This document shows, in pieces, positions 1-64,000 of a stretch of 64,000 nucleotides of DNA; the first letter of the stretch is position 1; every line of letters begins with the position of its first letter. The stretch lies in contig NZ_CP019436.1 of NCBI RefSeq assembly GCF_002201895.1, positions 1,153,867 to 1,217,866 of the forward strand, given 5' to 3'. The notes under the pieces are model-generated. The model saw nothing but the letters and a program-made list of their open reading frames with translations. It was not told the DNA's origin and made no database searches. The DNA comes from Methanopyrus sp. SNP6 (GTDB lineage: Archaea; JAADCQ01; Methanopyri; Methanopyrales; Methanopyraceae). The translations under genes were made by a program, and so were the position numbers.

Positions 1-1023
<1,023 letters not shown>

Positions 1024-1040
1024 TCACGGGGAGATTCGAG

Positions 1041-1442
1041 ATGCCGGAGCGCCTGTACGTTAGGGACTACATGGTCACAGGTGTCGTTCAGGTCCGGATG
1101 ACGGACACCGTGCGAGACGCCGTTCGTGAGATGGTCCGAGCCGGCGTACATGGGTTGGCCGTTGTGGGGCCTGACGGTGAGCTAGTAGGAGTGCTGGAAG
1201 AAGAGCACATAATGGATCTCGTGGTGGAGCGGGGGAGGGATTGGGCGGACATCCTGGAGACGACCGTCGAGGAAGTGATGGACCCCGAACCGGCTATCGT
1301 AGAGCCGAACGACACCCTCCTCGACGCACTTGAAGAGATGGAGCGCAAGAAGACCACTCGAGCTTTCGTGTTGAGCTGCGAGGGAACGCCCGTCGGTGTC
1401 GTCAGCGTCACAGATGTTCTGAGTGCGATCGTTCAGAGCTGA
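1041..1442 (+). CDS. Tandem CBS-domain protein
   Basis: A 133-residue protein consisting almost entirely of two CBS motifs (about residues 5-60 and 72-130), which pair into a Bateman module that usually binds adenosyl ligands (AMP, ATP, SAM) and senses cell state. There is no fused enzyme or transporter domain, so it is a stand-alone sensor whose partner cannot be read from the sequence. ATG at 1041 follows GGGGAG with good spacing. Its 3' end overlaps the convergent gene at 1433 by 10 bases. Confidence 0.85.
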   Translation: MPERLYVRDYMVTGVVQVRMTDTVRDAVREMVRAGVHGLAVVGPDGELVGVLEEEHIMDLVVERGRDWADILETTVEEVMDPEPAIVEPNDTLLDALEEMERKKTTRAFVLSCEGTPVGVVSVTDVLSAIVQS

Positions 1443-2695
1443 TTATCGGTAGTATACGCTCCTCCGCCATCTTCGCCACGGTGAGGTAAGTATCTAGCGA
1501 CACTGGAAGCTCCGGTGCTGAACTTAGCTGGCTGGGTATCCGCGGGCTCTCCGGGATCACAGGGTGCCGGTCGTGTCTCCTCCCCGAGGGTCAAAGCTAT
1601 CTCTTCGACGCGTAATCCCTCCCGTTTAGTATCCCCTTCGAACACCTCCACCACCCTCACGTTTGTGTCCTCCCGTATACACTCTGCTACCCAACCTTTG
1701 CATTCCTCACGCGTGCACAACAATACGATGTCCTCTACGCCTAGCTTCTCGAAGGCCTCCATCTGCGTCCAGAAGACGTAGTGACACTCGCCCTTCTCGT
1801 CCTTCCAGAGCTTCCTCTTGGACAGCTTGGTCCGTCGATGTAGGAACCACATGTACGAGAAATCGAACAGTGGCACGTTCAGGAGCGTCGACAAGAAGTA
1901 CGCGTACAGACTACTCTGAATATCCACGTACCCTACCACGAGGTCCGAACTCCTCCATCCTATCTCGGCCGTGATCCCGTCGATGCCCCAGGCCATGACC
2001 CTCGGCAGGTACTTCCAGTTGAGCCACCACACTTTAACGTCTTCCGGTATTCCCTTGAGTGAGATCACTTTCTTCGCGGGGATCGCATCGAGTTCGACTA
2101 TCTCCCGGCCAACACGCAGGTATGGAGAAACAACGGTGTCGGCTTCCACTTCCTCCACTAGGTTCGTTGGAGATGAGACTGCGTTCCTTGCGGCACAAAT
2201 CGTCGCTGTCTTGGCTAATGCGAGCGCGAATAGTGCTCGTTTCAGCTCGGTGCGGCCGAACACGTACGAGATGCGGCCCATCGAATACTCCAGCTCGAGT
2301 AACGTGGGCGAGTCGACTTCGAAAATCGGTGGGATGGCTACCTCCGTCGGGGTCCCATCCCGCCTACTCGTCGAAACAGACATCTCACGAAGTCTGCGCC
2401 GGAACTCACGGACCGCGGAAAGTAAGCGGTCTTCCAGTCCGCGCTCCGGCTCTTCCTCTCTCTCAACGTGGACCCGGATCTCCGTCGGCCCTTCGGCGAC
2501 CCTAGGTGAGATCGTTACGTTCTCGGGAACGTTAAGGCGGACTTCTATGGACTCGTCCTTTGAAAGTACCAGGAGATGTTCCCCGTGCCAAACGACTCGG
2601 CAGTCCTCGGGAACCTTGATTTCGGTAGAGTCGAGTGAGTCGAAGGCGTGAAAAAGGCAGGCGACTAGGTCGAGTAGTGGGTTATCCTCCTCCAT
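1433..2695 (-). CDS. Uncharacterised 420-residue protein
   Basis: I do not recognise this family. The protein is soluble and acidic, with a beta-rich N-terminus, a central segment of hydrophobic strands (about residues 170-280) and a basic stretch (HRRTKLSKRKLWK) near residue 290. Its C-terminal 50 residues are low complexity. Two cysteines near residue 340 (CTREECKGW) could bind a metal or form a disulfide. ATG at 2695 is followed by a normal coding sequence. It is tail-to-tail with the CBS gene and 18 bases upstream of the iron-sulfur flavoprotein stop, so it lies downstream of that gene on the minus strand. Possibly restricted to Methanopyrus. Confidence 0.7.
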   Translation of the reverse strand: MEEDNPLLDLVACLFHAFDSLDSTEIKVPEDCRVVWHGEHLLVLSKDESIEVRLNVPENVTISPRVAEGPTEIRVHVEREEEPERGLEDRLLSAVREFRRRLREMSVSTSRRDGTPTEVAIPPIFEVDSPTLLELEYSMGRISYVFGRTELKRALFALALAKTATICAARNAVSSPTNLVEEVEADTVVSPYLRVGREIVELDAIPAKKVISLKGIPEDVKVWWLNWKYLPRVMAWGIDGITAEIGWRSSDLVVGYVDIQSSLYAYFLSTLLNVPLFDFSYMWFLHRRTKLSKRKLWKDEKGECHYVFWTQMEAFEKLGVEDIVLLCTREECKGWVAECIREDTNVRVVEVFEGDTKREGLRVEEIALTLGEETRPAPCDPGEPADTQPAKFSTGASSVARYLPHRGEDGGGAYTTDNQL

Positions 2696-2713
2696 TCCCA
2701 GACAGCCCGGTCC

Positions 2714-3295
2714 TTATCGACCCTTGATCAATTTGACAACTTCGCCCACACGACGACCGGTATTACGAGCCGTTTCGACGCCAGTTTCATCCTTCTCCAC
2801 GTCTCCTGGCTCAAGTCCCACGCCCGCGCCACCGAAGTGTGCCGTGGGATCCGAGTCCCCGACCACGATCATGGCGTGGATCATGAAGAAGTTCTGGATG
2901 TCCCGTAGTGTGTGTTCTTGACCTCCGTTACGAGCACCTCCTACGGCGATGGCTCCCCCGACTTTGTCTTTCAACTCCCAATTCACTCGCAGTGGACGTG
3001 TTCTGTCCATCAACGCCTTCAGTTGCGCACTCACGCCGCCGTAGTACACGGGGGAGCCCACGATCATCCCGTCACATTCGAGCATCAGCTCGTAAACGTC
3101 GTGCATATCGTCATCTATGACGCACTCGCCAGTTCTCAGACACTCGCCACACGCCCTGCAGGGTGAGATGTCCATGTCCCGCACGGTGATGAATTCCGTC
3201 TCCTCACCGGACACTTCCTCCGCAGCCTCGAGGGCAACCCTCACGAGGTACTCCGTGTTCCCCTCTCTCGGGCTTCCGGATATGCCTAAAATCAT
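2714..3295 (-). CDS. Iron-sulfur flavoprotein (Isf-type NADPH-dependent FMN reductase fold)
   Basis: A 193-residue flavodoxin-like protein. It begins with the FMN phosphate-binding loop [12 protein letters not shown] and carries the compact 4Fe-4S motif of Isf proteins (C46, C49, C52, C58), followed by GSPVYYGG, another FMN-contact motif. In methanogens Isf proteins pass electrons from ferredoxin to acceptors such as oxygen or peroxide; that role is inferred by family. I prefer ATG at 3295 over GTG at 3307, because GAGGGG sits 11 bases before the ATG but abuts the GTG, and because family members start with M-x-GISGSPR. It diverges from dtdA. Confidence 0.85.
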
Positions 3296-3325
3296 CCCAC
3301 ATCGCACCCCTCAGGGGGTTTCGGG

Positions 3326-4165
3326 TTGAGACGTGTGGTGGTACTGTGGAACCCGGACGACCCAGCCTCTAAAAACATCGCGGAAAGCCTGACAGAGGAC
3401 GCCGAAAAGCTCGATACCGAGGATCTCCAACACTACACCGTCGAAACCTGGGAACGTGACGGTGTCCGCTTCCACCTGACCGTCGCCCTCGGCGACCTCA
3501 TCGAGGAGGACGAGGCACGAGAACTCTCCCGTAAATTCGACGTCATCGTGTTCGCCTCACGCCACGAGAGCAGGACCGAGAAACCCTCACTCACAGTGCA
3601 CGTACCTGGTAATCCGACCCCTGAGGCCAAGTTCGGCGGTAAGCCGTTGGAGGTCTGTACGGCCGATCCTGAGGGTATGAAGGCAGCCCTCCTCGAGCTC
3701 AAACGCTTCCGGGATAAGCGTGGCCTGGATTACGACGTCTGCTACGAGGTAACGCACCATGGTCCTCGTGATCCGGGAGCTCCCTGCTTTTTCATCGAAA
3801 TCGGTTCCGACGAGAGGCGCTGGGCAGATGAAGAAGCCGGAGAGGCGTGCGCCCGCGCGATACTCGCGACCGTCGATCCACCAGACGTCAAAGCCGTGGT
3901 CGGCTACGGCGGCGGGCACTACGCCCCCGCCCACACCGACGCGGCCCTCTCAGATCGGAAGCTCGCTTACGGTCACATCGTACCGGACTACGCCGTAGAT
4001 CACGACTATCTACGGGATCAGTTCCTCGAGGTGGTAGACAAGACCCCTAGGGCCCGCGAGATCATCGTCGACGACCGTAACCTCGATCCTGGGATCGTGG
4101 AGCGGCTCGAGGATCTCGCCCACGATCGCGGTCTCCATCTCCGTGATGTCGAGGAGGTAAAATGA
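3326..4165 (+). CDS. dtdA: D-aminoacyl-tRNA deacylase (archaeal DtdA / DTD2 type)
   Basis: A 279-residue enzyme that hydrolyses D-amino acids from mischarged tRNAs, freeing the tRNA. Signature motifs of the archaeal and plant family are visible: THHGP (143-147), FIEIGS (156-161) and GGGHYAP near residue 198. Length is normal for the family. The start is TTG at 3326, preceded by GGGGG 8 bases upstream. It is followed at once by the gene at 4166, whose ribosome-binding site lies inside the last codons of dtdA, so the two probably form an operon. Confidence 0.93.
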
Positions 4166-4672
4166 GTGATCCGTCGAGGTCAGAACTTCGAGGGCCCACC
4201 TGGACAGTATCGACGGATCGGCGCGATCGTTCGAGTCGGTCCTTACGCCCTATTCCTCACCGTCCGTGGCCCGAGACCCGCTCCTAAGAAGGTCCGCGTC
4301 GACGGGATCCGTTGTCCATTACTTCGCGAAGAACCCAAGATCAACGTCGCCGTCTACGCCTTCGAGTTCCCCGAGATCGTCGAACCGGACGAGATCGCCG
4401 AGCCCGAGCTCGGTGAAGCTACGCTCGAAGCCGGGGATGAATACCCCTGCCGTATCGAGGACGTCGACAGGAACAACCTCCGGATCACCATCCCTTCCTA
4501 CCTCCCACGGCCCGGCGACGCCGGCGCCCCAATAGTTCAGAAAGGTCGTGTCGTCGGCATGCTCGCTTCCTATTGGATCAACGATATGCTCGGGATGGGA
4601 CCACGCGCCGACATCGCACTCCGCGAGATCGTCGATTACTTCCGCCGTCGGACCCGTAGTTCCACCGCGTAG
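4166..4672 (+). CDS. Trypsin-like fold protein with a degenerate active-site motif
   Basis: A 168-residue protein translated from GTG at 4166, directly abutting the dtdA stop; GGAGGT lies 11 bases upstream. Residues 114-133 (RPGDAGAP then a strand and RVVGML) closely resemble the C-terminal catalytic core of chymotrypsin-like proteases, normally GDSGGP or GDSGAP followed by VVG. Here the nucleophilic serine position is alanine (A119), so if the fold assignment is right the protein should lack protease activity. It has no signal peptide. Its 3' end overlaps the convergent taw2 gene by 37 bases. The fold call rests on one motif and is moderate. Confidence 0.6.
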   Translation: MIRRGQNFEGPPGQYRRIGAIVRVGPYALFLTVRGPRPAPKKVRVDGIRCPLLREEPKINVAVYAFEFPEIVEPDEIAEPELGEATLEAGDEYPCRIEDVDRNNLRITIPSYLPRPGDAGAPIVQKGRVVGMLASYWINDMLGMGPRADIALREIVDYFRRRTRSSTA

Positions 4673-5466
4673 TGGTCCAACGCCGGGGAGAAACTCTTCA
4701 CGCGCCGTACTTCCAGCACTTCGCCTTCAAAGCCATCCGGCAGCGCGTCCAGCACTTCTCGGGCCACCCGGTCCTCACCCCATCGCTTCTGGAACACCTC
4801 GTGTACGACCAAGATTCCATCGTCCCGTACCGCCCGACAAGCGTACGGAAGGAACTTCAGCGTCCCCTTCAGGTACCCCATCAACACCCGATCCACTCCC
4901 TGCACGAACCGTGCCACCTCTCGACAGTCCCCTAAGAACGCCTGTACCCTTCCCATTACACCGTTCAGCCTCACGTTCTCCACCAGGTACCGGTACGCCA
5001 CTGGGTTCAGCTCCGCCGCCACCACCTTCGCACCCGCCAGTGCCGCCGGTAGCGTGAAGTGACCGATTCCGGCGAACATGTCGAACACCAGCTCCCCCTC
5101 CAGGTCCGATTCCAGCAGCCGGCGGCGCTCTTCCAGGTTCCCCCGAGCGAACATCACCCGCGTCGGATCCAATTTGAACCGGATTCCCAGCTCCTGGTGT
5201 ATGGTCTCTGCGTTCCGATCTCCCGCTACGACTTCCCCCACTGGCTCCCGAAACGTTCCATTCACGAAGCGTAGCGCCACCACCGATCGGGCTCCGGTCA
5301 CTTCACGAAGGATCCGTCCAACCTCCCGTCGGTACTTCCACGCCCGCTCATCGAACAACCGAATAATCACCACATCACCAAGCTCCTGCCAACGGCGTGG
5401 TACTGAGTCCGCAACCTCCGAAAGTTCCTCCTCCAACCTACGCACGAACTCCTCGCGGGACAGCAC
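4636..5466 (-). CDS. taw2: tRNA-Phe wyosine aminocarboxypropyltransferase Taw2 (TYW2 homologue)
   Basis: A 276-residue Trm5-like class I SAM enzyme. The N-terminal GDVVIIRL strand, the central DMFAGIGHFTLPAA SAM-binding loop (about residue 130) and the later MGYL in place of the Trm5 NLP motif point to Taw2, which transfers the 3-amino-3-carboxypropyl group of SAM to the wyosine precursor at G37 of tRNA-Phe. A Trm5 m1G37 methyltransferase is the main alternative. Start is GTG at 5466, one base after the stop of the upstream Mmp4 gene, so the two are co-transcribed. Confidence 0.82.
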   Translation of the reverse strand: MLSREEFVRRLEEELSEVADSVPRRWQELGDVVIIRLFDERAWKYRREVGRILREVTGARSVVALRFVNGTFREPVGEVVAGDRNAETIHQELGIRFKLDPTRVMFARGNLEERRRLLESDLEGELVFDMFAGIGHFTLPAALAGAKVVAAELNPVAYRYLVENVRLNGVMGRVQAFLGDCREVARFVQGVDRVLMGYLKGTLKFLPYACRAVRDDGILVVHEVFQKRWGEDRVAREVLDALPDGFEGEVLEVRRVKSFSPALDHYAVELRVRRRK

Positions 5467-5467
5467 T

Positions 5468-6232
5468 TCATCCCCCCGCCAGCTCGGCCGCCAGTCGCAA
5501 CGCCCGTACGTAGCCCGACGCCCGCTGCACTCGCGAGGTGTCCACGAACACCACGCCCCGTTCGAGCGCCGCTAGCACCGGCGCTCCGTAACTCCTGAAG
5601 CCCGCCACCAGTGACAGGCATCGGAACGCTAGGTTTCCCAGAACCCCGTTCACGAACAGTACGACGTCCCGTTCCAGTGCTTCTTCAACTAGAATTCCGA
5701 CGTGTTCAACTTCCATCCCGCGCTCCTTCAACAACCGCGCGACCAATTCCCCATCCGCCAACCACCGATCGATCTCCGACCGCCTACCGAAGTCCTCCAG
5801 TCGTCCTGATGATACTACCGCGACCGATGGTTCCCGCTGAGTCAGCCGTCGATGGAACCTCGCGGCTAGTTCCCCCAACTTCACCAAGGATCCCACATCC
5901 CACCCCTCGTCGATTCCCACCGGGGTCAGCAACACCCGTCGATCCTCCGTTTCGAGCACCGTCGATCGACCAGTGAACGGCAGGTTCAGTGCGTCGATCA
6001 GCTCCCGTACACACCGTCCCGATACCGCCCCCCGCACCGCCGCGTCTAACCTACCCTCGACGAGGTCCTCCACTAACGCTCTTCCCGGGTCCTCCGCGCG
6101 TACTTCCTCCACGTCCGCGTCGAGTTCGACGTCGTGATACACTACGACGTCGATACCCGCATGTTCCACGGCTCTCAACACACGCTCCGTAGCTCCCGGC
6201 ACCTCGCCGGACAGTGCTATCCCGATCCTCAC
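5468..6232 (-). CDS. mtxX: Methanogenesis marker protein 4 / MtxX
   Basis: A 254-residue protein opening with RIGIALSGEVPG and containing GSVAV-type strands typical of a phosphate acetyl/butyryl-transferase-like fold. The overall sequence is that of the MtxX/Mmp4 family, one of the markers found across methanogens; its biochemical role is not settled. Start GTG at 6232. It heads a two-gene minus-strand unit with taw2, the only two genes here with a one-base gap. Upstream lies a gene-poor stretch, so its promoter should lie in 6233-6300. Confidence 0.82.
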   Translation of the reverse strand: MRIGIALSGEVPGATERVLRAVEHAGIDVVVYHDVELDADVEEVRAEDPGRALVEDLVEGRLDAAVRGAVSGRCVRELIDALNLPFTGRSTVLETEDRRVLLTPVGIDEGWDVGSLVKLGELAARFHRRLTQREPSVAVVSSGRLEDFGRRSEIDRWLADGELVARLLKERGMEVEHVGILVEEALERDVVLFVNGVLGNLAFRCLSLVAGFRSYGAPVLAALERGVVFVDTSRVQRASGYVRALRLAAELAGG

Positions 6233-6944
6233 ACGAACGCCCCCGGCTCACCCTCCCTCCCCGGTGCACTTACCGTACACGGTTGGACACCACCGGTCCG
6301 TGGGTGGCACGCGACCGGGCGCTCCTCCGAGATCCCTACGGAGTGCCTGCCGACACGCGCGGTATAGTGGAACGATATCCCCACGTACGCCGGTTTTGAG
6401 ACCGAGAGTCTTACGGTAATCACTTTAGACGGACGGGCACCGGTGGACCCAGTGGACTCCATCTACTGGCCGGAGGGTGAGGAGAGACGGCCCTGGCCGA
6501 TGTCGATGATGAGGCTCGGGCAATTCCGATACCCTCGGTTGCTCCCGTCAAACCCTCACGAGCGAGGGCGGTGGGTGGTACCCGTAACGTACGGTCTCCG
6601 CACGGCTATCGTGGGTCATATGGCGATTCAATATGTTATATTAATCATGGAACATGCATGACTTGCGCACCGTCCATCGCCCGACGGTCCCACGTACCAT
6701 CGATCACCGCGGAAGATGATGGGAGTGACGGGATTACGGGTCATTACGTGCGATCGCCCTGCCAATCGCCCGAAACGCTGTGTGTTTGTCGGAAAAGGAA
6801 TCTGTTTCTGAAAGCTATTCGCACCGTGGCCGGTATAGTCCTTGAGTCGGCGGTACGATGGGCCCTCAAAGAACCTCCCATTGTCGGTCGAACGCATTCC
6901 ACTGGAGATGAACGCAACGTCTTCGGGCCCTCCGGACCGCTCGC
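6233..6944. other. Gene-poor intergenic stretch
   Basis: About 700 bases without a gene I can support. It contains an AT-rich patch at 6618-6660, unusual against the GC-rich background, and an open reading frame at 6443-6661 whose last 30 residues look faintly membrane-like but have no recognisable start signal or relatives. No tRNA, tandem repeat or inverted repeat longer than about 5 base pairs was seen. Confidence 0.5.
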
Positions 6945-7262
6945 TCAGCTTCCTCGGGTTCCTCGGCCTCGGATCACCGAACAGGGAACCGTCTGGAAGC
7001 GGTGTCGCACGGTACTGGGTGGCGAGACTCCAGGTCGACCTAAAGGATAGCGATCGGGTGGGTCACGGGCCACGATGGTGGGTGTACCCTCGGGACCGGT
7101 CATCTCGAGGCCGAGCTCGACGGCTCTCATCACGGTCTCCGGCTCTACGTCGACGAGTAGCACGGAGGCTAGGAGCAGGCGGTGTCGGTACACCAGGGCA
7201 GCGTGTGGTCGGATGTCGAAGGTGAGATGGTGCTGGAGGAAGCGGCCGAGAAACGTCGCCAC
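6945..7262 (-). CDS. Possible small uncharacterised protein
   Basis: A 105-codon frame starting at GTG 7262, with GGGAG 12 bases upstream. The first 70 codons have the high third-position GC of neighbouring real genes and encode a coherent helix-strand-helix sequence (for example VLLVDVEPETVMRAVELGLE). The last 35 residues are proline- and arginine-rich and look like read-through of non-coding DNA, which may mean a truncated gene. It would diverge from argG. Family unknown. Confidence 0.4.
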   Translation of the reverse strand: MATFLGRFLQHHLTFDIRPHAALVYRHRLLLASVLLVDVEPETVMRAVELGLEMTGPEGTPTIVARDPPDRYPLGRPGVSPPSTVRHRFQTVPCSVIRGRGTRGS

Positions 7263-7370
7263 TACTTTTCGAGCTCCCGGCGGTTGTTCTCCCTCGATTC
7301 TGTCACTTCAAACCCCTGGAATCACGTCGCAACAGGATTCGGAACAGGCTAGCTTCCCCCATGGAACGGT

Positions 7371-7386
7371 GGACGTTTTAACGTCC
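7371..7386 (+). promoter_or_regulatory. Palindrome over the argG TATA box, candidate operator
   Basis: The sequence GGACGTTTTAACGTCC has 7-bp perfectly inverted arms around a two-base centre. The central TTTTAA is a plausible archaeal TATA element whose centre lies about 28 bases before the argG start codon at 7407, so transcription would begin at or near that codon. A dimeric regulator bound here would compete with TBP. Palindrome is seen; operator function is inferred. Confidence 0.5.
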
Positions 7387-7406
7387 GAGGCTACGGGACG
7401 TCGGGG

Positions 7407-8600
7407 GTGCGTGCGGTGTCGCGAGTAGTTCTCGCGTACTCAGGAGGCTTGGACACTTCGGTTTGCATCGAACTCCTGCGGGAACGGTACGGTTACGACG
7501 AGGTGATCACGGTGACTGCGGACGTGGGCCAGCCGGAGGAGGAGCTGCGGGAGGCGGAGGAGAAGGCACGGAAGCTCGCGGATGAGCACTTCACGGTCGA
7601 CTGTGTGGATGAGTTCGTGCGCGAGTACTGCTGGCGAGCCGTGAAGGCGAATGCGACGTATGAGGGGTACCCCCTGAGTACGGCGCTGGCCCGACCGCTG
7701 ATCGCACAGAAGGTCCTGGAAGTGGCGCGCGAGGTGGACGCGGACGCGGTCGCACACGGGTGCACGGGGAAGGGCAACGACCAGTTCCGCTTCGAGTCCT
7801 ACCTGCGGGCTCACGGCGGTGAGGAGTTCGAGATCGTTGCTCCGGTTCGGGACCTGGACCTCACGCGCCACGAGGAGATAGCGTACGCCGAAGAGCGTGG
7901 GATTCCCGTCCCGGTGGACGTCGACAGTCCCTACAGCGTGGACGAAAACCTATGGGGCCGGTCGATCGAAGGCGGTGTCCTGGAAGATCCATCCGAGGAA
8001 CCGCCAGAGGAGGTCTTCGAGTGGACCGTCAGTCCAGCGGAGGCCCCGGACGAGCCCGAGGTCGTGGAGATCGAGTTCGAGAGAGGCGTGCCCGTGGAGG
8101 TGGATGGGCGGGACGACCCGGTCGAGATCGTCCGGTACTTGAACGAGACCGCAGGCGGGCACGGTGTAGGCCGCATCGACATCGTCGAGGACCGAGTAAT
8201 CGGATTGAAGTCACGTGAAGTGTACGAGGCTCCGGCAGCGGTGACGCTGCTCGAGGCGCACCGGGCGTTGGAGGCGTTCACCCTAACACGCCGGGAGCTG
8301 TCGCTGAAAGCATCACTGGAGGAAGAGTGGGCGCGACTCGTCTATGACGGGCTGTGGTTCGATCCCCTGCGCGAGCACCTGGAGGCCTTCTTCGACTCGA
8401 CGCAGCGGCACGTGGAAGGGACCGTATGCGTGAAGTTGTTCAAAGGTTCCTCGATCGTAATCTCACGGGAATCCCCGCGGGCGCTCTACGAGGAGGAGTT
8501 GATATCGTACGAAGAAAAGCAGTTCGATCAGCGGACTGCTGAAGGTGCTGTAAAGCTACACGGGATCCAGGAACGGCTGGCTTTAAGACGTCGTGAGTGA
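7407..8600 (+). CDS. argG: Argininosuccinate synthase
   Basis: A 397-residue enzyme that condenses citrulline and aspartate using ATP to give argininosuccinate, the penultimate step of arginine synthesis. The ATP pyrophosphatase loop AYSGGLDTS lies at residues 10-18, and HGCTGKGNDQ and SPYSVDENLWGRS are conserved substrate-binding segments. Length is normal. GTG at 7407 follows GGGG closely, but the TATA position suggests a very short or absent leader. The gene stands alone, with a putative palindromic operator upstream and a convergent ABC transporter downstream (73-base gap). argH is not in this window. Confidence 0.97.
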   Translation: MRAVSRVVLAYSGGLDTSVCIELLRERYGYDEVITVTADVGQPEEELREAEEKARKLADEHFTVDCVDEFVREYCWRAVKANATYEGYPLSTALARPLIAQKVLEVAREVDADAVAHGCTGKGNDQFRFESYLRAHGGEEFEIVAPVRDLDLTRHEEIAYAEERGIPVPVDVDSPYSVDENLWGRSIEGGVLEDPSEEPPEEVFEWTVSPAEAPDEPEVVEIEFERGVPVEVDGRDDPVEIVRYLNETAGGHGVGRIDIVEDRVIGLKSREVYEAPAAVTLLEAHRALEAFTLTRRELSLKASLEEEWARLVYDGLWFDPLREHLEAFFDSTQRHVEGTVCVKLFKGSSIVISRESPRALYEEELISYEEKQFDQRTAEGAVKLHGIQERLALRRRE

Positions 8601-8673
8601 GGCTCGGCGCGCTCCGTTCCGGTCATCTCCGCGGGTCCTCGATGCCGCCTTCTCACCTGAACGTCGCCCGACG

Positions 8674-9792
8674 TTACAGGTGCTCCCGTATCCTGTCGTA
8701 CAGCATCGCGCCCGCCGCGATGAACACCGTCGCGAACCCCGTCAGGACGACGATGTCGATGGGATCCAGGTACCCAAGGAGGGCCGCCTTCCTGGCGGCG
8801 TCCCCCATGTAGTACATCGGATTCACCTGCGCGATCCTGTAGGCCCATTCCGGCATGACGCTGGGTGGCATGAAGATTCCCGATAGGAACATCATTGGGA
8901 GCGTCAGCGCCCCGGTGAGCATCTCGGCCACTTCGGACCTACCCGCCAGCGACGCCATCAGGAGGGCGAACCCTATCATGGTGGCGGCCGACAGGATCCC
9001 AACGCACAGCAGGAGGAACGGATGCGGTACCTTCGCGCCCAAGGCGAGTGCCGTCACCAGTACGATCCCGCAGCGGACGGCCCCCCAGAGACTCATGTTG
9101 AGGAACCTTCCTATCACGACGTCTCTGGGTCTTATAGGGGCGGCGAACAGCGCGTAAGTGACGCCTGTCTCTATTTCCTCCATCATGACGCGACCCATGC
9201 CGAAGATCGATCCCATGGTAGCCGCCAGCACCACCAGTCCCGGCACCAGGAAGTCGAAGTACTTGAGCCCCTTTACCGGAGCCTCGAAGTCGAACGGGTT
9301 CACCAGCACTCCCGAGGTCGGCAGCGGTGATGGTGCCGGCGTCCAGCGAAAGGCGGCTTGGAGTTCGCGCACTGTCTTCTTCATCTCCTCCGAGACGCGC
9401 TTGGCCCAGGCGCGTTGGATGACACCCCGCACGTAGGACGACCCCATAGGGTCCGAGGGGTCGTAGTACACCACGGCTTTCTCCAACGGGAACCCCTTCG
9501 GCACGTGCACGAAGACCGTTGCCCTTCCATCTTTGACCATCGTCTTACCTTCGCCGATGCTCCGGACGTAGACGACACCCATCCGGTGGTCGGACTTCAG
9601 CGCATCGATGATCGGGTCGAAATCGGAACTGTGGCTCAAGACGGCGACGGTCACGTGTCTGGGTTTGACGTCGTGGAACGCACCGTACATCACCAGGATC
9701 ATGATCACGGGCATGATCAAGGTGGGTGCGAGCCTCCTGCGGTCCTTGAGCCAAGCCCTCAGGTCGCGGGCGGCTATCACTCGCCAGGACAA
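8674..9792 (-). CDS. ABC-2 type transporter permease
   Basis: A 372-residue integral membrane protein. One N-terminal helix (about 25-40) is followed by an extracytoplasmic domain of roughly 140 residues and then five C-terminal helices (from about 190), with the GFALLMASLAGRSE and LSGIFMPPSVMPEW segments typical of ABC-2 exporters. It would form the membrane channel with the ATPase encoded upstream; substrate unknown. TTG at 9792 has GAGGGGGTC 6 bases upstream and overlaps the ATPase gene by 16 bases, which implies translational coupling. Confidence 0.9.
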   Translation of the reverse strand: MSWRVIAARDLRAWLKDRRRLAPTLIMPVIMILVMYGAFHDVKPRHVTVAVLSHSSDFDPIIDALKSDHRMGVVYVRSIGEGKTMVKDGRATVFVHVPKGFPLEKAVVYYDPSDPMGSSYVRGVIQRAWAKRVSEEMKKTVRELQAAFRWTPAPSPLPTSGVLVNPFDFEAPVKGLKYFDFLVPGLVVLAATMGSIFGMGRVMMEEIETGVTYALFAAPIRPRDVVIGRFLNMSLWGAVRCGIVLVTALALGAKVPHPFLLLCVGILSAATMIGFALLMASLAGRSEVAEMLTGALTLPMMFLSGIFMPPSVMPEWAYRIAQVNPMYYMGDAARKAALLGYLDPIDIVVLTGFATVFIAAGAMLYDRIREHL

Positions 9793-10508
9793 GAGGCGAC
9801 CCCCTCGTAAGCCTCGAGCAAGGAGCCGTGACGTTCCATCACCCTGTCGAAGGGTTCGTCGAGCTCCTTGCGGCCCTCGAGGAAGATCAGCACTCGGTCG
9901 GGTTTCAGCTGCTCTACCTCGTAGACCTCATGGGAAACGTATAGTATGGTGACCCCACGCCTGTGGAACTCCCTCGTCACCCGTATCACGTCCTTACGCG
10001 CCATGGGATCGAGCTCGTTCGTGGGTTCGTCCAGGACGAGCATCTCCGGCTCCAGGGCGAGGGTGATAGCGATCGCGGCGCGCTTCCGCATACCGCCGGA
10101 GAGCTGCCCCACCTTCCTGTCCATGAACCGGTCCACATCGAGCATTTCAAGGGGTTCGAGGTTCGGTTCCCGACCGTACAATTTGGAGTAGAACAGAAGG
10201 TTCTCCCGGACGGTTTGCTCAGGGTACATACCTCCCTGCTGCGGGACGATACCGACCCTGCGCTTGGTCTCGGGGTCGGCGGGATCGCCTCCAAGTACCT
10301 CGATACGACCCGAGGTGGGACGAGTGACCCCGCAGACGATCTTGATGAACGTGGACTTACCGGCACCGTTGGGTCCCAAGATGGCTACCAACTCTCCCGT
10401 CTCTATCTCCACGGACACGTCGCGCAACGCCACGACCTCGCCGTATTCCTTCCTTAGGCCCTCAGCTGCTACGGCGGGTGGCACCCAAGACCCCCTCCGA
10501 GCCAGCAC
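9777..10508 (-). CDS. ABC transporter ATP-binding protein
   Basis: A 243-residue ATPase of the drug/lipid-exporter (CcmA/DrrA-like) class. Walker A is GPNGAGKST, the Q-loop lies in VPQQGGMYPE, the ABC signature is LSGGMRKR, Walker B is MLVLDEPT, and a switch histidine lies in YVSHE. The open frame extends upstream to 10661, but those 51 codons carry no recognisable domain. I place the start at GTG 10508, with AAGGAGG 5 bases upstream. Partner is the permease at 8674-9792. Confidence 0.92.
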   Translation of the reverse strand: MLARRGSWVPPAVAAEGLRKEYGEVVALRDVSVEIETGELVAILGPNGAGKSTFIKIVCGVTRPTSGRIEVLGGDPADPETKRRVGIVPQQGGMYPEQTVRENLLFYSKLYGREPNLEPLEMLDVDRFMDRKVGQLSGGMRKRAAIAITLALEPEMLVLDEPTNELDPMARKDVIRVTREFHRRGVTILYVSHEVYEVEQLKPDRVLIFLEGRKELDEPFDRVMERHGSLLEAYEGVASCPGE

Positions 10509-10683
10509 ATGGTCCTCCTTCAGGAAGGTTTCACTCCTTCCACTCCGTGGAATCGGAGGATTGGGATTACCTAGGAGTACCGTGAAGTAAGTTGCTGTAA
10601 ACACCACTACATATGATAAGTTACGTACTATCGCCAGCAAGCGCTCTGCTAAGTATCGCACTGTTTATGTACTATCTATTGAT

Positions 10684-10721
10684 GATTGTCCTATAATAGT
10701 AATACGACCGTTCAGGATTAA
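10684..10721 (+). repeat. Imperfect direct repeat, left copy
   Basis: By hand alignment 28 of 38 bases match the copy at 11826-11863, including the run ATAATAGT and ATACGA. On the minus strand both copies encode RITIIG in one frame. It lies in AT-rich DNA just upstream of the ABC ATPase gene. Confidence 0.5.
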
Positions 10722-11018
10722 TGGAAGATATAGAACGTTTGAAGTTATGGACTGACGCATCCGCAACTCATCCCATTCAACACCTGTTATAACTTCGTTC
10801 GAATGTGAGGAACACTCCGCCGCTTTCGGGTTACCGATCGGACCGGCGTAACCCGTACGAATTCCCTCAGGCCATCCGGATCTGGTCTCGCTCGAGTCTT
10901 GAGTGGGTCCAGTAGTGCGCGGGCTCATTCCCACGGGGTACTGACCAGAGAGGGTGCCGGTCGAGTAGTTCTCCTATGGAATCCATGATCCTCGGTGAGT
11001 CGCCGGGCGTTGAGAGCT

Positions 11019-11048
11019 GGGCTCGACGGGTCAGCCCGCGTCGAGCCC
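11019..11048. repeat. Strong inverted repeat (hairpin)
   Basis: Arms GGGCTCGACG and CGTCGAGCCC are perfectly complementary over 10 base pairs around a 10-base centre that itself contains GG/CC pairing potential. No oligo-T run follows on either strand, so it is not a simple terminator; it may be part of a small RNA or a protein-binding site. Confidence 0.6.
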
Positions 11049-11226
11049 GTTGTACAGGAAGCTTACCCGGAGAACTCGGATCCGTCCCATGGGATCGGAT
11101 ATGCGGTGGGGACGCCGTGACACACTCCGACCGGTAATGCCTAACTCGCGCATCTCGAGCCTGGAAAGGGTCCCCGGTACGACCTCGTCTCGACGGAATC
11201 CTCGGAACCCGAAAGAGTGGCCACGG

Positions 11227-11522
11227 CGTGCGATCACCCTTGGACGACTCTGAGGCGGTCGGGGAGATCGTCCGCGGGAGAGTGTATTCTCCACGCCATT
11301 ACAGGTGAGGCGCTCGAAGAAAGCTCTGGTCGAGGTTGGACCGGAGCACGTAGTGTGGAACCGACCGGAGACGATTCCCGAACACTACTCTCGATCATCG
11401 CCGGGTGCCCCGACCTACGCCGGGACGAGAGTGTCACCGTCGTACCGGTCGAGATGGTGATGCGGCACCGTCGAGGAAGCGTCCCGATGACGCCGACGTG
11501 GGTACACCGGGTCACACGGTGA
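11227..11522 (+). pseudogene. Possible decayed coding region
   Basis: Three protein-like stretches follow one another in different plus-strand frames. The first, from GTG 11227, ends at a TGA overlapping the GTG at 11305. The second, from GTG 11305 to a stop at 11460, includes VRRSKKALVEVGPEHVVW. The third, a frame ending at 11522, includes CPDLRRDESVTVVPVEM. A frameshift near 11388 would join the last two. No family is recognised, so this is either a frameshifted relic or chance; weak. Confidence 0.25.
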
Positions 11523-11825
11523 TCGTGGAGGCTGCTCCGTAGGGCAGATCCGTCCGACGACACAGTTGAGAGTCGATGGCCCGGCATCAGTGTAGAATCG
11601 TTGATGTAGAACCGTCCGGAGCGACCGTTCCCGAGAGTATACGGCACTTTCACAGAGTTAATTTCCCCGGTGGAAAGCCAGTACTCTAACTAGTTCTCAT
11701 CAGACGAGCCGGGAGCTTCCACCGCCGCGACGATAATGCTATCGATATTCGGTAGGGGTACTCCTGTCTATCCGTCCGGATGCAGTGATTATCGATGTCG
11801 TATCGCTAATGCGTCGTTCATGCAC

Positions 11826-11863
11826 GACCGTCCGATAATAGTGATACGAGCGTCCGGAGTTAG
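11826..11863 (+). repeat. Imperfect direct repeat, right copy
   Basis: Partner of the copy at 10684-10721, 1,142 bases away in the same orientation. It lies just beyond the stop codon of the macro-domain gene. Confidence 0.5.
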
Positions 11864-11872
11864 CGATGTCGG

Positions 11873-12421
11873 TTACCCGACCTTTCGTTCCAACGCTCTT
11901 CGGAACGCCTTCGCCAACTCCTCTTCGTACCCTACCAGGTACACCGTCTTCACTCTCTCCAAGTTGGGTGCCAGCCTCTCGATGACCTCTACCATTGTCT
12001 CCGCGGCGTCCTCGTACGGCACACCACCAACCCCCGTGCCCATCCCCGGGAACGCGACTGACTCGACGCCGAGTTCCTCGGCCTTCCGAAGCGCGGCCTC
12101 TGTGGCCTTGCGTACGTTCTCGACACCGATCTTCTGGGCCGGTCGTTCCATCGTAGGCGAGTGTATCACGTAATCGGCGTCGAGATCACCCGCCGTGGTC
12201 TCGGCAGCTTCTCCGACCGGAATTGGTGCTTTCTCCATCGCCTCCCGCTCGATCTTCTCCCCACCTTTCGCCCTGATGGCGGCCGCCACGCCACCTCCCA
12301 TAACGCCGCGGCTGTTAGCTGGGTTGACGATAGCGTCGGCGCTAAGCTCTGTTATATCTCCCCTTAAAACTACTACCTTTATACCTTCTAACTCGGACTC
12401 GGCGATCCTCTCGAGCGCCAT
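11873..12421 (-). CDS. Macro-domain (ADP-ribose-binding) protein
   Basis: A 182-residue stand-alone macro domain. Characteristic motifs are DAIVNPANS followed by GGGVAAAI (about residues 30-50) and the phosphate loop FPGMGTGVGGVP (about 135), which bind the diphosphate and distal ribose of ADP-ribose. Such proteins remove or read ADP-ribose and O-acetyl-ADP-ribose. The open frame extends to 12517, but ATG 12421 is preferred: GGGGGT lies about 8 bases upstream and the extra residues are unlike the family. It diverges from the exchanger gene across a hairpin-rich spacer. Confidence 0.9.
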   Translation of the reverse strand: MALERIAESELEGIKVVVLRGDITELSADAIVNPANSRGVMGGGVAAAIRAKGGEKIEREAMEKAPIPVGEAAETTAGDLDADYVIHSPTMERPAQKIGVENVRKATEAALRKAEELGVESVAFPGMGTGVGGVPYEDAAETMVEVIERLAPNLERVKTVYLVGYEEELAKAFRRALERKVG

Positions 12422-12700
12422 GCGATCTACCCCCGGCTTCGGTGACTCCCGCCGTTTCCCCACACTTTTTGAACTGGCACGATAGTCTCCACCGGTCGGT
12501 CCCGGACTCCGTCGCAATCGTCAGCGGGCGTCCCCCCGTCGGGCGATGCTCGTCACCGGCCTGGACGCGCCCGGTGGTCGAACGCACTCTAAGACGCCGT
12601 CCTCACCGACCCGACTGGATGGTGTACGACCTTGGGTGCGAGGGTGGATGGTGATGGGTCACCTTTCCCCAGGTGAGGGGTCGGGACGCTCGCAGTTGGT

Positions 12701-12845
12701 CCTTTCCGGGTGTGCCCGGCGGCTTGCTCGCCCCTTCATCCCGCCCGGAACGGGCCGTCAGGGACGGCCTCAACCGATGTGACCGGGCTACCGACGGGCC
12801 GGATCATCGGAGGCGGCGGGGGGAGGCCGCCCGATCCTGACCGGC
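12701..12845. other. Run of GC-rich hairpins, candidate structured RNA
   Basis: Within 130 bases I see CCGGG-TGTG-CCCGG (12706-12719), GCCCG-GAA-CGGGC (12743-12755), GGCCGTC-AGG-GACGGCC (12753-12769, sharing bases with the previous one), CCGAT paired with ATCGG (12774-12810) and GGCGGC paired with GCCGCC (12812-12831). This density in a non-coding spacer suggests a folded RNA or regulatory DNA. It does not contain the conserved blocks of RNase P RNA, SRP RNA or any riboswitch that I know. Confidence 0.4.
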
Positions 12846-12870
12846 CGTGTTCTCAAGCCTCTGTAAACGG

Positions 12871-12878
12871 CTTTAAAC
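12871..12878 (+). promoter_or_regulatory. Probable TATA box of the exchanger gene
   Basis: CTTTAAAC lies about 45 bases before the ATG at 12920, giving an expected transcript start near 12900 and a 20-base leader. The hairpin run therefore lies upstream of this promoter. Confidence 0.4.
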
Positions 12879-12919
12879 GGTGTTCGGTCACCGCGTCCTC
12901 GGTCCGGGGGAACGGTCGG

Positions 12920-13849
12920 ATGGATCCCTGGTTAGCGTTGGCGGTCATGGTTGGGTGTTTCATCGGGTTCCACTTCCTTTCGGAGCTGCTAGTGGACGCC
13001 ACGGTGGCCGTCGCCCGGAAATACGGTCTCTCGGAGTCGGTCGCCGGGGCCACCCTCGCGGCGATCGGGACCAGCGCACCCGAGTTCGGCTCCTCGTTGA
13101 GCTCGATCATGCTCGAACACCCGAACGTGGGTGTGGGTACAGTCCTGGGATCGGCCGTGTACAACATCACCGTCATACCCGGGCTCGCGGCGCTCGCCGC
13201 TGGTGGTCTGACTCTCGAGCGTGCCGTGTACCTTCGAGACGTTCTCTTCTACCTCCTCGCGCTCGTGGCCGTGCTCGTCTGTCTCTGGGATCGGGTGATC
13301 CTCCGCGTCGAGGCACTCGCATGGGTGATACTGTACGGACTCTACGTCCTTCTGATGAAACGGACAGACGGGAACGCCCTCGAGGCCGAAGGTGGTACCG
13401 ATGAAATCCAGCTGCGGAACCTCGTCGTCCGGATATCGGTGGCAGTGGTCGGAATCGCTGTACTCTCCGACCTGATGGTCCGGGCGACTGTCGATTTCTG
13501 CTGGGGGTTCGGTCTGTCAGAGTCGAAGGTGAGTCTGCTCTTAAACGCCGCGGGTACGTCGGTACCCGACACCTTGGCCTCTGTGCACGCGGCCCGTCGT
13601 GGTTTCGGGAGCTTAGCTGTCTCGAACGCCGTCGGAAGCAACACGTTCGACCTCCTCGTCTGCTTAGGGGTTCCACTGTCGCTCGTGCCCCAGATCTCAG
13701 TCCACGGGGAGTTGGGGCCGACGGCGCTGGCACTGGTCGGCTGCGTGGTGTTCCTGTACCTGATCACGGCGGACGGGAAGCTTCGCAGCGTGGAGGCACT
13801 GGCGTTGCTCGGGGCGTACGCGGCGTTTGTGGCGTATTTACTAGTATAA
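12920..13849 (+). CDS. Sodium/calcium exchanger family (CaCA) membrane protein
   Basis: A 309-residue membrane protein of about ten helices arranged as two inverted halves. Each half carries the alpha-repeat signature: GTSAPEFGSS near residue 55 and GTSVPDTLASV near residue 215, followed by SNAVGSNTFDLLVCLG. These repeats form the cation path that exchanges calcium (or another divalent ion) for sodium or protons. The open frame extends upstream to 12710, but ATG 12920 is preferred, with GGGGG 9 bases upstream and family-like residues immediately after. The upstream extension is low-complexity. Confidence 0.92.
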   Translation: MDPWLALAVMVGCFIGFHFLSELLVDATVAVARKYGLSESVAGATLAAIGTSAPEFGSSLSSIMLEHPNVGVGTVLGSAVYNITVIPGLAALAAGGLTLERAVYLRDVLFYLLALVAVLVCLWDRVILRVEALAWVILYGLYVLLMKRTDGNALEAEGGTDEIQLRNLVVRISVAVVGIAVLSDLMVRATVDFCWGFGLSESKVSLLLNAAGTSVPDTLASVHAARRGFGSLAVSNAVGSNTFDLLVCLGVPLSLVPQISVHGELGPTALALVGCVVFLYLITADGKLRSVEALALLGAYAAFVAYLLV

Positions 13850-14022
13850 AGGATGGGCACTCTCGGCGCACCCGGGCACTTAAAGAACGGCTCCGGTACT
13901 CCGGTGGATCCGAAATCACGTACCCCGAGTGGGTTGCACCGGGGGATTAGTGCTAACTCGCGGGGTTGTCAGTACCTTACGGAGAGGATGGCGTAGGCCA
14001 CGGAGCCATGGGGAGTCGCACC

Positions 14023-15048
14023 ATGCATGATGACGCTATCCGCGAGTGGAGAGGGAAAACCTGGGAGGAGGTGGACGGGAAGGTACGATGTCTGGTATGC
14101 CCACGGAAGTGCGTGATTTCCGACGGGGAGCGGGGGTTTTGTCGAGTCCGAGAGAATCGGGACGGTGAGCTCGTCTTACTGATCCACGGGAAGGCCAGTA
14201 CGGCGGTTCCGGACCCCATCGAGAAGAAGCCCTTGTTCCATTACAAGCCGGGTACGGAGGTGTTCTCACTGGGTACCGTCGGGTGTAACTTCCGGTGCAA
14301 ACACTGTCAAAACTGGCAGATCAGTCAGGCGGGGCCGGAGGAAGTTCCGCTGGAAGAGTGGCCTCCGAAGCGGATCGTCGAGGCCGCGAAGCGTACCGGG
14401 TGCGAGAGCGTAGCGTTCACTTACAACGAACCGATCATCGGTCTGGAGTACACGCTCGAGACCTTCGAAGTCTGCCGTGAGGAGGGACTCGGGTGTGTCT
14501 ACGTGACCAACGGGTTCGCGACAGAACGGACTGCGAAGATACTCGGCGAGGTCCTTGATGCGGCTAACGTCGACCTCAAGGCGTTCACAGAGGACTTCTA
14601 CCGCGACGTCGCGAAAGCTTGTCTGGAGCCTGTCCTCCGGACATGCAAGATCTGGAAAGGTATGGACGTACACGTCGAGCTGACTACCTTGGTTATCCCC
14701 GGATATAACGACTCGGAGGAGGAAGCACGAGAGATCGCGCGATGGATACGGAAGGAATTGGGTCCCGATACCCCGTGGCACGTGAGCAGGTTCCACCCGG
14801 ACTACAGGATGCTCGACGTACCACCGACACCCGTCGAGACCGTCGAGAAATTCGTCGAGATAGGCTACGAAGAAGGCCTCTACTACGTGTACGCGGGTAA
14901 CGTTCCGGGCCACAAGTACGAGAACACGTACTGCCCGGAGTGTAAGGAACCGGTCGTAGTACGCCGTGGGTTCTCGGTCGTGAAGACGCACTTCACCGAC
15001 GACTTCCACTGCAAGCACTGCGATGCTAAACTACACTTCGTGACCTGA
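14023..15048 (+). CDS. AmmeMemoRadiSam system radical SAM enzyme
   Basis: A 341-residue radical SAM protein. An N-terminal cysteine cluster (CLVCPRKC, about residues 25-32) precedes the radical SAM cluster motif CNFRCKHC (about 92-99). The C-terminus has a zinc-like pair of knuckles (CPECKEP and CKHCDAK). This layout is that of the AmmeMemoRadiSam radical SAM family, usually encoded with AMMECR1 and MEMO proteins; the chemistry is undefined. I chose ATG 14023 (GGGGAG 7 bases upstream) over ATG 14008 and the frame limit at 13966. The MEMO partner is about 9 kb away at 23680. Confidence 0.9.
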   Translation: MHDDAIREWRGKTWEEVDGKVRCLVCPRKCVISDGERGFCRVRENRDGELVLLIHGKASTAVPDPIEKKPLFHYKPGTEVFSLGTVGCNFRCKHCQNWQISQAGPEEVPLEEWPPKRIVEAAKRTGCESVAFTYNEPIIGLEYTLETFEVCREEGLGCVYVTNGFATERTAKILGEVLDAANVDLKAFTEDFYRDVAKACLEPVLRTCKIWKGMDVHVELTTLVIPGYNDSEEEAREIARWIRKELGPDTPWHVSRFHPDYRMLDVPPTPVETVEKFVEIGYEEGLYYVYAGNVPGHKYENTYCPECKEPVVVRRGFSVVKTHFTDDFHCKHCDAKLHFVT

Positions 15049-15180
15049 GTCGGCCAATCGAGGCGTCTTCATCGCCTCCTCCTCGGCTCCAGACGGCCCA
15101 CACTCGTCATCCTTCACGGTGAACCTCGCCGTTGGTCCGTTCCATGACTCCGCCAGTGTCGGAGAGCCGTCGGGCGGATG

Positions 15181-15190
15181 ACCTTAAGGT
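15181..15190 (+). promoter_or_regulatory. Palindromic TATA-region element before DGGGP synthase
   Basis: ACCTTAAGGT is a perfect 10-bp palindrome centred 33 bases before the GTG at 15218, the expected place for an archaeal TATA box. The preceding 130 bases show no gene. Confidence 0.4.
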
Positions 15191-15217
15191 AGTCGCTGTG
15201 GTGGTAGGGGTGAGAAC

Positions 15218-16033
15218 GTGCGGGCTTACTTCGAGCTTGCCCGACCGGTCAACTGCACGATGGCCGCCTTGGGAGTGGTCGTAGGGGAGCTGATCGCGGG
15301 AGCCAGGCTCGACGTCGGGGCGACCCTCGCGCCGGTAGTCGCCGCGGTCGTATGTGCGGGGGGGAACGCCATTAACGACTACTTCGACGCCGACATCGAC
15401 GCCGTGAACAGACCGGAGAGACCGATCCCGAGCGGTCGGGTGTCACCGCGGTCGGCTCAGATGTTCGCCCTCGGATGCTTTACCGCCGGAATCGGGATGG
15501 CTACTGTGATCAACCGGATGTGTCTCACGATCGCCGCCCTGAACTCTACCTTACTCTACCTATACTCATGGCGCCTGAAGGGGACGCCCCTCATCGGGAA
15601 CGTCGTGGTCTCCTACTTGGTGGGTTCTTGCTTCCTGTTCGGAGCTGCGGTAGGTCAGCGGCCGGCGCCCGCGGTGTGGCTCTTCCTGCTAGCTTTTCTG
15701 GCGAACTTGGTACGTGAGGTCCTCAAGGACCTGGAAGACGTCGAGGGGGACGCGGCGCTCGGTCTCAAGACGCTCCCGATCGCGTGCGGCGAGAGGATCA
15801 CTCTCCGAGTGGCGACGGTGTTCGCGATCGCGCTGGCCGTCCTCACGCCGCTACCATACTTGGACGGTGTCGTCGGGTGGCCGTATCTGGTCCTGGCCCT
15901 ACCCGCCGCCGCGGTCATACTTCTGGCCTCGGTCCTCGCGGTCGTAGGGAACTGGGACGCGGGTAAGGCGCAGCGGGTGGTCAAGGTTGGGATGCTGTTG
16001 GGGTTGCTGGCCTTCCTGGTCTCACTCCTCTAG
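15218..16033 (+). CDS. Digeranylgeranylglyceryl phosphate synthase (UbiA family)
   Basis: A 271-residue membrane prenyltransferase with about eight helices. The first aspartate-rich motif is NDYFDADIDAVNRPERPIPSG-like (beginning near residue 52); a second, DLEDVEGDAALGLKTLP, lies near 172. It attaches the second geranylgeranyl chain to GGGP, making the core diether of archaeal lipids. Length and motifs fit the archaeal DGGGP synthase branch rather than menaquinone or heme prenyltransferases. GTG 15218 is the start. The 3' end overlaps the convergent FBPase gene by 12 bases. Confidence 0.9.
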   Translation: MRAYFELARPVNCTMAALGVVVGELIAGARLDVGATLAPVVAAVVCAGGNAINDYFDADIDAVNRPERPIPSGRVSPRSAQMFALGCFTAGIGMATVINRMCLTIAALNSTLLYLYSWRLKGTPLIGNVVVSYLVGSCFLFGAAVGQRPAPAVWLFLLAFLANLVREVLKDLEDVEGDAALGLKTLPIACGERITLRVATVFAIALAVLTPLPYLDGVVGWPYLVLALPAAAVILLASVLAVVGNWDAGKAQRVVKVGMLLGLLAFLVSLL

Positions 16034-17140
16034 GTCCTCGAACCTGTCCTCGAGCTTCTTCAGTACGTCCGGTAGCGTCGTGTACTCCAGTTCCTCCTTA
16101 GACAGTAGGTGCGGCTGGAACGGTCCGTGTCTCCGGATGTAGTCCGCCACCTCGTTCGCGATCTCCCTCGCCCGGTCGAACGCCGGGTCCGCGAATAGGT
16201 CCTGCGGGCCGACCAGCTCTCCGTTCCTCAGCTGGAACCCGAGCGCTATGATCCTAGGTGGACCGTCGAACCTCGTCGGGTGCGCCTTCTCCTCCGACAC
16301 GGGCATCAGCGGACCGTTGTGGCTACCCCTCATCCATCCGGCCACGAGGTGCGGGAACGTGAACGGTTCGAGCACCTCACCGACGGCCGGGAACCCGCTC
16401 TGGCACCTCACGATGGCGACCGGGTCGTCCTTACCAACGTACTCGCCGGCGATCAGGTTCAACCTCTCCGTGCTCGTCACGGCCGCGATGCGTTCGGCCT
16501 CGTCCTCATCCCCCTTCTTGTACACGCGCTTGATCGCGTAGCGCTGGGTTTGACCGATCAGGGCGAGCAGATCGTACATTTCCTCGGGACACTTCAGGAC
16601 AACCTTCTTCTGGTCAATAACGTCGTGAACCTCGAACTCGAACCCGTTGTGCATGCTCGGATCCAGTACCAGACCGGCCGTGTTGTTCGGGTCCGCGAAG
16701 ATCCGGAACAGTGGTAGGTTGAACGCGCTCGGCTCTGTCTTGTCGCAACAGAACACGATGATCGGCTCGCTCGGACGCTCCACCAGCTCCATCTCCGCCG
16801 CGCCCGGACCGAGCCCACGCACGTTGCCGCTGAACGCGTCGGACAGTAGGTCCTGACCTGCGCCGTACAACTTCAGGTCCTCCGCGACCTTCGTGGCCTC
16901 TTGGAACGCGTTCCATGCGAGCTCGTGCACCTTCTCGTCGTCTTCACCGCGCGTGTGCGTCATGATGAGATCGATGTCGTCGCCACACCGAGTCACGTAG
17001 TAGTCGATGATCACCTCGTCCACAGCGTCTTCGAGGACTCCCTCACAGGCCTCCAGTAGATCCGGATGTACCTCCGAGTGGCCCGGGAAACCTCCCACGT
17101 CCGCCTTGATCACGCTCACGGTGACCTTCTCCTCGGCCAC
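16022..17140 (-). CDS. fbp: Fructose-1,6-bisphosphate aldolase/phosphatase
   Basis: A 372-residue bifunctional gluconeogenic enzyme of the archaeal FBPA/P family: it condenses triose phosphates to FBP and then dephosphorylates it to fructose 6-phosphate at one active site. Hallmarks are KADVGGFPGHS at the N-terminus, DDIDLIMTHTRGED near 65, and FCCDKTEPSAFN near residue 140. I place the start at GTG 17140, with GGGGGT about 8 bases upstream, because the family begins shortly before KADVGG; GTG 17155 would add five residues. Confidence 0.95.
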   Translation of the reverse strand: MAEEKVTVSVIKADVGGFPGHSEVHPDLLEACEGVLEDAVDEVIIDYYVTRCGDDIDLIMTHTRGEDDEKVHELAWNAFQEATKVAEDLKLYGAGQDLLSDAFSGNVRGLGPGAAEMELVERPSEPIIVFCCDKTEPSAFNLPLFRIFADPNNTAGLVLDPSMHNGFEFEVHDVIDQKKVVLKCPEEMYDLLALIGQTQRYAIKRVYKKGDEDEAERIAAVTSTERLNLIAGEYVGKDDPVAIVRCQSGFPAVGEVLEPFTFPHLVAGWMRGSHNGPLMPVSEEKAHPTRFDGPPRIIALGFQLRNGELVGPQDLFADPAFDRAREIANEVADYIRRHGPFQPHLLSKEELEYTTLPDVLKKLEDRFEDLEE

Positions 17141-17194
17141 CGAGACTACCCCCACCGGTCGGCCGTTACCGGTGTTAAAAGGGGCTTCGGTCGT

Positions 17195-17545
17195 TCACTC
17201 ACCCTGCAACCGCATGATCGCCTCCGCGAGGTCTCCACCGGTCTCTTCGAGCGCCTTCCTCGCTTCTTCCTCGGAGACCCCGGCTTGTTCCGCGACTAAC
17301 TTCACGTCCTCGTCTGTGAACGGCTCTTTCTCCGGCTTCTCCCGCTTCGCCTTCCCGGCCACTTGGTAAAATTCCTGATCCATGATCTTCATCCGTATGA
17401 CCTGTGGCTTCTCGAAGACGAGCTTCGAACTGTCCTTTAGGTGGATCTCCACCCGCTCCACGCCGCTGACAGGTTCTTGCTCCATGCCCATCTCACGCAT
17501 GAGTCTCTGTAGCTTTCTTGGGTCGATCTTGCCGCCTGGGAACAA
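17195..17545 (-). CDS. nac: Nascent polypeptide-associated complex protein (archaeal NAC alpha)
   Basis: A 116-residue protein with an N-terminal [20 protein letters not shown] segment, a NAC beta-barrel (about 28-65) and a C-terminal UBA domain (about 77-115, [21 protein letters not shown]). It binds ribosomes near the exit tunnel and contacts emerging chains. Start is TTG 17545, with the residues after it matching the family's conserved beginning. It lies between fbp downstream and the PUA gene upstream, all on the minus strand. Confidence 0.93.
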
Positions 17546-17593
17546 TTACAATCCCCCTCCCTACCCGGTCGGATCCGGTGATAAAATGGTTAA

Positions 17594-18046
17594 CTAGAGG
17601 CCTCGACGCACACGGACCGCGACCCCGTGTTCGAAGTACTCGACCTCCCACCCCGAGAGCCTCATCTTGCCCACCGCCAGCAGCTCGTCGTCCTCCGAAA
17701 CCACGAGGCACTCATCCCCCGGTCGAAGTTCCTCCCAGCCCCGGAGGGCGTACTCGCAGAAGAGGTCGCGACCCCTCCTCACGGCCTCGACCCACTCGTC
17801 CGCACAGACCACACGGTGCTCCGGCGGTTCCGTGGCGGAGTGTAGGCGTCTTGCTCCCTCCGGGGCCAGCGAGGCTAGACCGTCCGAGGCCCTTACGGTG
17901 CACAACCTTTCCCCGTCAACGAACACCTCGCGCGGGCGACCTCGGCGCACCCTCACCTTCACCTCGCCGTCGAGCATTGCGTCCGCGGCCTCACGCCCGA
18001 ACTGATACGCCAGGATACCACGCACAATCTCCACGTAGCGGCTCAT
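17594..18046 (-). CDS. PUA-domain RNA-binding protein
   Basis: A 150-residue protein whose C-terminal half (about 70-150, including LRPGDECLVVSEDDELLAVGKM) is a PUA domain, the RNA-binding module of archaeosine transglycosylases and pseudouridine synthases. The N-terminus, YQFGREAADAML, resembles the small pre-PUA helical region. There is no catalytic domain. The open frame continues to 18265 across the start of tldD, but ATG 18046 with family-like residues directly after it is the credible start. It diverges from tldD with only 15 bases between starts. Confidence 0.82.
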   Translation of the reverse strand: MSRYVEIVRGILAYQFGREAADAMLDGEVKVRVRRGRPREVFVDGERLCTVRASDGLASLAPEGARRLHSATEPPEHRVVCADEWVEAVRRGRDLFCEYALRGWEELRPGDECLVVSEDDELLAVGKMRLSGWEVEYFEHGVAVRVRRGL

Positions 18047-18065
18047 GGGGGAACCCACCCGTTGG
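18047..18065 (+). repeat. 19-base leader element, copy 1 (tldD)
   Basis: GGGGGAACCCACCCGTTGG, identical to 33139-33157. In both places the TTG at positions 16-18 of the element is the start codon of a plus-strand gene and a divergent minus-strand gene begins nearby. Probably a shared promoter-proximal or translation-initiation element; function unknown. Confidence 0.6.
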
Positions 18066-19399
18066 ATTCGGACGTCCTCCTGAGACACGCCGAGGAGGTT
18101 TCCGATGCCTGTGTCGTTTACGCCCTCGAGGGAGAACTCGTCGAGATCGAGGCTTCCAACGGAGAACTCAGGAAGGCCGATTCCGACCGCATCCGCACCT
18201 ACGCCGTCCGTGTTCTCAAGGGAGGATCGTGGGGAGTCGCCTCCGGTCCCGATCCCGAGCGACATCTCATCGAGCGAGCTTTACGGTCCACCGGCGAAGG
18301 TTCCGTGAGGATCCCTGAGGACGTTCCGGCTGCCGAGGGATCGTACCGGTGGGAAGGAAAGCTCTCTCCGCTCGACTCCCTCGACGATGCCGCCGAATTA
18401 TCAGTGGAGTTATCACGTGAGGTACCGTACGATTGCGAGATCACGTGCTCCGCCGGCTCCGTCCGGTACACGATCACATCCACTTGGGGGTCCGAGTGCG
18501 AGGCCCGACTCGACCGCGTGAACTTCTGGGTTAAAGTCAGCGGTAAGGGGACCGCAGGTAGGGAAGAGTATACGGAGCGGGACGGGGCTAATTGCGCCAG
18601 TATAGAGCTGTTCTTGGAGCGGGCGGAGGAGGTCAGAGACGAAGCGGTCCGGAGGCTCGAAGATTTGTTGGAGGCGGAGCCCGGTCCGGAGCGTGCGGAG
18701 TCGGTGATCACGGATCCCGAACTCTTCGGCGTGATAGTCCACGAGGCTTTCGGACACGCCGTCGAAGATGACCTCGTCGCGCGCGGAGAATCGGTGCTTC
18801 AGGATCGGGTCGGAGAGCGAGTCGCCTCCGAGATCGTGACCGTAGTGGACGACCCCACCGAGCGCGGTGCGTTCGGTTCTTATCCGTTCGACGACGAGGG
18901 AGTCGAGCCCAGACGGACCGTCCTCGTGGAGGAGGGTGTGCTGCGAGGCTACCTCACCGATCTTACTTCGGCAGCGGAACTCGACCTCGAGATCACCGGA
19001 AACGGTCGTTTGGAGTCGATCGGTGACCACGTGCAGGTTCGAATGAGCGTGACGTACGTCGAGCCCGGGGACGCGTCGCGGGAAGAACTGTTCGAAGAGG
19101 TTGGTGACGGCGCCGTCTATCTCCTAGGATCGAGAGGGGGGCAGACCGACACGGCCACCGGGAACTTCCAGTTCTCCGCCAAGCTCGGGTACGTGGTGGA
19201 AGACGGTGAGCCATCGCGCCCTGTCCGCGACGTGGGCCTGACTGGCGAGACCTTGGAGTTCATGAAGAGAGTCCGGATACTTTCTGATGAGCTCAGACTC
19301 CATCCGGGGTACTGCGGCAAGGGTGGTCAGTTGGTACCCGTGTCCGACGGCGGACCACACGCGCTCGTGGACGGTCCCTTCCACCTTAGATCGGGGTGA
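18062..19399 (+). CDS. tldD: TldD-family metalloprotease
   Basis: A 445-residue protein with the zinc-binding motif HEAFGH at about residue 226, the active-site signature of TldD. With TldE it forms a heterodimeric tunnel-like protease that degrades unfolded peptides; in bacteria it processes microcin B17 and CcdA. TTG 18062 is the start, inside the 19-base element also found before the DUF2070 gene. It overlaps tldE by four bases (GTGA), so the pair is translationally coupled. Confidence 0.92.
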   Translation: MDSDVLLRHAEEVSDACVVYALEGELVEIEASNGELRKADSDRIRTYAVRVLKGGSWGVASGPDPERHLIERALRSTGEGSVRIPEDVPAAEGSYRWEGKLSPLDSLDDAAELSVELSREVPYDCEITCSAGSVRYTITSTWGSECEARLDRVNFWVKVSGKGTAGREEYTERDGANCASIELFLERAEEVRDEAVRRLEDLLEAEPGPERAESVITDPELFGVIVHEAFGHAVEDDLVARGESVLQDRVGERVASEIVTVVDDPTERGAFGSYPFDDEGVEPRRTVLVEEGVLRGYLTDLTSAAELDLEITGNGRLESIGDHVQVRMSVTYVEPGDASREELFEEVGDGAVYLLGSRGGQTDTATGNFQFSAKLGYVVEDGEPSRPVRDVGLTGETLEFMKRVRILSDELRLHPGYCGKGGQLVPVSDGGPHALVDGPFHLRSG

Positions 19400-20628
19400 T
19401 TACGTTGGACGACCCGTTGTCACGGTTCGAGCCCGGGCGGGCGGTCCTCCTCGATGTGAAGACCGAGCGGGTTGAGGTAGAACGTACCCACGACACGGGC
19501 GACCGCGGACGTGTATCCACCGACCGCACGATTGCCGTCCGCATATCGACCGACGAAGGGCTCGGTGTAGCGACGGTGGCCGACCCCGGAGATATAGACA
19601 CGGCGATCGAGCGCGCACTCACATCGGCTGAGATTGGAACATCCGAACCCGTCGAGTACCCAGATTCCGTCGATCCCGCACATGTAAGTTCGTGCGACCT
19701 TTCTGCCGTTGACGAGGATGAGTTGTGGGATCTCCTCGAGGCCGTTGTGAGCGAGGTACCCGACGACGTAACCGTCACCTCAGTCTCAGTTACCGGCGTC
19801 CGACGTCGCGTGATCCTCAGGACTCCCTCGGATCAAGCCGAGCGTGATGAGTCTTCCGTCACCGTGAGTCTGGACGTCGTCGGCGAATTCTCCGGGTTTG
19901 CTTGGGATGCCTCCGTCGGTCCACAGGACATCGACCCGGAACTCCTTGCACGGGAAGCCTCGGAAATGGCCTCTGAGACCCCGAAGGGGCGGGTAAGCTG
20001 TGGCGAGCTCGCTGTCGCCTTCCACCCACGGGCGTTCTCGGAACTCCTCACTTACGTGCTGATACCGGCTCTCTCCGGGCTCGAAGTACTGAAAGGTACC
20101 AGCGGGTTTGATCGGGAGGATATCGGTCGTGAGGTCGGACCTGAGGGCCTGCGCGTCGTGAACGACCCGACGCTCGATCGCAGGCCCGGCTCTTACGCGT
20201 TCGACGATGAAGGCAGCACTCCGAAGCGTGTTGAGTTGATCTCCGACGGGATCCTACGCTCTTTCTACACCGACTTGTACTCCGCCGGACGGCTGGAGGT
20301 GGAGCCTACTGGAAGTGGGCTCGGAATTAGACGCCCGGAGCCGTCACCTGCGAACGTGATCGTCCACGGCGACGCCTCCACGGAGGAGGTGTTGGAGGAG
20401 GCTGATCTCATCGTGTATAGGACTCTCGGTGCTCACACGGCTAGTCAAGTGAGCGGGCGCTTCTCGGTGACCGCGCTGTGGGCGGAGACCGAGGAAGGGA
20501 GGGTCGCGCCTGTATCGGTTCGAGGTAACCTGTACTCGTCCTTGAGGCACATCCTGGTATCCGAGGAAACCGAGAGCACGGGTGTCGTCGAATCACCGTA
20601 CGCGCTACTACGATGCCGGGTAGGATGA
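19396..20628 (+). CDS. tldE: TldE/PmbA-family subunit
   Basis: A 410-residue partner of TldD. It shares the architecture (for example a RRPGSYAFDDEG-like segment near 255 matching GSYPFDDEG in TldD) but lacks the HExxxH zinc motif, as expected for the non-catalytic subunit. GTG 19396 overlaps the tldD stop; TTG at 19405 is an alternative. The two genes are a closed pair followed by a 160-base spacer. Confidence 0.9.
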   Translation: MITLDDPLSRFEPGRAVLLDVKTERVEVERTHDTGDRGRVSTDRTIAVRISTDEGLGVATVADPGDIDTAIERALTSAEIGTSEPVEYPDSVDPAHVSSCDLSAVDEDELWDLLEAVVSEVPDDVTVTSVSVTGVRRRVILRTPSDQAERDESSVTVSLDVVGEFSGFAWDASVGPQDIDPELLAREASEMASETPKGRVSCGELAVAFHPRAFSELLTYVLIPALSGLEVLKGTSGFDREDIGREVGPEGLRVVNDPTLDRRPGSYAFDDEGSTPKRVELISDGILRSFYTDLYSAGRLEVEPTGSGLGIRRPEPSPANVIVHGDASTEEVLEEADLIVYRTLGAHTASQVSGRFSVTALWAETEEGRVAPVSVRGNLYSSLRHILVSEETESTGVVESPYALLRCRVG

Positions 20629-20788
20629 GTGTAGGTTGAGTAATCACTGTTTACTTCACGTGACCGTGCAAAGAGTTCAGTTCTACTTAACTACCAGGAC
20701 CACACCAACAATCTTTCTATACCCACCGCCGGTCGCCGGCACCGGAACAGTAATTCCTGCGGGGGAATTTTAGTGGCGGGGGGGGCGA

Positions 20789-21289
20789 ATGGGAACGTGT
20801 AGCCCGTACCGCGTGTACACCCTCCCGAAAGCCTTCGAGCGCTTTTATGAACCACGGTGGGGAAAATTTACTCGACGAAATGACCGGTGGTACTTCGGCA
20901 CCCTTGAGCTAGAGCCGCTAACCGAGGACGATATAGAACTACGGGAGATGACCTTGATGGTGCCAATCTCCGAGGCCAATTTGATCAGCAACCACAAGTT
21001 CCGGAACAGGAAGAGGGACGCGGCCTACGCTTCGTACTTGGTGGGATCACCATCGACGGATGTGGACGACGTCATCCCAGTGACGGTCAGAATCCCGTGG
21101 CCTAAGGACGTGAAGGCGCCACGTGAGATGCCGTTGGTACCGGGGACGCTCACGCACCATCGCAGGTTCTGCTTCACGGTTCCTAACTCGCCGGAAACTA
21201 GGAGGCTCTCCGAGAAAACGCTCGTCACAGCGGCACTGCTCAGGACGCTGTCACATGAGCTCGATTTGATGTCAACCATCCGCTACTGA
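20789..21289 (+). CDS. Uncharacterised 166-residue protein
   Basis: I do not recognise this family. The protein is soluble and basic compared with its neighbours. It has an N-terminal aromatic-rich segment (RFYEPRWGKFTRRNDRWYFG), a middle part with RNRKRDAAYASYLVG, and a helical C-terminus. There are no cysteine clusters or nucleotide-binding loops. ATG 20789 follows a long G run (GGCGGGGGGGGCGA) that serves as the ribosome-binding site. The 160-base upstream spacer holds a GC palindrome, CGCCGG-TCG-CCGGCAC, near 20727. It precedes gatB by 41 bases. Confidence 0.7.
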   Translation: MGTCSPYRVYTLPKAFERFYEPRWGKFTRRNDRWYFGTLELEPLTEDDIELREMTLMVPISEANLISNHKFRNRKRDAAYASYLVGSPSTDVDDVIPVTVRIPWPKDVKAPREMPLVPGTLTHHRRFCFTVPNSPETRRLSEKTLVTAALLRTLSHELDLMSTIRY

Positions 21290-21330
21290 TAAGTGCACGG
21301 CGGATCCGTCACCCCCCCAGGGTTCACCAG

Positions 21331-22716
21331 GTGGTGGACGTGAAGATAGGATTCGAGGTCCACGTACAACTCGATACCCGTACCAAACTCTTCTGTGATT
21401 GTTCCACGGATTACGAGGACGCGGAACCTAACGAGAATACATGTCCCATCTGCACTGGAGTGCCGGGGGCGAAACCACTTCCACCCAACAAGGAGGCCTT
21501 CCTGATAGCCCTTGAAATTGCGTATATGTTGGATTGCGAGCCCGTTCTGAATCGTCAGTTGTACTTCCAGCGGAAGCATTACGACTACCCGGACTTGCCC
21601 TCCGGGTACCAGCGTACCAGCGTGCCCATCGCGGTCGATGGTGAACTCGATGGCGTTCGGATCCGCGAGATTCATGTTGAGGAGGATCCGGGCCGCTGGG
21701 AACCCTCCACCGGGCGTGTCGATTACAACCGGAGCGGTGTCCCGCTCATCGAGATCGTAACCGAACCGGATATGCGTTCTCCGGAGGACGCCAGAGACTT
21801 CTTGCGTCGTCTCATGCAAGTCCTCCGGTACTCTGGTAAGGTGAAGAGTGATGGTGGCGTCCGCGTGGACGCTAACGTCTCGGTTGAAGGCGGGGCCAGG
21901 GTCGAGATCAAGAACATCAACTCGATCAAGGGAGTATATCGGGCCCTCAAGTTCGAGATTCAGCGACAACTTAACTTGATGAAACACGGGCGCAAGGTTC
22001 GCCGCGAGACCCGTGCCTTCCGCGAAGATCAAGGTACTACGGTCGCAATGCGTTCCAAGGAGACCGCGGAGGACTACAGGTACATCCCGGATCCTGACAT
22101 ACCGGTGTTCGAGATCACCGAAGACCTGTGGGAGAAGGCCGTCGCACGAGCCCCGGAGCCGCCACACCATCGTGCCAGGCGGATGGCGGAGGAATATGGT
22201 ATCTCGTTGGAGGCCGCCGAAGCCCTGGTCACGGAGCGCGAGTGGGCCGATTTCTTCGAAGAAGTTGTGGACAGAGCCCCGGACGACTGGGAAATCGAGT
22301 TCATCGATCAATGGGTGCGCAAAGAGATCAAGAAGGTGCTCAACAAGAAGGAGATGACTTTCCGCGAAGCTAAGATAACCCCGGAAGAGTTCATCGAGCT
22401 GCTCGAGCTCGTCCGTGAGGACAAGATCACACGTCAGAACGCTCTCAACGCGTTGTGGGAAGCTGTCGACTCGGATAAGAGTCCCGTCGAGATCATCGAG
22501 GAGGACGGACTGCTCAAAGTTAGCGATGAGGATCGATTGGCGCGCGTCGTAGAGGAGGTCATCGAGGAAAACCCACAGGCAGTGGAGGATTACAAGTCTG
22601 GTAAGGATGAGGCCATACATTACCTAATGGGACAGGTGATGCGCAAAACTAGGGGACAGGCTGATCCGGAGGTCACCATGCGACTCCTCAGGGAAAGACT
22701 GAATTCCGGCGACTAG
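21331..22716 (+). CDS. gatB: Asp-tRNA(Asn)/Glu-tRNA(Gln) amidotransferase subunit B
   Basis: A 461-residue GatB. It begins IGFEVHVQLDTRTKLFC, has the zinc-type CDC...CPICTG cysteines (about 28-50) and the kinase-like core FQRKHYDYPDLPSGYQ-type segment, and ends with a YqeY/GatB tail domain. It activates the side-chain carboxyl of mischarged Asp-tRNA(Asn) or Glu-tRNA(Gln) for amidation by GatA. GatA and GatC are not in the window. GTG 21331 is the start. The stop overlaps the convergent methyltransferase gene by four bases. Confidence 0.96.
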   Translation: MVDVKIGFEVHVQLDTRTKLFCDCSTDYEDAEPNENTCPICTGVPGAKPLPPNKEAFLIALEIAYMLDCEPVLNRQLYFQRKHYDYPDLPSGYQRTSVPIAVDGELDGVRIREIHVEEDPGRWEPSTGRVDYNRSGVPLIEIVTEPDMRSPEDARDFLRRLMQVLRYSGKVKSDGGVRVDANVSVEGGARVEIKNINSIKGVYRALKFEIQRQLNLMKHGRKVRRETRAFREDQGTTVAMRSKETAEDYRYIPDPDIPVFEITEDLWEKAVARAPEPPHHRARRMAEEYGISLEAAEALVTEREWADFFEEVVDRAPDDWEIEFIDQWVRKEIKKVLNKKEMTFREAKITPEEFIELLELVREDKITRQNALNALWEAVDSDKSPVEIIEEDGLLKVSDEDRLARVVEEVIEENPQAVEDYKSGKDEAIHYLMGQVMRKTRGQADPEVTMRLLRERLNSGD

Positions 22717-23396
22717 CGGCGTCCCTTGCATCGGAACACCACGGTCGGGGTATCCGGGAAAGATTCCGCTCTCACCTCCAGAAAGAGCCGACTGAGGGCT
22801 CGGTATATCCTGTCCTGCCACCGCGGATCCCGACCCGCGAATACCGATGCCGTACCATCGTCCTTTAGCTTCTCGGTCATGGTTCTCAGGAACTCGGGAG
22901 AAAACAGTCGTGGGTTGCGCCCGGGACACGGCCCCCCGTCGTGAACCACGTGATCGAAACCCTTCGGGAGTTCCGGCACGACTTCCACGGCGTCGCCCAG
23001 TAGTATCTTGACCCTGTCGTCCCTGAGCGCCTCTGAGAACTCCGAGACCGGGTTCCTGTATAACGCAATCGCGAGCATTCGAGGGTCTATCTCCACCGAA
23101 ACGACCAGTTTCGGGTCGCCCCATCTCAACAGCGCCCAGGTAGTTCTGCCCAGCCCCGTGCCGATTTCAAGTACCATGCCTCTGGCCCGCTCGGGCCACG
23201 CTATCACGTACCCCTTGAGTCCCATTTTCCCGACCTCGAACCATTTTTTCCCGTGGCCCAGCCCTCCCGTCCGTTCCCTCACGTATCGGAACAGCTCCCC
23301 TTCGTCCAACGACTCCGCCCACTCCCGGTACCGCGCGGCGGCCTCACGTGCCCTCCTGTCTTCACTGAGTAACCCGCGACCGATATTATCGACCAT
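22713..23396 (-). CDS. SAM-dependent methyltransferase-like protein
   Basis: A 227-residue Rossmann-fold protein with the SAM-binding loop LEIGTGLGRTTWALL (about residue 73), an acidic residue at the end of strand 2 (VSVEIDP) and DHVVHDGG near 150. The spermidine-synthase-like segment suggests a class I methyltransferase or aminopropyl transferase-type fold; substrate unknown. ATG 23396 is used. It is convergent with gatB and diverges from the small gene at 23425. Confidence 0.75.
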   Translation of the reverse strand: MVDNIGRGLLSEDRRAREAAARYREWAESLDEGELFRYVRERTGGLGHGKKWFEVGKMGLKGYVIAWPERARGMVLEIGTGLGRTTWALLRWGDPKLVVSVEIDPRMLAIALYRNPVSEFSEALRDDRVKILLGDAVEVVPELPKGFDHVVHDGGPCPGRNPRLFSPEFLRTMTEKLKDDGTASVFAGRDPRWQDRIYRALSRLFLEVRAESFPDTPTVVFRCKGRR

Positions 23397-23424
23397 CTCC
23401 CCTACCCCGCATGGGGGGCCGCTC

Positions 23425-23673
23425 TTGTCGGGAGATCCCCTTCGCGGCTACGAGCCTTCTGTGAGGGATTATTTGGCCCGGTGTGACACCGACGAGGAGG
23501 CGCTGGAGGTACTTCAGTACTTGGTGAGGCGTGGTGAGTTGGACGAGGAGCGTGCGTCCGAACTCGAACGGGAAATCCGAGAAAAAGGTGTTAGATCTCT
23601 GGTAGAACGTAGACACTTCGGTTATTATCTGGAGCGCTATTACGACCCGGATGGACGAAAGTATCGCGGGTGA
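23425..23673 (+). CDS. Small conserved archaeal protein (DUF2095-like)
   Basis: An 82-residue acidic helical protein (DPLRGYEPSVRDYLARC, then two charged helices and a C-terminal tyrosine-rich YYLERYYDP). It resembles a small euryarchaeal DUF family, probably DUF2095, with no known role. The open frame runs far upstream opposite the methyltransferase, so I place the start at TTG 23425, with GGGGGG 6 bases before it. It starts the plus-strand run that continues through MEMO and MCM. Confidence 0.7.
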   Translation: MSGDPLRGYEPSVRDYLARCDTDEEALEVLQYLVRRGELDEERASELEREIREKGVRSLVERRHFGYYLERYYDPDGRKYRG

Positions 23674-23679
23674 GCCGTC

Positions 23680-24546
23680 GTGTCATCTGGGGCCGTGGAG
23701 CGGTCCCCGGCCGTCGCGGGTCAGTTCTACCCCGCCGATTCGAAGGAGTTGAGGAAGGTGATCGAGTGGTGCTTCCGACACGAGCTAGGACCAGGTGATC
23801 TACCCGAGGCTAACGACGGTCCCTGCGCCCTGCCCGGTGTAGTGGCGCCGCACGCCGGTTATCAGTTCTCGGGACCAGTAGCCGCCCATACGTACAAGGT
23901 TCTGGCGGAGTCAGGAACTCCAGAGACGGTGGTGATACTGGGACCGAATCACACCGGACTCGGGTCCGCAGTCGCCACGATGACGGACAGTGCTTGGCGC
24001 ACGCCGCTGGGATCGGTGGAGATCGACTCCGAGTTCGCGACTGCGCTGGTACGGGAGTGTGGCGTGATGGACGACGACTTAACAGCCCACGCCAACGAGC
24101 ACTCCATCGAAGTACAGTTACCGTTCCTCCAGTACGTATACGGGGCGGGTTTCCGGTTCGTTCCCGTTTGTATGGCGATGCACGACCTTCAGACCGCGAG
24201 GGAAGTGGGTGAGGCGATCGTGGACGTGGCGAAGGAGCTGGACAGGAACACAGTGGTCATCGCGAGCACCGACTTCACGCACTACGAGCCGCACGATCAG
24301 GCCCAGAAAAAGGATCGTAAAGTTATCGAACGGATCACGGCCCTCGACGAGGCCGGTATGATTGAGATCGTGGAGCGATACAATGTCAGCATGTGCGGAG
24401 TAGGGCCGACCGCCGCGACTATAGTGGCAGTTAAGGCCATGGGGGCTTCCGATGGAGAGCTCCTGAAGTACGCGACTAGCGGAGAAGTATCTGGGGATTA
24501 CTCTCAGGTGGTCGGTTACGCCGCTATAGTTTTCCGCTGCGGGTGA
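23680..24546 (+). CDS. MEMO1-family protein (AmmeMemoRadiSam system protein B)
   Basis: A 288-residue protein of the MEMO family, related to class III extradiol dioxygenases. It begins with RSPAVAGQFYPAD and contains APHAGYQFSG (about 55), LGPNHTG (about 87) and HANEHSIEVQLPFLQ (about 127), the metal-site histidines of the family. Function in archaea is unknown; it co-occurs with AMMECR1 and a radical SAM enzyme, the latter at 14023-15048. GTG 23680 is the start, six bases after the preceding stop. Confidence 0.93.
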   Translation: MSSGAVERSPAVAGQFYPADSKELRKVIEWCFRHELGPGDLPEANDGPCALPGVVAPHAGYQFSGPVAAHTYKVLAESGTPETVVILGPNHTGLGSAVATMTDSAWRTPLGSVEIDSEFATALVRECGVMDDDLTAHANEHSIEVQLPFLQYVYGAGFRFVPVCMAMHDLQTAREVGEAIVDVAKELDRNTVVIASTDFTHYEPHDQAQKKDRKVIERITALDEAGMIEIVERYNVSMCGVGPTAATIVAVKAMGASDGELLKYATSGEVSGDYSQVVGYAAIVFRCG

Positions 24547-24552
24547 CTACGG

Positions 24553-24975
24553 ATGCACCCGATCGAGTCATTGGATCTAGCGCTGACGGCGCTCATCGCG
24601 GGCTTGATCCTCACGTCGGAGGCGCTGCGTCTGTTCCCGTTCCTGTCATACCTCGTCAGAGTGCCCCTGAGGCCTATAACCCTGGCACTCGCGCTGGCGG
24701 CCCTTGTACTCACGCTCATCGCTTCCATCAAGGGGTACGTCCCGACGCTCCTGACTTTGTTGTGCTCCGTGCCGAAGCTCAGTATCGGAGGGTACCTCCT
24801 CAGCCGTGTGTGGTGGGTGGTCTCAGGCCTGCGTGAGGGCATGATAGGAGCACTCCGGCTTCTCTTAGAGATCCGGACCCTGCCCTTCGACTTGTCGGTA
24901 GGCTGTGCACTGACGGCTAGCGGAGTACTAGGGGTCTTCCGTTGGATAACCTCCGTTCCGGCGGTGCCGTGGTGA
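24553..24975 (+). CDS. Uncharacterised membrane protein
   Basis: A 140-residue hydrophobic protein with about four predicted helices (for example ALTALIAGLIL, ITLALALAALVLTLIASI and a final GCALTASGVLGVF). It begins MHPIESLDLALTAL, which could act as an uncleaved signal anchor. ATG 24553 is six bases after the MEMO stop, so it belongs to the same transcription unit, with mcm following. No family recognised. Confidence 0.7.
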   Translation: MHPIESLDLALTALIAGLILTSEALRLFPFLSYLVRVPLRPITLALALAALVLTLIASIKGYVPTLLTLLCSVPKLSIGGYLLSRVWWVVSGLREGMIGALRLLLEIRTLPFDLSVGCALTASGVLGVFRWITSVPAVPW

Positions 24976-24992
24976 CGGGGGCGGGGAATCCC

Positions 24993-26963
24993 GTGGAGAT
25001 GGAGCGTGAGTTCGAAGAGGCTCTCAGGAACTCGAAAACGTTCCTGAGGTCGATCGACCGGGTGATCACTAACTACCCGAAGTGGCGAACCGTCGTCGTG
25101 GATTTGGAGGAGTTTGACGAACCGGACATAGCGTTCGCAGTGTCCGATGACGTTGTCGAAGCAATGAAGGTCGTCCAGCGGGTCGCCATGGAACTCATCA
25201 AGAAAGAGCGGCCGGACGTGGATCGTGTCTGGGTAGAGTTCCGTGGGTCACCGATCCGTCTCCGCGCTCGGGATATGAGCGTCGAGTTCAAGGATCGTCT
25301 CGTCACCGTTGAGGGAATCGTTCGTCGCGTGGATAACGTGGCGGCCGAGGTAGTTCGCGTGGAAGCCGAGTGTCCGCGGTGTGGTAATCGGTTCGAGGTC
25401 CGTAGGCGCGAGTACAGACCCGACGTGAGGTGTCCTAACTGCGGGATGCGGTGCGAGCCCGACGAGCTCTTCTACACCGATTATCAGCTCGTAGTGCTCC
25501 AAGAGGCTCCGGAGCACATGAGAGGTGGTGAACAACCGGCGACTGTCGAGGTGGAGTTTCGATACGATCATATCAACCGGGTTCGGCCCGGTGACCGGGT
25601 AAGAGTTACGGCGGTACCTCGGGTGCGGCTTCCGTCGAGTTCTCCACGACCGGGTGATACCGGGGAGATAGTCCTCGAAGCCCACGGTGTCGAGAGATCC
25701 GACAGCCCGCTTCCCGAGGAGGATTTCCGGTTCACGCAGGACGAGATCGAACAGTTCGAAGAACTGGCCGAAGGCGACCCGTTAGGTGAGTTCGTCGAGG
25801 CGGTGGCCCCTCATATTCACGGGCATGAGGTGATCAAGAAGGCTGTGTCGTTACAGCTGTTCTCTTGCGTGGAGGAGGGTCAGATTCGGGAACGTGTTCA
25901 CGTTCTTATCGTAGGTGATCCGGCGACGGCGAAGTCCCAGATTCTCCAGCACGTGATCGAGCACCTCGCCCCCCGCGGCGTGTACGTGAGCGCCCAACAC
26001 GTGACGGGAGCTGGACTCACCGCGGCCGCCGAGCGTACGGAGGACGGATGGACGTTGGAAGCAGGCGCCGTGGTCATGGCGGATGGCGGTGTGATAGCCA
26101 TCGACGAGTTGGATAAGGCGTCTAGGGGCGATCTGAACGCGCTCCTCGAGGCGATGGAGTCGGGTAAGATCAGTGTCGCGAAGGCCGGGATAACGACGAC
26201 GTTGAACGCTCGATGCGCGGTCCTCGCGGCCGCTAACCCCGAGGCGGGCCGCTGGCAAGGCGGTCACCCCATCGAAGAAATCAACCTGGATCCCGCCCTC
26301 CTCTCGAGGTTCGACGTCATCCTATTTACCCGAGACGAGCCGGATCCGGAGCAGGATAAGCTGGTCGCGGAACGGATGATGGAAGCATTCGACGGCGAGT
26401 TCGATAAAATCGAGGGTAAGTACGGGCTGTTACGCCGCTACGTCCTGTACGCTACGAAGGGGTTTTCGGACGTTACCATTTCCGAAGACGCTCGGGAAGA
26501 ACTTCGAGACTGGTTCGTGTCCGCCCGACAGGAAGCGGCTGACCGGATCGACGACGGAGATCTGCGCACCGTGCCGGTCACACGGCGCCAGATGGGCTCC
26601 GTACTGCGGCTGGCTCGAGCTTCCGCCCGTATGCGACTCTCCGAAACGGTCAACCGGGAGGACGTGTCCGTAGCTCTGTCGGTAGTAGAAGAGTTCATGA
26701 AGGAGATAATGCAGGAGGACGGTGTACTGGACGCAGACGTAATCGAGACAGGTAAACCCAAGTCAGTGCGAGAGGCCCGCGAGTACGTTCTGAAGGTGGT
26801 GCGGAAGTTGGCGAAGAACCACGAAGACGGTGTACCCAAGCGAGAGATCGTGAAAGCGGTCAAACACCGCGTGAGCCGTGAGCGGGTCGAGGAGATTCTG
26901 GACGACCTCGTCGAGGAGGGCTTCCTTCTCCAGCCGCGGCCCGGAGTGTACCTCCCGATGTGA
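24993..26963 (+). CDS. mcm: Replicative DNA helicase MCM
   Basis: A 656-residue minichromosome maintenance helicase. Domains in order: N-terminal helical and OB region with a zinc ribbon (CPRCGNRF and CPNCGMRC, about residues 125-155), the AAA+ core with Walker A GDPATAKSQ (about 310), Walker B IDELDKA (about 370) and the arginine-finger segment LLSRFD (about 435), then a C-terminal winged helix. It unwinds DNA 3' to 5' as a hexamer ring at the replication fork. I favour GTG 24993, with GGGG 6 bases upstream; ATG 24999 and an in-frame TTG at 24942 are alternatives. Confidence 0.95.
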   Translation: MEMEREFEEALRNSKTFLRSIDRVITNYPKWRTVVVDLEEFDEPDIAFAVSDDVVEAMKVVQRVAMELIKKERPDVDRVWVEFRGSPIRLRARDMSVEFKDRLVTVEGIVRRVDNVAAEVVRVEAECPRCGNRFEVRRREYRPDVRCPNCGMRCEPDELFYTDYQLVVLQEAPEHMRGGEQPATVEVEFRYDHINRVRPGDRVRVTAVPRVRLPSSSPRPGDTGEIVLEAHGVERSDSPLPEEDFRFTQDEIEQFEELAEGDPLGEFVEAVAPHIHGHEVIKKAVSLQLFSCVEEGQIRERVHVLIVGDPATAKSQILQHVIEHLAPRGVYVSAQHVTGAGLTAAAERTEDGWTLEAGAVVMADGGVIAIDELDKASRGDLNALLEAMESGKISVAKAGITTTLNARCAVLAAANPEAGRWQGGHPIEEINLDPALLSRFDVILFTRDEPDPEQDKLVAERMMEAFDGEFDKIEGKYGLLRRYVLYATKGFSDVTISEDAREELRDWFVSARQEAADRIDDGDLRTVPVTRRQMGSVLRLARASARMRLSETVNREDVSVALSVVEEFMKEIMQEDGVLDADVIETGKPKSVREAREYVLKVVRKLAKNHEDGVPKREIVKAVKHRVSRERVEEILDDLVEEGFLLQPRPGVYLPM

Positions 26964-26977
26964 ACGGGTGGTTGAAC

Positions 26978-27634
26978 ATGAGTGAAGAACTCTCCCGTAG
27001 ATATCCTGCCGTCCGTGTGCCGGCCGGCGAACTAGCGCATTCCGAACCCACTGAGGATGGTTTCGTCACGCCTAAAGGTGTCAGGTTTCACAGGGCTCTG
27101 GTAGTCGGGGTGCTCTCTGGACGGTACGTGGACGAGGAGCGGGAGTTCGCCGTGATCACGGTCACCGATGACACGGGCTCCGTCGACGTGTTCGCGTTCG
27201 ATGAATGTTACGAGCCTGCCCGGACACTAGATAAGTGGAGGCAGATCAAGGTGATCGGCCGTCCGATGGAGCCACGTGAAGAGGGCCGTCCCGTAGCGCT
27301 TAGGGCTGAAATAATTCGACCCACGTCGTACTTCGAGGAACTCTTCCGCAGGTTGGAGTACGAGATAATGTCTGGAGGCGAGGTGCCTACCGTCGAAAAA
27401 CCCCTGACACTCGACGAGGCGATCGAGATAGTGTACAAGGAACTGCTTGAGATGGAGGAAGAGACGTTCTCGAGGGAGGAACTATACGAGGTCATCCGCT
27501 CCGTTGTTCCACTCGCGGACGAGGAGTTCTGCGAGAAGATCATTAAAGAGATGGAGGAGCGCGAGCTCCTGTACCCGATGGACCTGCCCGGGGGGAAACG
27601 TTGGTCCGTAATCGAAACCGGCTGGGGGCTGTGA
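26978..27634 (+). CDS. OB-fold single-stranded DNA-binding protein (RPA-like)
   Basis: A 218-residue protein. An N-terminal OB fold (about 30-115, with GVLSGRYVDEEREFAVITVTDD-type strands) is followed by a helical, probably winged-helix C-terminus. This resembles archaeal RPA32-like or Stn1-like single-strand binding proteins. Placement directly after mcm (14-base gap) supports a replication role. ATG 26978, preceded by GGGTGG, is preferred to GTG 26960, which would overlap the mcm stop. Confidence 0.75.
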   Translation: MSEELSRRYPAVRVPAGELAHSEPTEDGFVTPKGVRFHRALVVGVLSGRYVDEEREFAVITVTDDTGSVDVFAFDECYEPARTLDKWRQIKVIGRPMEPREEGRPVALRAEIIRPTSYFEELFRRLEYEIMSGGEVPTVEKPLTLDEAIEIVYKELLEMEEETFSREELYEVIRSVVPLADEEFCEKIIKEMEERELLYPMDLPGGKRWSVIETGWGL

Positions 27635-27637
27635 ACC

Positions 27638-28054
27638 GTGGCTGAGTACGACTACGAGGAACTCCTCGAGCGTGCTTACGAGCAGCTTCCCGAGGAGGTT
27701 CTCGAAGACCGCCGGTTCGAGATGCCAAAGCCGAAGGTCTCCGTGGAGGGTAAAACCACGGTCATCCACAACTTCAAGGATATATCCAAGAAACTCGATC
27801 GCGATCCTGAGCACGTTACCAAGTACTTCCTGAAGGAGCTCGGTACCGCTGGACACATCGACGGTGGTAGACTCATCCTGCACGGGGTTTACCATCCTAA
27901 GCTCATCGAGGAAGAACTCAAGAACTACGTTGAGGAATTCGTGCTATGCCCGGAGTGCGGGAAACCCGACACCAAGCTCGTTAGAGAAGATCGGCAGTGG
28001 ATTCTTAAGTGCGAAGCTTGCGGTGCTTGGTCTTCGGTTCGGAGGCTGAAGTGA
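27638..28054 (+). CDS. eif2b: Translation initiation factor aIF2 beta subunit
   Basis: A 138-residue protein with the core fold of eIF2 beta and eIF5 (KPKVSVEGKTTVIHNF, then KYFLKELGT) and a C-terminal zinc ribbon (CPECGKP and CEACGA). It is part of the aIF2 heterotrimer that brings initiator Met-tRNA to the small subunit. GTG 27638 lies three bases after the preceding stop, within the mcm unit. Confidence 0.95.
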   Translation: MAEYDYEELLERAYEQLPEEVLEDRRFEMPKPKVSVEGKTTVIHNFKDISKKLDRDPEHVTKYFLKELGTAGHIDGGRLILHGVYHPKLIEEELKNYVEEFVLCPECGKPDTKLVREDRQWILKCEACGAWSSVRRLK

Positions 28055-28399
28055 ATGGCCCGAGTATTCTTGAACATCCACGGGACCGGTGACACCGTAG
28101 TTCTCGCCCTGTGCGACGAGGATCTCCTGGGTGAGGAGCTGAAGTACAAAGGGCGGAGCCTACGGATCTCAGAGCACTTCTACGGTGGAAAGTCCCTCGA
28201 ACCGGATAGCGCCGCGAAGAAGATCCGGAAGGCCGTCTATGAGTATGAGGACGAGAAGACGGTCGCGATCAACGCCTTAGGTGAGCTCGCCTGCTCCGTC
28301 GTCGTCGACGCGGGTCTCGTCAATGAGGATGAAATAGGAGAGCTGGGAGGAGTCCCACACGTCCAAATATACATCCTCCCGCGGGAGCCTTTCCTTTGA
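28055..28399 (+). CDS. DUF424 protein
   Basis: A 114-residue archaeal protein with the DUF424 pattern: an N-terminal strand (RVFLNIHGTGDTVVLALCDEDLLGE), then LRISEHFYGG, and a hydrophobic C-terminus ending YILPREPF. The family is regularly found next to aIF2 beta in archaea, as here, where it begins immediately after the aIF2 beta stop codon. Function unknown; context suggests translation or tRNA work. Confidence 0.85.
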   Translation: MARVFLNIHGTGDTVVLALCDEDLLGEELKYKGRSLRISEHFYGGKSLEPDSAAKKIRKAVYEYEDEKTVAINALGELACSVVVDAGLVNEDEIGELGGVPHVQIYILPREPFL

Positions 28400-29454
28400 C
28401 TTCGGGAGTACTATGCACGACCGCCCCGGGCCTCGAGGACGTTTGTGCCCAGGAACTCGGTGAGATCACCGGAAAACCCGTTCATGAGAACTACCTCGGC
28501 GTACGCGGTCGTGTACTCGTGAAGTGCTCGGAGTACGAAGCCCTCGACCTCGCCCGTGAGATCAACCGCAGATCCTTAACCATCCACCGAGCCGCGGTTC
28601 TCCTGGGTGGCTTCGAGATCGAACACCGCGACGAGCGTGGCCTCGAGGAGATACGTGAGCGCTGCCAGGAACTACCTTTCGAGCGTTACATCCACGAACA
28701 CGATACATTCGGTGTACGGCCATCGCGGCTCGGGGAGCACGATTTCACCAGCGTGGATGTAGGGGCCGCCGTCGGTGACGCAGTCATCGAGCGGATAAAG
28801 AGGGAAGAGGGATTCAGACCTCAGGTGGATCTCGACGCACCCTCGGTGATCGTTAGGGCTGACGTCGTTGGAGACACCGTCATCGTCGGAGTTTGCACGA
28901 CAGGTGATCGATCCCTCCACCAGCGCGGTTACAGGGTATACGATCATCCGGCGTCACTCAACCCGGTGATAGCTCAAGGCATGCTGGAGCTGGCCGGGAA
29001 CCCGGACTCTCTCATCGATCCCACCTGCGGTGGCGCCACGGTGCCCATAGAGGCTCTACTTAGAGACCCGGAGACAGAGGCCGTAGGTGTGGAGAAGTTT
29101 CGAACACATTATGAGGGAGCTCGTCTCAACGTCCTGGCCGCCAGGGTAGACGTGGAGCTCTATCTGGCAGATGCGACCCGATTGTTCGAGGAGGTTCCGG
29201 AGCTCCGAGATTGCGAGTTCGACGCCGCCGTCTTCAACCCTCCGTACGGCCTCAAGATAGCGAATCCACGCGTCGTGAAGACACTCTACCGAGGTCTCGC
29301 GCGCGTTCTCTCGGATCTCGTCAGTGTCGCCGTGACGGTGACGCCACGTGATAATTGGATGCGGGCTGCGATGGAGGAATATGGGTTCAGGTTGAGCCAT
29401 GATCGCTGGGTGAGGCACGGTGGTCTAGACGTGAGACTCCTAGTCTTTCGCTAA
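28396..29454 (+). CDS. trm14: THUMP-domain tRNA guanosine methyltransferase, Trm14-like
   Basis: A 352-residue protein with an N-terminal ferredoxin-like/THUMP RNA-binding region (about 1-165) and a C-terminal SAM-dependent N2-guanosine methyltransferase domain. That domain has DPTCGGATVPIEALL (about 198) and the catalytic NPPYG (about 279). NPPYG rather than DPPYG favours Trm14 (m2G6 of tRNA) over Trm11/TrmG10. TTG 28396 overlaps the DUF424 stop by four bases, ending the mcm run. Its 3' end overlaps the convergent HAD gene by 15 bases. Confidence 0.8.
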   Translation: MTSGVLCTTAPGLEDVCAQELGEITGKPVHENYLGVRGRVLVKCSEYEALDLAREINRRSLTIHRAAVLLGGFEIEHRDERGLEEIRERCQELPFERYIHEHDTFGVRPSRLGEHDFTSVDVGAAVGDAVIERIKREEGFRPQVDLDAPSVIVRADVVGDTVIVGVCTTGDRSLHQRGYRVYDHPASLNPVIAQGMLELAGNPDSLIDPTCGGATVPIEALLRDPETEAVGVEKFRTHYEGARLNVLAARVDVELYLADATRLFEEVPELRDCEFDAAVFNPPYGLKIANPRVVKTLYRGLARVLSDLVSVAVTVTPRDNWMRAAMEEYGFRLSHDRWVRHGGLDVRLLVFR

Positions 29455-30141
29455 TTCCCTGATGACGTCCAGTAGCTCCCGTGGCCTGTCGATCTCGAAG
29501 TCTGGAACATCGTCGTCACTTTCCGGTTCCATGTCCCGGTATTTGCCCCTCCTGATCCTCACCGTCACCATCCCTGCGCGGTTTGCCCCCTTGATGTCCT
29601 TGTCCAATCGGTCTCCCACGTACACGGCTTCCTCCGGTTTGACCCCCAGTCTGCGTGCCGCCTCGATGAAGATCTTCGGGTTGGGCTTCTCCACGCCGAT
29701 TTCCTCGGAGACCACCACCTCGTGGAAGAAGTGGTGAATACCCAATCGGATTAACTTCTCCCACTGCTTCACCGCTAGCCCGCTCGTGACCGCTCCCAGT
29801 TTAAACCCCATTTCCCGCAGCCGCATCAGTGTCGGAATAACGTCCGGGTAGGGCTTCAAGTAGGCGAACTTGGTGTCGTGGTACGCCACTACGGCCGCCG
29901 CGACCAGCTTCGGTTCTGGATCCGCTCCTATCCTTCTGAGCAACAGATCGAAATGTCTAGGGTGGTTCGAGCCGTACTCCTTTACCACCTCCTGTAGCTC
30001 CCGATACAGATCCTCTTCCGACAGATCAGTTTCTAAACCCGCCTCGATCATAGCGCGGATGGCGTTCCTACGCGCTTCCTCCGCCAGCTTGGAAGACGGG
30101 TACAGCGTGTCGTCCACATCGAACAGTACGGCTTTGATCAT
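29440..30141 (-). CDS. HAD-superfamily phosphatase
   Basis: A 233-residue haloacid-dehalogenase-like hydrolase: motif I is FDVDDTLYPS (residues 7-16), motif II the serine/threonine in AVTSGL, motif III the lysine in EKPNPKIF and motif IV YVGDRLDKDIKGA. A helical cap lies between motifs I and II. This is the archaeal TIGR02253-like branch; substrate unknown. The frame continues much further upstream opposite cofE, but ATG 30141, with GGGGAG 7 bases upstream and motif I right after it, is the start. Its ATG and that of cofE share one CATG palindrome. Confidence 0.88.
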   Translation of the reverse strand: MIKAVLFDVDDTLYPSSKLAEEARRNAIRAMIEAGLETDLSEEDLYRELQEVVKEYGSNHPRHFDLLLRRIGADPEPKLVAAAVVAYHDTKFAYLKPYPDVIPTLMRLREMGFKLGAVTSGLAVKQWEKLIRLGIHHFFHEVVVSEEIGVEKPNPKIFIEAARRLGVKPEEAVYVGDRLDKDIKGANRAGMVTVRIRRGKYRDMEPESDDDVPDFEIDRPRELLDVIRELAKD

Positions 30142-30898
30142 GGGGGGACTCCCCACGCTTCGCATCGAGCCGGTTCCGCTGGAGAGGAAGGTACGACCAG
30201 GAGACGACCTCGCGGAACTCATCGCGGAGTTCGCGGAGCTCGAGGAGGGAGACGTCCTCGCGGTCGCCCACACGGTGGTATCTAAGGCCGAGGGGGCCCT
30301 AGTTAGTCTCGAAGAGGTCGATCCCAGTCCCTTCGCTGAGACCCTAGCTGAGCGAACTGGTAAAGACCCGCGCGTGGTTGAAGTCATCCTCCGGGAAGCA
30401 GAGTCCATCGTGCGGGTCGGTCCGGACTTCATCATCACGGAAGTCCGAGGTGGAATGGTATGCGCCAACGCCGGTGTTGACGAATCGAACGCACCACCCG
30501 GGTACGTGATCGTTCTGCCCGAAGATCCCGACCGCAGTGCCCGGGAGCTCCGCCAACGTCTCCTCGAACTCGTCGGAGTTGACGTGGGTGTCATCATCAC
30601 CGACACTCAGGGTCGACCTTTCAGGGAAGGTGTTATCGGCGTAGCGATCGGGGCCTCCGGAGTACCCGTACTGGTCGATCGGCGTGGGGACCGCGATCTC
30701 TACGGTCGCGAGCTGAAAACTACGATTGTAGCGCTCGGTGATCTTCTGGCCTCCGCTGCTGAGCTCGTAATGGGACAGGCCGACGAAGGTACACCGGCGG
30801 TCATCTTCCGCGGGCTCAAACCAGAGCTCGAGCGATTCGAGGGTCCTCGGGAGGCCCGAGCCATCGTCAGGGATTCTGACCGCGACATATTCCGGTGA
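30140..30898 (+). CDS. cofE: Coenzyme F420-0:L-glutamate ligase CofE
   Basis: A 252-residue enzyme adding gamma-linked glutamates to F420-0 with GTP, finishing coenzyme F420, the hydride carrier of methanogenesis. Signature segments are LAVAHTVVSKAEGALV, RGGMVCANAGVDESN and ITDTQGRPFREGVIGVAIG. ATG 30140 is the only credible start: no alternative start lies between it and the conserved LRIEPVPL. It lacks a visible ribosome-binding site, so the mRNA may be leaderless. Confidence 0.95.
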   Translation: MGGLPTLRIEPVPLERKVRPGDDLAELIAEFAELEEGDVLAVAHTVVSKAEGALVSLEEVDPSPFAETLAERTGKDPRVVEVILREAESIVRVGPDFIITEVRGGMVCANAGVDESNAPPGYVIVLPEDPDRSARELRQRLLELVGVDVGVIITDTQGRPFREGVIGVAIGASGVPVLVDRRGDRDLYGRELKTTIVALGDLLASAAELVMGQADEGTPAVIFRGLKPELERFEGPREARAIVRDSDRDIFR

Positions 30899-30949
30899 GC
30901 CTCATCCTTATCAGGGCTAAGGTCTCCTCGACCAGGCGGGGCAGTCTGA

Positions 30950-32161
30950 ATGCACTATACCCTGGAGTGTGTCGAATGCAGTTCGGAGTTCGAGGACGAT
31001 TCACTGGTACGGTGCCCCGAATGTGGAGGGCTCCTGGAGGTGGCACTGCACTACGACGAAATCGAAGTGAGTCGGTCGACGTTCGAGGGTCGTCGCCTCG
31101 GCGTATGGGCCTTCCGGGAGCTTCTACCCGTGAACACGGACGATCCCGTCACGATGTCCGAAGGTGGTACAGGCTTACACCCGTGTCCGAGACTGGGCGA
31201 GGAATTCGGTGTTAGGGGGTTGTTCGTGAAGAACGAGGGCGAGAACCCCACGGGCTCCTTTAAGGATCGTGGAATGACCGTGGGAGTCACCAAGGCCGTG
31301 GAGCTCGGTGTGGAGGTCGTTGCATGTGCCTCAACGGGCAACACATCGGCCTCGTTGGCTGCCTACGCTGCCCGCGCGGGCCTTACCTGTGTCGTTCTCC
31401 TCCCGGCAGGTAAGGTGGCCCTAGGTAAGCTCGCCCAGGCTCTCTTCCACGGTGCCCGCGTGGTCCCTGTGGACGGCAACTTCGACGACGCCTTGGACGT
31501 CGTGAAGAAAATGGCAGACGAGGGTATCGTGTACATACTCAACTCGGTGAATCCGTTCCGCCTCTTCGGTCAGCGTACCATCGCGTACGAAATATGCTTA
31601 CAGTTGGGTTGGGAGGTTCCCGACGCGGTCGTCGTGCCGGTCGGCAATGCGGGCAATATCAGCGCGATCTGGCAGGGATTCCTCGATCTCTACAGGCTGG
31701 AAATCATTGACGAGCTCCCGAGGATGTACGGAGTACAAGCGGAAGGCGCTCGACCGATCGTCGAAGCGATTCGGCGGGGCAAGGAGAACATCGAACCGGA
31801 TCCCGAGCCCGAGACTGTCGCCACCGCAATCCGCATCGGCAACCCTGTGAACGCCATCAAGGCTCTCCGAGCTATCCGATGTTCGGGCGGTTGGGCCGTG
31901 GAGGTTTCCGACGGGGAAATACTCTGGGCGCAGCGTGAGCTTGCGACGCGGGAGGGAATCTTCGTGGAGCCCGCGAGTGCTGCTTCGATAGCGGGACTCA
32001 GGAAGTTCGTGGAGGAAGGTGAGATCGACGCCGACGAGCTGGTGGTTTGCGTGACCACAGGACACGGTTTGAAGGATCCGGAGGCGGTCATGGAAGTGTG
32101 CGAGCTACCCGAACCCGTGGAACCGGATCCCGAGATCATCCAGCGTTTAATAGCCGAGTGA
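30950..32161 (+). CDS. thrC: Threonine synthase
   Basis: A 403-residue PLP enzyme that converts O-phosphohomoserine to threonine. An N-terminal zinc ribbon (CVECSSEF and CPECGG, residues 8-27) precedes the fold-type II core. The PLP lysine lies in TGSFKDRG (about 102-109) and the phosphate loop is PVGNAGNISAI (about 228). Length and domain order fit archaeal ThrC. ATG 30950 is used. The SRP RNA gene follows in opposite orientation. Confidence 0.95.
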   Translation: MHYTLECVECSSEFEDDSLVRCPECGGLLEVALHYDEIEVSRSTFEGRRLGVWAFRELLPVNTDDPVTMSEGGTGLHPCPRLGEEFGVRGLFVKNEGENPTGSFKDRGMTVGVTKAVELGVEVVACASTGNTSASLAAYAARAGLTCVVLLPAGKVALGKLAQALFHGARVVPVDGNFDDALDVVKKMADEGIVYILNSVNPFRLFGQRTIAYEICLQLGWEVPDAVVVPVGNAGNISAIWQGFLDLYRLEIIDELPRMYGVQAEGARPIVEAIRRGKENIEPDPEPETVATAIRIGNPVNAIKALRAIRCSGGWAVEVSDGEILWAQRELATREGIFVEPASAASIAGLRKFVEEGEIDADELVVCVTTGHGLKDPEAVMEVCELPEPVEPDPEIIQRLIAE

Positions 32162-32261
32162 CCTCTACGGCTGCCTCGAATGTCAGTCCTAATTTGCAGG
32201 ACAAGGTCGCTCCGCGATCCTTCCAACGTAGGAAAACGTTATGAACACGATAACGAATCAC

Positions 32262-32599
32262 CAAGGCGGCGGCGGGCACGCCGAGGGGTGGATCCGGCCC
32301 CCCGGGCCCGGCACTCCCCAGACCGACCTGCCTCCGGCGACCCCCGAGCGGCCGCGGGTCCGGGGTGGGCTGCTCCCTCTCGGGCCTGACCCGGTGCCCC
32401 GGCAAAGGCGGTGGCGCGCCGCCCTCCGGCGGCGGCCCCCGCCACCCCGGGCCCCCGGGGGGCCGGAGGGTCACCGGTCGGATCCGGGGAGCCGGTACCC
32501 CGAGGGACCGGACCGCCCCCTCGGCTTCGGCCCCCGCATGAGGCGGATTTCGGGTTACAGCGGACCGCCAGCCCGCCGGCCTAGCCCGCCGCCACCCGG
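32262..32599 (-). ncRNA. Signal recognition particle (7S) RNA
   Basis: A very GC-rich non-coding block on the minus strand. Near its 5' end the RNA reads GGGCTAGGCCGG and, in 32548-32559, TGTAACCCGAAA, which match the Alu-domain of archaeal SRP RNA. The SRP54-binding helix 8 motif GTCAGG...GAGGGAGCAGCC lies at 32366-32392. The two ends pair (GGCGGCGGGC with GCCCGCCGCC, ending at 32265) as helix 1. The exact ends are estimates from pairing and from a TATA box at 32616-32629. Length near 338 is slightly long for the family. It scaffolds SRP19 and SRP54 for co-translational targeting to the membrane. Confidence 0.9.
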
Positions 32600-32615
32600 A
32601 TCAACGTCAAGGATG

Positions 32616-32629
32616 GTACTTATAGTTTA
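32616..32629 (-). promoter_or_regulatory. Promoter (TATA box) of SRP RNA
   Basis: On the minus strand the sequence reads AAACTATAAGTACC in otherwise GC-rich DNA, centred about 25 bases upstream of the predicted RNA 5' end near 32599. Confidence 0.65.
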
Positions 32630-32645
32630 GGTCATGCGGTCAGTG

Positions 32646-33089
32646 TCACTCCCGCGCGATGTACACGTATGCCTCATAGCAACCCAAAGGTGTTTTCACC
32701 TCTACCCGCTCGCGCTCGTAGAGTACTGGGTACCCCTCGTACCTGTCTATCGCTCGGACATCCTCATCACTCAGCCCTGCGAGCAGTGCTCCCTTTACCT
32801 TCGATCCTTCCCGTTCGCGGATCGTGTTGTACCGGCCCTCAACGTCCTCAAGCGCTAGCTCGTACCCCTCCAGTACCGCTGGGTAGATGATCATAGGCAA
32901 CCTGTTGAGGACACCGACGACCATCTCGGGGTCAGTAAGGGTTCCGTACGCGAAGACCCGCTCCGGGGGAAGGTCTTTTGACGGTTCCTCCTCGGTCGGA
33001 GTGACTACCAGTGCTCCGCAGGATTCCGTGACCTTATACGAGAACACGGCCTCTTCTTCCTCCTTCGGGTCCCTCTCCGGCAGGAACAT
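32646..33089 (-). CDS. Gamma-glutamylcyclotransferase-like (AIG2/GGCT fold) protein
   Basis: A 147-residue protein whose core starts with VFAYGTLTDPEMV (about residue 43), the substrate-binding loop of the GGCT fold, and includes a conserved acidic region (IDRYEGYPVLYERERV) near 115. Such proteins act on gamma-glutamyl peptides or are regulatory. A 40-residue acidic N-terminal region precedes the fold. I chose ATG 33089, with GAGGTGG 8-14 bases upstream, over a frame limit at 33128. Confidence 0.8.
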   Translation of the reverse strand: MFLPERDPKEEEEAVFSYKVTESCGALVVTPTEEEPSKDLPPERVFAYGTLTDPEMVVGVLNRLPMIIYPAVLEGYELALEDVEGRYNTIREREGSKVKGALLAGLSDEDVRAIDRYEGYPVLYERERVEVKTPLGCYEAYVYIARE

Positions 33090-33138
33090 TTGACGACCAC
33101 CTCTCCCCACGTACACGTACACTTCCACACGGGTCCCC

Positions 33139-33157
33139 GGGGGAACCCACCCGTTGG
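33139..33157 (+). repeat. 19-base leader element, copy 2 (DUF2070 gene)
   Basis: Identical to 18047-18065, with the start TTG of the downstream gene at the same offset. Here its left half also pairs with the preceding GGGTCCCC to form a small hairpin. Confidence 0.6.
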
Positions 33158-34812
33158 CCCATCTTATGCGTTTGTCCTTCCGACTACCCTCTCTCCGAGA
33201 TTGCGTCCTAGGATGGATCCTCCTCCTAGGAACCTCCGCACTGTACTCGCCCCACTTGACGATCTACGTAACGTTGACCGCGCTCGCTTCATTCGTCACC
33301 CTACTATTGGACCGCCTCGCTAAGCGGGACGTGCCCCCGAATCGGTGGCCTTTCGTCGGTTTAGTCTACGCGGCACCGCTAGTCCTGAGCGTCCCACTAG
33401 GGACCGTTGCGGTATCCGTCGTAAAAGGCGTAATGTCGACGTTCTTGACCTTGGCTCTGCTCGGTACGGTTCGCTCCGGTGTACTTCGAGTGGTTCCCGT
33501 GCTCGCGTACCTCGTGATAGATTCGTTGGTCTTAGCCACCCTGACAGGAGTCCATCTCCCACCGCTCCTTCTGGCGTCGCTTACGGGGGGAACCGTAGGC
33601 GCCTCTGTAGTTGCAGTTGTCGACGCACTGACCTTGGCATCACTTGGCATCCGGACAACCGACGCTCTCGGGGAGTTCCTGTCCTTCAAATCGGGCCGAG
33701 ATCATTCTCTGCACTCCCTTTTCAAGGGTATGGAGACTCGAACGCGGGTTCGGGTCCCAGTTCGGGTATTCGCGTTTGTGGCGAAGAACAACGACGTGAA
33801 AGGTTGTTTCGTGATTCCTTGGATTCACCCCGGCCCGTTAGGTGACGTTGGGGGAGGGGATCTCCCAGGCAGGATCGTGCGACGATTGCTGAGAGAAGGT
33901 ATCGTACCACTCGTTTTCCACTCCACGACAACACACGACTTCAACCCGGTGGATCGGCGGGAAGCTGGCAAGATCGTGGAAGAGACGGTCAAGCTGGTGC
34001 GCGAGGCCGTGGATCGAGAGGGCTGCAGTGTAGGTTCCGCTCCGGTCCGCGGGGAAGAGACGGATTCTGTCGGACAAATATTGGGTGGTAGACTCTTCCT
34101 TGTACTGTCGAAGTATCCCGAGCCCAGTGACGACATAGATGCTGCCACTGGGGTAGCCCTCGAACGCGATACTGGTGGCTGGGTTGCGGATTGTCACAAC
34201 AGCTTCGGAGATCCCGATCGTGGTAGGGTTTACGTGTTCTCCGAGGATTTCTGGCGGCTCATGCGGGACGCTCGCAGGATCTCTGAGAGAGTGAAACCGA
34301 TCCCAGGACTCAGGGCGGGATTCGATCACGTCGATCCAGGTCTTGACCCTGAAACGGGCTTGGGCAGCGGTGGTGTCTCCGTGGCGGCAGTGGAGGCAGG
34401 TGGGGCGCGCACACTATACGTAGTGTTCGACTCGAACAGCATAGTACGCGAACTCAAGGAGGAGGTAGAGCGAACGCTGCGGGATCTCGCCGAAGAGGTC
34501 GTGGTCTGCACCTCCGACTCCCACGAGGTTAACCCTAGGGGTTATAATCCGCTCGGGCAGATCATGGGACGTGACGATAAGAGGAGGTTACTGAAGGCCG
34601 TTAGACGTGCGGCCGAGGGGGCGATCGAGGACCTCGAAGAGTGCGAGGTCGTTCCCGTGGAGGGATGGGTGAAAGTAGAAGTCACGGGTCCGGGGAGCTT
34701 CCAGCGACTAGTCCACTCCGTGGAGACTACCAGGACTGTGATCAGAGTACTCCTCCCGACGGCGTTCCTGGGGGTGACCCTTCTTTCGCTCCTCTTCGGT
34801 ATCCGCACGTGA
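33154..34812 (+). CDS. DUF2070 family membrane protein
   Basis: A 552-residue protein of the archaeal DUF2070 family. Six or seven N-terminal helices (about residues 15-175) are followed by a large soluble domain with IPWIHPGPLGDVGGGDLP near 225, THDFNP near 260, and SDSHEVNPRGYNP near 450, and a final helix (about 528-548). The conserved histidine- and aspartate-rich motifs look like a metal-dependent hydrolase site, but no activity is established. TTG 33154 sits inside the 19-base element shared with tldD; ATG at 33166 is an alternative. It heads the cluster to 37413. Confidence 0.85.
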   Translation: MAHLMRLSFRLPSLRDCVLGWILLLGTSALYSPHLTIYVTLTALASFVTLLLDRLAKRDVPPNRWPFVGLVYAAPLVLSVPLGTVAVSVVKGVMSTFLTLALLGTVRSGVLRVVPVLAYLVIDSLVLATLTGVHLPPLLLASLTGGTVGASVVAVVDALTLASLGIRTTDALGEFLSFKSGRDHSLHSLFKGMETRTRVRVPVRVFAFVAKNNDVKGCFVIPWIHPGPLGDVGGGDLPGRIVRRLLREGIVPLVFHSTTTHDFNPVDRREAGKIVEETVKLVREAVDREGCSVGSAPVRGEETDSVGQILGGRLFLVLSKYPEPSDDIDAATGVALERDTGGWVADCHNSFGDPDRGRVYVFSEDFWRLMRDARRISERVKPIPGLRAGFDHVDPGLDPETGLGSGGVSVAAVEAGGARTLYVVFDSNSIVRELKEEVERTLRDLAEEVVVCTSDSHEVNPRGYNPLGQIMGRDDKRRLLKAVRRAAEGAIEDLEECEVVPVEGWVKVEVTGPGSFQRLVHSVETTRTVIRVLLPTAFLGVTLLSLLFGIRT

Positions 34813-34822
34813 TGACACGAAT

Positions 34823-35905
34823 GTGTACTGTACGGCCTTCGGCCTCGGGTTCGGTCACGCTTCGAGGATGGTGGGGCTCGGTAGGGAGCTACGTCGGATC
34901 GGGCTTGAGCCCGTGTTCAGCTCCTTCGGTGAAGGACGCAAGATGCTCACCCGTGAGTTCCCAGACGCACCCGTGTACGGGCTTCCTAAGATGGAGTTGT
35001 TCTCAGAGGACGGTTCATTCGATCTGTTCCTACTTCTACGCCGTCATCCCGACTTGCCGCTGAGATTCTACGCTGGTGTAGAGGCCGATCGGCGCGTGAT
35101 TCGGCGACACGGGTGCAAGGTCGTCGTTTCTGACTGTCAGTTCCACGCCCTCGTCGCCGCTCAGATTATGGGTATACCGGCAATAGTAATCTCGAATATG
35201 CTTAGAATACCAGGCGAAGGTTCTCTTGTGCGACTGATTAACGGAACACTTCGACGCATGTTCGAACTCGCCGACATCGTCCTCATACCCGACACTTACG
35301 ACGACACCTACGACGTTCCGGAGATAGACACGGAGGTCGTGTGGGTGGGACCCGTCCTGAAACGTCGACCCGATGAGTTGCCGCCCAGAGACGCGATACG
35401 TCGGAAGTACGGGATTCCGGACGATGCGACGGTGGTCTTAGTCACGGCCGGAGGGTCCAAATACAGCCGTCAGATAGTTCGGGTCGCAGTGGAAGGCCTT
35501 AATCTACTCTCCAAGTCGATCGACGTGTTCCCGGTGATCGTCTCGGAAGAGCGTGTCGGTGGCGGGCTCGGGCTTCAGTTACGGTACGTGGATAACCTCC
35601 TAGAACTCATCAAAGTCTCGAACGTGGTCGTTACTCACGGGGGCCACACGACCCTCTCCGAGTGTGCCTGCTTACGGACGCCTGTAGTTTCGGTACCTCT
35701 GCCCAATCATCCCGAACAGCACGTGAACGCCGAGCGAGTTCTCCAACGGGGATTAGGGGTCGCTGTGCTTCCTGAAGAACTCTCATCGGAGCGGATTGCG
35801 AAGGCCATAGAGCAAGCCATCGACTGGAAGGTACCTAAAATCAGGATGATGGATGGAAGGGGGGCCGAGCGCGCTGCGCGCATTGTCGCAGGAATGCTCG
35901 ATTAA
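34823..35905 (+). CDS. MurG-like glycosyltransferase (GT28 type)
   Basis: A 360-residue GT-B fold glycosyltransferase. The N-terminus has GFGHASRM (residues 9-16), matching the glycine-rich loop of MurG-like enzymes. The C-terminal donor site reads VVTHGGHTTLSECACLRTPVVSVPLPNHPEQHVNA. It probably transfers a sugar from a UDP-sugar to a lipid or glycan acceptor; the neighbouring polyprenol-kinase-like gene suggests lipid-linked glycan or pseudomurein synthesis. GTG 34823 is the only start in frame near the conserved N-terminus. Confidence 0.87.
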   Translation: MYCTAFGLGFGHASRMVGLGRELRRIGLEPVFSSFGEGRKMLTREFPDAPVYGLPKMELFSEDGSFDLFLLLRRHPDLPLRFYAGVEADRRVIRRHGCKVVVSDCQFHALVAAQIMGIPAIVISNMLRIPGEGSLVRLINGTLRRMFELADIVLIPDTYDDTYDVPEIDTEVVWVGPVLKRRPDELPPRDAIRRKYGIPDDATVVLVTAGGSKYSRQIVRVAVEGLNLLSKSIDVFPVIVSEERVGGGLGLQLRYVDNLLELIKVSNVVVTHGGHTTLSECACLRTPVVSVPLPNHPEQHVNAERVLQRGLGVAVLPEELSSERIAKAIEQAIDWKVPKIRMMDGRGAERAARIVAGMLD

Positions 35906-36479
35906 CAGGGAGTTGGGCCGCCAGCTTATCCACGCTACGTTCGGTCTTCTGTTCCTCGTCCCCCTTCACATGCTCGGAGTGTACGAGTTCGCCTTACTAC
36001 TACTCTCAGATCTCATCGCTGGTATATCCGTATCCTTAGCGTTAAGGCGCGGCTTTCACGTTCCAATAGCGAAAGAACTCGTAGACGCCTTCGAACGGCC
36101 CGACGAGATGCACATACCCGGTCAAGGTACGCTCCACTTCGTGATGGGTCTCTTCCTGGCGACAATCATCTGTCCCTATACAAAGGTCCTCGACGTTACG
36201 ATCATCGTCCTATCCGTCGGGGACAGTGCCTCCACGATCGCGGGCAAGGCCATCGGGCGTACCCCTATACCTTACAGTCCCAGGAAGACCGTGGAGGGCA
36301 GCCTCGTGGGTTTCACCACCGCCGCCTTAGCCTCACTGGCTTGGACCGGGGATGTGGTGATCTCTATCCTAGCGGCAGGGGTCGGAATGCTCGTCGAAAG
36401 CTTGCCCACGCTGAATGACAACGTGACGATACCGGTGGCCGTCTCTGTGGCGCTAGGTTTCTGGTGGGGACTACTGTAG
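35883..36479 (+). CDS. Polyprenol/phytol kinase-like membrane protein
   Basis: About 198 residues with six or seven helices. The N-terminus RELGRQLIHATFGLLFL and the central SVGDSASTIAGKAIGRTPI followed by KTVEGSLVGF are the conserved features of the CTP-dependent dolichol/phytol kinase family (Sec59/VTE5 like). It could phosphorylate an isoprenoid alcohol to feed lipid-carrier glycan synthesis with the adjacent glycosyltransferase. Start uncertain: TTG 35883 overlaps the preceding gene by 23 bases, TTG 35913 would avoid overlap but has no spaced ribosome-binding site. Confidence 0.78.
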   Translation: MSQECSINRELGRQLIHATFGLLFLVPLHMLGVYEFALLLLSDLIAGISVSLALRRGFHVPIAKELVDAFERPDEMHIPGQGTLHFVMGLFLATIICPYTKVLDVTIIVLSVGDSASTIAGKAIGRTPIPYSPRKTVEGSLVGFTTAALASLAWTGDVVISILAAGVGMLVESLPTLNDNVTIPVAVSVALGFWWGLL

Positions 36480-36480
36480 A

Positions 36481-37413
36481 TTGCGCTGGAACATGGCAGT
36501 AGGGATCACCGCTCTAACTCTTATTCTCCTCGCCACCGCGCTAGCACCATCCTACGTCCCGGCCGCGTGCCTACTGCTAGAGGGTGGAAGCCGCTCTAAA
36601 CTCATAGCTTTCCTGGGACTCCTCTCGATGCTCTCGGTAGGATCTGTAGTTGTAAGAAAGCGTCCCGATCCACTTGTCACGAGCCTCCTCCTCTTGGCAC
36701 TCCCCTTCATCTCGAACTTGCTCCATTGCGTCGCCGCTAAGTCGATCGGTGTGCCGCCAGGCTCGGAGTTTTTCGTGTTCAACGGCCGAGTACTCGAAGG
36801 AGACTCGCCCCTCCACACCCATCTGGGCAAAGCAGCGCTTACCTGGGCGCTCGAACATGTCTGTAGGATCCCCCTGTACATTCACTGTGGCATGTCACTG
36901 GTGGAGACGTACCCTACCTATGTCCTCGCCGCCGAATTCGTGGTAGTGTCTCTCTCGATTCTGTTAGGTGTGTTTAACACCAGAGACCCTCTGTCTTGCC
37001 TGGCTTCCTCTCTGTTAGTCTTGAGTTCTATCGACGGCGGGGCATTTTCTCTTCCGTACGTCCATGGTAGCTGGATGTTGGCGTTGAGATACGTACGTGA
37101 ACCTGAATTGATGATCGTGCTTCTATGGTTCGCTGTACTGTCCCCGTACTGCAAACTGGTCTTGGGAACTCTCCTGACCCACACGTATTACGGGGATCGG
37201 TGGGATTACGTTCGCCTCCAGGTACTCTCGGGCTCGCTCGACGGGCCGTTGAAGTCGCTAGGAGGTGTTCGATGCGACGGGTACTACATACTCCCGGTGA
37301 GGAGTTGTGCGGAGTGGAAAGAATTCCTCCGAGACCTCGAGGATTCACTTCTGAGGTCGAATGTCCGATGGGTCGCCTTCTGCACGTTTCCTAACATGGC
37401 TATATACGTTTAA
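36481..37413 (+). CDS. Uncharacterised membrane protein
   Basis: A 310-residue protein with about seven or eight hydrophobic helices, ending in a soluble 70-residue tail (WKEFLRDLEDSLLRSNVRW). No family recognised. It begins two bases after the kinase-like gene (TTG 36481, GGTGGGGA upstream; ATG 36493 alternative), so it likely works in the same envelope pathway. Confidence 0.7.
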   Translation: MRWNMAVGITALTLILLATALAPSYVPAACLLLEGGSRSKLIAFLGLLSMLSVGSVVVRKRPDPLVTSLLLLALPFISNLLHCVAAKSIGVPPGSEFFVFNGRVLEGDSPLHTHLGKAALTWALEHVCRIPLYIHCGMSLVETYPTYVLAAEFVVVSLSILLGVFNTRDPLSCLASSLLVLSSIDGGAFSLPYVHGSWMLALRYVREPELMIVLLWFAVLSPYCKLVLGTLLTHTYYGDRWDYVRLQVLSGSLDGPLKSLGGVRCDGYYILPVRSCAEWKEFLRDLEDSLLRSNVRWVAFCTFPNMAIYV

Positions 37414-37866
37414 CTAGTTAACTAGTCTATCTCGTAGCATCTTCTCCAAAATCGACTTAGTGTTCAACCTTAGAGCTTTCTGTAGGAGCGACGAGGCCTC
37501 CTGAACGTAACTTTCGAGGAGTTTCTCGTGCCTCTCCTCCAGGTCATTCACTTTGCTCTCGAGCTCTTCGGTTTCAGAGCTTAGCTTCGAGCGTGCCTCT
37601 TTCAACCTACTGCGTAGCTGTTCGATCTCATCACGCAGTTCTCGGAGCTCTTCCCTGACGCCCTTCTCGCGGTCAAGCGTCTTTAGTACAAGTTCAACGT
37701 CGAAATCCGCCTGAACCAGTTTGGTGAGCACGCGGTCGTACTCGTCCTCTGGAAGTTCTTCCCTTAGTCGCTCGGTCAAATCCTCGAGGAACTTCTCAAG
37801 GCGCCGTGCGGTCTCCGGATCTAGATCTCGAAGGATCTCGCCTAAAGGCGCTGTATACGCCTTCAA
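37414..37866 (-). CDS. Coiled-coil protein
   Basis: A 150-residue, strongly charged protein with a long heptad region (about 70-130: REELRELRDEIEQLRSRLKE, then ETEELESKVNDLEERHEKLLE). The N-terminal 60 residues form a helical domain (LEKFLEDLTERLREELP). No catalytic motif. TTG 37866 overlaps the stop of the radical SAM gene upstream by four bases, so it is co-expressed with it and may be its structural partner; that pairing is inferred. Confidence 0.75.
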   Translation of the reverse strand: MKAYTAPLGEILRDLDPETARRLEKFLEDLTERLREELPEDEYDRVLTKLVQADFDVELVLKTLDREKGVREELRELRDEIEQLRSRLKEARSKLSSETEELESKVNDLEERHEKLLESYVQEASSLLQKALRLNTKSILEKMLRDRLVN

Positions 37867-39074
37867 CTCCCGTCCCCTTCGAGTTCGTCAATGCGGACCG
37901 GCAACGTAGCGTCTGGTGGAATCTTGCGGATGTACCTCCGCCTGACCTCCGGATCCTGCATCCTGCAATGAGGTCTCCACCTCCCCCACTCTGGGTGTGA
38001 AGTAATTCGCTTCCACGCCGCCTTTAGTCCATCCTCGCGGATGTTTCCGAAGGAAATCGGAGTGAAGTCACACGGTGTGACTTCTCCGTCGTTAGTCACG
38101 TGGCACTGCACGTACCCGGCGAAGCACCCGGCTCCGTGCTCGCTGTTCACGTAAGACATCGTGGAGACCCGTGGTCCACTCCTCTTTTCGCGGTTCCACT
38201 TGAGATGGAGGTTAATGAGATCTTCCCGGTGCTCGTCCGATAGCATCACACTCTCCTCGTGAAGCAGCCGGCCGGTCGGTACGGCATCGAAAATCGTAAC
38301 CTCGTGCGCTCCCAGGTCGGCGGCGAGACGGACCACGTCCTCCACCTTGCCAGTCTCCACGGTTTCCTGTGTCGCATAAGTCGAAACTCCGACTAGTAGC
38401 CCCACATCGAGAGCGGCTTTGATACCACTTATACACCGCTCGAAGAGTCCGGGGACACCCCTAAGTTCGTCGTGCTCCTCGGGATCCGGACTGTCGATAC
38501 TGACGTGTATTGCGTACAACCCGGCTTCTTTTAGCTCCTCCACTCGGTCTTCCAGAGTGTACCCAGATGTGAACGCCGTGGCGACAGCTCGGTTGCCGTC
38601 CACGGCTCGAATGAGTTCGGGTAAATCCTCTCTGAAGAGCGGATCTCCCCCGGTGAAAGTCACGTTGTAGGTGCCGAGGTCGAGCGCATCCTGAATCGCT
38701 CGTTGCCAGTCCTCTGTTGAGAGTTCTGTAGGTTTCCGTCTGTCGGCACTACAATGCACGCAGTTACATGGACATTTACGGGTCACGGCCATGGTGACGG
38801 CTTCTGGAACGCGACGGCCCAGGACTTCAGACTTCAGCCTCGCCCGGAGGACACGCGTGAACGCCCGACTGGGGAACGGTGGTAGATACAGTGAGAACAC
38901 AATCCTGTCCTCGAGGACGGCCGCCGGCTTCTCCTCCTCTAGGTGTTTGAACAACTTCTTGAGTGGTCTTAGGAGTGAAGCGAGCTTACCTTCCATTTCG
39001 AATCTAACACTGCCTTGTTCCACCCTAGCTTTGACCCGGATCCCAGGCTTCTCGAGTACCGTAATGGCTGTCAA
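37863..39074 (-). CDS. Radical SAM protein with C-terminal auxiliary-cluster-like cysteines
   Basis: A 403-residue protein. The cluster motif CPCNCVHC lies near residue 101 and TGGDPLFRED near 142. After the radical SAM barrel come several cysteines (GAGCFAGYVQCHVTNDGEVTP then CDF, and a final HCRMQDP) arranged like a SPASM/twitch auxiliary cluster. Such enzymes often modify peptides or make cofactors; substrate unknown. The N-terminal 85 residues form an extra beta-rich domain. TTG 39074 is used. The coiled-coil gene downstream is coupled to it, and a site-2 protease lies upstream. Confidence 0.87.
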   Translation of the reverse strand: MTAITVLEKPGIRVKARVEQGSVRFEMEGKLASLLRPLKKLFKHLEEEKPAAVLEDRIVFSLYLPPFPSRAFTRVLRARLKSEVLGRRVPEAVTMAVTRKCPCNCVHCSADRRKPTELSTEDWQRAIQDALDLGTYNVTFTGGDPLFREDLPELIRAVDGNRAVATAFTSGYTLEDRVEELKEAGLYAIHVSIDSPDPEEHDELRGVPGLFERCISGIKAALDVGLLVGVSTYATQETVETGKVEDVVRLAADLGAHEVTIFDAVPTGRLLHEESVMLSDEHREDLINLHLKWNREKRSGPRVSTMSYVNSEHGAGCFAGYVQCHVTNDGEVTPCDFTPISFGNIREDGLKAAWKRITSHPEWGRWRPHCRMQDPEVRRRYIRKIPPDATLPVRIDELEGDGS

Positions 39075-39080
39075 AGGCTG

Positions 39081-40145
39081 TTACGTCCCCAGTACTTGAT
39101 AAGGTACTCTCAAGTTGAGTACGAGGAGGATCAGTGCAACTATGGAGACTGTGGTCGAAAGACGGGAAGCTAAAGGCGGATCCATCACCTCACGAAACAC
39201 CTCGTGAACTATCCGTCCACCGTCTAATGGTTTGACGGGGAGCAGGTTAGCGACACCGACGCCCAGTGATAGCGTCCCCAACATGTTCAGGAACATCACG
39301 AGCGTCACCATTACCTCGGAGATGAAGTACCCTCCGAAGTTCGGTATGACGTAAACGCCGAGCACCGGCCGGCCTCGATGCTCGTGTACCTCCACCGACT
39401 TGGTTCCTGAATCCGTGACCACCTGAACCACGTTACCGGGCTTATGGTTTGCCAATGCCCGTCGGAGGTCGACGATGGTTTTAACCGGTTGTCCGTCGAC
39501 TTCTCTGATTATCTCTCCTGCATGCAGTGGTACGTCCTTGAACATCTTACCGTGGACCACAACACCCGACGTCACGTGTCCCGGTATCGTGCTTAAGCCG
39601 AGTACGGCCCCCATAGCGATGAACGATGTAAGCACGTTGAACGCCGGTCCGGCACTGAGGACCTCTATTCGCCGCCTCAGTGGGGCGCATCGGAACTCTT
39701 CCTCTTCGAGTTCTACGAAGGCACCCGGGAGAACGACCACCAGGAAGAAACCTATTCTCTTGATCCGGATCCCTGAGAGTCGCGCGGCGACTGCGTGACC
39801 GAGCTCGTGGACTGTCAGGATGACCGCCAACGATGCCAGGCCCGAGATGAGTGGTAAGGTGATCCCCGGAAGGAGTACGGTGAATCCGCCAGAACCTTCC
39901 GAGGCTCCCTTTACGAGCGTATATATTGCGAACGTTAAGCCCGCGAAACCCAGGATCGGGGATGCGCGTACCGAAACTTTCAGAACGGGGCCCAAGAGCG
40001 TATGTTCCAGCCAACGATCCATGAAATCGACGCTCTGAGTCGCACGGTAGAGGATACCGTAGCGGAACTTCATTCCCGCTGCCCGTCCCAGGATCATTGA
40101 GGCTAGGATGATTGTGAGTGTGATCGCGACCGTTTCAGCTTCCAA
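39081..40145 (-). CDS. Site-2 protease family membrane metalloprotease with PDZ domain
   Basis: A 354-residue intramembrane protease. The zinc motif HELGH lies in a helix near residue 115 and the third ligand in NLLPVKPLDGGR near 300; between them (about 190-255) lies a PDZ domain (GEIIREVDGQPV). These enzymes cut transmembrane regulators. TTG 40145, with GGGGGAT 7 bases upstream, is the start. It is six bases upstream of the radical SAM gene on the same strand. Confidence 0.92.
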   Translation of the reverse strand: MEAETVAITLTIILASMILGRAAGMKFRYGILYRATQSVDFMDRWLEHTLLGPVLKVSVRASPILGFAGLTFAIYTLVKGASEGSGGFTVLLPGITLPLISGLASLAVILTVHELGHAVAARLSGIRIKRIGFFLVVVLPGAFVELEEEEFRCAPLRRRIEVLSAGPAFNVLTSFIAMGAVLGLSTIPGHVTSGVVVHGKMFKDVPLHAGEIIREVDGQPVKTIVDLRRALANHKPGNVVQVVTDSGTKSVEVHEHRGRPVLGVYVIPNFGGYFISEVMVTLVMFLNMLGTLSLGVGVANLLPVKPLDGGRIVHEVFREVMDPPLASRLSTTVSIVALILLVLNLRVPYQVLGT

Positions 40146-40170
40146 TGGAATCCCCCGGTGTGAGTGAACT

Positions 40171-40854
40171 TTGAGGGAAGTGAGGTATACGGAAGAGCAT
40201 TGGGAGTTGCTACGCGCGCTCAGGGATCGAGCCAGAAGGGTCGTGGAAACTCTATCACAGCTGGGGTTGGAAGGTTGGGTACATGGAAGTGTTGCCCGCG
40301 GCGACGTGAGACCTGGTAGCGATGTGGACGTGTTCGTACCGACTCTTGTCTCACCTCACGTAGTCGACGCGTTCATGGACACGGCACCGTTCGAGGTGGT
40401 TGGAGTTACCGCGGTACTACCAACACCCCGGGACTGTGTCCGTATCAAGGTCGCGATGGAGGAAGACATTGAAGTGACATTCCCCATCACGCCGCCGACG
40501 GACCGTGAACTAGAGTTTTTCGACTTTTCGGGAAAGCTCACCCCCGACTCGCTGAAGCTGGACGAACGGGTTCCAGGCGTGGATAAGCGACTGAGGATGA
40601 TCGAGCCCGAACCCTGGGGTCATGTGGAGTACTCGATCCTAGGCCGCGAGGGAGAGGCTGCTACGAAACTCGGGGTGAGCACGCAGCTGGTTCACGAGAG
40701 GATTCGCGCCTTGACGCGCAGGGATAAAGTAGGGGTACAGGGGGTGCACGCGAAGGTCGAAGGTCGACCGGGAGAGCCAGTCATCGAACTCCTTCGAGAG
40801 CTCGGAAGGCGTAACCCGAAGGCGGCCGAGAAGCTATCCGAACTCGGGGTGTAA
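40171..40854 (+). CDS. Nucleotidyltransferase-domain protein
   Basis: A 227-residue protein. The N-terminal minimal nucleotidyltransferase fold has GSVARGDVRPGSDVDVFV (about 39-56, with the two catalytic aspartates). The C-terminal third looks like a helix-turn-helix (ATKLGVSTQLVHERIRALTRRDKVG). The combination suggests an archaeal regulator or nucleotidylyl-modifying enzyme; target unknown. TTG 40171 is the start. It diverges from the protease and precedes the tRNA-binding gene by four bases. Confidence 0.82.
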   Translation: MREVRYTEEHWELLRALRDRARRVVETLSQLGLEGWVHGSVARGDVRPGSDVDVFVPTLVSPHVVDAFMDTAPFEVVGVTAVLPTPRDCVRIKVAMEEDIEVTFPITPPTDRELEFFDFSGKLTPDSLKLDERVPGVDKRLRMIEPEPWGHVEYSILGREGEAATKLGVSTQLVHERIRALTRRDKVGVQGVHAKVEGRPGEPVIELLRELGRRNPKAAEKLSELGV

Positions 40855-40858
40855 GCCG

Positions 40859-41482
40859 TTGACGAAGCCCGTCGAGCCGGACGACCCTAGGATACGACTG
40901 CTCCTGGCGTACGTGAACCGAGTGAAGGAACGTGCCGCTTCCGGCGGCTACAGCGGTGTCAATCGACGACGGTTCACGGAAGTTCTGCGATCCATAGAGT
41001 CGACGCTCCAGGAGCTCAGGTACTCGTACTTGCCGCCGGAGGACGTCTCGGAGAGGCTGAAAGACTCACTGCCCGACCTGAAGGACGTCGTCGATTCGGA
41101 GGAACCCGAGCTCAGATGGCTCGTTGAGTACTTGGAGCACGTCGATGAAGTCTTCGAACGCGAGATAAGGGACGAGTCCGACGCCGTACTGTGCGTGGTC
41201 GGTGAAGTCGGAAACGTCCGAGAACACCCGGACGCGGACAACCTCTACATCACGGTGGTAAACACGGGCCGGTTCGGCAAGCGTACCGTCGTTACGAACC
41301 TTACCGACGTGGAGGAGGGCGACTCTATGTCCGTTGCTTTGCTCCCACCTAGGGAGTTCTCCGGAGTTGTCAGTGAGGGGATGTTCTGCGGGGAAGCCGA
41401 TGGAGAGCCGGGGGAAATCATAGAACCACCCAAGCGCGGTGAGGTGCGGAGTATCGTATTGGAATGGATAGAAGGGGTATGA
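40859..41482 (+). CDS. tRNA-binding (EMAPII/Trbp111-like) OB-fold protein
   Basis: A 207-residue protein. The C-terminal half (about 105-205) matches the tRNA-binding OB domain: VGEVGNVREHPDADNLYITVVNTG, VTNL and SEGMFCGEADGEPGEI. The N-terminal 95 residues are helical and acidic, with no relation I recognise. It may hold tRNA for synthetases or modification enzymes. TTG 40859 is used. It ends in an ATGA overlap with the next gene. Confidence 0.85.
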   Translation: MTKPVEPDDPRIRLLLAYVNRVKERAASGGYSGVNRRRFTEVLRSIESTLQELRYSYLPPEDVSERLKDSLPDLKDVVDSEEPELRWLVEYLEHVDEVFEREIRDESDAVLCVVGEVGNVREHPDADNLYITVVNTGRFGKRTVVTNLTDVEEGDSMSVALLPPREFSGVVSEGMFCGEADGEPGEIIEPPKRGEVRSIVLEWIEGV

Positions 41483-41901
41483 GGACTATGGTTAGCACTG
41501 ACGACCTCACGTACCGCGAGAAGCTGGTACTATTGGCGCTATACGAGGAATTCGACGGTGGTCCCGCTGGAGTGAAGAAACTGGCTCCGGTCGTACACAT
41601 GGACAAGACAAAGGTCTCTAGAGCCCTGAACGCGCTCGAAGAGAAGGGACTCGTGGAGTTCGAGCACATGGAAGGACGTCGCCTTACCGAGGAGGGCGAG
41701 GAAATCGCCGAGAAGATCGCAAAAGATATGGAACTACCGGAGGATGAAGGTCCTTACCAGTGCTCCGACTGCGGCAGGAAATACAAGCATCTACGACTTA
41801 AGTGCGCAGTATGTGGCGGCGAAATCGAAGTGAACAAGGACCACCCAGATGCGGCTAAAGCCGAGTGGAACCTGGAGCGTGCGAGGATGGGCTACCTGTA
41901 G
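41479..41901 (+). CDS. Winged-helix protein with C-terminal zinc ribbon
   Basis: A 140-residue protein. Residues 8-75 form a MarR-like winged helix (KLAPVVHMDKTKVSRALNAL, then a wing ending LTEEGEEIAE). Residues 93-120 carry CSDCGRKYKHLRLKCAVCGG, a zinc ribbon. Probably a transcription regulator. ATG 41479 overlaps the previous stop (ATGA), supporting translational coupling; ATG 41488 is also possible. The 3' end overlaps the convergent hypothetical gene by 47 bases. Confidence 0.83.
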   Translation: MRTMVSTDDLTYREKLVLLALYEEFDGGPAGVKKLAPVVHMDKTKVSRALNALEEKGLVEFEHMEGRRLTEEGEEIAEKIAKDMELPEDEGPYQCSDCGRKYKHLRLKCAVCGGEIEVNKDHPDAAKAEWNLERARMGYL

Positions 41902-42268
41902 AGTTCTTGCGACGAAACGTCAAAACCCTTCTGTTCTTTTCCCATGACACGTGTACTTCTCCAGAGTCAGCGAACTGAATGACAACAATTTCTCGTCTCT
42001 TCACGTCATCCCGAGCGTTCACCGTAGTAACTTCGGCACGGACGTACGTCACGTTACCCGCCTCATCCTCGAACAACGGTCGAATTCCCACGACAAGTTC
42101 CCCTTCCTCCCTCGCCAAGATGGAGTTGGCGTAGTATACTAGGGGACGATACTGCTCCCACTCCTTGTTATAAACCGTGATCTCCTCAGATCCCACGCCC
42201 ATCGCCTGGAGAATCCTCGTCAGCACGAGATCGGCCCCCGAAGTTACCGGCGGGAAAGGCGTCGACAC
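41855..42268 (-). CDS. Uncharacterised 137-residue protein
   Basis: No family recognised. The central part (residues 20-110) reads as a compact alpha-beta domain (VYNKEWEQYRPLVYYANSIL, GIRPLFEDEAGNVTYVRAEV). The last 20 residues are serine-rich and lie within the overlap with the neighbouring gene. GTG 42268 follows GGAG with 6-base spacing. It diverges from lysK. Confidence 0.65.
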   Translation of the reverse strand: MSTPFPPVTSGADLVLTRILQAMGVGSEEITVYNKEWEQYRPLVYYANSILAREEGELVVGIRPLFEDEAGNVTYVRAEVTTVNARDDVKRREIVVIQFADSGEVHVSWEKNRRVLTFRRKNSTGSPSSHAPGSTRL

Positions 42269-42323
42269 ACCCGCTCCGTTATTTATCGACCTCGAGTGAA
42301 CAAGCCCACTGGGGAGCTGTCGC

Positions 42324-43991
42324 TTGACTAAGGAACACTGGTCGGAGATTAAGGCGCGGGAAGTTATCGAGCACTGTCAGGAGCACGCTGACGAACTCCA
42401 AGACGAGATAGTCGTGGCCAGCGGGGCTTCGACATCCGGACGTCTTCATGTGGGAAATGCCCGAGACGTTCTCACCGCAGACGCCGTGGCCCGAGTCCTG
42501 CGAGAGCGTTACCATGAAGATGTTCGGGTCGTATGGGTTTCCGACGATGTGGATCCTCTACGTCGCATCCCACGTGACCTCGACGGTAAACTCTCGGAGG
42601 ATTATCTCGGTATGCCATACAAGGCAATTCCAGTCGGCGACGAACCCTATTCCGACCGCTGGGCTCGTAACTTCGTGGAGGAGCTTCGTGAGTTCGGTGT
42701 GGAGGTTGATTGGATATCGTCGGCTGAACTGTACACAGACAGTAGCTTCGCAAAGCTGGTCCGAGAGGTCGTGAACGATTACTATGGCGGCGGTAGGAGG
42801 CTCGCGAGCGTTCTCGAACGTTTCGGACTGGAGGATGCGCGGGTCTACATGCCAGTCTGCGAGGAGTGCGGTCGCATCGCTACCACTAGGGTGGTCGACG
42901 TAGACGGTTGGCGCGTCGAATACGTCTGCGAAGGGCAACATGAGATAGGGGACGCCGTTCTGGAGGGATGTGGACACCGTGGAGAGCTCGACCTTAAGGA
43001 GCCGATCGAGGTCAACGGGTTTGAGATCCCACCGGGCAAGCTCGGATGGAGGATCGAGTGGCCGACCCGCTGGGTTTACCTGGGTGTCGCCTGTGAACCC
43101 TTTGGCAAGGATCACTACGTGGCCGGAGGCTCGTACGAGGTGGGATCGGCGATCGCCGAGGAGTTCTTCGGGTTTCCAGCCCCGGTACCGGTCCCCTACG
43201 AGTGGATCACGCTCGACGGCAAGGCGATGTCCTCCTCCAAGGGGCATTACGTGACCCTGTCCGATTGGGGTGAAGTATGCCATCGCGAGGTACTCCGCTA
43301 CCTCGTCCTGCGCGGCAAACCGCTGAAACATCTCGACCTGGACTTACGGTTCGGTCTTTTGCAGGCGGTGGACGACTACGATGAGTTAGAGAAGCGGTAT
43401 TTCACCGGTGAATCCGACGAGAGGGAGCGGCGTATATATGAGCTCTCCCGAGTCGATAGGATCCCGGATGAGTGTCCACCCCACGTACCGTTCCGGTTCT
43501 GCGCCGTCGTGGCTCAGGTGGTGGGTATCGAGGACGACGTCTCGGAGGAAGAGTTCGAACGGGCGCTGGAGATATTCCGGAGGACCGGACACCTCGAATC
43601 TGAGCCAGAGGACTTCGGTCGGGAGTGGCTCCGTGAGAGACTTGAGAAGGCCTCGCGATGGGTGGATAAGTACGCCCCGGAAGAGGCCAGGTTCAGGGTC
43701 CGGGATGAACCGGAACCCGTGAAGCTGTCAGACCGGGAGCGGGAGTTCCTCGAGGACCTGGCCCGCCGGTTAGAATCGGAAACAACTAAAGAAGATCCGG
43801 AAACATTACAGCGGGCTGTGTTCGAGGCCGCCCGTACCGCCGGATTACGCCCCGCGGACGCCTTCAGAGTGTTCTACAATGTCGTGATCGGGAAGGACCG
43901 AGGTCCACGCGCTGGCACCCTCATCGCGGCCGTGGGGGTGGATCGGATTTCGAGGCTGATCCGAGGCTGCCTCGAGGCTTCCGAAGACTAG
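42324..43991 (+). CDS. lysK: Lysyl-tRNA synthetase, class I
   Basis: A 555-residue class I LysRS, the archaeal form unrelated to the bacterial class II enzyme. The HIGH-like motif is HVGN (about residue 37), the KMSKS-like motif is MSSSKG (about 298), and zinc-knuckle cysteines (CEECGR and CEGQHEIGDAVLEGCG) lie between them. It charges tRNA-Lys with lysine. TTG 42324 lies about 40 bases after an AT-rich TATA-like element (GTTATTTATCG near 42278). Confidence 0.95.
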   Translation: MTKEHWSEIKAREVIEHCQEHADELQDEIVVASGASTSGRLHVGNARDVLTADAVARVLRERYHEDVRVVWVSDDVDPLRRIPRDLDGKLSEDYLGMPYKAIPVGDEPYSDRWARNFVEELREFGVEVDWISSAELYTDSSFAKLVREVVNDYYGGGRRLASVLERFGLEDARVYMPVCEECGRIATTRVVDVDGWRVEYVCEGQHEIGDAVLEGCGHRGELDLKEPIEVNGFEIPPGKLGWRIEWPTRWVYLGVACEPFGKDHYVAGGSYEVGSAIAEEFFGFPAPVPVPYEWITLDGKAMSSSKGHYVTLSDWGEVCHREVLRYLVLRGKPLKHLDLDLRFGLLQAVDDYDELEKRYFTGESDERERRIYELSRVDRIPDECPPHVPFRFCAVVAQVVGIEDDVSEEEFERALEIFRRTGHLESEPEDFGREWLRERLEKASRWVDKYAPEEARFRVRDEPEPVKLSDREREFLEDLARRLESETTKEDPETLQRAVFEAARTAGLRPADAFRVFYNVVIGKDRGPRAGTLIAAVGVDRISRLIRGCLEASED

Positions 43992-44002
43992 ACACCGGAA
44001 AC

Positions 44003-45073
44003 GTGATCCTTGGTGCCTTCCCGGAGGGTTGTAGGCTCTGCGTGTGCGGAGCTAAGCTGGTGGTATTCGTGACCGGGGTGTGTGACTGTGGGTGTTGGTA
44101 CTGTCCTGTATCGCCGAGGAAGAAAGGGAGCGACGTTTCCTTCGCCAACGAGCGTCCGATACGGTCTGAACGTGATCTAATTGAAGAAGCGGAATTGATG
44201 AACGCTGAAGGAGCGAGTCTCACCGGTGGCGATCCGTTAATGCGTTTCGAGAGGACCGTCGACGTCATTCGCACGCTCAAAGACGAGTTCGGCGACGATT
44301 TCCACATCCACCTTTACGTACCTGCGGAGTCCGTCAGGGAAGGAGCGGTTGAAGAACTAGATGGAGCGGGACTGGACGAGCTGCGCGTGCATCCATCCTC
44401 AGACTCGATAGTCAACAGGCGTGCGGCCGAGGTCCTGGAGGACTCCGGGATGGATCTGGGGTTCGAGATGCCCGCCATCCCCGGGGAAGAAGACTGGATC
44501 CGGGAGGTGGCTAAACTAGCGGACGAGTACGGGTTCGAATTCCTCAACGTCAACGAGCTGGAATTCACCGAATCCAACGCCGAAGAGCTCAGAAGACGTG
44601 GGTTCGAGCGCGTAGATGACGATATGTCCGACGCTGTCGCCGGGAGCGAGAGGACTGCCCTCACCGCGCTGTCGGAGGTTGCTAACAACGTCGGCATCAC
44701 CCTCCATTACTGTCCTTCCGAGGTGAAGGACTCCATCCAGTTCCGGGAAAGGATCAAGAGAATGGCGAAGAACGTGGCACGTGACCACGAAGAGATCGAT
44801 GAGGAGGGACTCATAGTGAAGGGGATTTTCGAGGTGGTATCTGGCGATCCGGAGGATCTCGCCAACGTACTGATCAACATCCTCGAGGTGCCCGAAGAAT
44901 GGGTGCATGTGGATGGGAACCGAGTAGAGACGAAGCCGTTCGTCGTCGACGAGCTCGCCGACGTACTTTCGGATTTGGAGGAGGCCTCTCGATGTGAGAT
45001 CAGGGCTTGGATCATCCGTGAGTACCCGACATGGGATAGAACTGTGGTGGAACGATGGCCGGTGCGGGGGTGA
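44003..45073 (+). CDS. Radical SAM protein, archaeal family
   Basis: A 356-residue radical SAM protein. The N-terminus has an extra cysteine group (CRLCVCG, residues 10-16) before the cluster motif CDCGCWYC (27-34), then LTGGDPLMRFERT near 74. The C-terminal third (from about 215) is a separate alpha-beta domain with no recognised relation. Function unknown. GTG 44003 starts 12 bases after lysK and the stop overlaps the next gene by 19 bases. Confidence 0.82.
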   Translation: MILGAFPEGCRLCVCGAKLVVFVTGVCDCGCWYCPVSPRKKGSDVSFANERPIRSERDLIEEAELMNAEGASLTGGDPLMRFERTVDVIRTLKDEFGDDFHIHLYVPAESVREGAVEELDGAGLDELRVHPSSDSIVNRRAAEVLEDSGMDLGFEMPAIPGEEDWIREVAKLADEYGFEFLNVNELEFTESNAEELRRRGFERVDDDMSDAVAGSERTALTALSEVANNVGITLHYCPSEVKDSIQFRERIKRMAKNVARDHEEIDEEGLIVKGIFEVVSGDPEDLANVLINILEVPEEWVHVDGNRVETKPFVVDELADVLSDLEEASRCEIRAWIIREYPTWDRTVVERWPVRG

Positions 45074-45582
45074 GCGCGTCGCGTGAAGATATCGCACTCC
45101 GGCTACGACGCGTGATCAGGGTCTGGGGGGCAGCGCTGTACGTAGGCTCCGTACTCCTCATCATTCTGATCGCCGTGCTAGGACTCGAAGCTCTAGGCCA
45201 ATACAGCTACCAGGCTCAAGTGCTGCTTTTCGGTAACTACAGGGGACAGCTGGCGGAGATCAATGAAAAGTATCAAGTGCTCAAGACGGAGTTCGATCAA
45301 GCTAATCAGAAGCTACAGGCACTACGTGACTTGTACCCGATCTCGAGTACCGACCTCCATCAAGTCGAGAAAATTCGCGCTAAAGCCTCCCTAGAGATCC
45401 AGTCATTGAAATGGAAGAAGGAAGACGCCGAATTCGCGGTCTACGTGCTGAAAGATCCGGCAACCTCCGATCTGAAGCTGAAGGAATGTATGGCGGAGCT
45501 ACGACGCGCGGAAGCCGCGGTAAAGGCGTTCATGCGGGCGGTCAAGGGACTTGAAGACAAGTACGCCGGCAGGGTCCGCTGA
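45055..45582 (+). CDS. Membrane-anchored coiled-coil protein
   Basis: A 175-residue protein. One helix (about residues 26-46, ALYVGSVLLIILIAVLGLEAL) is followed by a 120-residue helical region with heptads (EINEKYQVLKTEFDQANQKL and later [20 protein letters not shown]). It is probably an inner-membrane protein with a cytoplasmic or external coiled coil. ATG 45055 overlaps the preceding radical SAM gene and its end overlaps the following one, so all three are translated from one mRNA. Family unknown. Confidence 0.72.
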   Translation: MAGAGVSASREDIALRLRRVIRVWGAALYVGSVLLIILIAVLGLEALGQYSYQAQVLLFGNYRGQLAEINEKYQVLKTEFDQANQKLQALRDLYPISSTDLHQVEKIRAKASLEIQSLKWKKEDAEFAVYVLKDPATSDLKLKECMAELRRAEAAVKAFMRAVKGLEDKYAGRVR

Positions 45583-46870
45583 AGTCGATCTGAACAACCT
45601 ACATCCAGATCTAGAAGTCGATCGACACTCCGGCTACTTACGGTTCAGACTCTACAGGCTGATCGAGTTTGAGGTGGAACCCGAAGAATTTCACAGAATG
45701 GTAGCCGCCGTAATCTCCAAACGTGAGCGGCGCACGGTGCCGGTCACCCTGCACGACACTCGTGTAGCTGCTCCGGTACCCCGTGAGGTGTTGGTCGGCG
45801 TTTTAACCGATCTCATATCCGGACTCGCCGGCGAGTCCGGGAAGAGCGTCTACACGGGTCGTAGGGTGTATTACATCACCGAGACCACGGGTATTCCGCT
45901 GATAGGTCACACGGCTTTCGGTATCATCGACCGTGGAACCAACGTAATACAGGTGCGCCCGCTCTCCGGGTGCAATCTATGCTGCATATACTGCAGTGTA
46001 GACGAAGGGCCGATCTCCCGCACGCGTTGGCGTGATTTCATGGTGGATCCCGACTACTTGATGGAGTGGTTCGACGTCGTAGCCGAGTTCAAAGGTCAGG
46101 GGCTCGAAGCACACCTCGACGGTCAAGGTGAACCCACGCTGTACCCTTTCCTGCCCGATGTGGTCCAAGCTCTCAAAGAGCACCCGAATGTCGTCATCGT
46201 CTCCATACAGACCAACGCCGTACCTCTGAGCGAAGACCTGGTGGACGAGCTTGTCGAGGCTGGAATCGACAGGTTCAACGTGAGCGTTAACTCGCTCGAT
46301 CCGAAGAAGGCTCGGGCCATGGCGGGTCGGAAGGACTACGACGTCGAGCATGTGAAGAAGGTAGTCGAGTACATAGCCCAAGAGACCGAGGCCGACGTAC
46401 TGGTAGCGCCGCTGTGGTTGCCGGGCTATAACGACGACGACATTGTGGAAATCATCAAGTGGGCGACGAGAATAGGTGCGGGGAAGCGGTGGCCGCCACT
46501 CGGAATCCAGAACTACTTAGAGTATAGGTTCGGCCGACGACCTAAGTTCCTGCGTCGGATTGTACCGATGAAAGAGTTCTACAGGTGGCTCAGAGAACTT
46601 GAAAGCAGGACGGGAGTTCGCCCACTGGTGCTCAAACCAGAACACTTCGGGACCGAGCCCAGGAAATCACTACCGAAACCGTTCCGACGGGGAGACGTGA
46701 TCAAAGCGGAAATAGTGTTGGAAGGACGGTTACGGGGTGAGATGATAGCCCGAGCGGCCGACCGCGTTATCGCCATCCCGGACTCCGCCAAGATATTAAA
46801 CGTGGGAGACAGCGTCCGGGTGAGAGTGACGAGGGACAAGCACAACATCTTCGTAGGGACCTTGGTCTGA
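45551..46870 (+). CDS. Radical SAM protein with C-terminal TRAM-like domain
   Basis: A 439-residue protein. An N-terminal 120-residue domain precedes the radical SAM cluster motif CNLCCIYC (near 142-149), followed by [13 protein letters not shown]. The last 60 residues ([26 protein letters not shown] and so on) look like a TRAM or OB-type RNA-binding barrel, as in the methylthiotransferases. RNA modification is therefore plausible, but the MiaB-type extra cluster domain is absent. TTG 45551 overlaps the previous gene by 32 bases; a later start is possible. Confidence 0.85.
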
Positions 46871-46889
46871 ACAAGGGGGAGAATCACCG

Positions 46890-47345
46890 ATGGCGGAGGA
46901 ACGTTCGAAGGATGACATACCGGACTGGTGGGAGAAGGAGTGGGTTGAGTTCAGGTACCGTGGCTACACCCTGGATGAGCTGATGAAGATGCCCATCGAG
47001 GAGTTCATTGAGCTACTCCCCGCACGCCAGCGTCGCTCACTGAAACGCGGCTTGCCTTCCAGACACAAGAAGCTGCTACGCAAAGTCCGGCGAGCTAGGA
47101 GGCTCCTTAGGCTCGGTAAGAAGCCCCCGGTGATCCGGACCCACTGCCGGGATATGATCATCCTGCCCGAGATGGTAGGACTGACCATTGCGGTGTATAA
47201 CGGAAAGGAGTTCAAAGAGGTGAAAATCGAGCCGGAGATGATCGGTCACTACCTTGGTGAGTTCGCCAAGACCAGGAAGACTGTCGAGCACGGAGATCCA
47301 GGAATTGGTGCTACACGGAGCTCGTTGTTCGTGCCGCTGAAGTAA
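46890..47345 (+). CDS. rps19: 30S ribosomal protein S19 (uS19)
   Basis: A 151-residue archaeal uS19. A 60-residue N-terminal part typical of archaeal/eukaryal S15 precedes the core with [22 protein letters not shown] and the basic C-terminal [18 protein letters not shown]. It binds 16S rRNA in the head of the small subunit. ATG 46890 follows GGGGGAG. In most archaea the gene lies between L2 and L22 in the S10 operon; here its neighbours are a radical SAM gene and an unrelated minus-strand gene. Confidence 0.97.
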
Positions 47346-48020
47346 TCACCACCTAGCATCGGGCACCTCGACGTGTACGCCGTATAGGGACAGTTTCCTG
47401 TCCACCTCCAGCACCCTTCTCACTGCGGATAAAGCTATTGAACCCGATTTCAGCGCGACCCAGTACTCGAAAAGACCGTCATACTCCGTGCCCACCTTGC
47501 TATCCTCCATTTCCAGTATACCGGGCTCATCAGGTCCTGAAGAAGTGATCCTCCGGACTATCTCCCGGAACTTGTTCGTGACCTTTCGCACGTTCCAGTC
47601 CCGCTCTTCATCGTACTCCCTCAAGTGGCGCAAGGCGATTTTTAGGACGTCAACCAGCGACCGTCCCCGTCGTTTCACGGGTTCATCGATCGAGGCTGAT
47701 CCACGAACCTTAAGCTCGTCCAGCGGCCCTCGTGAGCGTGCCTCGTGCCTTTCGAGGATCACTTCTACGATCCGTGGGAGAGACGTGGAGTCCGCCTGGC
47801 GTACGGTAACTTCGAACGTGTACCTGGTATCGGACGTCACGTACTGCACGATGCGATTGGTGGGAAGCTTCTCCTCGGCACGTACCCACACCATCAGCGA
47901 GCATCTAGCTTCCGAATACTCCTTCAGAGGGACGTGTTCGGCCATTTCTTTTAAGGTTTTGTAAATCTCCTTCACGCGTCCACTTTTGAGCTCGGGGGCA
48001 CACTCCCTGGTCAATTCCAT
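47346..48020 (-). CDS. Uncharacterised 224-residue protein
   Basis: No family recognised. An alpha-beta protein with alternating strands (SLMVWVRAEEKLPTNRIVQYV, EVTVRQADSTSLPRIVEVIL) and a central basic segment (EPVKRRGRSLVDVLKIALRHL). No cysteine or nucleotide motif. The frame extends to 48122, but ATG 48020 avoids running across the start of the divergent radical SAM gene at 48072. It is tail-to-tail and abutting with rps19. Confidence 0.68.
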   Translation of the reverse strand: MELTRECAPELKSGRVKEIYKTLKEMAEHVPLKEYSEARCSLMVWVRAEEKLPTNRIVQYVTSDTRYTFEVTVRQADSTSLPRIVEVILERHEARSRGPLDELKVRGSASIDEPVKRRGRSLVDVLKIALRHLREYDEERDWNVRKVTNKFREIVRRITSSGPDEPGILEMEDSKVGTEYDGLFEYWVALKSGSIALSAVRRVLEVDRKLSLYGVHVEVPDARW

Positions 48021-48071
48021 CCCGGTCCTGCGAGGCGAGGTCTGTACCCCCCGGACGGAGGTGATCTCAAC

Positions 48072-49523
48072 ATGATCGATGTCCTCCTGATCAACCCCCC
48101 CGATGTCACGACTAAGTACCAACGATTCTTGGGAATTACAGCGCCTCCGCTGGGACTAGCCTACATCGCCGCGGTGCTCGAGGAGGCGGGATACACGGTT
48201 AAAATCCTCGATTGTCCCCCACTGGACATGTCCTTCGAGGACCTGAGACGAGCCGTACGGAAGCTCCGTCCTAGAATCGTGTCTATCATGGCCACGACAC
48301 CGATCATTCACCAAGCTTACCAGGCGGCCAAGATAGTCAAGGAGGAACTAGAGGATGCCATCGTATGCCTTGGTGGTTATCATCCCACTTTCATGGATAT
48401 CGAGTGCCTTAAGGAGTGCCCCTATGTCGACGTTGTGGTACGGCGTGAGGGCGAATTCACGCTCCTGGATCTGGCGAAGGTGTTCATCGACGGCGTAAAA
48501 ACGCTCTCGGAGGTACTTGGGATCACGTATCGTGAGGAGGACGACATAGTTAGAGCCCCTGACCGGCCCCTCATTCGCGATCTCGACGCACTACCGTTCC
48601 CCGCGCGCCACCTTCTTCCCATGGACAAGTACACTTTCTTCGGGGCTAAAACCACCGCCACCACGATGGTATCGAGCAGAGGTTGTCCCGTAGGATGTGA
48701 CTTCTGCGCTTCTTCAGCGATGCACGGCCACAAACTCCGGATGCACTCGGCCGAGCGTGTGGTCTCCGAGATGGCGCATGTCCATGAGAACTACGGATCG
48801 AACATCATAGCCTTCGTCGATGACACATTCACGTACGATCGGCGGCGTGTTGAGGAGATATGTCGGCTCATCGTGGAAAGCGGTTTGGACGTAACCTGGG
48901 GCTGTGCCGCGCGTGTCGACACCATCGACAGGGAGCTGCTCGAACTCATGCGCGAGGCGGGATGCTCGGTACTGTTCTTCGGAGTTGAGTCGGGCAGTCA
49001 GGAGGTTCTGGACAACGTAGGTAAGGGATTCACGGTCGAGCAGACGAAAAAGGCGTTCCAACTCTGTCGCGAGTTCGGTATAGTAACTGTGGCGTCGGCC
49101 GTGATCGGCTTACCAGGAGAGACCCACAGGAGCGCCCGGCAGACGATAAAGTTCCTGAAAGAAATAGACCCCGATTACGCCGTGGTGTCCGTCGCGACGC
49201 CATATCCCGGCACTAAGTTCTACAAAGAGGCTGTGGAGAAAGGGCTCATCGAGGAAGAGTCGTGGGACAAGTATACCCTCACGGATCCAGTGGTTAGGAC
49301 GACCGAATTGTCCCTCGAGGATGTGAAAAAGTACCAAAAGCGCGCCATGATCGGGTTCTACCTCCGTCCCAGGTATCTCATCCGACGGCTGAAAGAGGAC
49401 GGCATCGACGCCGTCCGCGTAACCGGGACGATGATCGCCGAGGTCGCGTTCAAGAAGATGAAAGCGTTGCTGGCTAAGATCCCGAGCCCTCGGTTTTCAC
49501 ACCGCAAGGGCTCGGACGAGTGA
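48072..49523 (+). CDS. B12-binding-domain radical SAM protein
   Basis: A 483-residue protein. A cobalamin-binding Rossmann domain (about 1-135; INPPDVTTKYQRFLGITAPPLGLAYIA type start) is followed by a radical SAM barrel with CPVGCDFC near residue 203 and a C-terminal helical tail. Members are methylases or C-C bond-forming enzymes acting on lipids, cofactors and hopanoids; substrate not readable here. It lies next to mevalonate kinase, so a lipid substrate is possible but unproven. ATG 48072 is the start. The 3' end overlaps mevalonate kinase by 50 bases. Confidence 0.88.
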   Translation: MIDVLLINPPDVTTKYQRFLGITAPPLGLAYIAAVLEEAGYTVKILDCPPLDMSFEDLRRAVRKLRPRIVSIMATTPIIHQAYQAAKIVKEELEDAIVCLGGYHPTFMDIECLKECPYVDVVVRREGEFTLLDLAKVFIDGVKTLSEVLGITYREEDDIVRAPDRPLIRDLDALPFPARHLLPMDKYTFFGAKTTATTMVSSRGCPVGCDFCASSAMHGHKLRMHSAERVVSEMAHVHENYGSNIIAFVDDTFTYDRRRVEEICRLIVESGLDVTWGCAARVDTIDRELLELMREAGCSVLFFGVESGSQEVLDNVGKGFTVEQTKKAFQLCREFGIVTVASAVIGLPGETHRSARQTIKFLKEIDPDYAVVSVATPYPGTKFYKEAVEKGLIEEESWDKYTLTDPVVRTTELSLEDVKKYQKRAMIGFYLRPRYLIRRLKEDGIDAVRVTGTMIAEVAFKKMKALLAKIPSPRFSHRKGSDE

Positions 49524-50460
49524 CGAACGCCTCGTAACCTAAGGCGCTGAGCGTTTCGACGGCACGTTTCGCGTCCTCCTCCCTCTCGAATAACGCGACC
49601 GCGCATCCTCCTCCTCCGGCGCCGGTAACCTTCGCCCCCAAGGCACCCGCGTTCCTGAGCACGTTCACGATCTCCTCTAGGGCACGTGTAGAGACGTTCA
49701 GGGCCGCCAACAGCCCATGGTTGACGTTCATGAGCTCCCCTACAGTCCTTAGGTCTCCATCGTGTAGTGCTACTTCGAGATCCTCGACGAGTTTCCCTAT
49801 CAGCTTCATGATCCCGTCGACGATACCCAACCTCTCGCGGAACTCAGCCACTCGACGCACCATCTCACCCGTACGGCTGGGTTCCTGAGAATGCGCCACG
49901 ACCAACACGGGGTCACGCTCCGGTTCGATTGGTTTGAACTCCCGTCCTGAAACTCTCACGAACCCGCCGTACGTGACCACCGTGGCGTCGGTCCAACTCG
50001 CCTTCCCCTGCACTTCTAGCTCCACCTCACGAACTAGTTTCCGTATCTCTTCCCTGGAAACATCTACGTTCGACACCTCAGCTAGTGCGAGTAGCACTGC
50101 CGCTGTGATCGCGGCCGATGTGCCTAGACCACTCGCTGCAGGGGCCTCCGACATAATCCTCAGGTTGGATGGGTGGGCGTCGAATTCCTCCGATGCCTTT
50201 CGCACCGCCGTAGCCACGTACGTCAGTTCCTCGCGCAGGCTCTCGGATCGGAAGTCCTTTACATTTCCATCACGTGTGATATCGGCCATTACGTCCCCCT
50301 CGCAGCTAAGCTCGGTTTCCACCCTGAAACTATCATCCCCGGGTTCCGCTACGACCCTGACGTAGGTATCTAATGCCACCGCGACCGCCGGATACCCGTA
50401 AACGACGGCATGTTCACCCGCCAAGATAGCCTTCAGTGGAGCTTTGACGGAAATACGCAA
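49474..50460 (-). CDS. mvk: Mevalonate kinase
   Basis: A 328-residue GHMP kinase of the archaeal mevalonate pathway. N-terminal KAPLKAILAGEHAVVYGYPA, the ATP loop EAPAASGLGTSAAITAAV (about 105-122) and the C-terminal KVTGAGGGGCAVALF match mevalonate kinase. It phosphorylates mevalonate on the way to the isoprenoids used for diether lipids. TTG 50460 is the start. It is convergent with the B12 radical SAM gene and divergent from 50488. Confidence 0.95.
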   Translation of the reverse strand: MRISVKAPLKAILAGEHAVVYGYPAVAVALDTYVRVVAEPGDDSFRVETELSCEGDVMADITRDGNVKDFRSESLREELTYVATAVRKASEEFDAHPSNLRIMSEAPAASGLGTSAAITAAVLLALAEVSNVDVSREEIRKLVREVELEVQGKASWTDATVVTYGGFVRVSGREFKPIEPERDPVLVVAHSQEPSRTGEMVRRVAEFRERLGIVDGIMKLIGKLVEDLEVALHDGDLRTVGELMNVNHGLLAALNVSTRALEEIVNVLRNAGALGAKVTGAGGGGCAVALFEREEDAKRAVETLSALGYEAFVTRPSPCGVKTEGSGS

Positions 50461-50487
50461 CCACAGTCCCCCGGGTGACTGATCTTG

Positions 50488-51345
50488 ATGTTGCCGAAGA
50501 CCCTCAATCCTGTGGTGAAGGATAAGTACGTTGAGAGCCTCGAAGAACTGGCTGACTTGATCGCCAGCGCGGATCTAAGGACCGGAGTTGTCAGAATCAC
50601 CGCACGGTCCGGTGACGCCCTGCTCGACGCATTCATCGTGGTCCTCAACGGTAAGGTAGTCTACATTGAAGTCGAAGAGGTGCGGACCGGAGAACGATGG
50701 CGAGGAGAGGAAGCGCTAGAACGCCTGAAGGAGATCTTGAGTGTAGTTGAGAAAGGCCAATCTGCCGTCGTCGACGTGTTCGAAGCCTCGGAAGAGGACG
50801 TCGAGATGATCTTCGAATACCACGGTATACGTCCGAAGGAGATCGAACTGGATGAGGTGCTACCGGTCCCCGTACTCGAAACCGATATCGAGCTCGAGAC
50901 CGAGAAGCTCGAGGGTGCCGAGAAAGAGGAAGCCCCGGAGGAAACCGAGATCGAGGTAGGAGAAGTCGAAGAAGCTTACGATGAGGAACCGGAAGCCGTA
51001 GAGTCCTACGATTTCACGGAAGAACTCGAGAGAGAATCGGAATCACTATCGCGGGAGGAGATACTGAAGAAATACGGGATCAAGGAGCCTGACGAATCCT
51101 TCGTCAAGAACATCCTGAAGGAGTTCACCGGAGTGGAGACGGACCTTCGAGAGCGGATCTCGAGAGTCCTTCGTAGCTACGGCATAACGGTATTCAAGGC
51201 GGAAGGTATCGTCGAAGTCCTCCTGGGAGACGATACCGACGAGGAGGATGTCGTCGAGACAATTCGGGACTTCATGAAGGATGTCGGCGTTGACGAATTG
51301 GAGGTCCGCACGTACCGGCCCGAGTGGTTAGGGAGAAAGATTTAA
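50488..51345 (+). CDS. Uncharacterised acidic protein (DUF2226-like)
   Basis: A 285-residue protein. An N-terminal alpha-beta domain (about 1-110, including a GVVRITARSGDALLDAFIVV strand pair) resembles archaeal DUF2226. A very acidic linker (about 130-190, runs of glutamate) follows, then a C-terminal domain of about 90 residues with HTH-like helices. ATG 50488 is chosen over TTG 50485 on spacing from GGGTGA. Its stop lies inside the TATA element of the downstream tRNA gene. Confidence 0.65.
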   Translation: MLPKTLNPVVKDKYVESLEELADLIASADLRTGVVRITARSGDALLDAFIVVLNGKVVYIEVEEVRTGERWRGEEALERLKEILSVVEKGQSAVVDVFEASEEDVEMIFEYHGIRPKEIELDEVLPVPVLETDIELETEKLEGAEKEEAPEETEIEVGEVEEAYDEEPEAVESYDFTEELERESESLSREEILKKYGIKEPDESFVKNILKEFTGVETDLRERISRVLRSYGITVFKAEGIVEVLLGDDTDEEDVVETIRDFMKDVGVDELEVRTYRPEWLGRKI

Positions 51346-51346
51346 G
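51339..51346 (+). promoter_or_regulatory. TATA box of the tRNA-Arg gene
   Basis: GATTTAAG, centred about 34 bases before the mature tRNA 5' end, implies a short 5' leader of roughly 8 bases. The element overlaps the TAA of the preceding gene. Confidence 0.5.
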
Positions 51347-51375
51347 GTGACCCAGTCGGGTTAGGATTTGGGCTC

Positions 51376-51450
51376 GGGCCGGCAGCTCAGTCTGGACAGA
51401 GCGCGGGCCTTCGGAGCCCGTGGTCCCGGGTTCAAATCCCGGCCGGCCCA
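51376..51450 (+). tRNA. tRNA-Arg (anticodon UCG) with genomic C at position 8
   Basis: Full cloverleaf: acceptor GGGCCGG/CCGGCCC, D stem GCTC/GAGC, anticodon stem CGGGC/GCCCG around the loop CTTCGGA (anticodon TCG), variable region TGGTC, T stem CCGGG/CCCGG with loop TTCAAAT and discriminator A at 51450. The base between acceptor and D stems that should be U8 is C (51383), so this tRNA should be a substrate of the CDAT8 deaminase. CCA is not encoded and there is no intron. Confidence 0.95.
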
Positions 51451-51493
51451 CACGTATCATCGTTACGGTATCCGTAACAATGGGGTTTTCGGG

Positions 51494-51661
51494 TTGGACG
51501 ACGAACTCCGGAAGCTCGTAGAAGCAGGTCCCCTCGAGGTCGTGATCGCGAAGCTGGAGGAGATACTGATGCGCCTTGACCGTCTTGAAGCGAAGATCGA
51601 CGAGACTCTCGCTCGTATCGAAAGGTTGGAACGGGAGCTGAGGAAGGATGAGCGTGAATGA
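51494..51661 (+). CDS. Small coiled-coil protein
   Basis: A 55-residue helical protein with clear heptads (KLEEILMRLDRLEAKIDETL, then ARIERLERELRK). TTG 51494 with a GGG run upstream. The frame is open back into the tRNA gene but only this part is protein-like. It overlaps the Mur-ligase gene by 14 bases, implying coupling. Likely an oligomerising partner; no family known. Confidence 0.6.
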   Translation: MDDELRKLVEAGPLEVVIAKLEEILMRLDRLEAKIDETLARIERLERELRKDERE

Positions 51662-52955
51662 GCTTCCCTTCGACAGCATCGCCATCATCGGGCTAGGAGT
51701 GGAGGGACGTACCTGCGCGATGAGGTTAGCGGAACTGGGACTCAAGATCTACGCCTCCGATATCAGGGAAGACGTCGACGTCTCATCGCTCGAGAGGCTT
51801 CCCAACGTCGAGGTAGAGCTCGGTCATCACGACCTCGACAGAATCTGCGAGTGTGACACCGTATACTTCTCGCCCAGTATACCGAACGACGCGGAGATAG
51901 TCCGCGAGGTCCGCAACGTCGGGGTTCCGCCACTCGAGGAGCTCCTCACATGGCCAGATTCCTCCGAATTCGTCGTGGTCAGCGGAACCAACGGCAAAAC
52001 AACGACAGTTCATATGATCAACTACCTACTCGACAAACTCGGTATCGATCGGGAGGTCGGTGGAAACGCCGGAGGGGGATTCGACGGGTACGCTACTCTC
52101 TACGTGCGAGCCGAGTTGGCACGTCCAAAGGTCGTGGTCTGTGAAGTGTGTGACATGACGCTGGATTATTTCTCCGACCGAGCTCCACGGTACGATGTCG
52201 CAGTCTTCTTGAACCTGGGTTTGGATCACCTGGACTACCACGGTTCGATCGAGCGGTACGCGGCCCGTGCGGCCCGTTTCTGTGATCGGGCTCGAGAGAC
52301 GGCGATTGTCAAGTGTGATGGAGAGGAACGGAAGGTAGTCGAAAGGATGGAGGGCACTCCCAGATGTTATGATAGGTTAGACGTGGAGGTCGACATACCG
52401 CTCCGAGGGGAGTTCTACAGGCTGGACGCCAAAGCCGCTCTGCTGGCCGTCGCCGAGATAACCGGTGAATCACCCGAGGAGCTGGCCCAATTACTCTCGG
52501 ACTTCACCGGTGTCCCCGGGCGCATCATGGAGTACAGGCTTGGTGAAGGTCGGCTGGTCATCGGGAAGACCGACAACCTCTCCGCCCTGAGAGCCGTCTT
52601 GAAGGACTACGGACCCCTAGACGTCGTCTTCTGGGGGACTCCGAGGCCGGGCGAAGATTACCGGATCGAAGGAATCGGCCGAGCCCTCCGAGAGGCGGAA
52701 GTGGAACGCGTTTACGTGTTTCCCGGCCTGTCAGAGGAGACCGTAGACGACGTTATCGAGGAGCTCGCGAGCTCCGGAATTGAGGCGTCCCGGGTAGAGA
52801 CTTCCGAGGTCGCCTCGAAGGCCTTGGAACTGGCGCGACGTGGTCGGGCTGTGGGAGTGCTCGGAAACGGACAGAGTGTTATAACCTCGATACAACACGA
52901 TGTCGAGCATGCGGTACGCTTTTTGACCGCTGGATCGGAGCGATCTCGGGGATGA
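51648..52955 (+). CDS. MurD-like Mur ligase family protein
   Basis: A 435-residue ATP-dependent ligase with the three Mur domains: an N-terminal Rossmann-like domain (IIGLGVEGRTCAMRLAELGL), the central ATPase with P-loop GTNGKTTT near residue 112 and NLGLDHLDYH near 192, and a C-terminal domain. Two roles are plausible in this organism: coenzyme F430 synthetase (CfbE), a Mur ligase homologue acting in F430 synthesis, or a pseudomurein peptide ligase. The MurD-like N-terminus and absence of other cell-wall ligases nearby make CfbE attractive, but sequence alone does not decide it. Confidence 0.8.
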   Translation: MSVNELPFDSIAIIGLGVEGRTCAMRLAELGLKIYASDIREDVDVSSLERLPNVEVELGHHDLDRICECDTVYFSPSIPNDAEIVREVRNVGVPPLEELLTWPDSSEFVVVSGTNGKTTTVHMINYLLDKLGIDREVGGNAGGGFDGYATLYVRAELARPKVVVCEVCDMTLDYFSDRAPRYDVAVFLNLGLDHLDYHGSIERYAARAARFCDRARETAIVKCDGEERKVVERMEGTPRCYDRLDVEVDIPLRGEFYRLDAKAALLAVAEITGESPEELAQLLSDFTGVPGRIMEYRLGEGRLVIGKTDNLSALRAVLKDYGPLDVVFWGTPRPGEDYRIEGIGRALREAEVERVYVFPGLSEETVDDVIEELASSGIEASRVETSEVASKALELARRGRAVGVLGNGQSVITSIQHDVEHAVRFLTAGSERSRG

Positions 52956-52961
52956 GCTGGG

Positions 52962-53696
52962 ATGGAAGTTGAATTCATACGGTTGGCGGATGAGATCCCG
53001 GAGTGCGAGTTCTTGATTGAGGGGTACCCGGGAATAGGGATGGTGGGCGTAATCGCCATCCGCCACGTGGTGACTGAGTGTGGGGCTGAACCTGTCTTCG
53101 TAATGAAAACCAAGGACATGCCGACGGCGGCGATCGTGCACGAGGGCCGTGTGTACCCATCAGCCGGAGTTTTCGTGCTAGACGACCTATCTTTCTTCTA
53201 CTCGGAGCAGGCCGACATGCGTCCCGGAGTCGTTCAGAAGATCTCGGAGTCAGTGGCCGACCTATCCAGGGAGATAGGCGTGGAGTGCATCGTGTGTTTG
53301 GCTGGTATCAGAGCGCCCGACCTCGAGGGTGAGCCCTCACTGTACTACGCCGCCACCTCGGATAAAGCCGCCGAGCTTTTCGATGGTATCGCGGAGCCAC
53401 TCGAGGGAGGTACGATCACTGGGGTCAGTGGTCCGTTGCTCTTAGAGGGTAGCTTGCGCGGTCTGGACGCGGTCTGCCTTCTCGTCGAGACTCCGGGTAC
53501 ATATCCTGATCCCAAAGCGGCATCTCGGGTCGTAGAAGCCCTCAACGAGGCACTGGGACTCAGTGTAGACGTGTCGAAGCTCGAGGAGGAAGCGGAGCGC
53601 ATCGCCAAGGCTGTTGAAGAGACTGTACACCGTCTCCGGGAACAGCAACGAATAGAGGAAGAAGAGGCAGAACCGACTGAGAGGATGTTCGTGTAG
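52962..53696 (+). CDS. PAC2-family protein (archaeal proteasome-assembly-chaperone-like)
   Basis: A 244-residue protein with the PAC2 core: LIEGYPGIGMVGVIAIRHV near residue 18 and ITGVSGPLLLEG near 147. The C-terminal helix is charged and glutamate-rich and ends in RMFV, similar to the terminal motifs by which related chaperones contact the proteasome. PbaA/PbaB-like proteins help assemble the 20S proteasome or its ATPase. ATG 52962 is six bases after the Mur-ligase stop. Confidence 0.87.
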   Translation: MEVEFIRLADEIPECEFLIEGYPGIGMVGVIAIRHVVTECGAEPVFVMKTKDMPTAAIVHEGRVYPSAGVFVLDDLSFFYSEQADMRPGVVQKISESVADLSREIGVECIVCLAGIRAPDLEGEPSLYYAATSDKAAELFDGIAEPLEGGTITGVSGPLLLEGSLRGLDAVCLLVETPGTYPDPKAASRVVEALNEALGLSVDVSKLEEEAERIAKAVEETVHRLREQQRIEEEEAEPTERMFV

Positions 53697-53771
53697 CAAT
53701 CTGACACCTTCTCGCATCTTGACCTCGCACCTTAAAGGGCGGTGGTTTCACTTAAGGGGTCGTGAATCGGG

Positions 53772-54161
53772 TTGAAAATGCTCGCAATTACTGGGGTGAG
53801 CTTCCGAGTCGTCGAGCAACTCCTCACACAAGGACACACTCAGATAATAGTACGTAGCGGTAACAACCTCGACGCAGTCGTCCGCCTTCAGCCTGGTGAT
53901 TTAGTCTTCGTGACCACCGTCGGCAAGCGAGAGCTCAAGGAGGGTGTCAATGGTGTCGTAGCCACGGTGCGCTCCGTCAGCGTGGTCCACGAGCACGTCG
54001 TAACCGGGGGCGACGAGCACTTCGAGCGGGAATTCGTGGCGGCCAGACTCATCCTGAGTCAAGTCGGGTCCGGTCGTGTTAGGGAGTACAAGGACCTCGG
54101 TGTAGGTCGTCGCGTTGAAGTCGACGTGGAAATGGAGTCGGCGGTTTCGGAGGCCTATTGA
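53772..54161 (+). CDS. DUF473 protein
   Basis: A 129-residue archaeal protein of the DUF473 type: it begins LAITGVSFRVVEQLL, has strands around PGDLVFVTTVGKRELKEG and ends with an acidic segment. Function unknown. TTG 53772 or ATG 53778 could be the start. A TATA-like CACTTAAGG lies near 53749. Its stop overlaps the transglutaminase-like gene by four bases, so those two share a transcript. Confidence 0.8.
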   Translation: MKMLAITGVSFRVVEQLLTQGHTQIIVRSGNNLDAVVRLQPGDLVFVTTVGKRELKEGVNGVVATVRSVSVVHEHVVTGGDEHFEREFVAARLILSQVGSGRVREYKDLGVGRRVEVDVEMESAVSEAY

Positions 54162-54946
54162 AGGGGTGGAGTAGGATTAGGGGGATCGCCACCGGGACCC
54201 TAGTACTCCTATCTCTGGCCCTCGTCTCTGCGTATGCGGTCTACCACGACTACGTCGAGGCCGAGAGATACGTGAATGCTGTCCGCGCCCGTATGGGTTG
54301 GTCTCCGTTACCACCCAAACTCCTTCCCTACTGCGATCGGTTCGACTTGGTCACATATCAACAGGGAGGTTTCGTGGCCATCAAGATCTTCGTTTACCCG
54401 CCTCTAACTACGGTACCGCGGATCCTCCCTAGGGTGAAACCGGGCGAGGACGAGTTGAGTGTGGTCCGCACCCTGGCGTTGTTCGTGTCCGACACAATGC
54501 AATACGATGTAGGGGCGGAACCTCCGGAATACTTACCGCCCGTACTCCGACGAACCCTCACGGAGCTGGAACTGTGGGGCAGATGGCGTGGAGCCTGTGG
54601 AACCGCCGCGTACATGTTCTCCTATTTATGCCGACTTTACGGGATCCCGACTCGCTTCGTACTGATAGAACCCGCTGATACGGGAACCGTGATTCCGGGG
54701 ACGGGATCGGAGTGTGAGAGGTTCGTACTCCACGCGCAGGTTCAGGTCTGGGTTCACGGTCGTTGGATTACCGTGGACCCTTCGGTGGGATTGGTGGGGA
54801 TCTCGGATCGACTTGTTCAGGGGCATCGAGTACGTCCCGACGGCACCGAGCTTTACACACCTAGGGTTAGGAGTTACACCGTCTGCACCCAAGGACCCCT
54901 GGTTTTCTGGGATACGCTCACCGGGCTGGTGGAGTCGATAGTCTAG
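54158..54946 (+). CDS. Membrane-anchored transglutaminase-like protein
   Basis: A 262-residue protein. An N-terminal helix (about residues 11-29, GTLVLLSLALVSAYAVYH) is a signal anchor. The outer domain carries GACGTAAYMFSYLCRLYGIPTRFV (catalytic cysteine about 148), then LHAQVQVWVHGRWITVDPS (histidine about 192, aspartate about 207), the Cys-His-Asp triad of the transglutaminase-like cysteine protease fold. It probably acts on cell-wall or secreted peptides. TTG 54158 overlaps the previous stop. It is convergent with DNA ligase. Confidence 0.83.
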   Translation: MKGWSRIRGIATGTLVLLSLALVSAYAVYHDYVEAERYVNAVRARMGWSPLPPKLLPYCDRFDLVTYQQGGFVAIKIFVYPPLTTVPRILPRVKPGEDELSVVRTLALFVSDTMQYDVGAEPPEYLPPVLRRTLTELELWGRWRGACGTAAYMFSYLCRLYGIPTRFVLIEPADTGTVIPGTGSECERFVLHAQVQVWVHGRWITVDPSVGLVGISDRLVQGHRVRPDGTELYTPRVRSYTVCTQGPLVFWDTLTGLVESIV

Positions 54947-56841
54947 TGCTTCCGCAGTACCTCCTCGTAGATCCTCCGGACTTTCTCGATGGTGTCTGCG
55001 TCTTCCGGACCCAGATCGTCGCGCACGCGCACCAGTCTCGGGAACCGAAGGGCGAATCCGGATGAGTACTTCGGGCTTTTCTGGATATCCTCGAACTCCA
55101 CCTCGAAGACCACCTCAGGCTTGAACCTGACTTCGCGTCCCGATTCCTCTACTATCAAGTCCTCGAACATCTTAGTCAGTCGCTTGAGTGTCTCGTCGTC
55201 CACGCCTGTTCCGACCTTACCCACCTCCATTAGGTTCTCCTTGTTCTCGTCCCAGACGGCCAGCAGGTAGGAACCGATGAGCCCCTTCCGCTTGCCCTTA
55301 CCCCAAATGCCGCCGATGACCACACAATCCAGTGTCTCGAGCACCGGCTTGACTTTCAACATCTTCTTGCCGCGGACGCCCGGGGTGTAGTTAGCATCCA
55401 GATCCTTCACCATGACTCCCTCGTGTCCTATCTCCAGGGCTCGATGGAACATCTCGGCCGCCTCCTTTGGGTCGTCCGTGATCACCTGTTCGACGAGCAT
55501 CACCTCTCCCTCGCGCTCGCGTACTATTTCCTCGAGCCGACGTCGACGCTCTCGGAACGGAGTGTCGACCAACGATTCGCCGTCCACGTACAGGCAGTCG
55601 AAAAGGTGCAGCTCTACCGGAATCTCCTTGCGCACATCCTCGATGTCGTACTTCCGCTTGATCCTGTGTAGTAGCTCCTGGAATGGTCGCGGTTTTCCTG
55701 TCTCTGGGTTGATGGCCACGGCCTCGCCCTCCAGGATGAACTCGTCCGCGTCCACGCAGTCCTTCACGGCTTCCACGATGTCGGGGAGTGCGTGGGTCAC
55801 GTCCTCGATCCTCCTGGTGTACACGCGTACTTCCTCTCCGTCCGAGTGCACTTGCACGCGGGCGCCATCCAGCTTGATCTCCACCGCGCCTTTTCCTCCA
55901 ACCTCCGCGAGTGCTTCCCTCACATTCCTCGCCGCTTGCGCCAGCATCGGCTTTATCGGTCGCATGGGCCTCAAGTCGATTTCACGGAGACCTTCCTCAC
56001 CACTCGTCATCGCCACTTTGGCTACCAGTCCCAGGTCGTTCGACAGCATGTGGGCCCTCTCGACTAATTTCCTGCTCACTCCGAAGGCCTGGGCAATGGC
56101 TTCCTCCACGGTGCTTTCCCGCACGCCCGTCCGCAGCTCACTCAGTGCCTGCCTAACCAGGTAGCGGGCCTCTTTCGGCTTCGCCTTGGCGAGCAACCCC
56201 ATCATCAGCCTCATCTTCCGTTTGACGGCTCCCTCACCCTCGACCTCCGCTATCTTCTCGAAGGTCTCCCTCACCTCGCTCACCATGAGTGGTCTTGAAT
56301 CGAGCAGCGTCGACGTCTTCCGACGCTTCAGCAGCTCCTCGGCGGCGAGTCCGAGATCGCCGAGCCGCTTGAACAACTCCGTGACCTCGGAGTCGGTAGA
56401 TCCCGTGGCGGTCGCGATCACCTTCCGCATCAGCTTAGATCCGATTCCGAGGTCCCTCGGATCCCATCCGGGGAACACCTGGTTGGCCAGGAACAGCGTA
56501 ACAATGTCGATGACGTTCTCCGGACACTGCCGTAGGAACTGGGCGATCAGGCTTATTTTGGCCTTCCTGGAACTGATCCGCTCCAGTTTCTCGAAGGCCT
56601 CCGCCAGAGACGAGTAGTAAACGTCATCGTCCGTCGCTTTGACTTTGAACTCAGCCCCGCTAGGACCGACCGCTTTGGTGGGCTCTTTCTTCCTCTCCTC
56701 CCTACGAGCACTCTTACGTTTCTCCGCTCCTTCCTTTTCCCTCTTCTCCTTCCTCCCACTCTTCTTCCTGAGAGGAGAGGATATGAAGAAGTCGAGTTTC
56801 CTGGATTTAGGGACGGGTCGAGTCACGTTCGTCACCCCCAT
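54943..56841 (-). CDS. lig: ATP-dependent DNA ligase
   Basis: A 632-residue ligase. The active-site lysine is in EIKLDGARVQVH (near residue 320), followed by the RIEDVTHALPD and EFILEGEAVA motifs of the adenylation domain and a C-terminal OB domain with FALRFPRLVRVRDD. The N-terminal DNA-binding helical domain starts near residue 75. Before it is a 70-residue basic extension beginning with a PIP-box-like SRKLDFFI, absent from many archaeal ligases. It seals nicks in replication. ATG 56841 is the start. Confidence 0.95.
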   Translation of the reverse strand: MGVTNVTRPVPKSRKLDFFISSPLRKKSGRKEKREKEGAEKRKSARREERKKEPTKAVGPSGAEFKVKATDDDVYYSSLAEAFEKLERISSRKAKISLIAQFLRQCPENVIDIVTLFLANQVFPGWDPRDLGIGSKLMRKVIATATGSTDSEVTELFKRLGDLGLAAEELLKRRKTSTLLDSRPLMVSEVRETFEKIAEVEGEGAVKRKMRLMMGLLAKAKPKEARYLVRQALSELRTGVRESTVEEAIAQAFGVSRKLVERAHMLSNDLGLVAKVAMTSGEEGLREIDLRPMRPIKPMLAQAARNVREALAEVGGKGAVEIKLDGARVQVHSDGEEVRVYTRRIEDVTHALPDIVEAVKDCVDADEFILEGEAVAINPETGKPRPFQELLHRIKRKYDIEDVRKEIPVELHLFDCLYVDGESLVDTPFRERRRRLEEIVREREGEVMLVEQVITDDPKEAAEMFHRALEIGHEGVMVKDLDANYTPGVRGKKMLKVKPVLETLDCVVIGGIWGKGKRKGLIGSYLLAVWDENKENLMEVGKVGTGVDDETLKRLTKMFEDLIVEESGREVRFKPEVVFEVEFEDIQKSPKYSSGFALRFPRLVRVRDDLGPEDADTIEKVRRIYEEVLRKH

Positions 56842-56897
56842 TGACGGGTGATCGTCCTTTTAGGAATTACCCGTTTCCGCTGCGGAGGTAGTCGGGC

Positions 56898-57779
56898 ATG
56901 GTGATGGTGGAGAGGGTGGTACAGGCTCTTCCGGGGATGGAACCCGAGGATTTCGAGGTCCTACGAGCCCTCGAGATGGAGATGCGCAGGCACGAGTGGG
57001 TCCCGTTCGATCGACTGCTCGAACGCACCGGCCTCGACGAAAAGGAGCTAGGCTACCGTCTGTCCAGACTCGATCGTTGGGATATGGTCGTCCGGACGCG
57101 ACGGCAAACGGTCGGGTACCTAGGTTACCAACTGCGTCCCGAAGGGTACGACGCTCTCGCCCTCCGGGCGCTCGTGGACCAAGGCGTGCTGGAAGGACTC
57201 GGCCCGGAGATCGGGGTGGGAAAAGAGGCCGACGTGTATTTGGGCATCTCTCCCAAGGGCGCGCAGCTGGCCGTTAAGTTCAACCGAATCGGTCGTACCA
57301 GTTACACCAAGGTCAAACGGTACCGTGAGTACGTGAAGGACAAGCGCCATATCTCATGGCTTTACGTCAATAGGCTTACGGCCGAGCGCGAGTTCGAGGC
57401 GCTCTTACACTTGTACCCCGATGGTGTTTCCGTCCCTAGGCCCGTAGCTCAGAACAGGCACGTACTCGTGATGGAACGCTTTGAGGGACGGGAACTCGCG
57501 GAAACTCGGGTGGAGAACCCCGAGGCGGTCCTGAACCGGGTGCTCGAGGAGTACGAACACGCCCTCGAAGTCGGCGTGGTTCACGGGGACCTGAGTCAGT
57601 TCAACGTAGTCATCGAGGGCGACGAGGTGCTTCTCATCGACTGGGCGCACTGGGTCGAGGTATCCCACCCATCGGCCCGTGAGCTCATCGAACGTGACGT
57701 ACGGAACATATGTGACTACTTTCGCCGGAAATACGGCGTTCACAGGCATCCGCGGGAGTTCTTCTGGAATTCCGGATGA
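56898..57779 (+). CDS. rio2: RIO2-type serine/threonine protein kinase
   Basis: A 293-residue atypical kinase. An N-terminal winged helix (about 1-80) precedes the RIO kinase domain with GVGKEADVYLG (P-loop near 107), VVHGDLSQFNVV (catalytic loop near 230) and LLIDWAHWVE (metal-binding aspartate). Rio2 acts in late maturation of the small ribosomal subunit. ATG 56898 follows GGAGGT with good spacing. It diverges from DNA ligase. Confidence 0.95.
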   Translation: MVMVERVVQALPGMEPEDFEVLRALEMEMRRHEWVPFDRLLERTGLDEKELGYRLSRLDRWDMVVRTRRQTVGYLGYQLRPEGYDALALRALVDQGVLEGLGPEIGVGKEADVYLGISPKGAQLAVKFNRIGRTSYTKVKRYREYVKDKRHISWLYVNRLTAEREFEALLHLYPDGVSVPRPVAQNRHVLVMERFEGRELAETRVENPEAVLNRVLEEYEHALEVGVVHGDLSQFNVVIEGDEVLLIDWAHWVEVSHPSARELIERDVRNICDYFRRKYGVHRHPREFFWNSG

Positions 57780-57955
57780 GGAGGCCTACGGGGATCGAGG
57801 CGTGCCGATGAGAGGGTGGCCTGTTACCGACGGGCCATTACACGTCACGATGGGGGATAACGCTTCCAGATGAATTCGATAGGGTACAACACCCGGGTTG
57901 CTCTCGCAACCGTAAAAAGAGCTGGCTTGGGAAGCTCCGCCGGGGGCTCGCGCTC

Positions 57956-58855
57956 ATGCCGATCGAGATCGACATGAATTCGTGTTTGCTGTGCGAAGCG
58001 TGCGTTGCAGCGTGCCCCACGGGTGCTATCCGCCGCGAAGATGGGGACATGAACTACTGCATCGTCTGCGGCGCCTGCGTGAAGGCCTGTCCCGTCGATG
58101 CCCTGGAGCTTGAGGACCTAGAACGCGAAGTGGATGGAGAGGGGGTAGAACTCAAAAGGATCGCCTGGAAGCCCGAGGAGTGCCACAAGGAAGATCCACC
58201 TCAGTGCGGTGAGGTGTGCCCGCAAGAGATCCTGCGGATCGAAGATGGCTACCCGGAGCTCCGCGGATTCTGCGTCATGTGTCTCAAGTGCATGGAAACG
58301 TGTCCCATCGACGCAATCGGTGTGAAGGGTGTCGTTGAGCCCAAGTCCGAGCCTCCAGAGCATCCAGAGGATGAGGATGTCTACGTACACCCCGAACGGT
58401 GCGTCGGGTGCACCTACTGCCTCCAGGTATGTCCGACCGACGCTATCGAGATGGTACCGACCGAAGTCGAGTTCTTCAAGGCCGAGGAGAACGAGTGGTC
58501 ACCTGTCTACGTAGACCCGGACACGATGGAACTGAATCGGGGCCGGAAAGTGGCCAAAATCGACCCGGAGAAGTGCACTGGTTGTACACTGTGCGTCCAG
58601 GTATGTCCGTGGGGGGCCATTACGGCAGCGCGTGACGTACCGGTCCAGTCCCGCGAAGTTGAGAACGAAATCGATGATGACAAGTGCGTCGGATGCGGAG
58701 TATGTGCTGAAGTCTGCCCAGGTGACCTGATCGAGGTCGACGGTGTCGCCAAGGTACCGGAGAAGTGCCCAGCATGTAAGCTCTGTGAGCGTGCGTGTCC
58801 TGTCGACGCCATCTCAATTAACGTCTCCTACGAGCGCTCCGGTGAGATGGAGTGA
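57956..58855 (+). CDS. Polyferredoxin with about seven or eight 4Fe-4S motifs
   Basis: A 299-residue protein made of repeated ferredoxin units. Seven standard CxxCxxCxxxC(P) motifs are visible (CLLCEACVAACP, CIVCGACVKACP, CVMCLKCMETCP, CVGCTYCLQVCP, CTGCTLCVQVCP, CVGCGVCAEVCP, CPACKLCERACP). An eighth, CHKEDPPQCGEVCP near residue 80, is degenerate but keeps three cysteines. It should be a multi-centre electron wire for a hydrogenase, dehydrogenase or reductase complex, though no such partner gene is in this window. A short inverted repeat (GGTTGC-TCTC-GCAACC) lies 45 bases upstream at 57896-57911. Confidence 0.9.
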   Translation: MPIEIDMNSCLLCEACVAACPTGAIRREDGDMNYCIVCGACVKACPVDALELEDLEREVDGEGVELKRIAWKPEECHKEDPPQCGEVCPQEILRIEDGYPELRGFCVMCLKCMETCPIDAIGVKGVVEPKSEPPEHPEDEDVYVHPERCVGCTYCLQVCPTDAIEMVPTEVEFFKAEENEWSPVYVDPDTMELNRGRKVAKIDPEKCTGCTLCVQVCPWGAITAARDVPVQSREVENEIDDDKCVGCGVCAEVCPGDLIEVDGVAKVPEKCPACKLCERACPVDAISINVSYERSGEME

Positions 58856-58856
58856 G

Positions 58857-58863
58857 TTTTTTC
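58857..58863 (+). terminator. Oligo-T terminator after the polyferredoxin gene
   Basis: A run of six or seven T residues directly after the stop, the usual archaeal termination signal, before the FAH-family gene begins at 58896. Confidence 0.45.
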
Positions 58864-58895
58864 ACCCACCTCACCCGCTCCGCCCGGGGCGAACG

Positions 58896-59687
58896 TTGCG
58901 GGTAGGGACCTACCTGGTGGATGGTACCCCACGCCCCGCCGTATTCCTCGATGATGAAGTTCGTGTCTACGATCTTCCCGTGCTCGAATTCATCGAAGTA
59001 GCCCACAGTGACGGGCTGGACGGTCTTGACTATTCCGTGTACCCGCTATCGGAGCTCAGAATAGGTCCACCGGTCCCGCGGCCTCCTAAGATAATCTGCT
59101 TCGGACTCAATTACCGCGAGCACGTTAATGAGTTACGCGAGATAGGAATGGACGTCCCCGGTGAGCCCGTCATGACCATGAAGGCCCCCACCGCGGTGAT
59201 CGGCCATCTGGATACTGTCAAGTTACCGAGGGAGGCGCGCAGGATCGATCATGAGCTCGAGCTGGCGGTGGTGATCGGAGAGCGATGTCGTAAAGTGTCT
59301 CCCGGGGAGGCTCGAGACGTCGTTTTCGGGTTCACTATCATCAACGACGTGACGGCCCGTGACATCGAGAAAAGAGAAGGCCAGTGGGTCCGGGCGAAGA
59401 GCTACGACACGTTCGCGCCTTTAGGACCGTGGATCGAAACCGAACTAGAGCCTGACGGACTCGAAATGAAGCTCCGTGTTAACGGTGAGGTGCGCCAGCG
59501 CGCTACCACGGACGACATGATCCGGGATCCGTACGAGCTGGTGTCGTTCACGTCCAGGGTGATGACGCTCGAGCCCGGAGATATCATCGCTACGGGAACG
59601 CCACCCGGTGTTGGTCCGATGGAACCACATGATAAGGTCGAGTTGGAGATCGAGCGCATCGGTAGGCTCGTACATTACGTAGAGTAG
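58896..59687 (+). CDS. Fumarylacetoacetate hydrolase (FAH) family protein
   Basis: A 263-residue metal-dependent hydrolase/isomerase-like protein. FGLNYREHVNE, IDHELELAVVIG, GFTIINDVTARD and ATGTPPGVGPM are the family's conserved metal- and substrate-site segments. Members include 2-hydroxyhepta-2,4-dienedioate isomerases and oxaloacetate decarboxylases; the archaeal substrate is unclear. The frame runs upstream into the polyferredoxin gene, so I place the start at TTG 58896 with GGGGCGA upstream. Confidence 0.88.
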   Translation: MRVGTYLVDGTPRPAVFLDDEVRVYDLPVLEFIEVAHSDGLDGLDYSVYPLSELRIGPPVPRPPKIICFGLNYREHVNELREIGMDVPGEPVMTMKAPTAVIGHLDTVKLPREARRIDHELELAVVIGERCRKVSPGEARDVVFGFTIINDVTARDIEKREGQWVRAKSYDTFAPLGPWIETELEPDGLEMKLRVNGEVRQRATTDDMIRDPYELVSFTSRVMTLEPGDIIATGTPPGVGPMEPHDKVELEIERIGRLVHYVE

Positions 59688-59798
59688 TGAATGGGTGGAT
59701 CGTGAAACGAGTGGCGCCGCCTAGTGCTTCAGACACAGTTTCTTTACGAACAGATAAAGATCCGGGGGAGAACTCTCAAAGGCGTCGCGAGGATAGTT

Positions 59799-59939
59799 AT
59801 GAGGGAGTATGACACTGCACGTAAGCCGGCAATCCTGTCATTCGTCATCGGGGTAACCTCTCGGTTGGGTCCGCTCATCATCCTGGGGGGTTGTAATCAT
59901 GACCCGCGAGGACAGGGGGAAGCCTCCGGGCGTAGATGA
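59799..59939 (+). CDS. Possible small membrane protein
   Basis: A 46-residue frame from ATG 59799, with GAGGAT 4-5 bases upstream. Its core, PAILSFVIGVTSRLGPLIILGG, is a plausible single helix. The last 14 residues lie in the overlap with the next ORF. Could be a small subunit of a membrane complex; no family recognised. Confidence 0.4.
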   Translation: MREYDTARKPAILSFVIGVTSRLGPLIILGGCNHDPRGQGEASGRR

Positions 59940-60042
59940 GCTCGTAACGGACGTCCTCCGATCCAAGCACTGGCTGGCAGAGGTCCCGAAGGAGATAGCA
60001 CCACCGAAGCGCAAGAAACGTGCTAAGGAATTGAGGATTTAG
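59899..60042 (+). CDS. Small basic-tailed protein
   Basis: A 47-residue protein from ATG 59899, with GGGGGG 8 bases upstream. It has a helical core (VDELVTDVLRSKHWLAEVP) and a lysine/arginine-rich end (PPKRKKRAKELRI) that could bind RNA or DNA. It reads as genuine coding sequence with a natural stop. It is convergent with tiaS, whose stop is nine bases away. Confidence 0.6.
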   Translation: MTREDRGKPPGVDELVTDVLRSKHWLAEVPKEIAPPKRKKRAKELRI

Positions 60043-60050
60043 TGCACGAC

Positions 60051-61352
60051 TCAGCGACTCATCGGTGAAGGCTCGAGCAGTCCTAACTTCACTAAATACT
60101 CAGGTTTCGATAGGTGTCTCCGTGCCACTGGAGGTGCCTCGTACGTCACTCCTTCGACCAGCTCTCGAGGTACCTCCACTTTGACCTTCGAGTCCTCCGG
60201 AGCCCGTTCCCCACAACCACACTTGAACCCTTTCCTCCGCCCTGCCGACTTCATCGACCTCCTACACCGTCCGCACACGGGATTACGGACCTCTTCCACG
60301 CGCTCCAGTCTCAGCACACGTAGCTTTTCCACGTTCACCGTGCGGGGGTGTTTCGGAGTCTCCGGTCTTAGTGCACCCGCCACACGGATCTCATCTCCGG
60401 GATGTAGTGCTGCCACGACTTCGGTGAGCGGCCGGGTCGGACGAAACGCCGCTATATCTACCATGGCGCCGTCCTCGTCCTCACACCCCACCACGACGTG
60501 ACCTCCCGGTATTCGCCTGGGCTCCTCGACGACCGTGAGGTCCAGGACGATGTTAGAGTAGTCCTCGGCTTCGGCCAACCGATCTACGCGGACGAGGTGC
60601 GCATCCGTCGCTTGGTTCGACTCGAAAATCTCGTACTTCACCACCGGCTCTCGCGTCTCGATCATCTTCGGGGCGATCTTCAGTACGTCCGGTTCCACGG
60701 ATCTCACTCCGTAGAGGACTGGACACGGCGTGTTGGGCGTTATGAGTACGTCGCCGTTTCTACCGTCCAAGTTGTCGAACGTCACTGGGAACGTCCTACG
60801 GTCGAACTTCCTGACCGAGTTTTCCTCCACACGCCGTTCCGTTCCCCAGTACTTCTCGGCACGGTACGCGATCCCCTCGAACGTGACCTCGTGATTCTTC
60901 CGGATGCGGGCGAAGCCCAGGGCCGCGATGGCACCGACAACACCTCGACCTCCTAGAACCACGTTGACATCGTCGTCGACACTCTCCCTTACCCTCCTAG
61001 GGTTTAAAATGCGTCGTACCGCTTCCCTATAGACGGATTCGCATACCCTCGGCGGCTCACCCTCGCAGACTACTAAACCCGGCCGGGTCTCCGGGTAACT
61101 CTTCCGGACTACCTTCTTAAGTGCACGTAGCACTACTGCCTCAATGTCGACGCTCCACGGTGCTTCCACCGGCAGGGCGACCGCCGCGTTACCTCTAGTC
61201 TTGAACGGCACGTTCGGATTCAATCGAACTAATAGCGGGCGACCGACGGGTTCTGCACCGGCTTCCGCCAGCTCCGCGCGGAGCAAGACGGCCGCGTGAG
61301 TGGTACATCCTCCGGCGGGTGAGTCGGTGTCATCGAGTGCCACCCAATCCAT
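60051..61352 (-). CDS. tiaS: tRNA(Ile2) 2-agmatinylcytidine synthetase TiaS
   Basis: A 433-residue enzyme that joins agmatine to C34 of tRNA(Ile2) using ATP, letting it read AUA. The N-terminus has ALDDTDSPAGGCTTHAA, the family's phosphate site; FKTRGNAA and GRRG-type loops follow; an OB fold precedes a C-terminal zinc ribbon (CGRCRRSM and CGCGE). ATG 61352 (GGGTGG upstream) is chosen over GTG 61364. It diverges from the small membrane gene with a 26-base gap. Confidence 0.95.
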   Translation of the reverse strand: MDWVALDDTDSPAGGCTTHAAVLLRAELAEAGAEPVGRPLLVRLNPNVPFKTRGNAAVALPVEAPWSVDIEAVVLRALKKVVRKSYPETRPGLVVCEGEPPRVCESVYREAVRRILNPRRVRESVDDDVNVVLGGRGVVGAIAALGFARIRKNHEVTFEGIAYRAEKYWGTERRVEENSVRKFDRRTFPVTFDNLDGRNGDVLITPNTPCPVLYGVRSVEPDVLKIAPKMIETREPVVKYEIFESNQATDAHLVRVDRLAEAEDYSNIVLDLTVVEEPRRIPGGHVVVGCEDEDGAMVDIAAFRPTRPLTEVVAALHPGDEIRVAGALRPETPKHPRTVNVEKLRVLRLERVEEVRNPVCGRCRRSMKSAGRRKGFKCGCGERAPEDSKVKVEVPRELVEGVTYEAPPVARRHLSKPEYLVKLGLLEPSPMSR

Positions 61353-61378
61353 CGAACGTTCCACCCGGGGGTGATCAT

Positions 61379-61573
61379 GTGGTCGTCGGTCAGAAGATGT
61401 TGGCGTCGGTCGTCGCCCACCTCCTGCCTTTCTTGGTGGGAGCCGTCGGGATTTACTTCATTCTCACGGCTTCGATGAAGGACGATGAGCACCTGCGTAG
61501 GTTAGGCTTTCTGATCATAGTGATCGGAGGCCCGACGTCGGTACTGGTGTCCATAGCGATAGTCGGGGGGTGA
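61379..61573 (+). CDS. Small two-helix membrane protein
   Basis: A 64-residue protein with helices at about 8-28 (ASVVAHLLPFLVGAVGIYFIL) and 43-62, joined by a charged loop SMKDDEHLRR. GTG 61379 follows GGGGGTGATC. It is four bases upstream of the HTH regulator gene and probably co-transcribed. No family recognised. Confidence 0.55.
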   Translation: MVVGQKMLASVVAHLLPFLVGAVGIYFILTASMKDDEHLRRLGFLIIVIGGPTSVLVSIAIVGG

Positions 61574-61577
61574 CTGG

Positions 61578-62555
61578 GTGCGGGCCGAGCTCTGTGCGGA
61601 CCTCGAGGAGGCTTTGAGGGCCGGAGGCCATGAAGTCGTCCGCATCGAAAGGGCTTGCTTTGACATCTTCGTGCGTACCCGCGATGGTCGCGCTTACATA
61701 GTAAAAGTGTTGATCAACGCCGACGGGCTGCGCCGGGAGATAGCCGAGGAGCTTAGACGCATCTCGCATTTCTTGGAGGCCGTGCCGGTAGTCGTGGCGC
61801 TCAAACGCCACACCGGCCCGCTGGAGAAAGGCGTGGTCTACCACCGGTACGAAGTCCCCGTGATCGACCCACTGACATTCGCCCGGCTCGTGGAAGGGGA
61901 GCCGCCGAAGGCCGTGGCGGACAGGGGAGGACAGTACGTCGTGATCAGTACCGACGAAGTGGATGAACTGGACGTATCTAGGGTGCGCCGTCGCCAGCTC
62001 CGGCGTGAGGGCGGTAGGATTACACTAGCACGAGCCGAGGAGGCCGACGTCGAGGTGATACCGGTGGAGCTCAAGATCCCCGAACACGTGGATACCGGAC
62101 GCGATCGAATGACGCGGTTTGAGCGCCGCGTGGCGGAGCTCCTGGAACGAATGGGTGCCGAACGTACGGGGAAGGTTCGCAGGGCTCCCTTCAAGCTCCT
62201 GGCTAAGGACGGCGAGACCGTGCTAGCACGGGCGGAGGATGGTGGAGACTGGGAGTCCATAGCCCTCAGGGATGTGGCCAGTGCTACGGGGTCGATGTGT
62301 GTGATCGTGACTCGAGAGCGTCGCAAAGACACGTACGTACCTACGGTTGACATCGGGACCCTCGAGGAGATCAAGGACCTCGAGGACCTCAAGGAGTACC
62401 TCCAAGAGCGTGATCCGGAGGAGCGTGTGAGACAGCTCGTTGAGGAGGCCGGCATAACGTCCCCGAAGGAGATAGCGCAACGCACCGGGATCCGTAAGTC
62501 GGTGATACGAGAATTCCTGCGCAGGATGGGAGTCGCCGACGAGAGAAAAGTTTAA
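61578..62555 (+). CDS. Archaeal HTH-type transcriptional regulator-like protein
   Basis: A 325-residue protein of a conserved archaeal regulator family. An N-terminal nuclease-like or ligand domain (DIFVRTRDGRAYIVKVLINAD, about 28-50) is followed by a middle region (ELDVSRVRRRQLRREGGRITL) where an HTH is expected. C-terminally there are a further helical domain (RMTRFERRVAELLERMGAERTG) and a terminal HTH-like segment (TSPKEIAQRTGIRKSVIREFL). It may control the adjacent thermosome gene; that is inference from position only. GTG 61578 is the start. Confidence 0.78.
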   Translation: MRAELCADLEEALRAGGHEVVRIERACFDIFVRTRDGRAYIVKVLINADGLRREIAEELRRISHFLEAVPVVVALKRHTGPLEKGVVYHRYEVPVIDPLTFARLVEGEPPKAVADRGGQYVVISTDEVDELDVSRVRRRQLRREGGRITLARAEEADVEVIPVELKIPEHVDTGRDRMTRFERRVAELLERMGAERTGKVRRAPFKLLAKDGETVLARAEDGGDWESIALRDVASATGSMCVIVTRERRKDTYVPTVDIGTLEEIKDLEDLKEYLQERDPEERVRQLVEEAGITSPKEIAQRTGIRKSVIREFLRRMGVADERKV

Positions 62556-62560
62556 ATATA
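62551..62560 (+). promoter_or_regulatory. Strong TATA box of the thermosome gene
   Basis: TTTAAATATA preceded by a purine-rich AGAAAAG that fits a BRE. The expected transcript start is near 62580, giving a 37-base leader. It overlaps the stop codon of the regulator gene. Confidence 0.65.
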
Positions 62561-62616
62561 AGTGCTTATTAGTACGCGGATGAGCGAAAAGGGGCCAGAA
62601 ACGGGGGAGATCGCAT

Positions 62617-64000
62617 ATGGCGATGCTAGCAGGTGATGGGAGGCAGGTTCTGATCCTGCCGGAGGGTTACCAGCGGTTCGTCGGTCGAGATGCTCAGCGA
62701 ATGAACATCATGGCCGCACGCGTGGTAGCCGAGACTGTTAGGACCACCCTAGGTCCGATGGGCATGGATAAGATGCTAGTCGACGAGATGGGCGACGTCG
62801 TGGTGACCAACGACGGTGTAACCATCCTGGAAGAGATGGACGTCGAGCACCCGGCCGCTAAGATGGTGGTGGAAGTCGCCAAGACGCAGGAGGATGAAGT
62901 TGGCGACGGTACGACCACTGCCGTCGTGCTCGCGGGTGAGCTGCTGCACAAGGCCGAGGACCTGCTACAGCAGGACATCCACCCGACCGTGATCGCACGC
63001 GGTTTCCGGATGGCCGTCGAGAAGGCCGAGGAGATCCTCGAGGAGATTGCCGAAGAGATCGACCCGGACGACGAGGAGACGCTCAAGAAGATCGCCAAGA
63101 CCGCGATGACCGGTAAGGGCGTGGAGAAGGCCCGGGACTACCTGGCCGAGCTGGTCGTGAAGGCCGTCAAGCAGGTTGCAGAGGAGGAGGACGGAGAGAT
63201 CGTCATCGACACGGACCACATCAAGCTGGAGAAGAAGGAAGGTGGCGGGCTCGAGGACACCGAGCTGGTCAAGGGCATGGTGATCGACAAGGAGCGAGTG
63301 CACCCAGGCATGCCGCGCCGTGTGGAGAACGCAAAGATCGCTCTGCTGAACTGCCCGATCGAGGTCAAGGAGACCGAGACCGATGCCGAGATCAGGATCA
63401 CCGACCCGGAGCAGCTGCAAGCCTTCATCGAGGAAGAGGAGCGCATGCTGCAAGATATGGTAGACAAGATCGCAGAGACGGGCGCGAACGTTGTCTTCTG
63501 CCAGAAGGGTATCGATGATCTGGCCCAGCACTACCTGGCGAAGAAGGGCATCCTAGCGGTACGGCGTGTTAAGAAGTCCGACATGCAGAAGCTGGCCAGG
63601 GCGACCGGAGCCCGCATCGTGACGAACATCGACGACCTGAGCGAGGAGGACCTAGGTGAGGCTGAGGTCGTCGAGGAGAAGAAGGTCGCCGGCGACAAGA
63701 TGATCTTCGTGGAGGGCTGCAAGGACCCGAAGGCCGTGACCATCCTGATCCGCGGTGGTACCGAGCACGTGGTCGACGAGGCCGAGAGAGCCATCGAAGA
63801 CGCCGTCGGAGTTGTGGCGGCGGCCCTAGAGGACGGTAAGGTGGTAGCCGGCGGCGGTGCTCCGGAGGTCGAGGTGGCCAGGCAGCTGAGGGACTTCGCG
63901 GACGGTGTGGAGGGCCGCGAGCAGCTCGCCGTTGAGGCGTTCGCCGACGCACTGGAGATCATCCCGAGAACGCTGGCCGAAAACAGCGGACTCGACCCGA
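62617..64000 (+). CDS. ths: Thermosome subunit (group II chaperonin), partial at window end
   Basis: The first 461 codons of a CCT/TRiC-type chaperonin; the frame is open at the right edge. Seen are [18 protein letters not shown] (nucleotide site), [25 protein letters not shown] (ATPase loop with the catalytic aspartate), the helical-lid region near 245-290 and [17 protein letters not shown] near 412. It folds proteins inside a closed double ring. ATG 62617 has GGGGGAG 8-14 bases upstream. Only one paralogue is visible here. Confidence 0.97.

Follow-up and report, generated by a model that had tools for sequence, protein, structure and literature searches.

At position 8 of tRNA a uridine is found almost universally across life. 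Editing of a C8 to this U8 has long been known and is published for Methanopyrus kandleri AV19, in which the deaminase CDAT8 edits 30 of 34 tRNAs (Science 2009; RNA-Seq 2013; PMC3695527, PMC11802342); the exceptions without C8 are Gln UUG, Pro GGG, Pro UGG and Thr GGU (PMC11802342). RNA-Seq in AV19 placed the C-to-U change after 5′ and 3′ end processing and before intron removal, and the enzyme tolerates introns in the D-loop (PMC3695527). In the accepted model CDAT8 is a dimer, in which one subunit binds the acceptor stem and CCA end with its ferredoxin-like and THUMP part, and the deaminase of the second subunit gets to C8 (PMC11802342, PMC9957541). The descriptions of C8 editing we found in the literature concern M. 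kandleri AV19 only, and the main text of the report on KOL6 and SNP6 mentions neither editing nor CDAT8 (PMC5504354). SNP6, a heat-loving methanogen, is a sister species of AV19, distinct from it and in the same genus. Its genome is 1,421,521 bp long (KOL6 and SNP6 were reported at 1.43 Mb; PMC5504354), and that of AV19 is 1,694,969 bp (PMC3695527).

The DNA analysed here, which we refer to as the window, is a 64-kb stretch of SNP6 covering bases 1,153,867-1,217,866 of the genome. ARAGORN found a single tRNA in it, a tRNA-Arg with anticodon UCG at 51376-51451, and the Rfam family RF00005 matched the same gene (63.8 bits, E 1.6e-11). Read directly, the acceptor stem (GGGCCGG/CCGGCCC) forms all seven of its pairs and is followed by C8 and A9. 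The D-stem is GCTC/GAGC, the anticodon stem CGGGC/GCCCG with the loop CTTCGGA, and the T-stem CCGGG/CCCGG with the loop TTCAAAT; the discriminator is A and CCA is not encoded. The cloverleaf is complete, and where a gene-encoded U8 would stand there is a C, just as the original prediction had read it. That prediction also held that the gene sequence alone would not fold correctly, which stands for the tertiary U8-A14 contact but not for the cloverleaf, which is intact. A single-sequence fold at 37 °C did not return the cloverleaf and paired C8 within a lengthened acceptor helix, a weak hint that the tRNA may misfold. The possible promoter element is identical in the AV19 copy and overlaps the stop codon of the upstream neighbour, a DUF2226 gene; a MurD-like ligase gene lies downstream, and an archaeal SRP RNA is encoded elsewhere in the window (Table 1).

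Table 1. Positions, within the 64-kb window, of the features discussed in the text.
Feature	Position	Strand	Description
CDAT8 gene	166..1002	-	278 aa; 3g8q E 1.3e-168; PF00383 E 3.4e-6; P66-C-L-Y-C70
Archaeal SRP RNA	32270..32591	-	RF01857, 140.3 bits
DUF2226 gene	50485..51345	+	upstream neighbour of tRNA-Arg(UCG)
Possible TATA/boxA element ATTTAAGG of tRNA-Arg(UCG)	51340..51348	+	inferred from position
tRNA-Arg(UCG) gene	51376..51450	+	75 nt, no intron, C8, no encoded CCA; ARAGORN, RF00005, direct reading
C8, predicted CDAT8 deamination site	51383..51383	+	direct reading; C8 in UCG tRNA of four other Methanopyri
MurD-like ligase gene	51648..52955	+	downstream neighbour of tRNA-Arg(UCG)

We compared the locus with AV19 and with three further Methanopyri genomes, G002, G003 and G004. 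The tRNA-Arg(UCG) locus is syntenic with that of its C8 ortholog in AV19. The gene is 75 nt long in SNP6, G003 and G004, and 76 nt in AV19 (region 954300-955100), where the anticodon stem has an extra C on its 3′ side (GAGCCCCGTGG). Either AV19 has changed here or the 2002 sequence is wrong at this base, and because of the extra C the AV19 ortholog is an inexact stand-in for the SNP6 tRNA. The UCG tRNA of G002 carries C8 on the body of a tRNA-Arg(UCU) (acceptor GGGCCCG/GGGTCCG). It looks as if it had been remoulded through duplication and an anticodon change, or it may stem from contamination of the MAG.

The window also encodes the predicted editor. The predicted protein matched the crystallised M. 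kandleri enzyme, PDB 3g8q, over 278 of 278 residues and shares 94% identity with the AV19 protein along its full length, and its match to PF00383 lies above the Pfam family cut-off. The zinc and catalytic residues H44, A45 and E46, P66 and C67, and C70 are unchanged in the five species, and HAE...PCxxC is the motif described for CDAT8 (PMC11802342). A Pfam search at 0.001 returned no THUMP hit; the ferredoxin-like and THUMP C-terminal half is covered by the full-length match to 3g8q, which is described as THUMP-containing. We therefore identify the protein from its sequence as the CDAT8 ortholog, with an intact active site and a predicted activity as tRNA C8 deaminase. The original prediction had named it so, had placed the editor and a predicted target in one window, and had stated that CDAT8 edits position 8 in Methanopyrus; all of this agrees with our results and with what is published for AV19 (PMC3695527, PMC11802342).

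A survey of all tRNA genes for C8, also proposed in the original prediction, was run on 153 genes from five Methanopyri genomes, using targeted regions and parsing each tRNA by its acceptor and T-arm. C8 is present in 31 of the 34 standard tRNA genes of SNP6 and T8 in the other three, giving CDAT8 candidate C8 substrates in its own genome. The corresponding C8/T8 counts were 30/4 for AV19, 24/3 for G002, 24/2 for G003 and 29/3 for G004, the last three sets being incomplete because the assemblies are fragmented. Since the AV19 figures reproduce the published count and exceptions exactly, the parser is validated. The tRNA-Sec genes, detected separately in the five genomes with RF01852, were left outside the counts because their architecture differs; in all five a C and then an A come straight after an apparent 9-bp acceptor stem. 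Introns were seen as well: tRNA-Glu(UUC) keeps two introns, one of them in the D-loop, in each species where it was found, and intron presence varies by species in tRNA-Asn, tRNA-Cys and tRNA-Val(GAC).

T8 is retained by Gln(UUG), Pro(UGG) and Pro(GGG) in every genome where these were found, and the UCG tRNA has C8 in all four other Methanopyri, counting the UCU-type gene of G002. Among 34 groups a single one switches, tRNA-Thr(GGU), which has C8 in SNP6, G003 and G004 and T8 in AV19, and was not found in G002. The most parsimonious account is a single change from C to T on the lineage leading to AV19, making the AV19 gene a natural revertant. The three constant T8 tRNAs have the T-stem CCCGG/CCGGG, as against CCGGG/CCCGG. 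We rejected T-stem orientation as a rule for T8 because tRNA-Asn shares CCCGG/CCGGG and has C8.

With C8 in 31 of 34 SNP6 tRNA genes, its occurrence in tRNA-Arg(UCG) is not due to chance. That the C is a sequencing error, or the gene a dead copy, has a negligible probability: the independent assemblies of AV19, G003 and G004 hold the orthologous UCG gene with C8, every stem of the SNP6 gene is intact, and no other UCG tRNA was found in the SNP6 genome. Chance or error as the source of C8 was rejected on the 31 of 34 genes and on the assemblies of four genomes. It is also very improbable that C8 is simply tolerated, with an unedited tRNA-Arg(UCG) functioning as it is and CDAT8 serving other tRNAs. 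The cloverleaf would indeed be complete even without editing, but the C8 is common to nearly the whole tRNA set, CDAT8 is conserved with its active site intact, the AV19 enzyme is reported to accept 30 different tRNAs, as well as a micro-helix, as substrates (PMC3695527, PMC9957541), and the T-stem of tRNA-Arg(UCG) is the same as in most other C8 tRNAs.

We consider it very likely that the SNP6 tRNA-Arg(UCG) is transcribed with C8 and deaminated to U8 by CDAT8, as in AV19, from which we infer the editing, its order and its mechanism. The tRNA would be transcribed carrying C8, and the CDAT8 of the same genome would deaminate it to U8 once the acceptor stem has matured. The THUMP domain of one subunit of the dimer would grip the 3′-CCA end while the partner subunit's deaminase reaches C8, and with the resulting U8 the mature tRNA could make its usual tertiary contact with A14. 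The window holds nothing at odds with the accepted dimer model. On this basis tRNA-Arg(UCG) is one of 31 predicted CDAT8 substrates in SNP6. All five Methanopyri genomes have ThiI-family PP-loop genes, so that an edited U8 might later be thiolated.

Each of the five Methanopyri genomes carries full-length CDAT8. None of 389 other archaeal genomes does; weak matches in these fall mostly over the C-terminal, THUMP-containing half. A scan of a wider genome collection for relatives outside the class returned three Methanopyri MAGs only, and a scan of viral contigs found no CDAT8. We searched 394 genomes with the pattern CAGCTCAG..GG..AGAGC, which joins C8 to a common D-arm and covers the AGCTCAG D-arm class only. 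The five Methanopyri accounted for 60 matches. A further 17, all single, were spread over the 389 other archaea, and none of these 17 was a tRNA by ARAGORN or inspection. The T8 version of the pattern is present in 383 of the 389 other archaea and occurs once in Methanopyri, in AV19, where the sole T8 tRNA of that D-arm type is tRNA-Thr(GGU). Among the genomes searched, C8 tRNAs of the AGCTCAG D-arm class and full-length CDAT8 are restricted to Methanopyri. As both occur in all five of these genomes, the trait dates back at least to the ancestor they share.

Why C8 persists is a separate question. One proposed reason is that it raises GC content and thereby DNA stability (PMC9957541, PMC11802342). 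The GC content is 61.2% in AV19 and 57.7-58.0% in KOL6 and SNP6 (PMC5504354). In the T-loop, T60 is present in 152 of 152 genes and A59 in 147 of 152, with G in the other five. The explanation fits poorly because the higher-GC AV19 has fewer C8 genes and sites 59 and 60 stay A and T; the one additional C8 of SNP6 speaks against it weakly, the difference being a single site. An account that fits the editing of tRNA-Arg(UCG) is neutral: CDAT8 made C8 equivalent to T8, and C8 stays for lack of mutation. We regard this account as about as likely as not. The change of Thr-GGU to T8 on the AV19 branch, with no evident harm, agrees with it, and so does the comparison within the same tRNAs, where 1 of 31 C8 columns is variable and 13 of 96 D-loop pyrimidines are (Fisher p 0.19). 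Against it stand the fourfold sites of CDAT8, just 35-39% identical between SNP6 and each of G002, G003 and G004. In these three wide pairs we observed 0 C8 changes per pair where ~8-10 of 23-29 columns were expected, an expectation that takes C8 and T8 as interchangeable at the fourfold C/T rate, uses one gene (CDAT8) as its yardstick and is applied to pairs that share branches.

C8 is conserved significantly more than fourfold sites and not significantly more than D-loop pyrimidines. Since the latter also change little, tRNA genes are slow overall, and we do not claim selection on C8 itself, which is suggested. We think it doubtful that selection actively maintains C8 throughout Methanopyri, as opposed to its being just tolerated. 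If it did, a deamination step following end processing would have a use of its own, for example as a check on acceptor-stem maturation, and selection would explain 30 of 31 C8 columns and three of three T8 columns frozen against near-randomised synonymous sites.

The additions made here are modest: SNP6 joins AV19 with 31 predicted substrates, C8 tRNAs and CDAT8 are seen throughout the genus, the Thr(GGU) gene of AV19 emerges as a natural revertant, and exclusivity was checked. The closest described system is AV19 itself, with an enzyme 94% identical to that of SNP6, the same tRNA set, the same constant exceptions (Gln(UUG), Pro(UGG) and Pro(GGG)) and a syntenic tRNA-Arg(UCG) locus. It differs in having 30 and not 31 C8 tRNAs, tRNA-Thr(GGU) being T8 in AV19 and C8 in SNP6, and in its tRNA-Arg(UCG), whose anticodon arm is longer by one C. 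The 4-thiouridine synthetase ThiI resembles CDAT8 in targeting position 8 with ferredoxin-like and THUMP domains; it has no deaminase domain and thiolates U8, whereas CDAT8 deaminates C8. TrcP of Vibrio cholerae likewise deaminates a C-encoded tRNA base to U (PMC9553926). Its U goes on to pseudouridine, whereas the product of CDAT8 stays U8.
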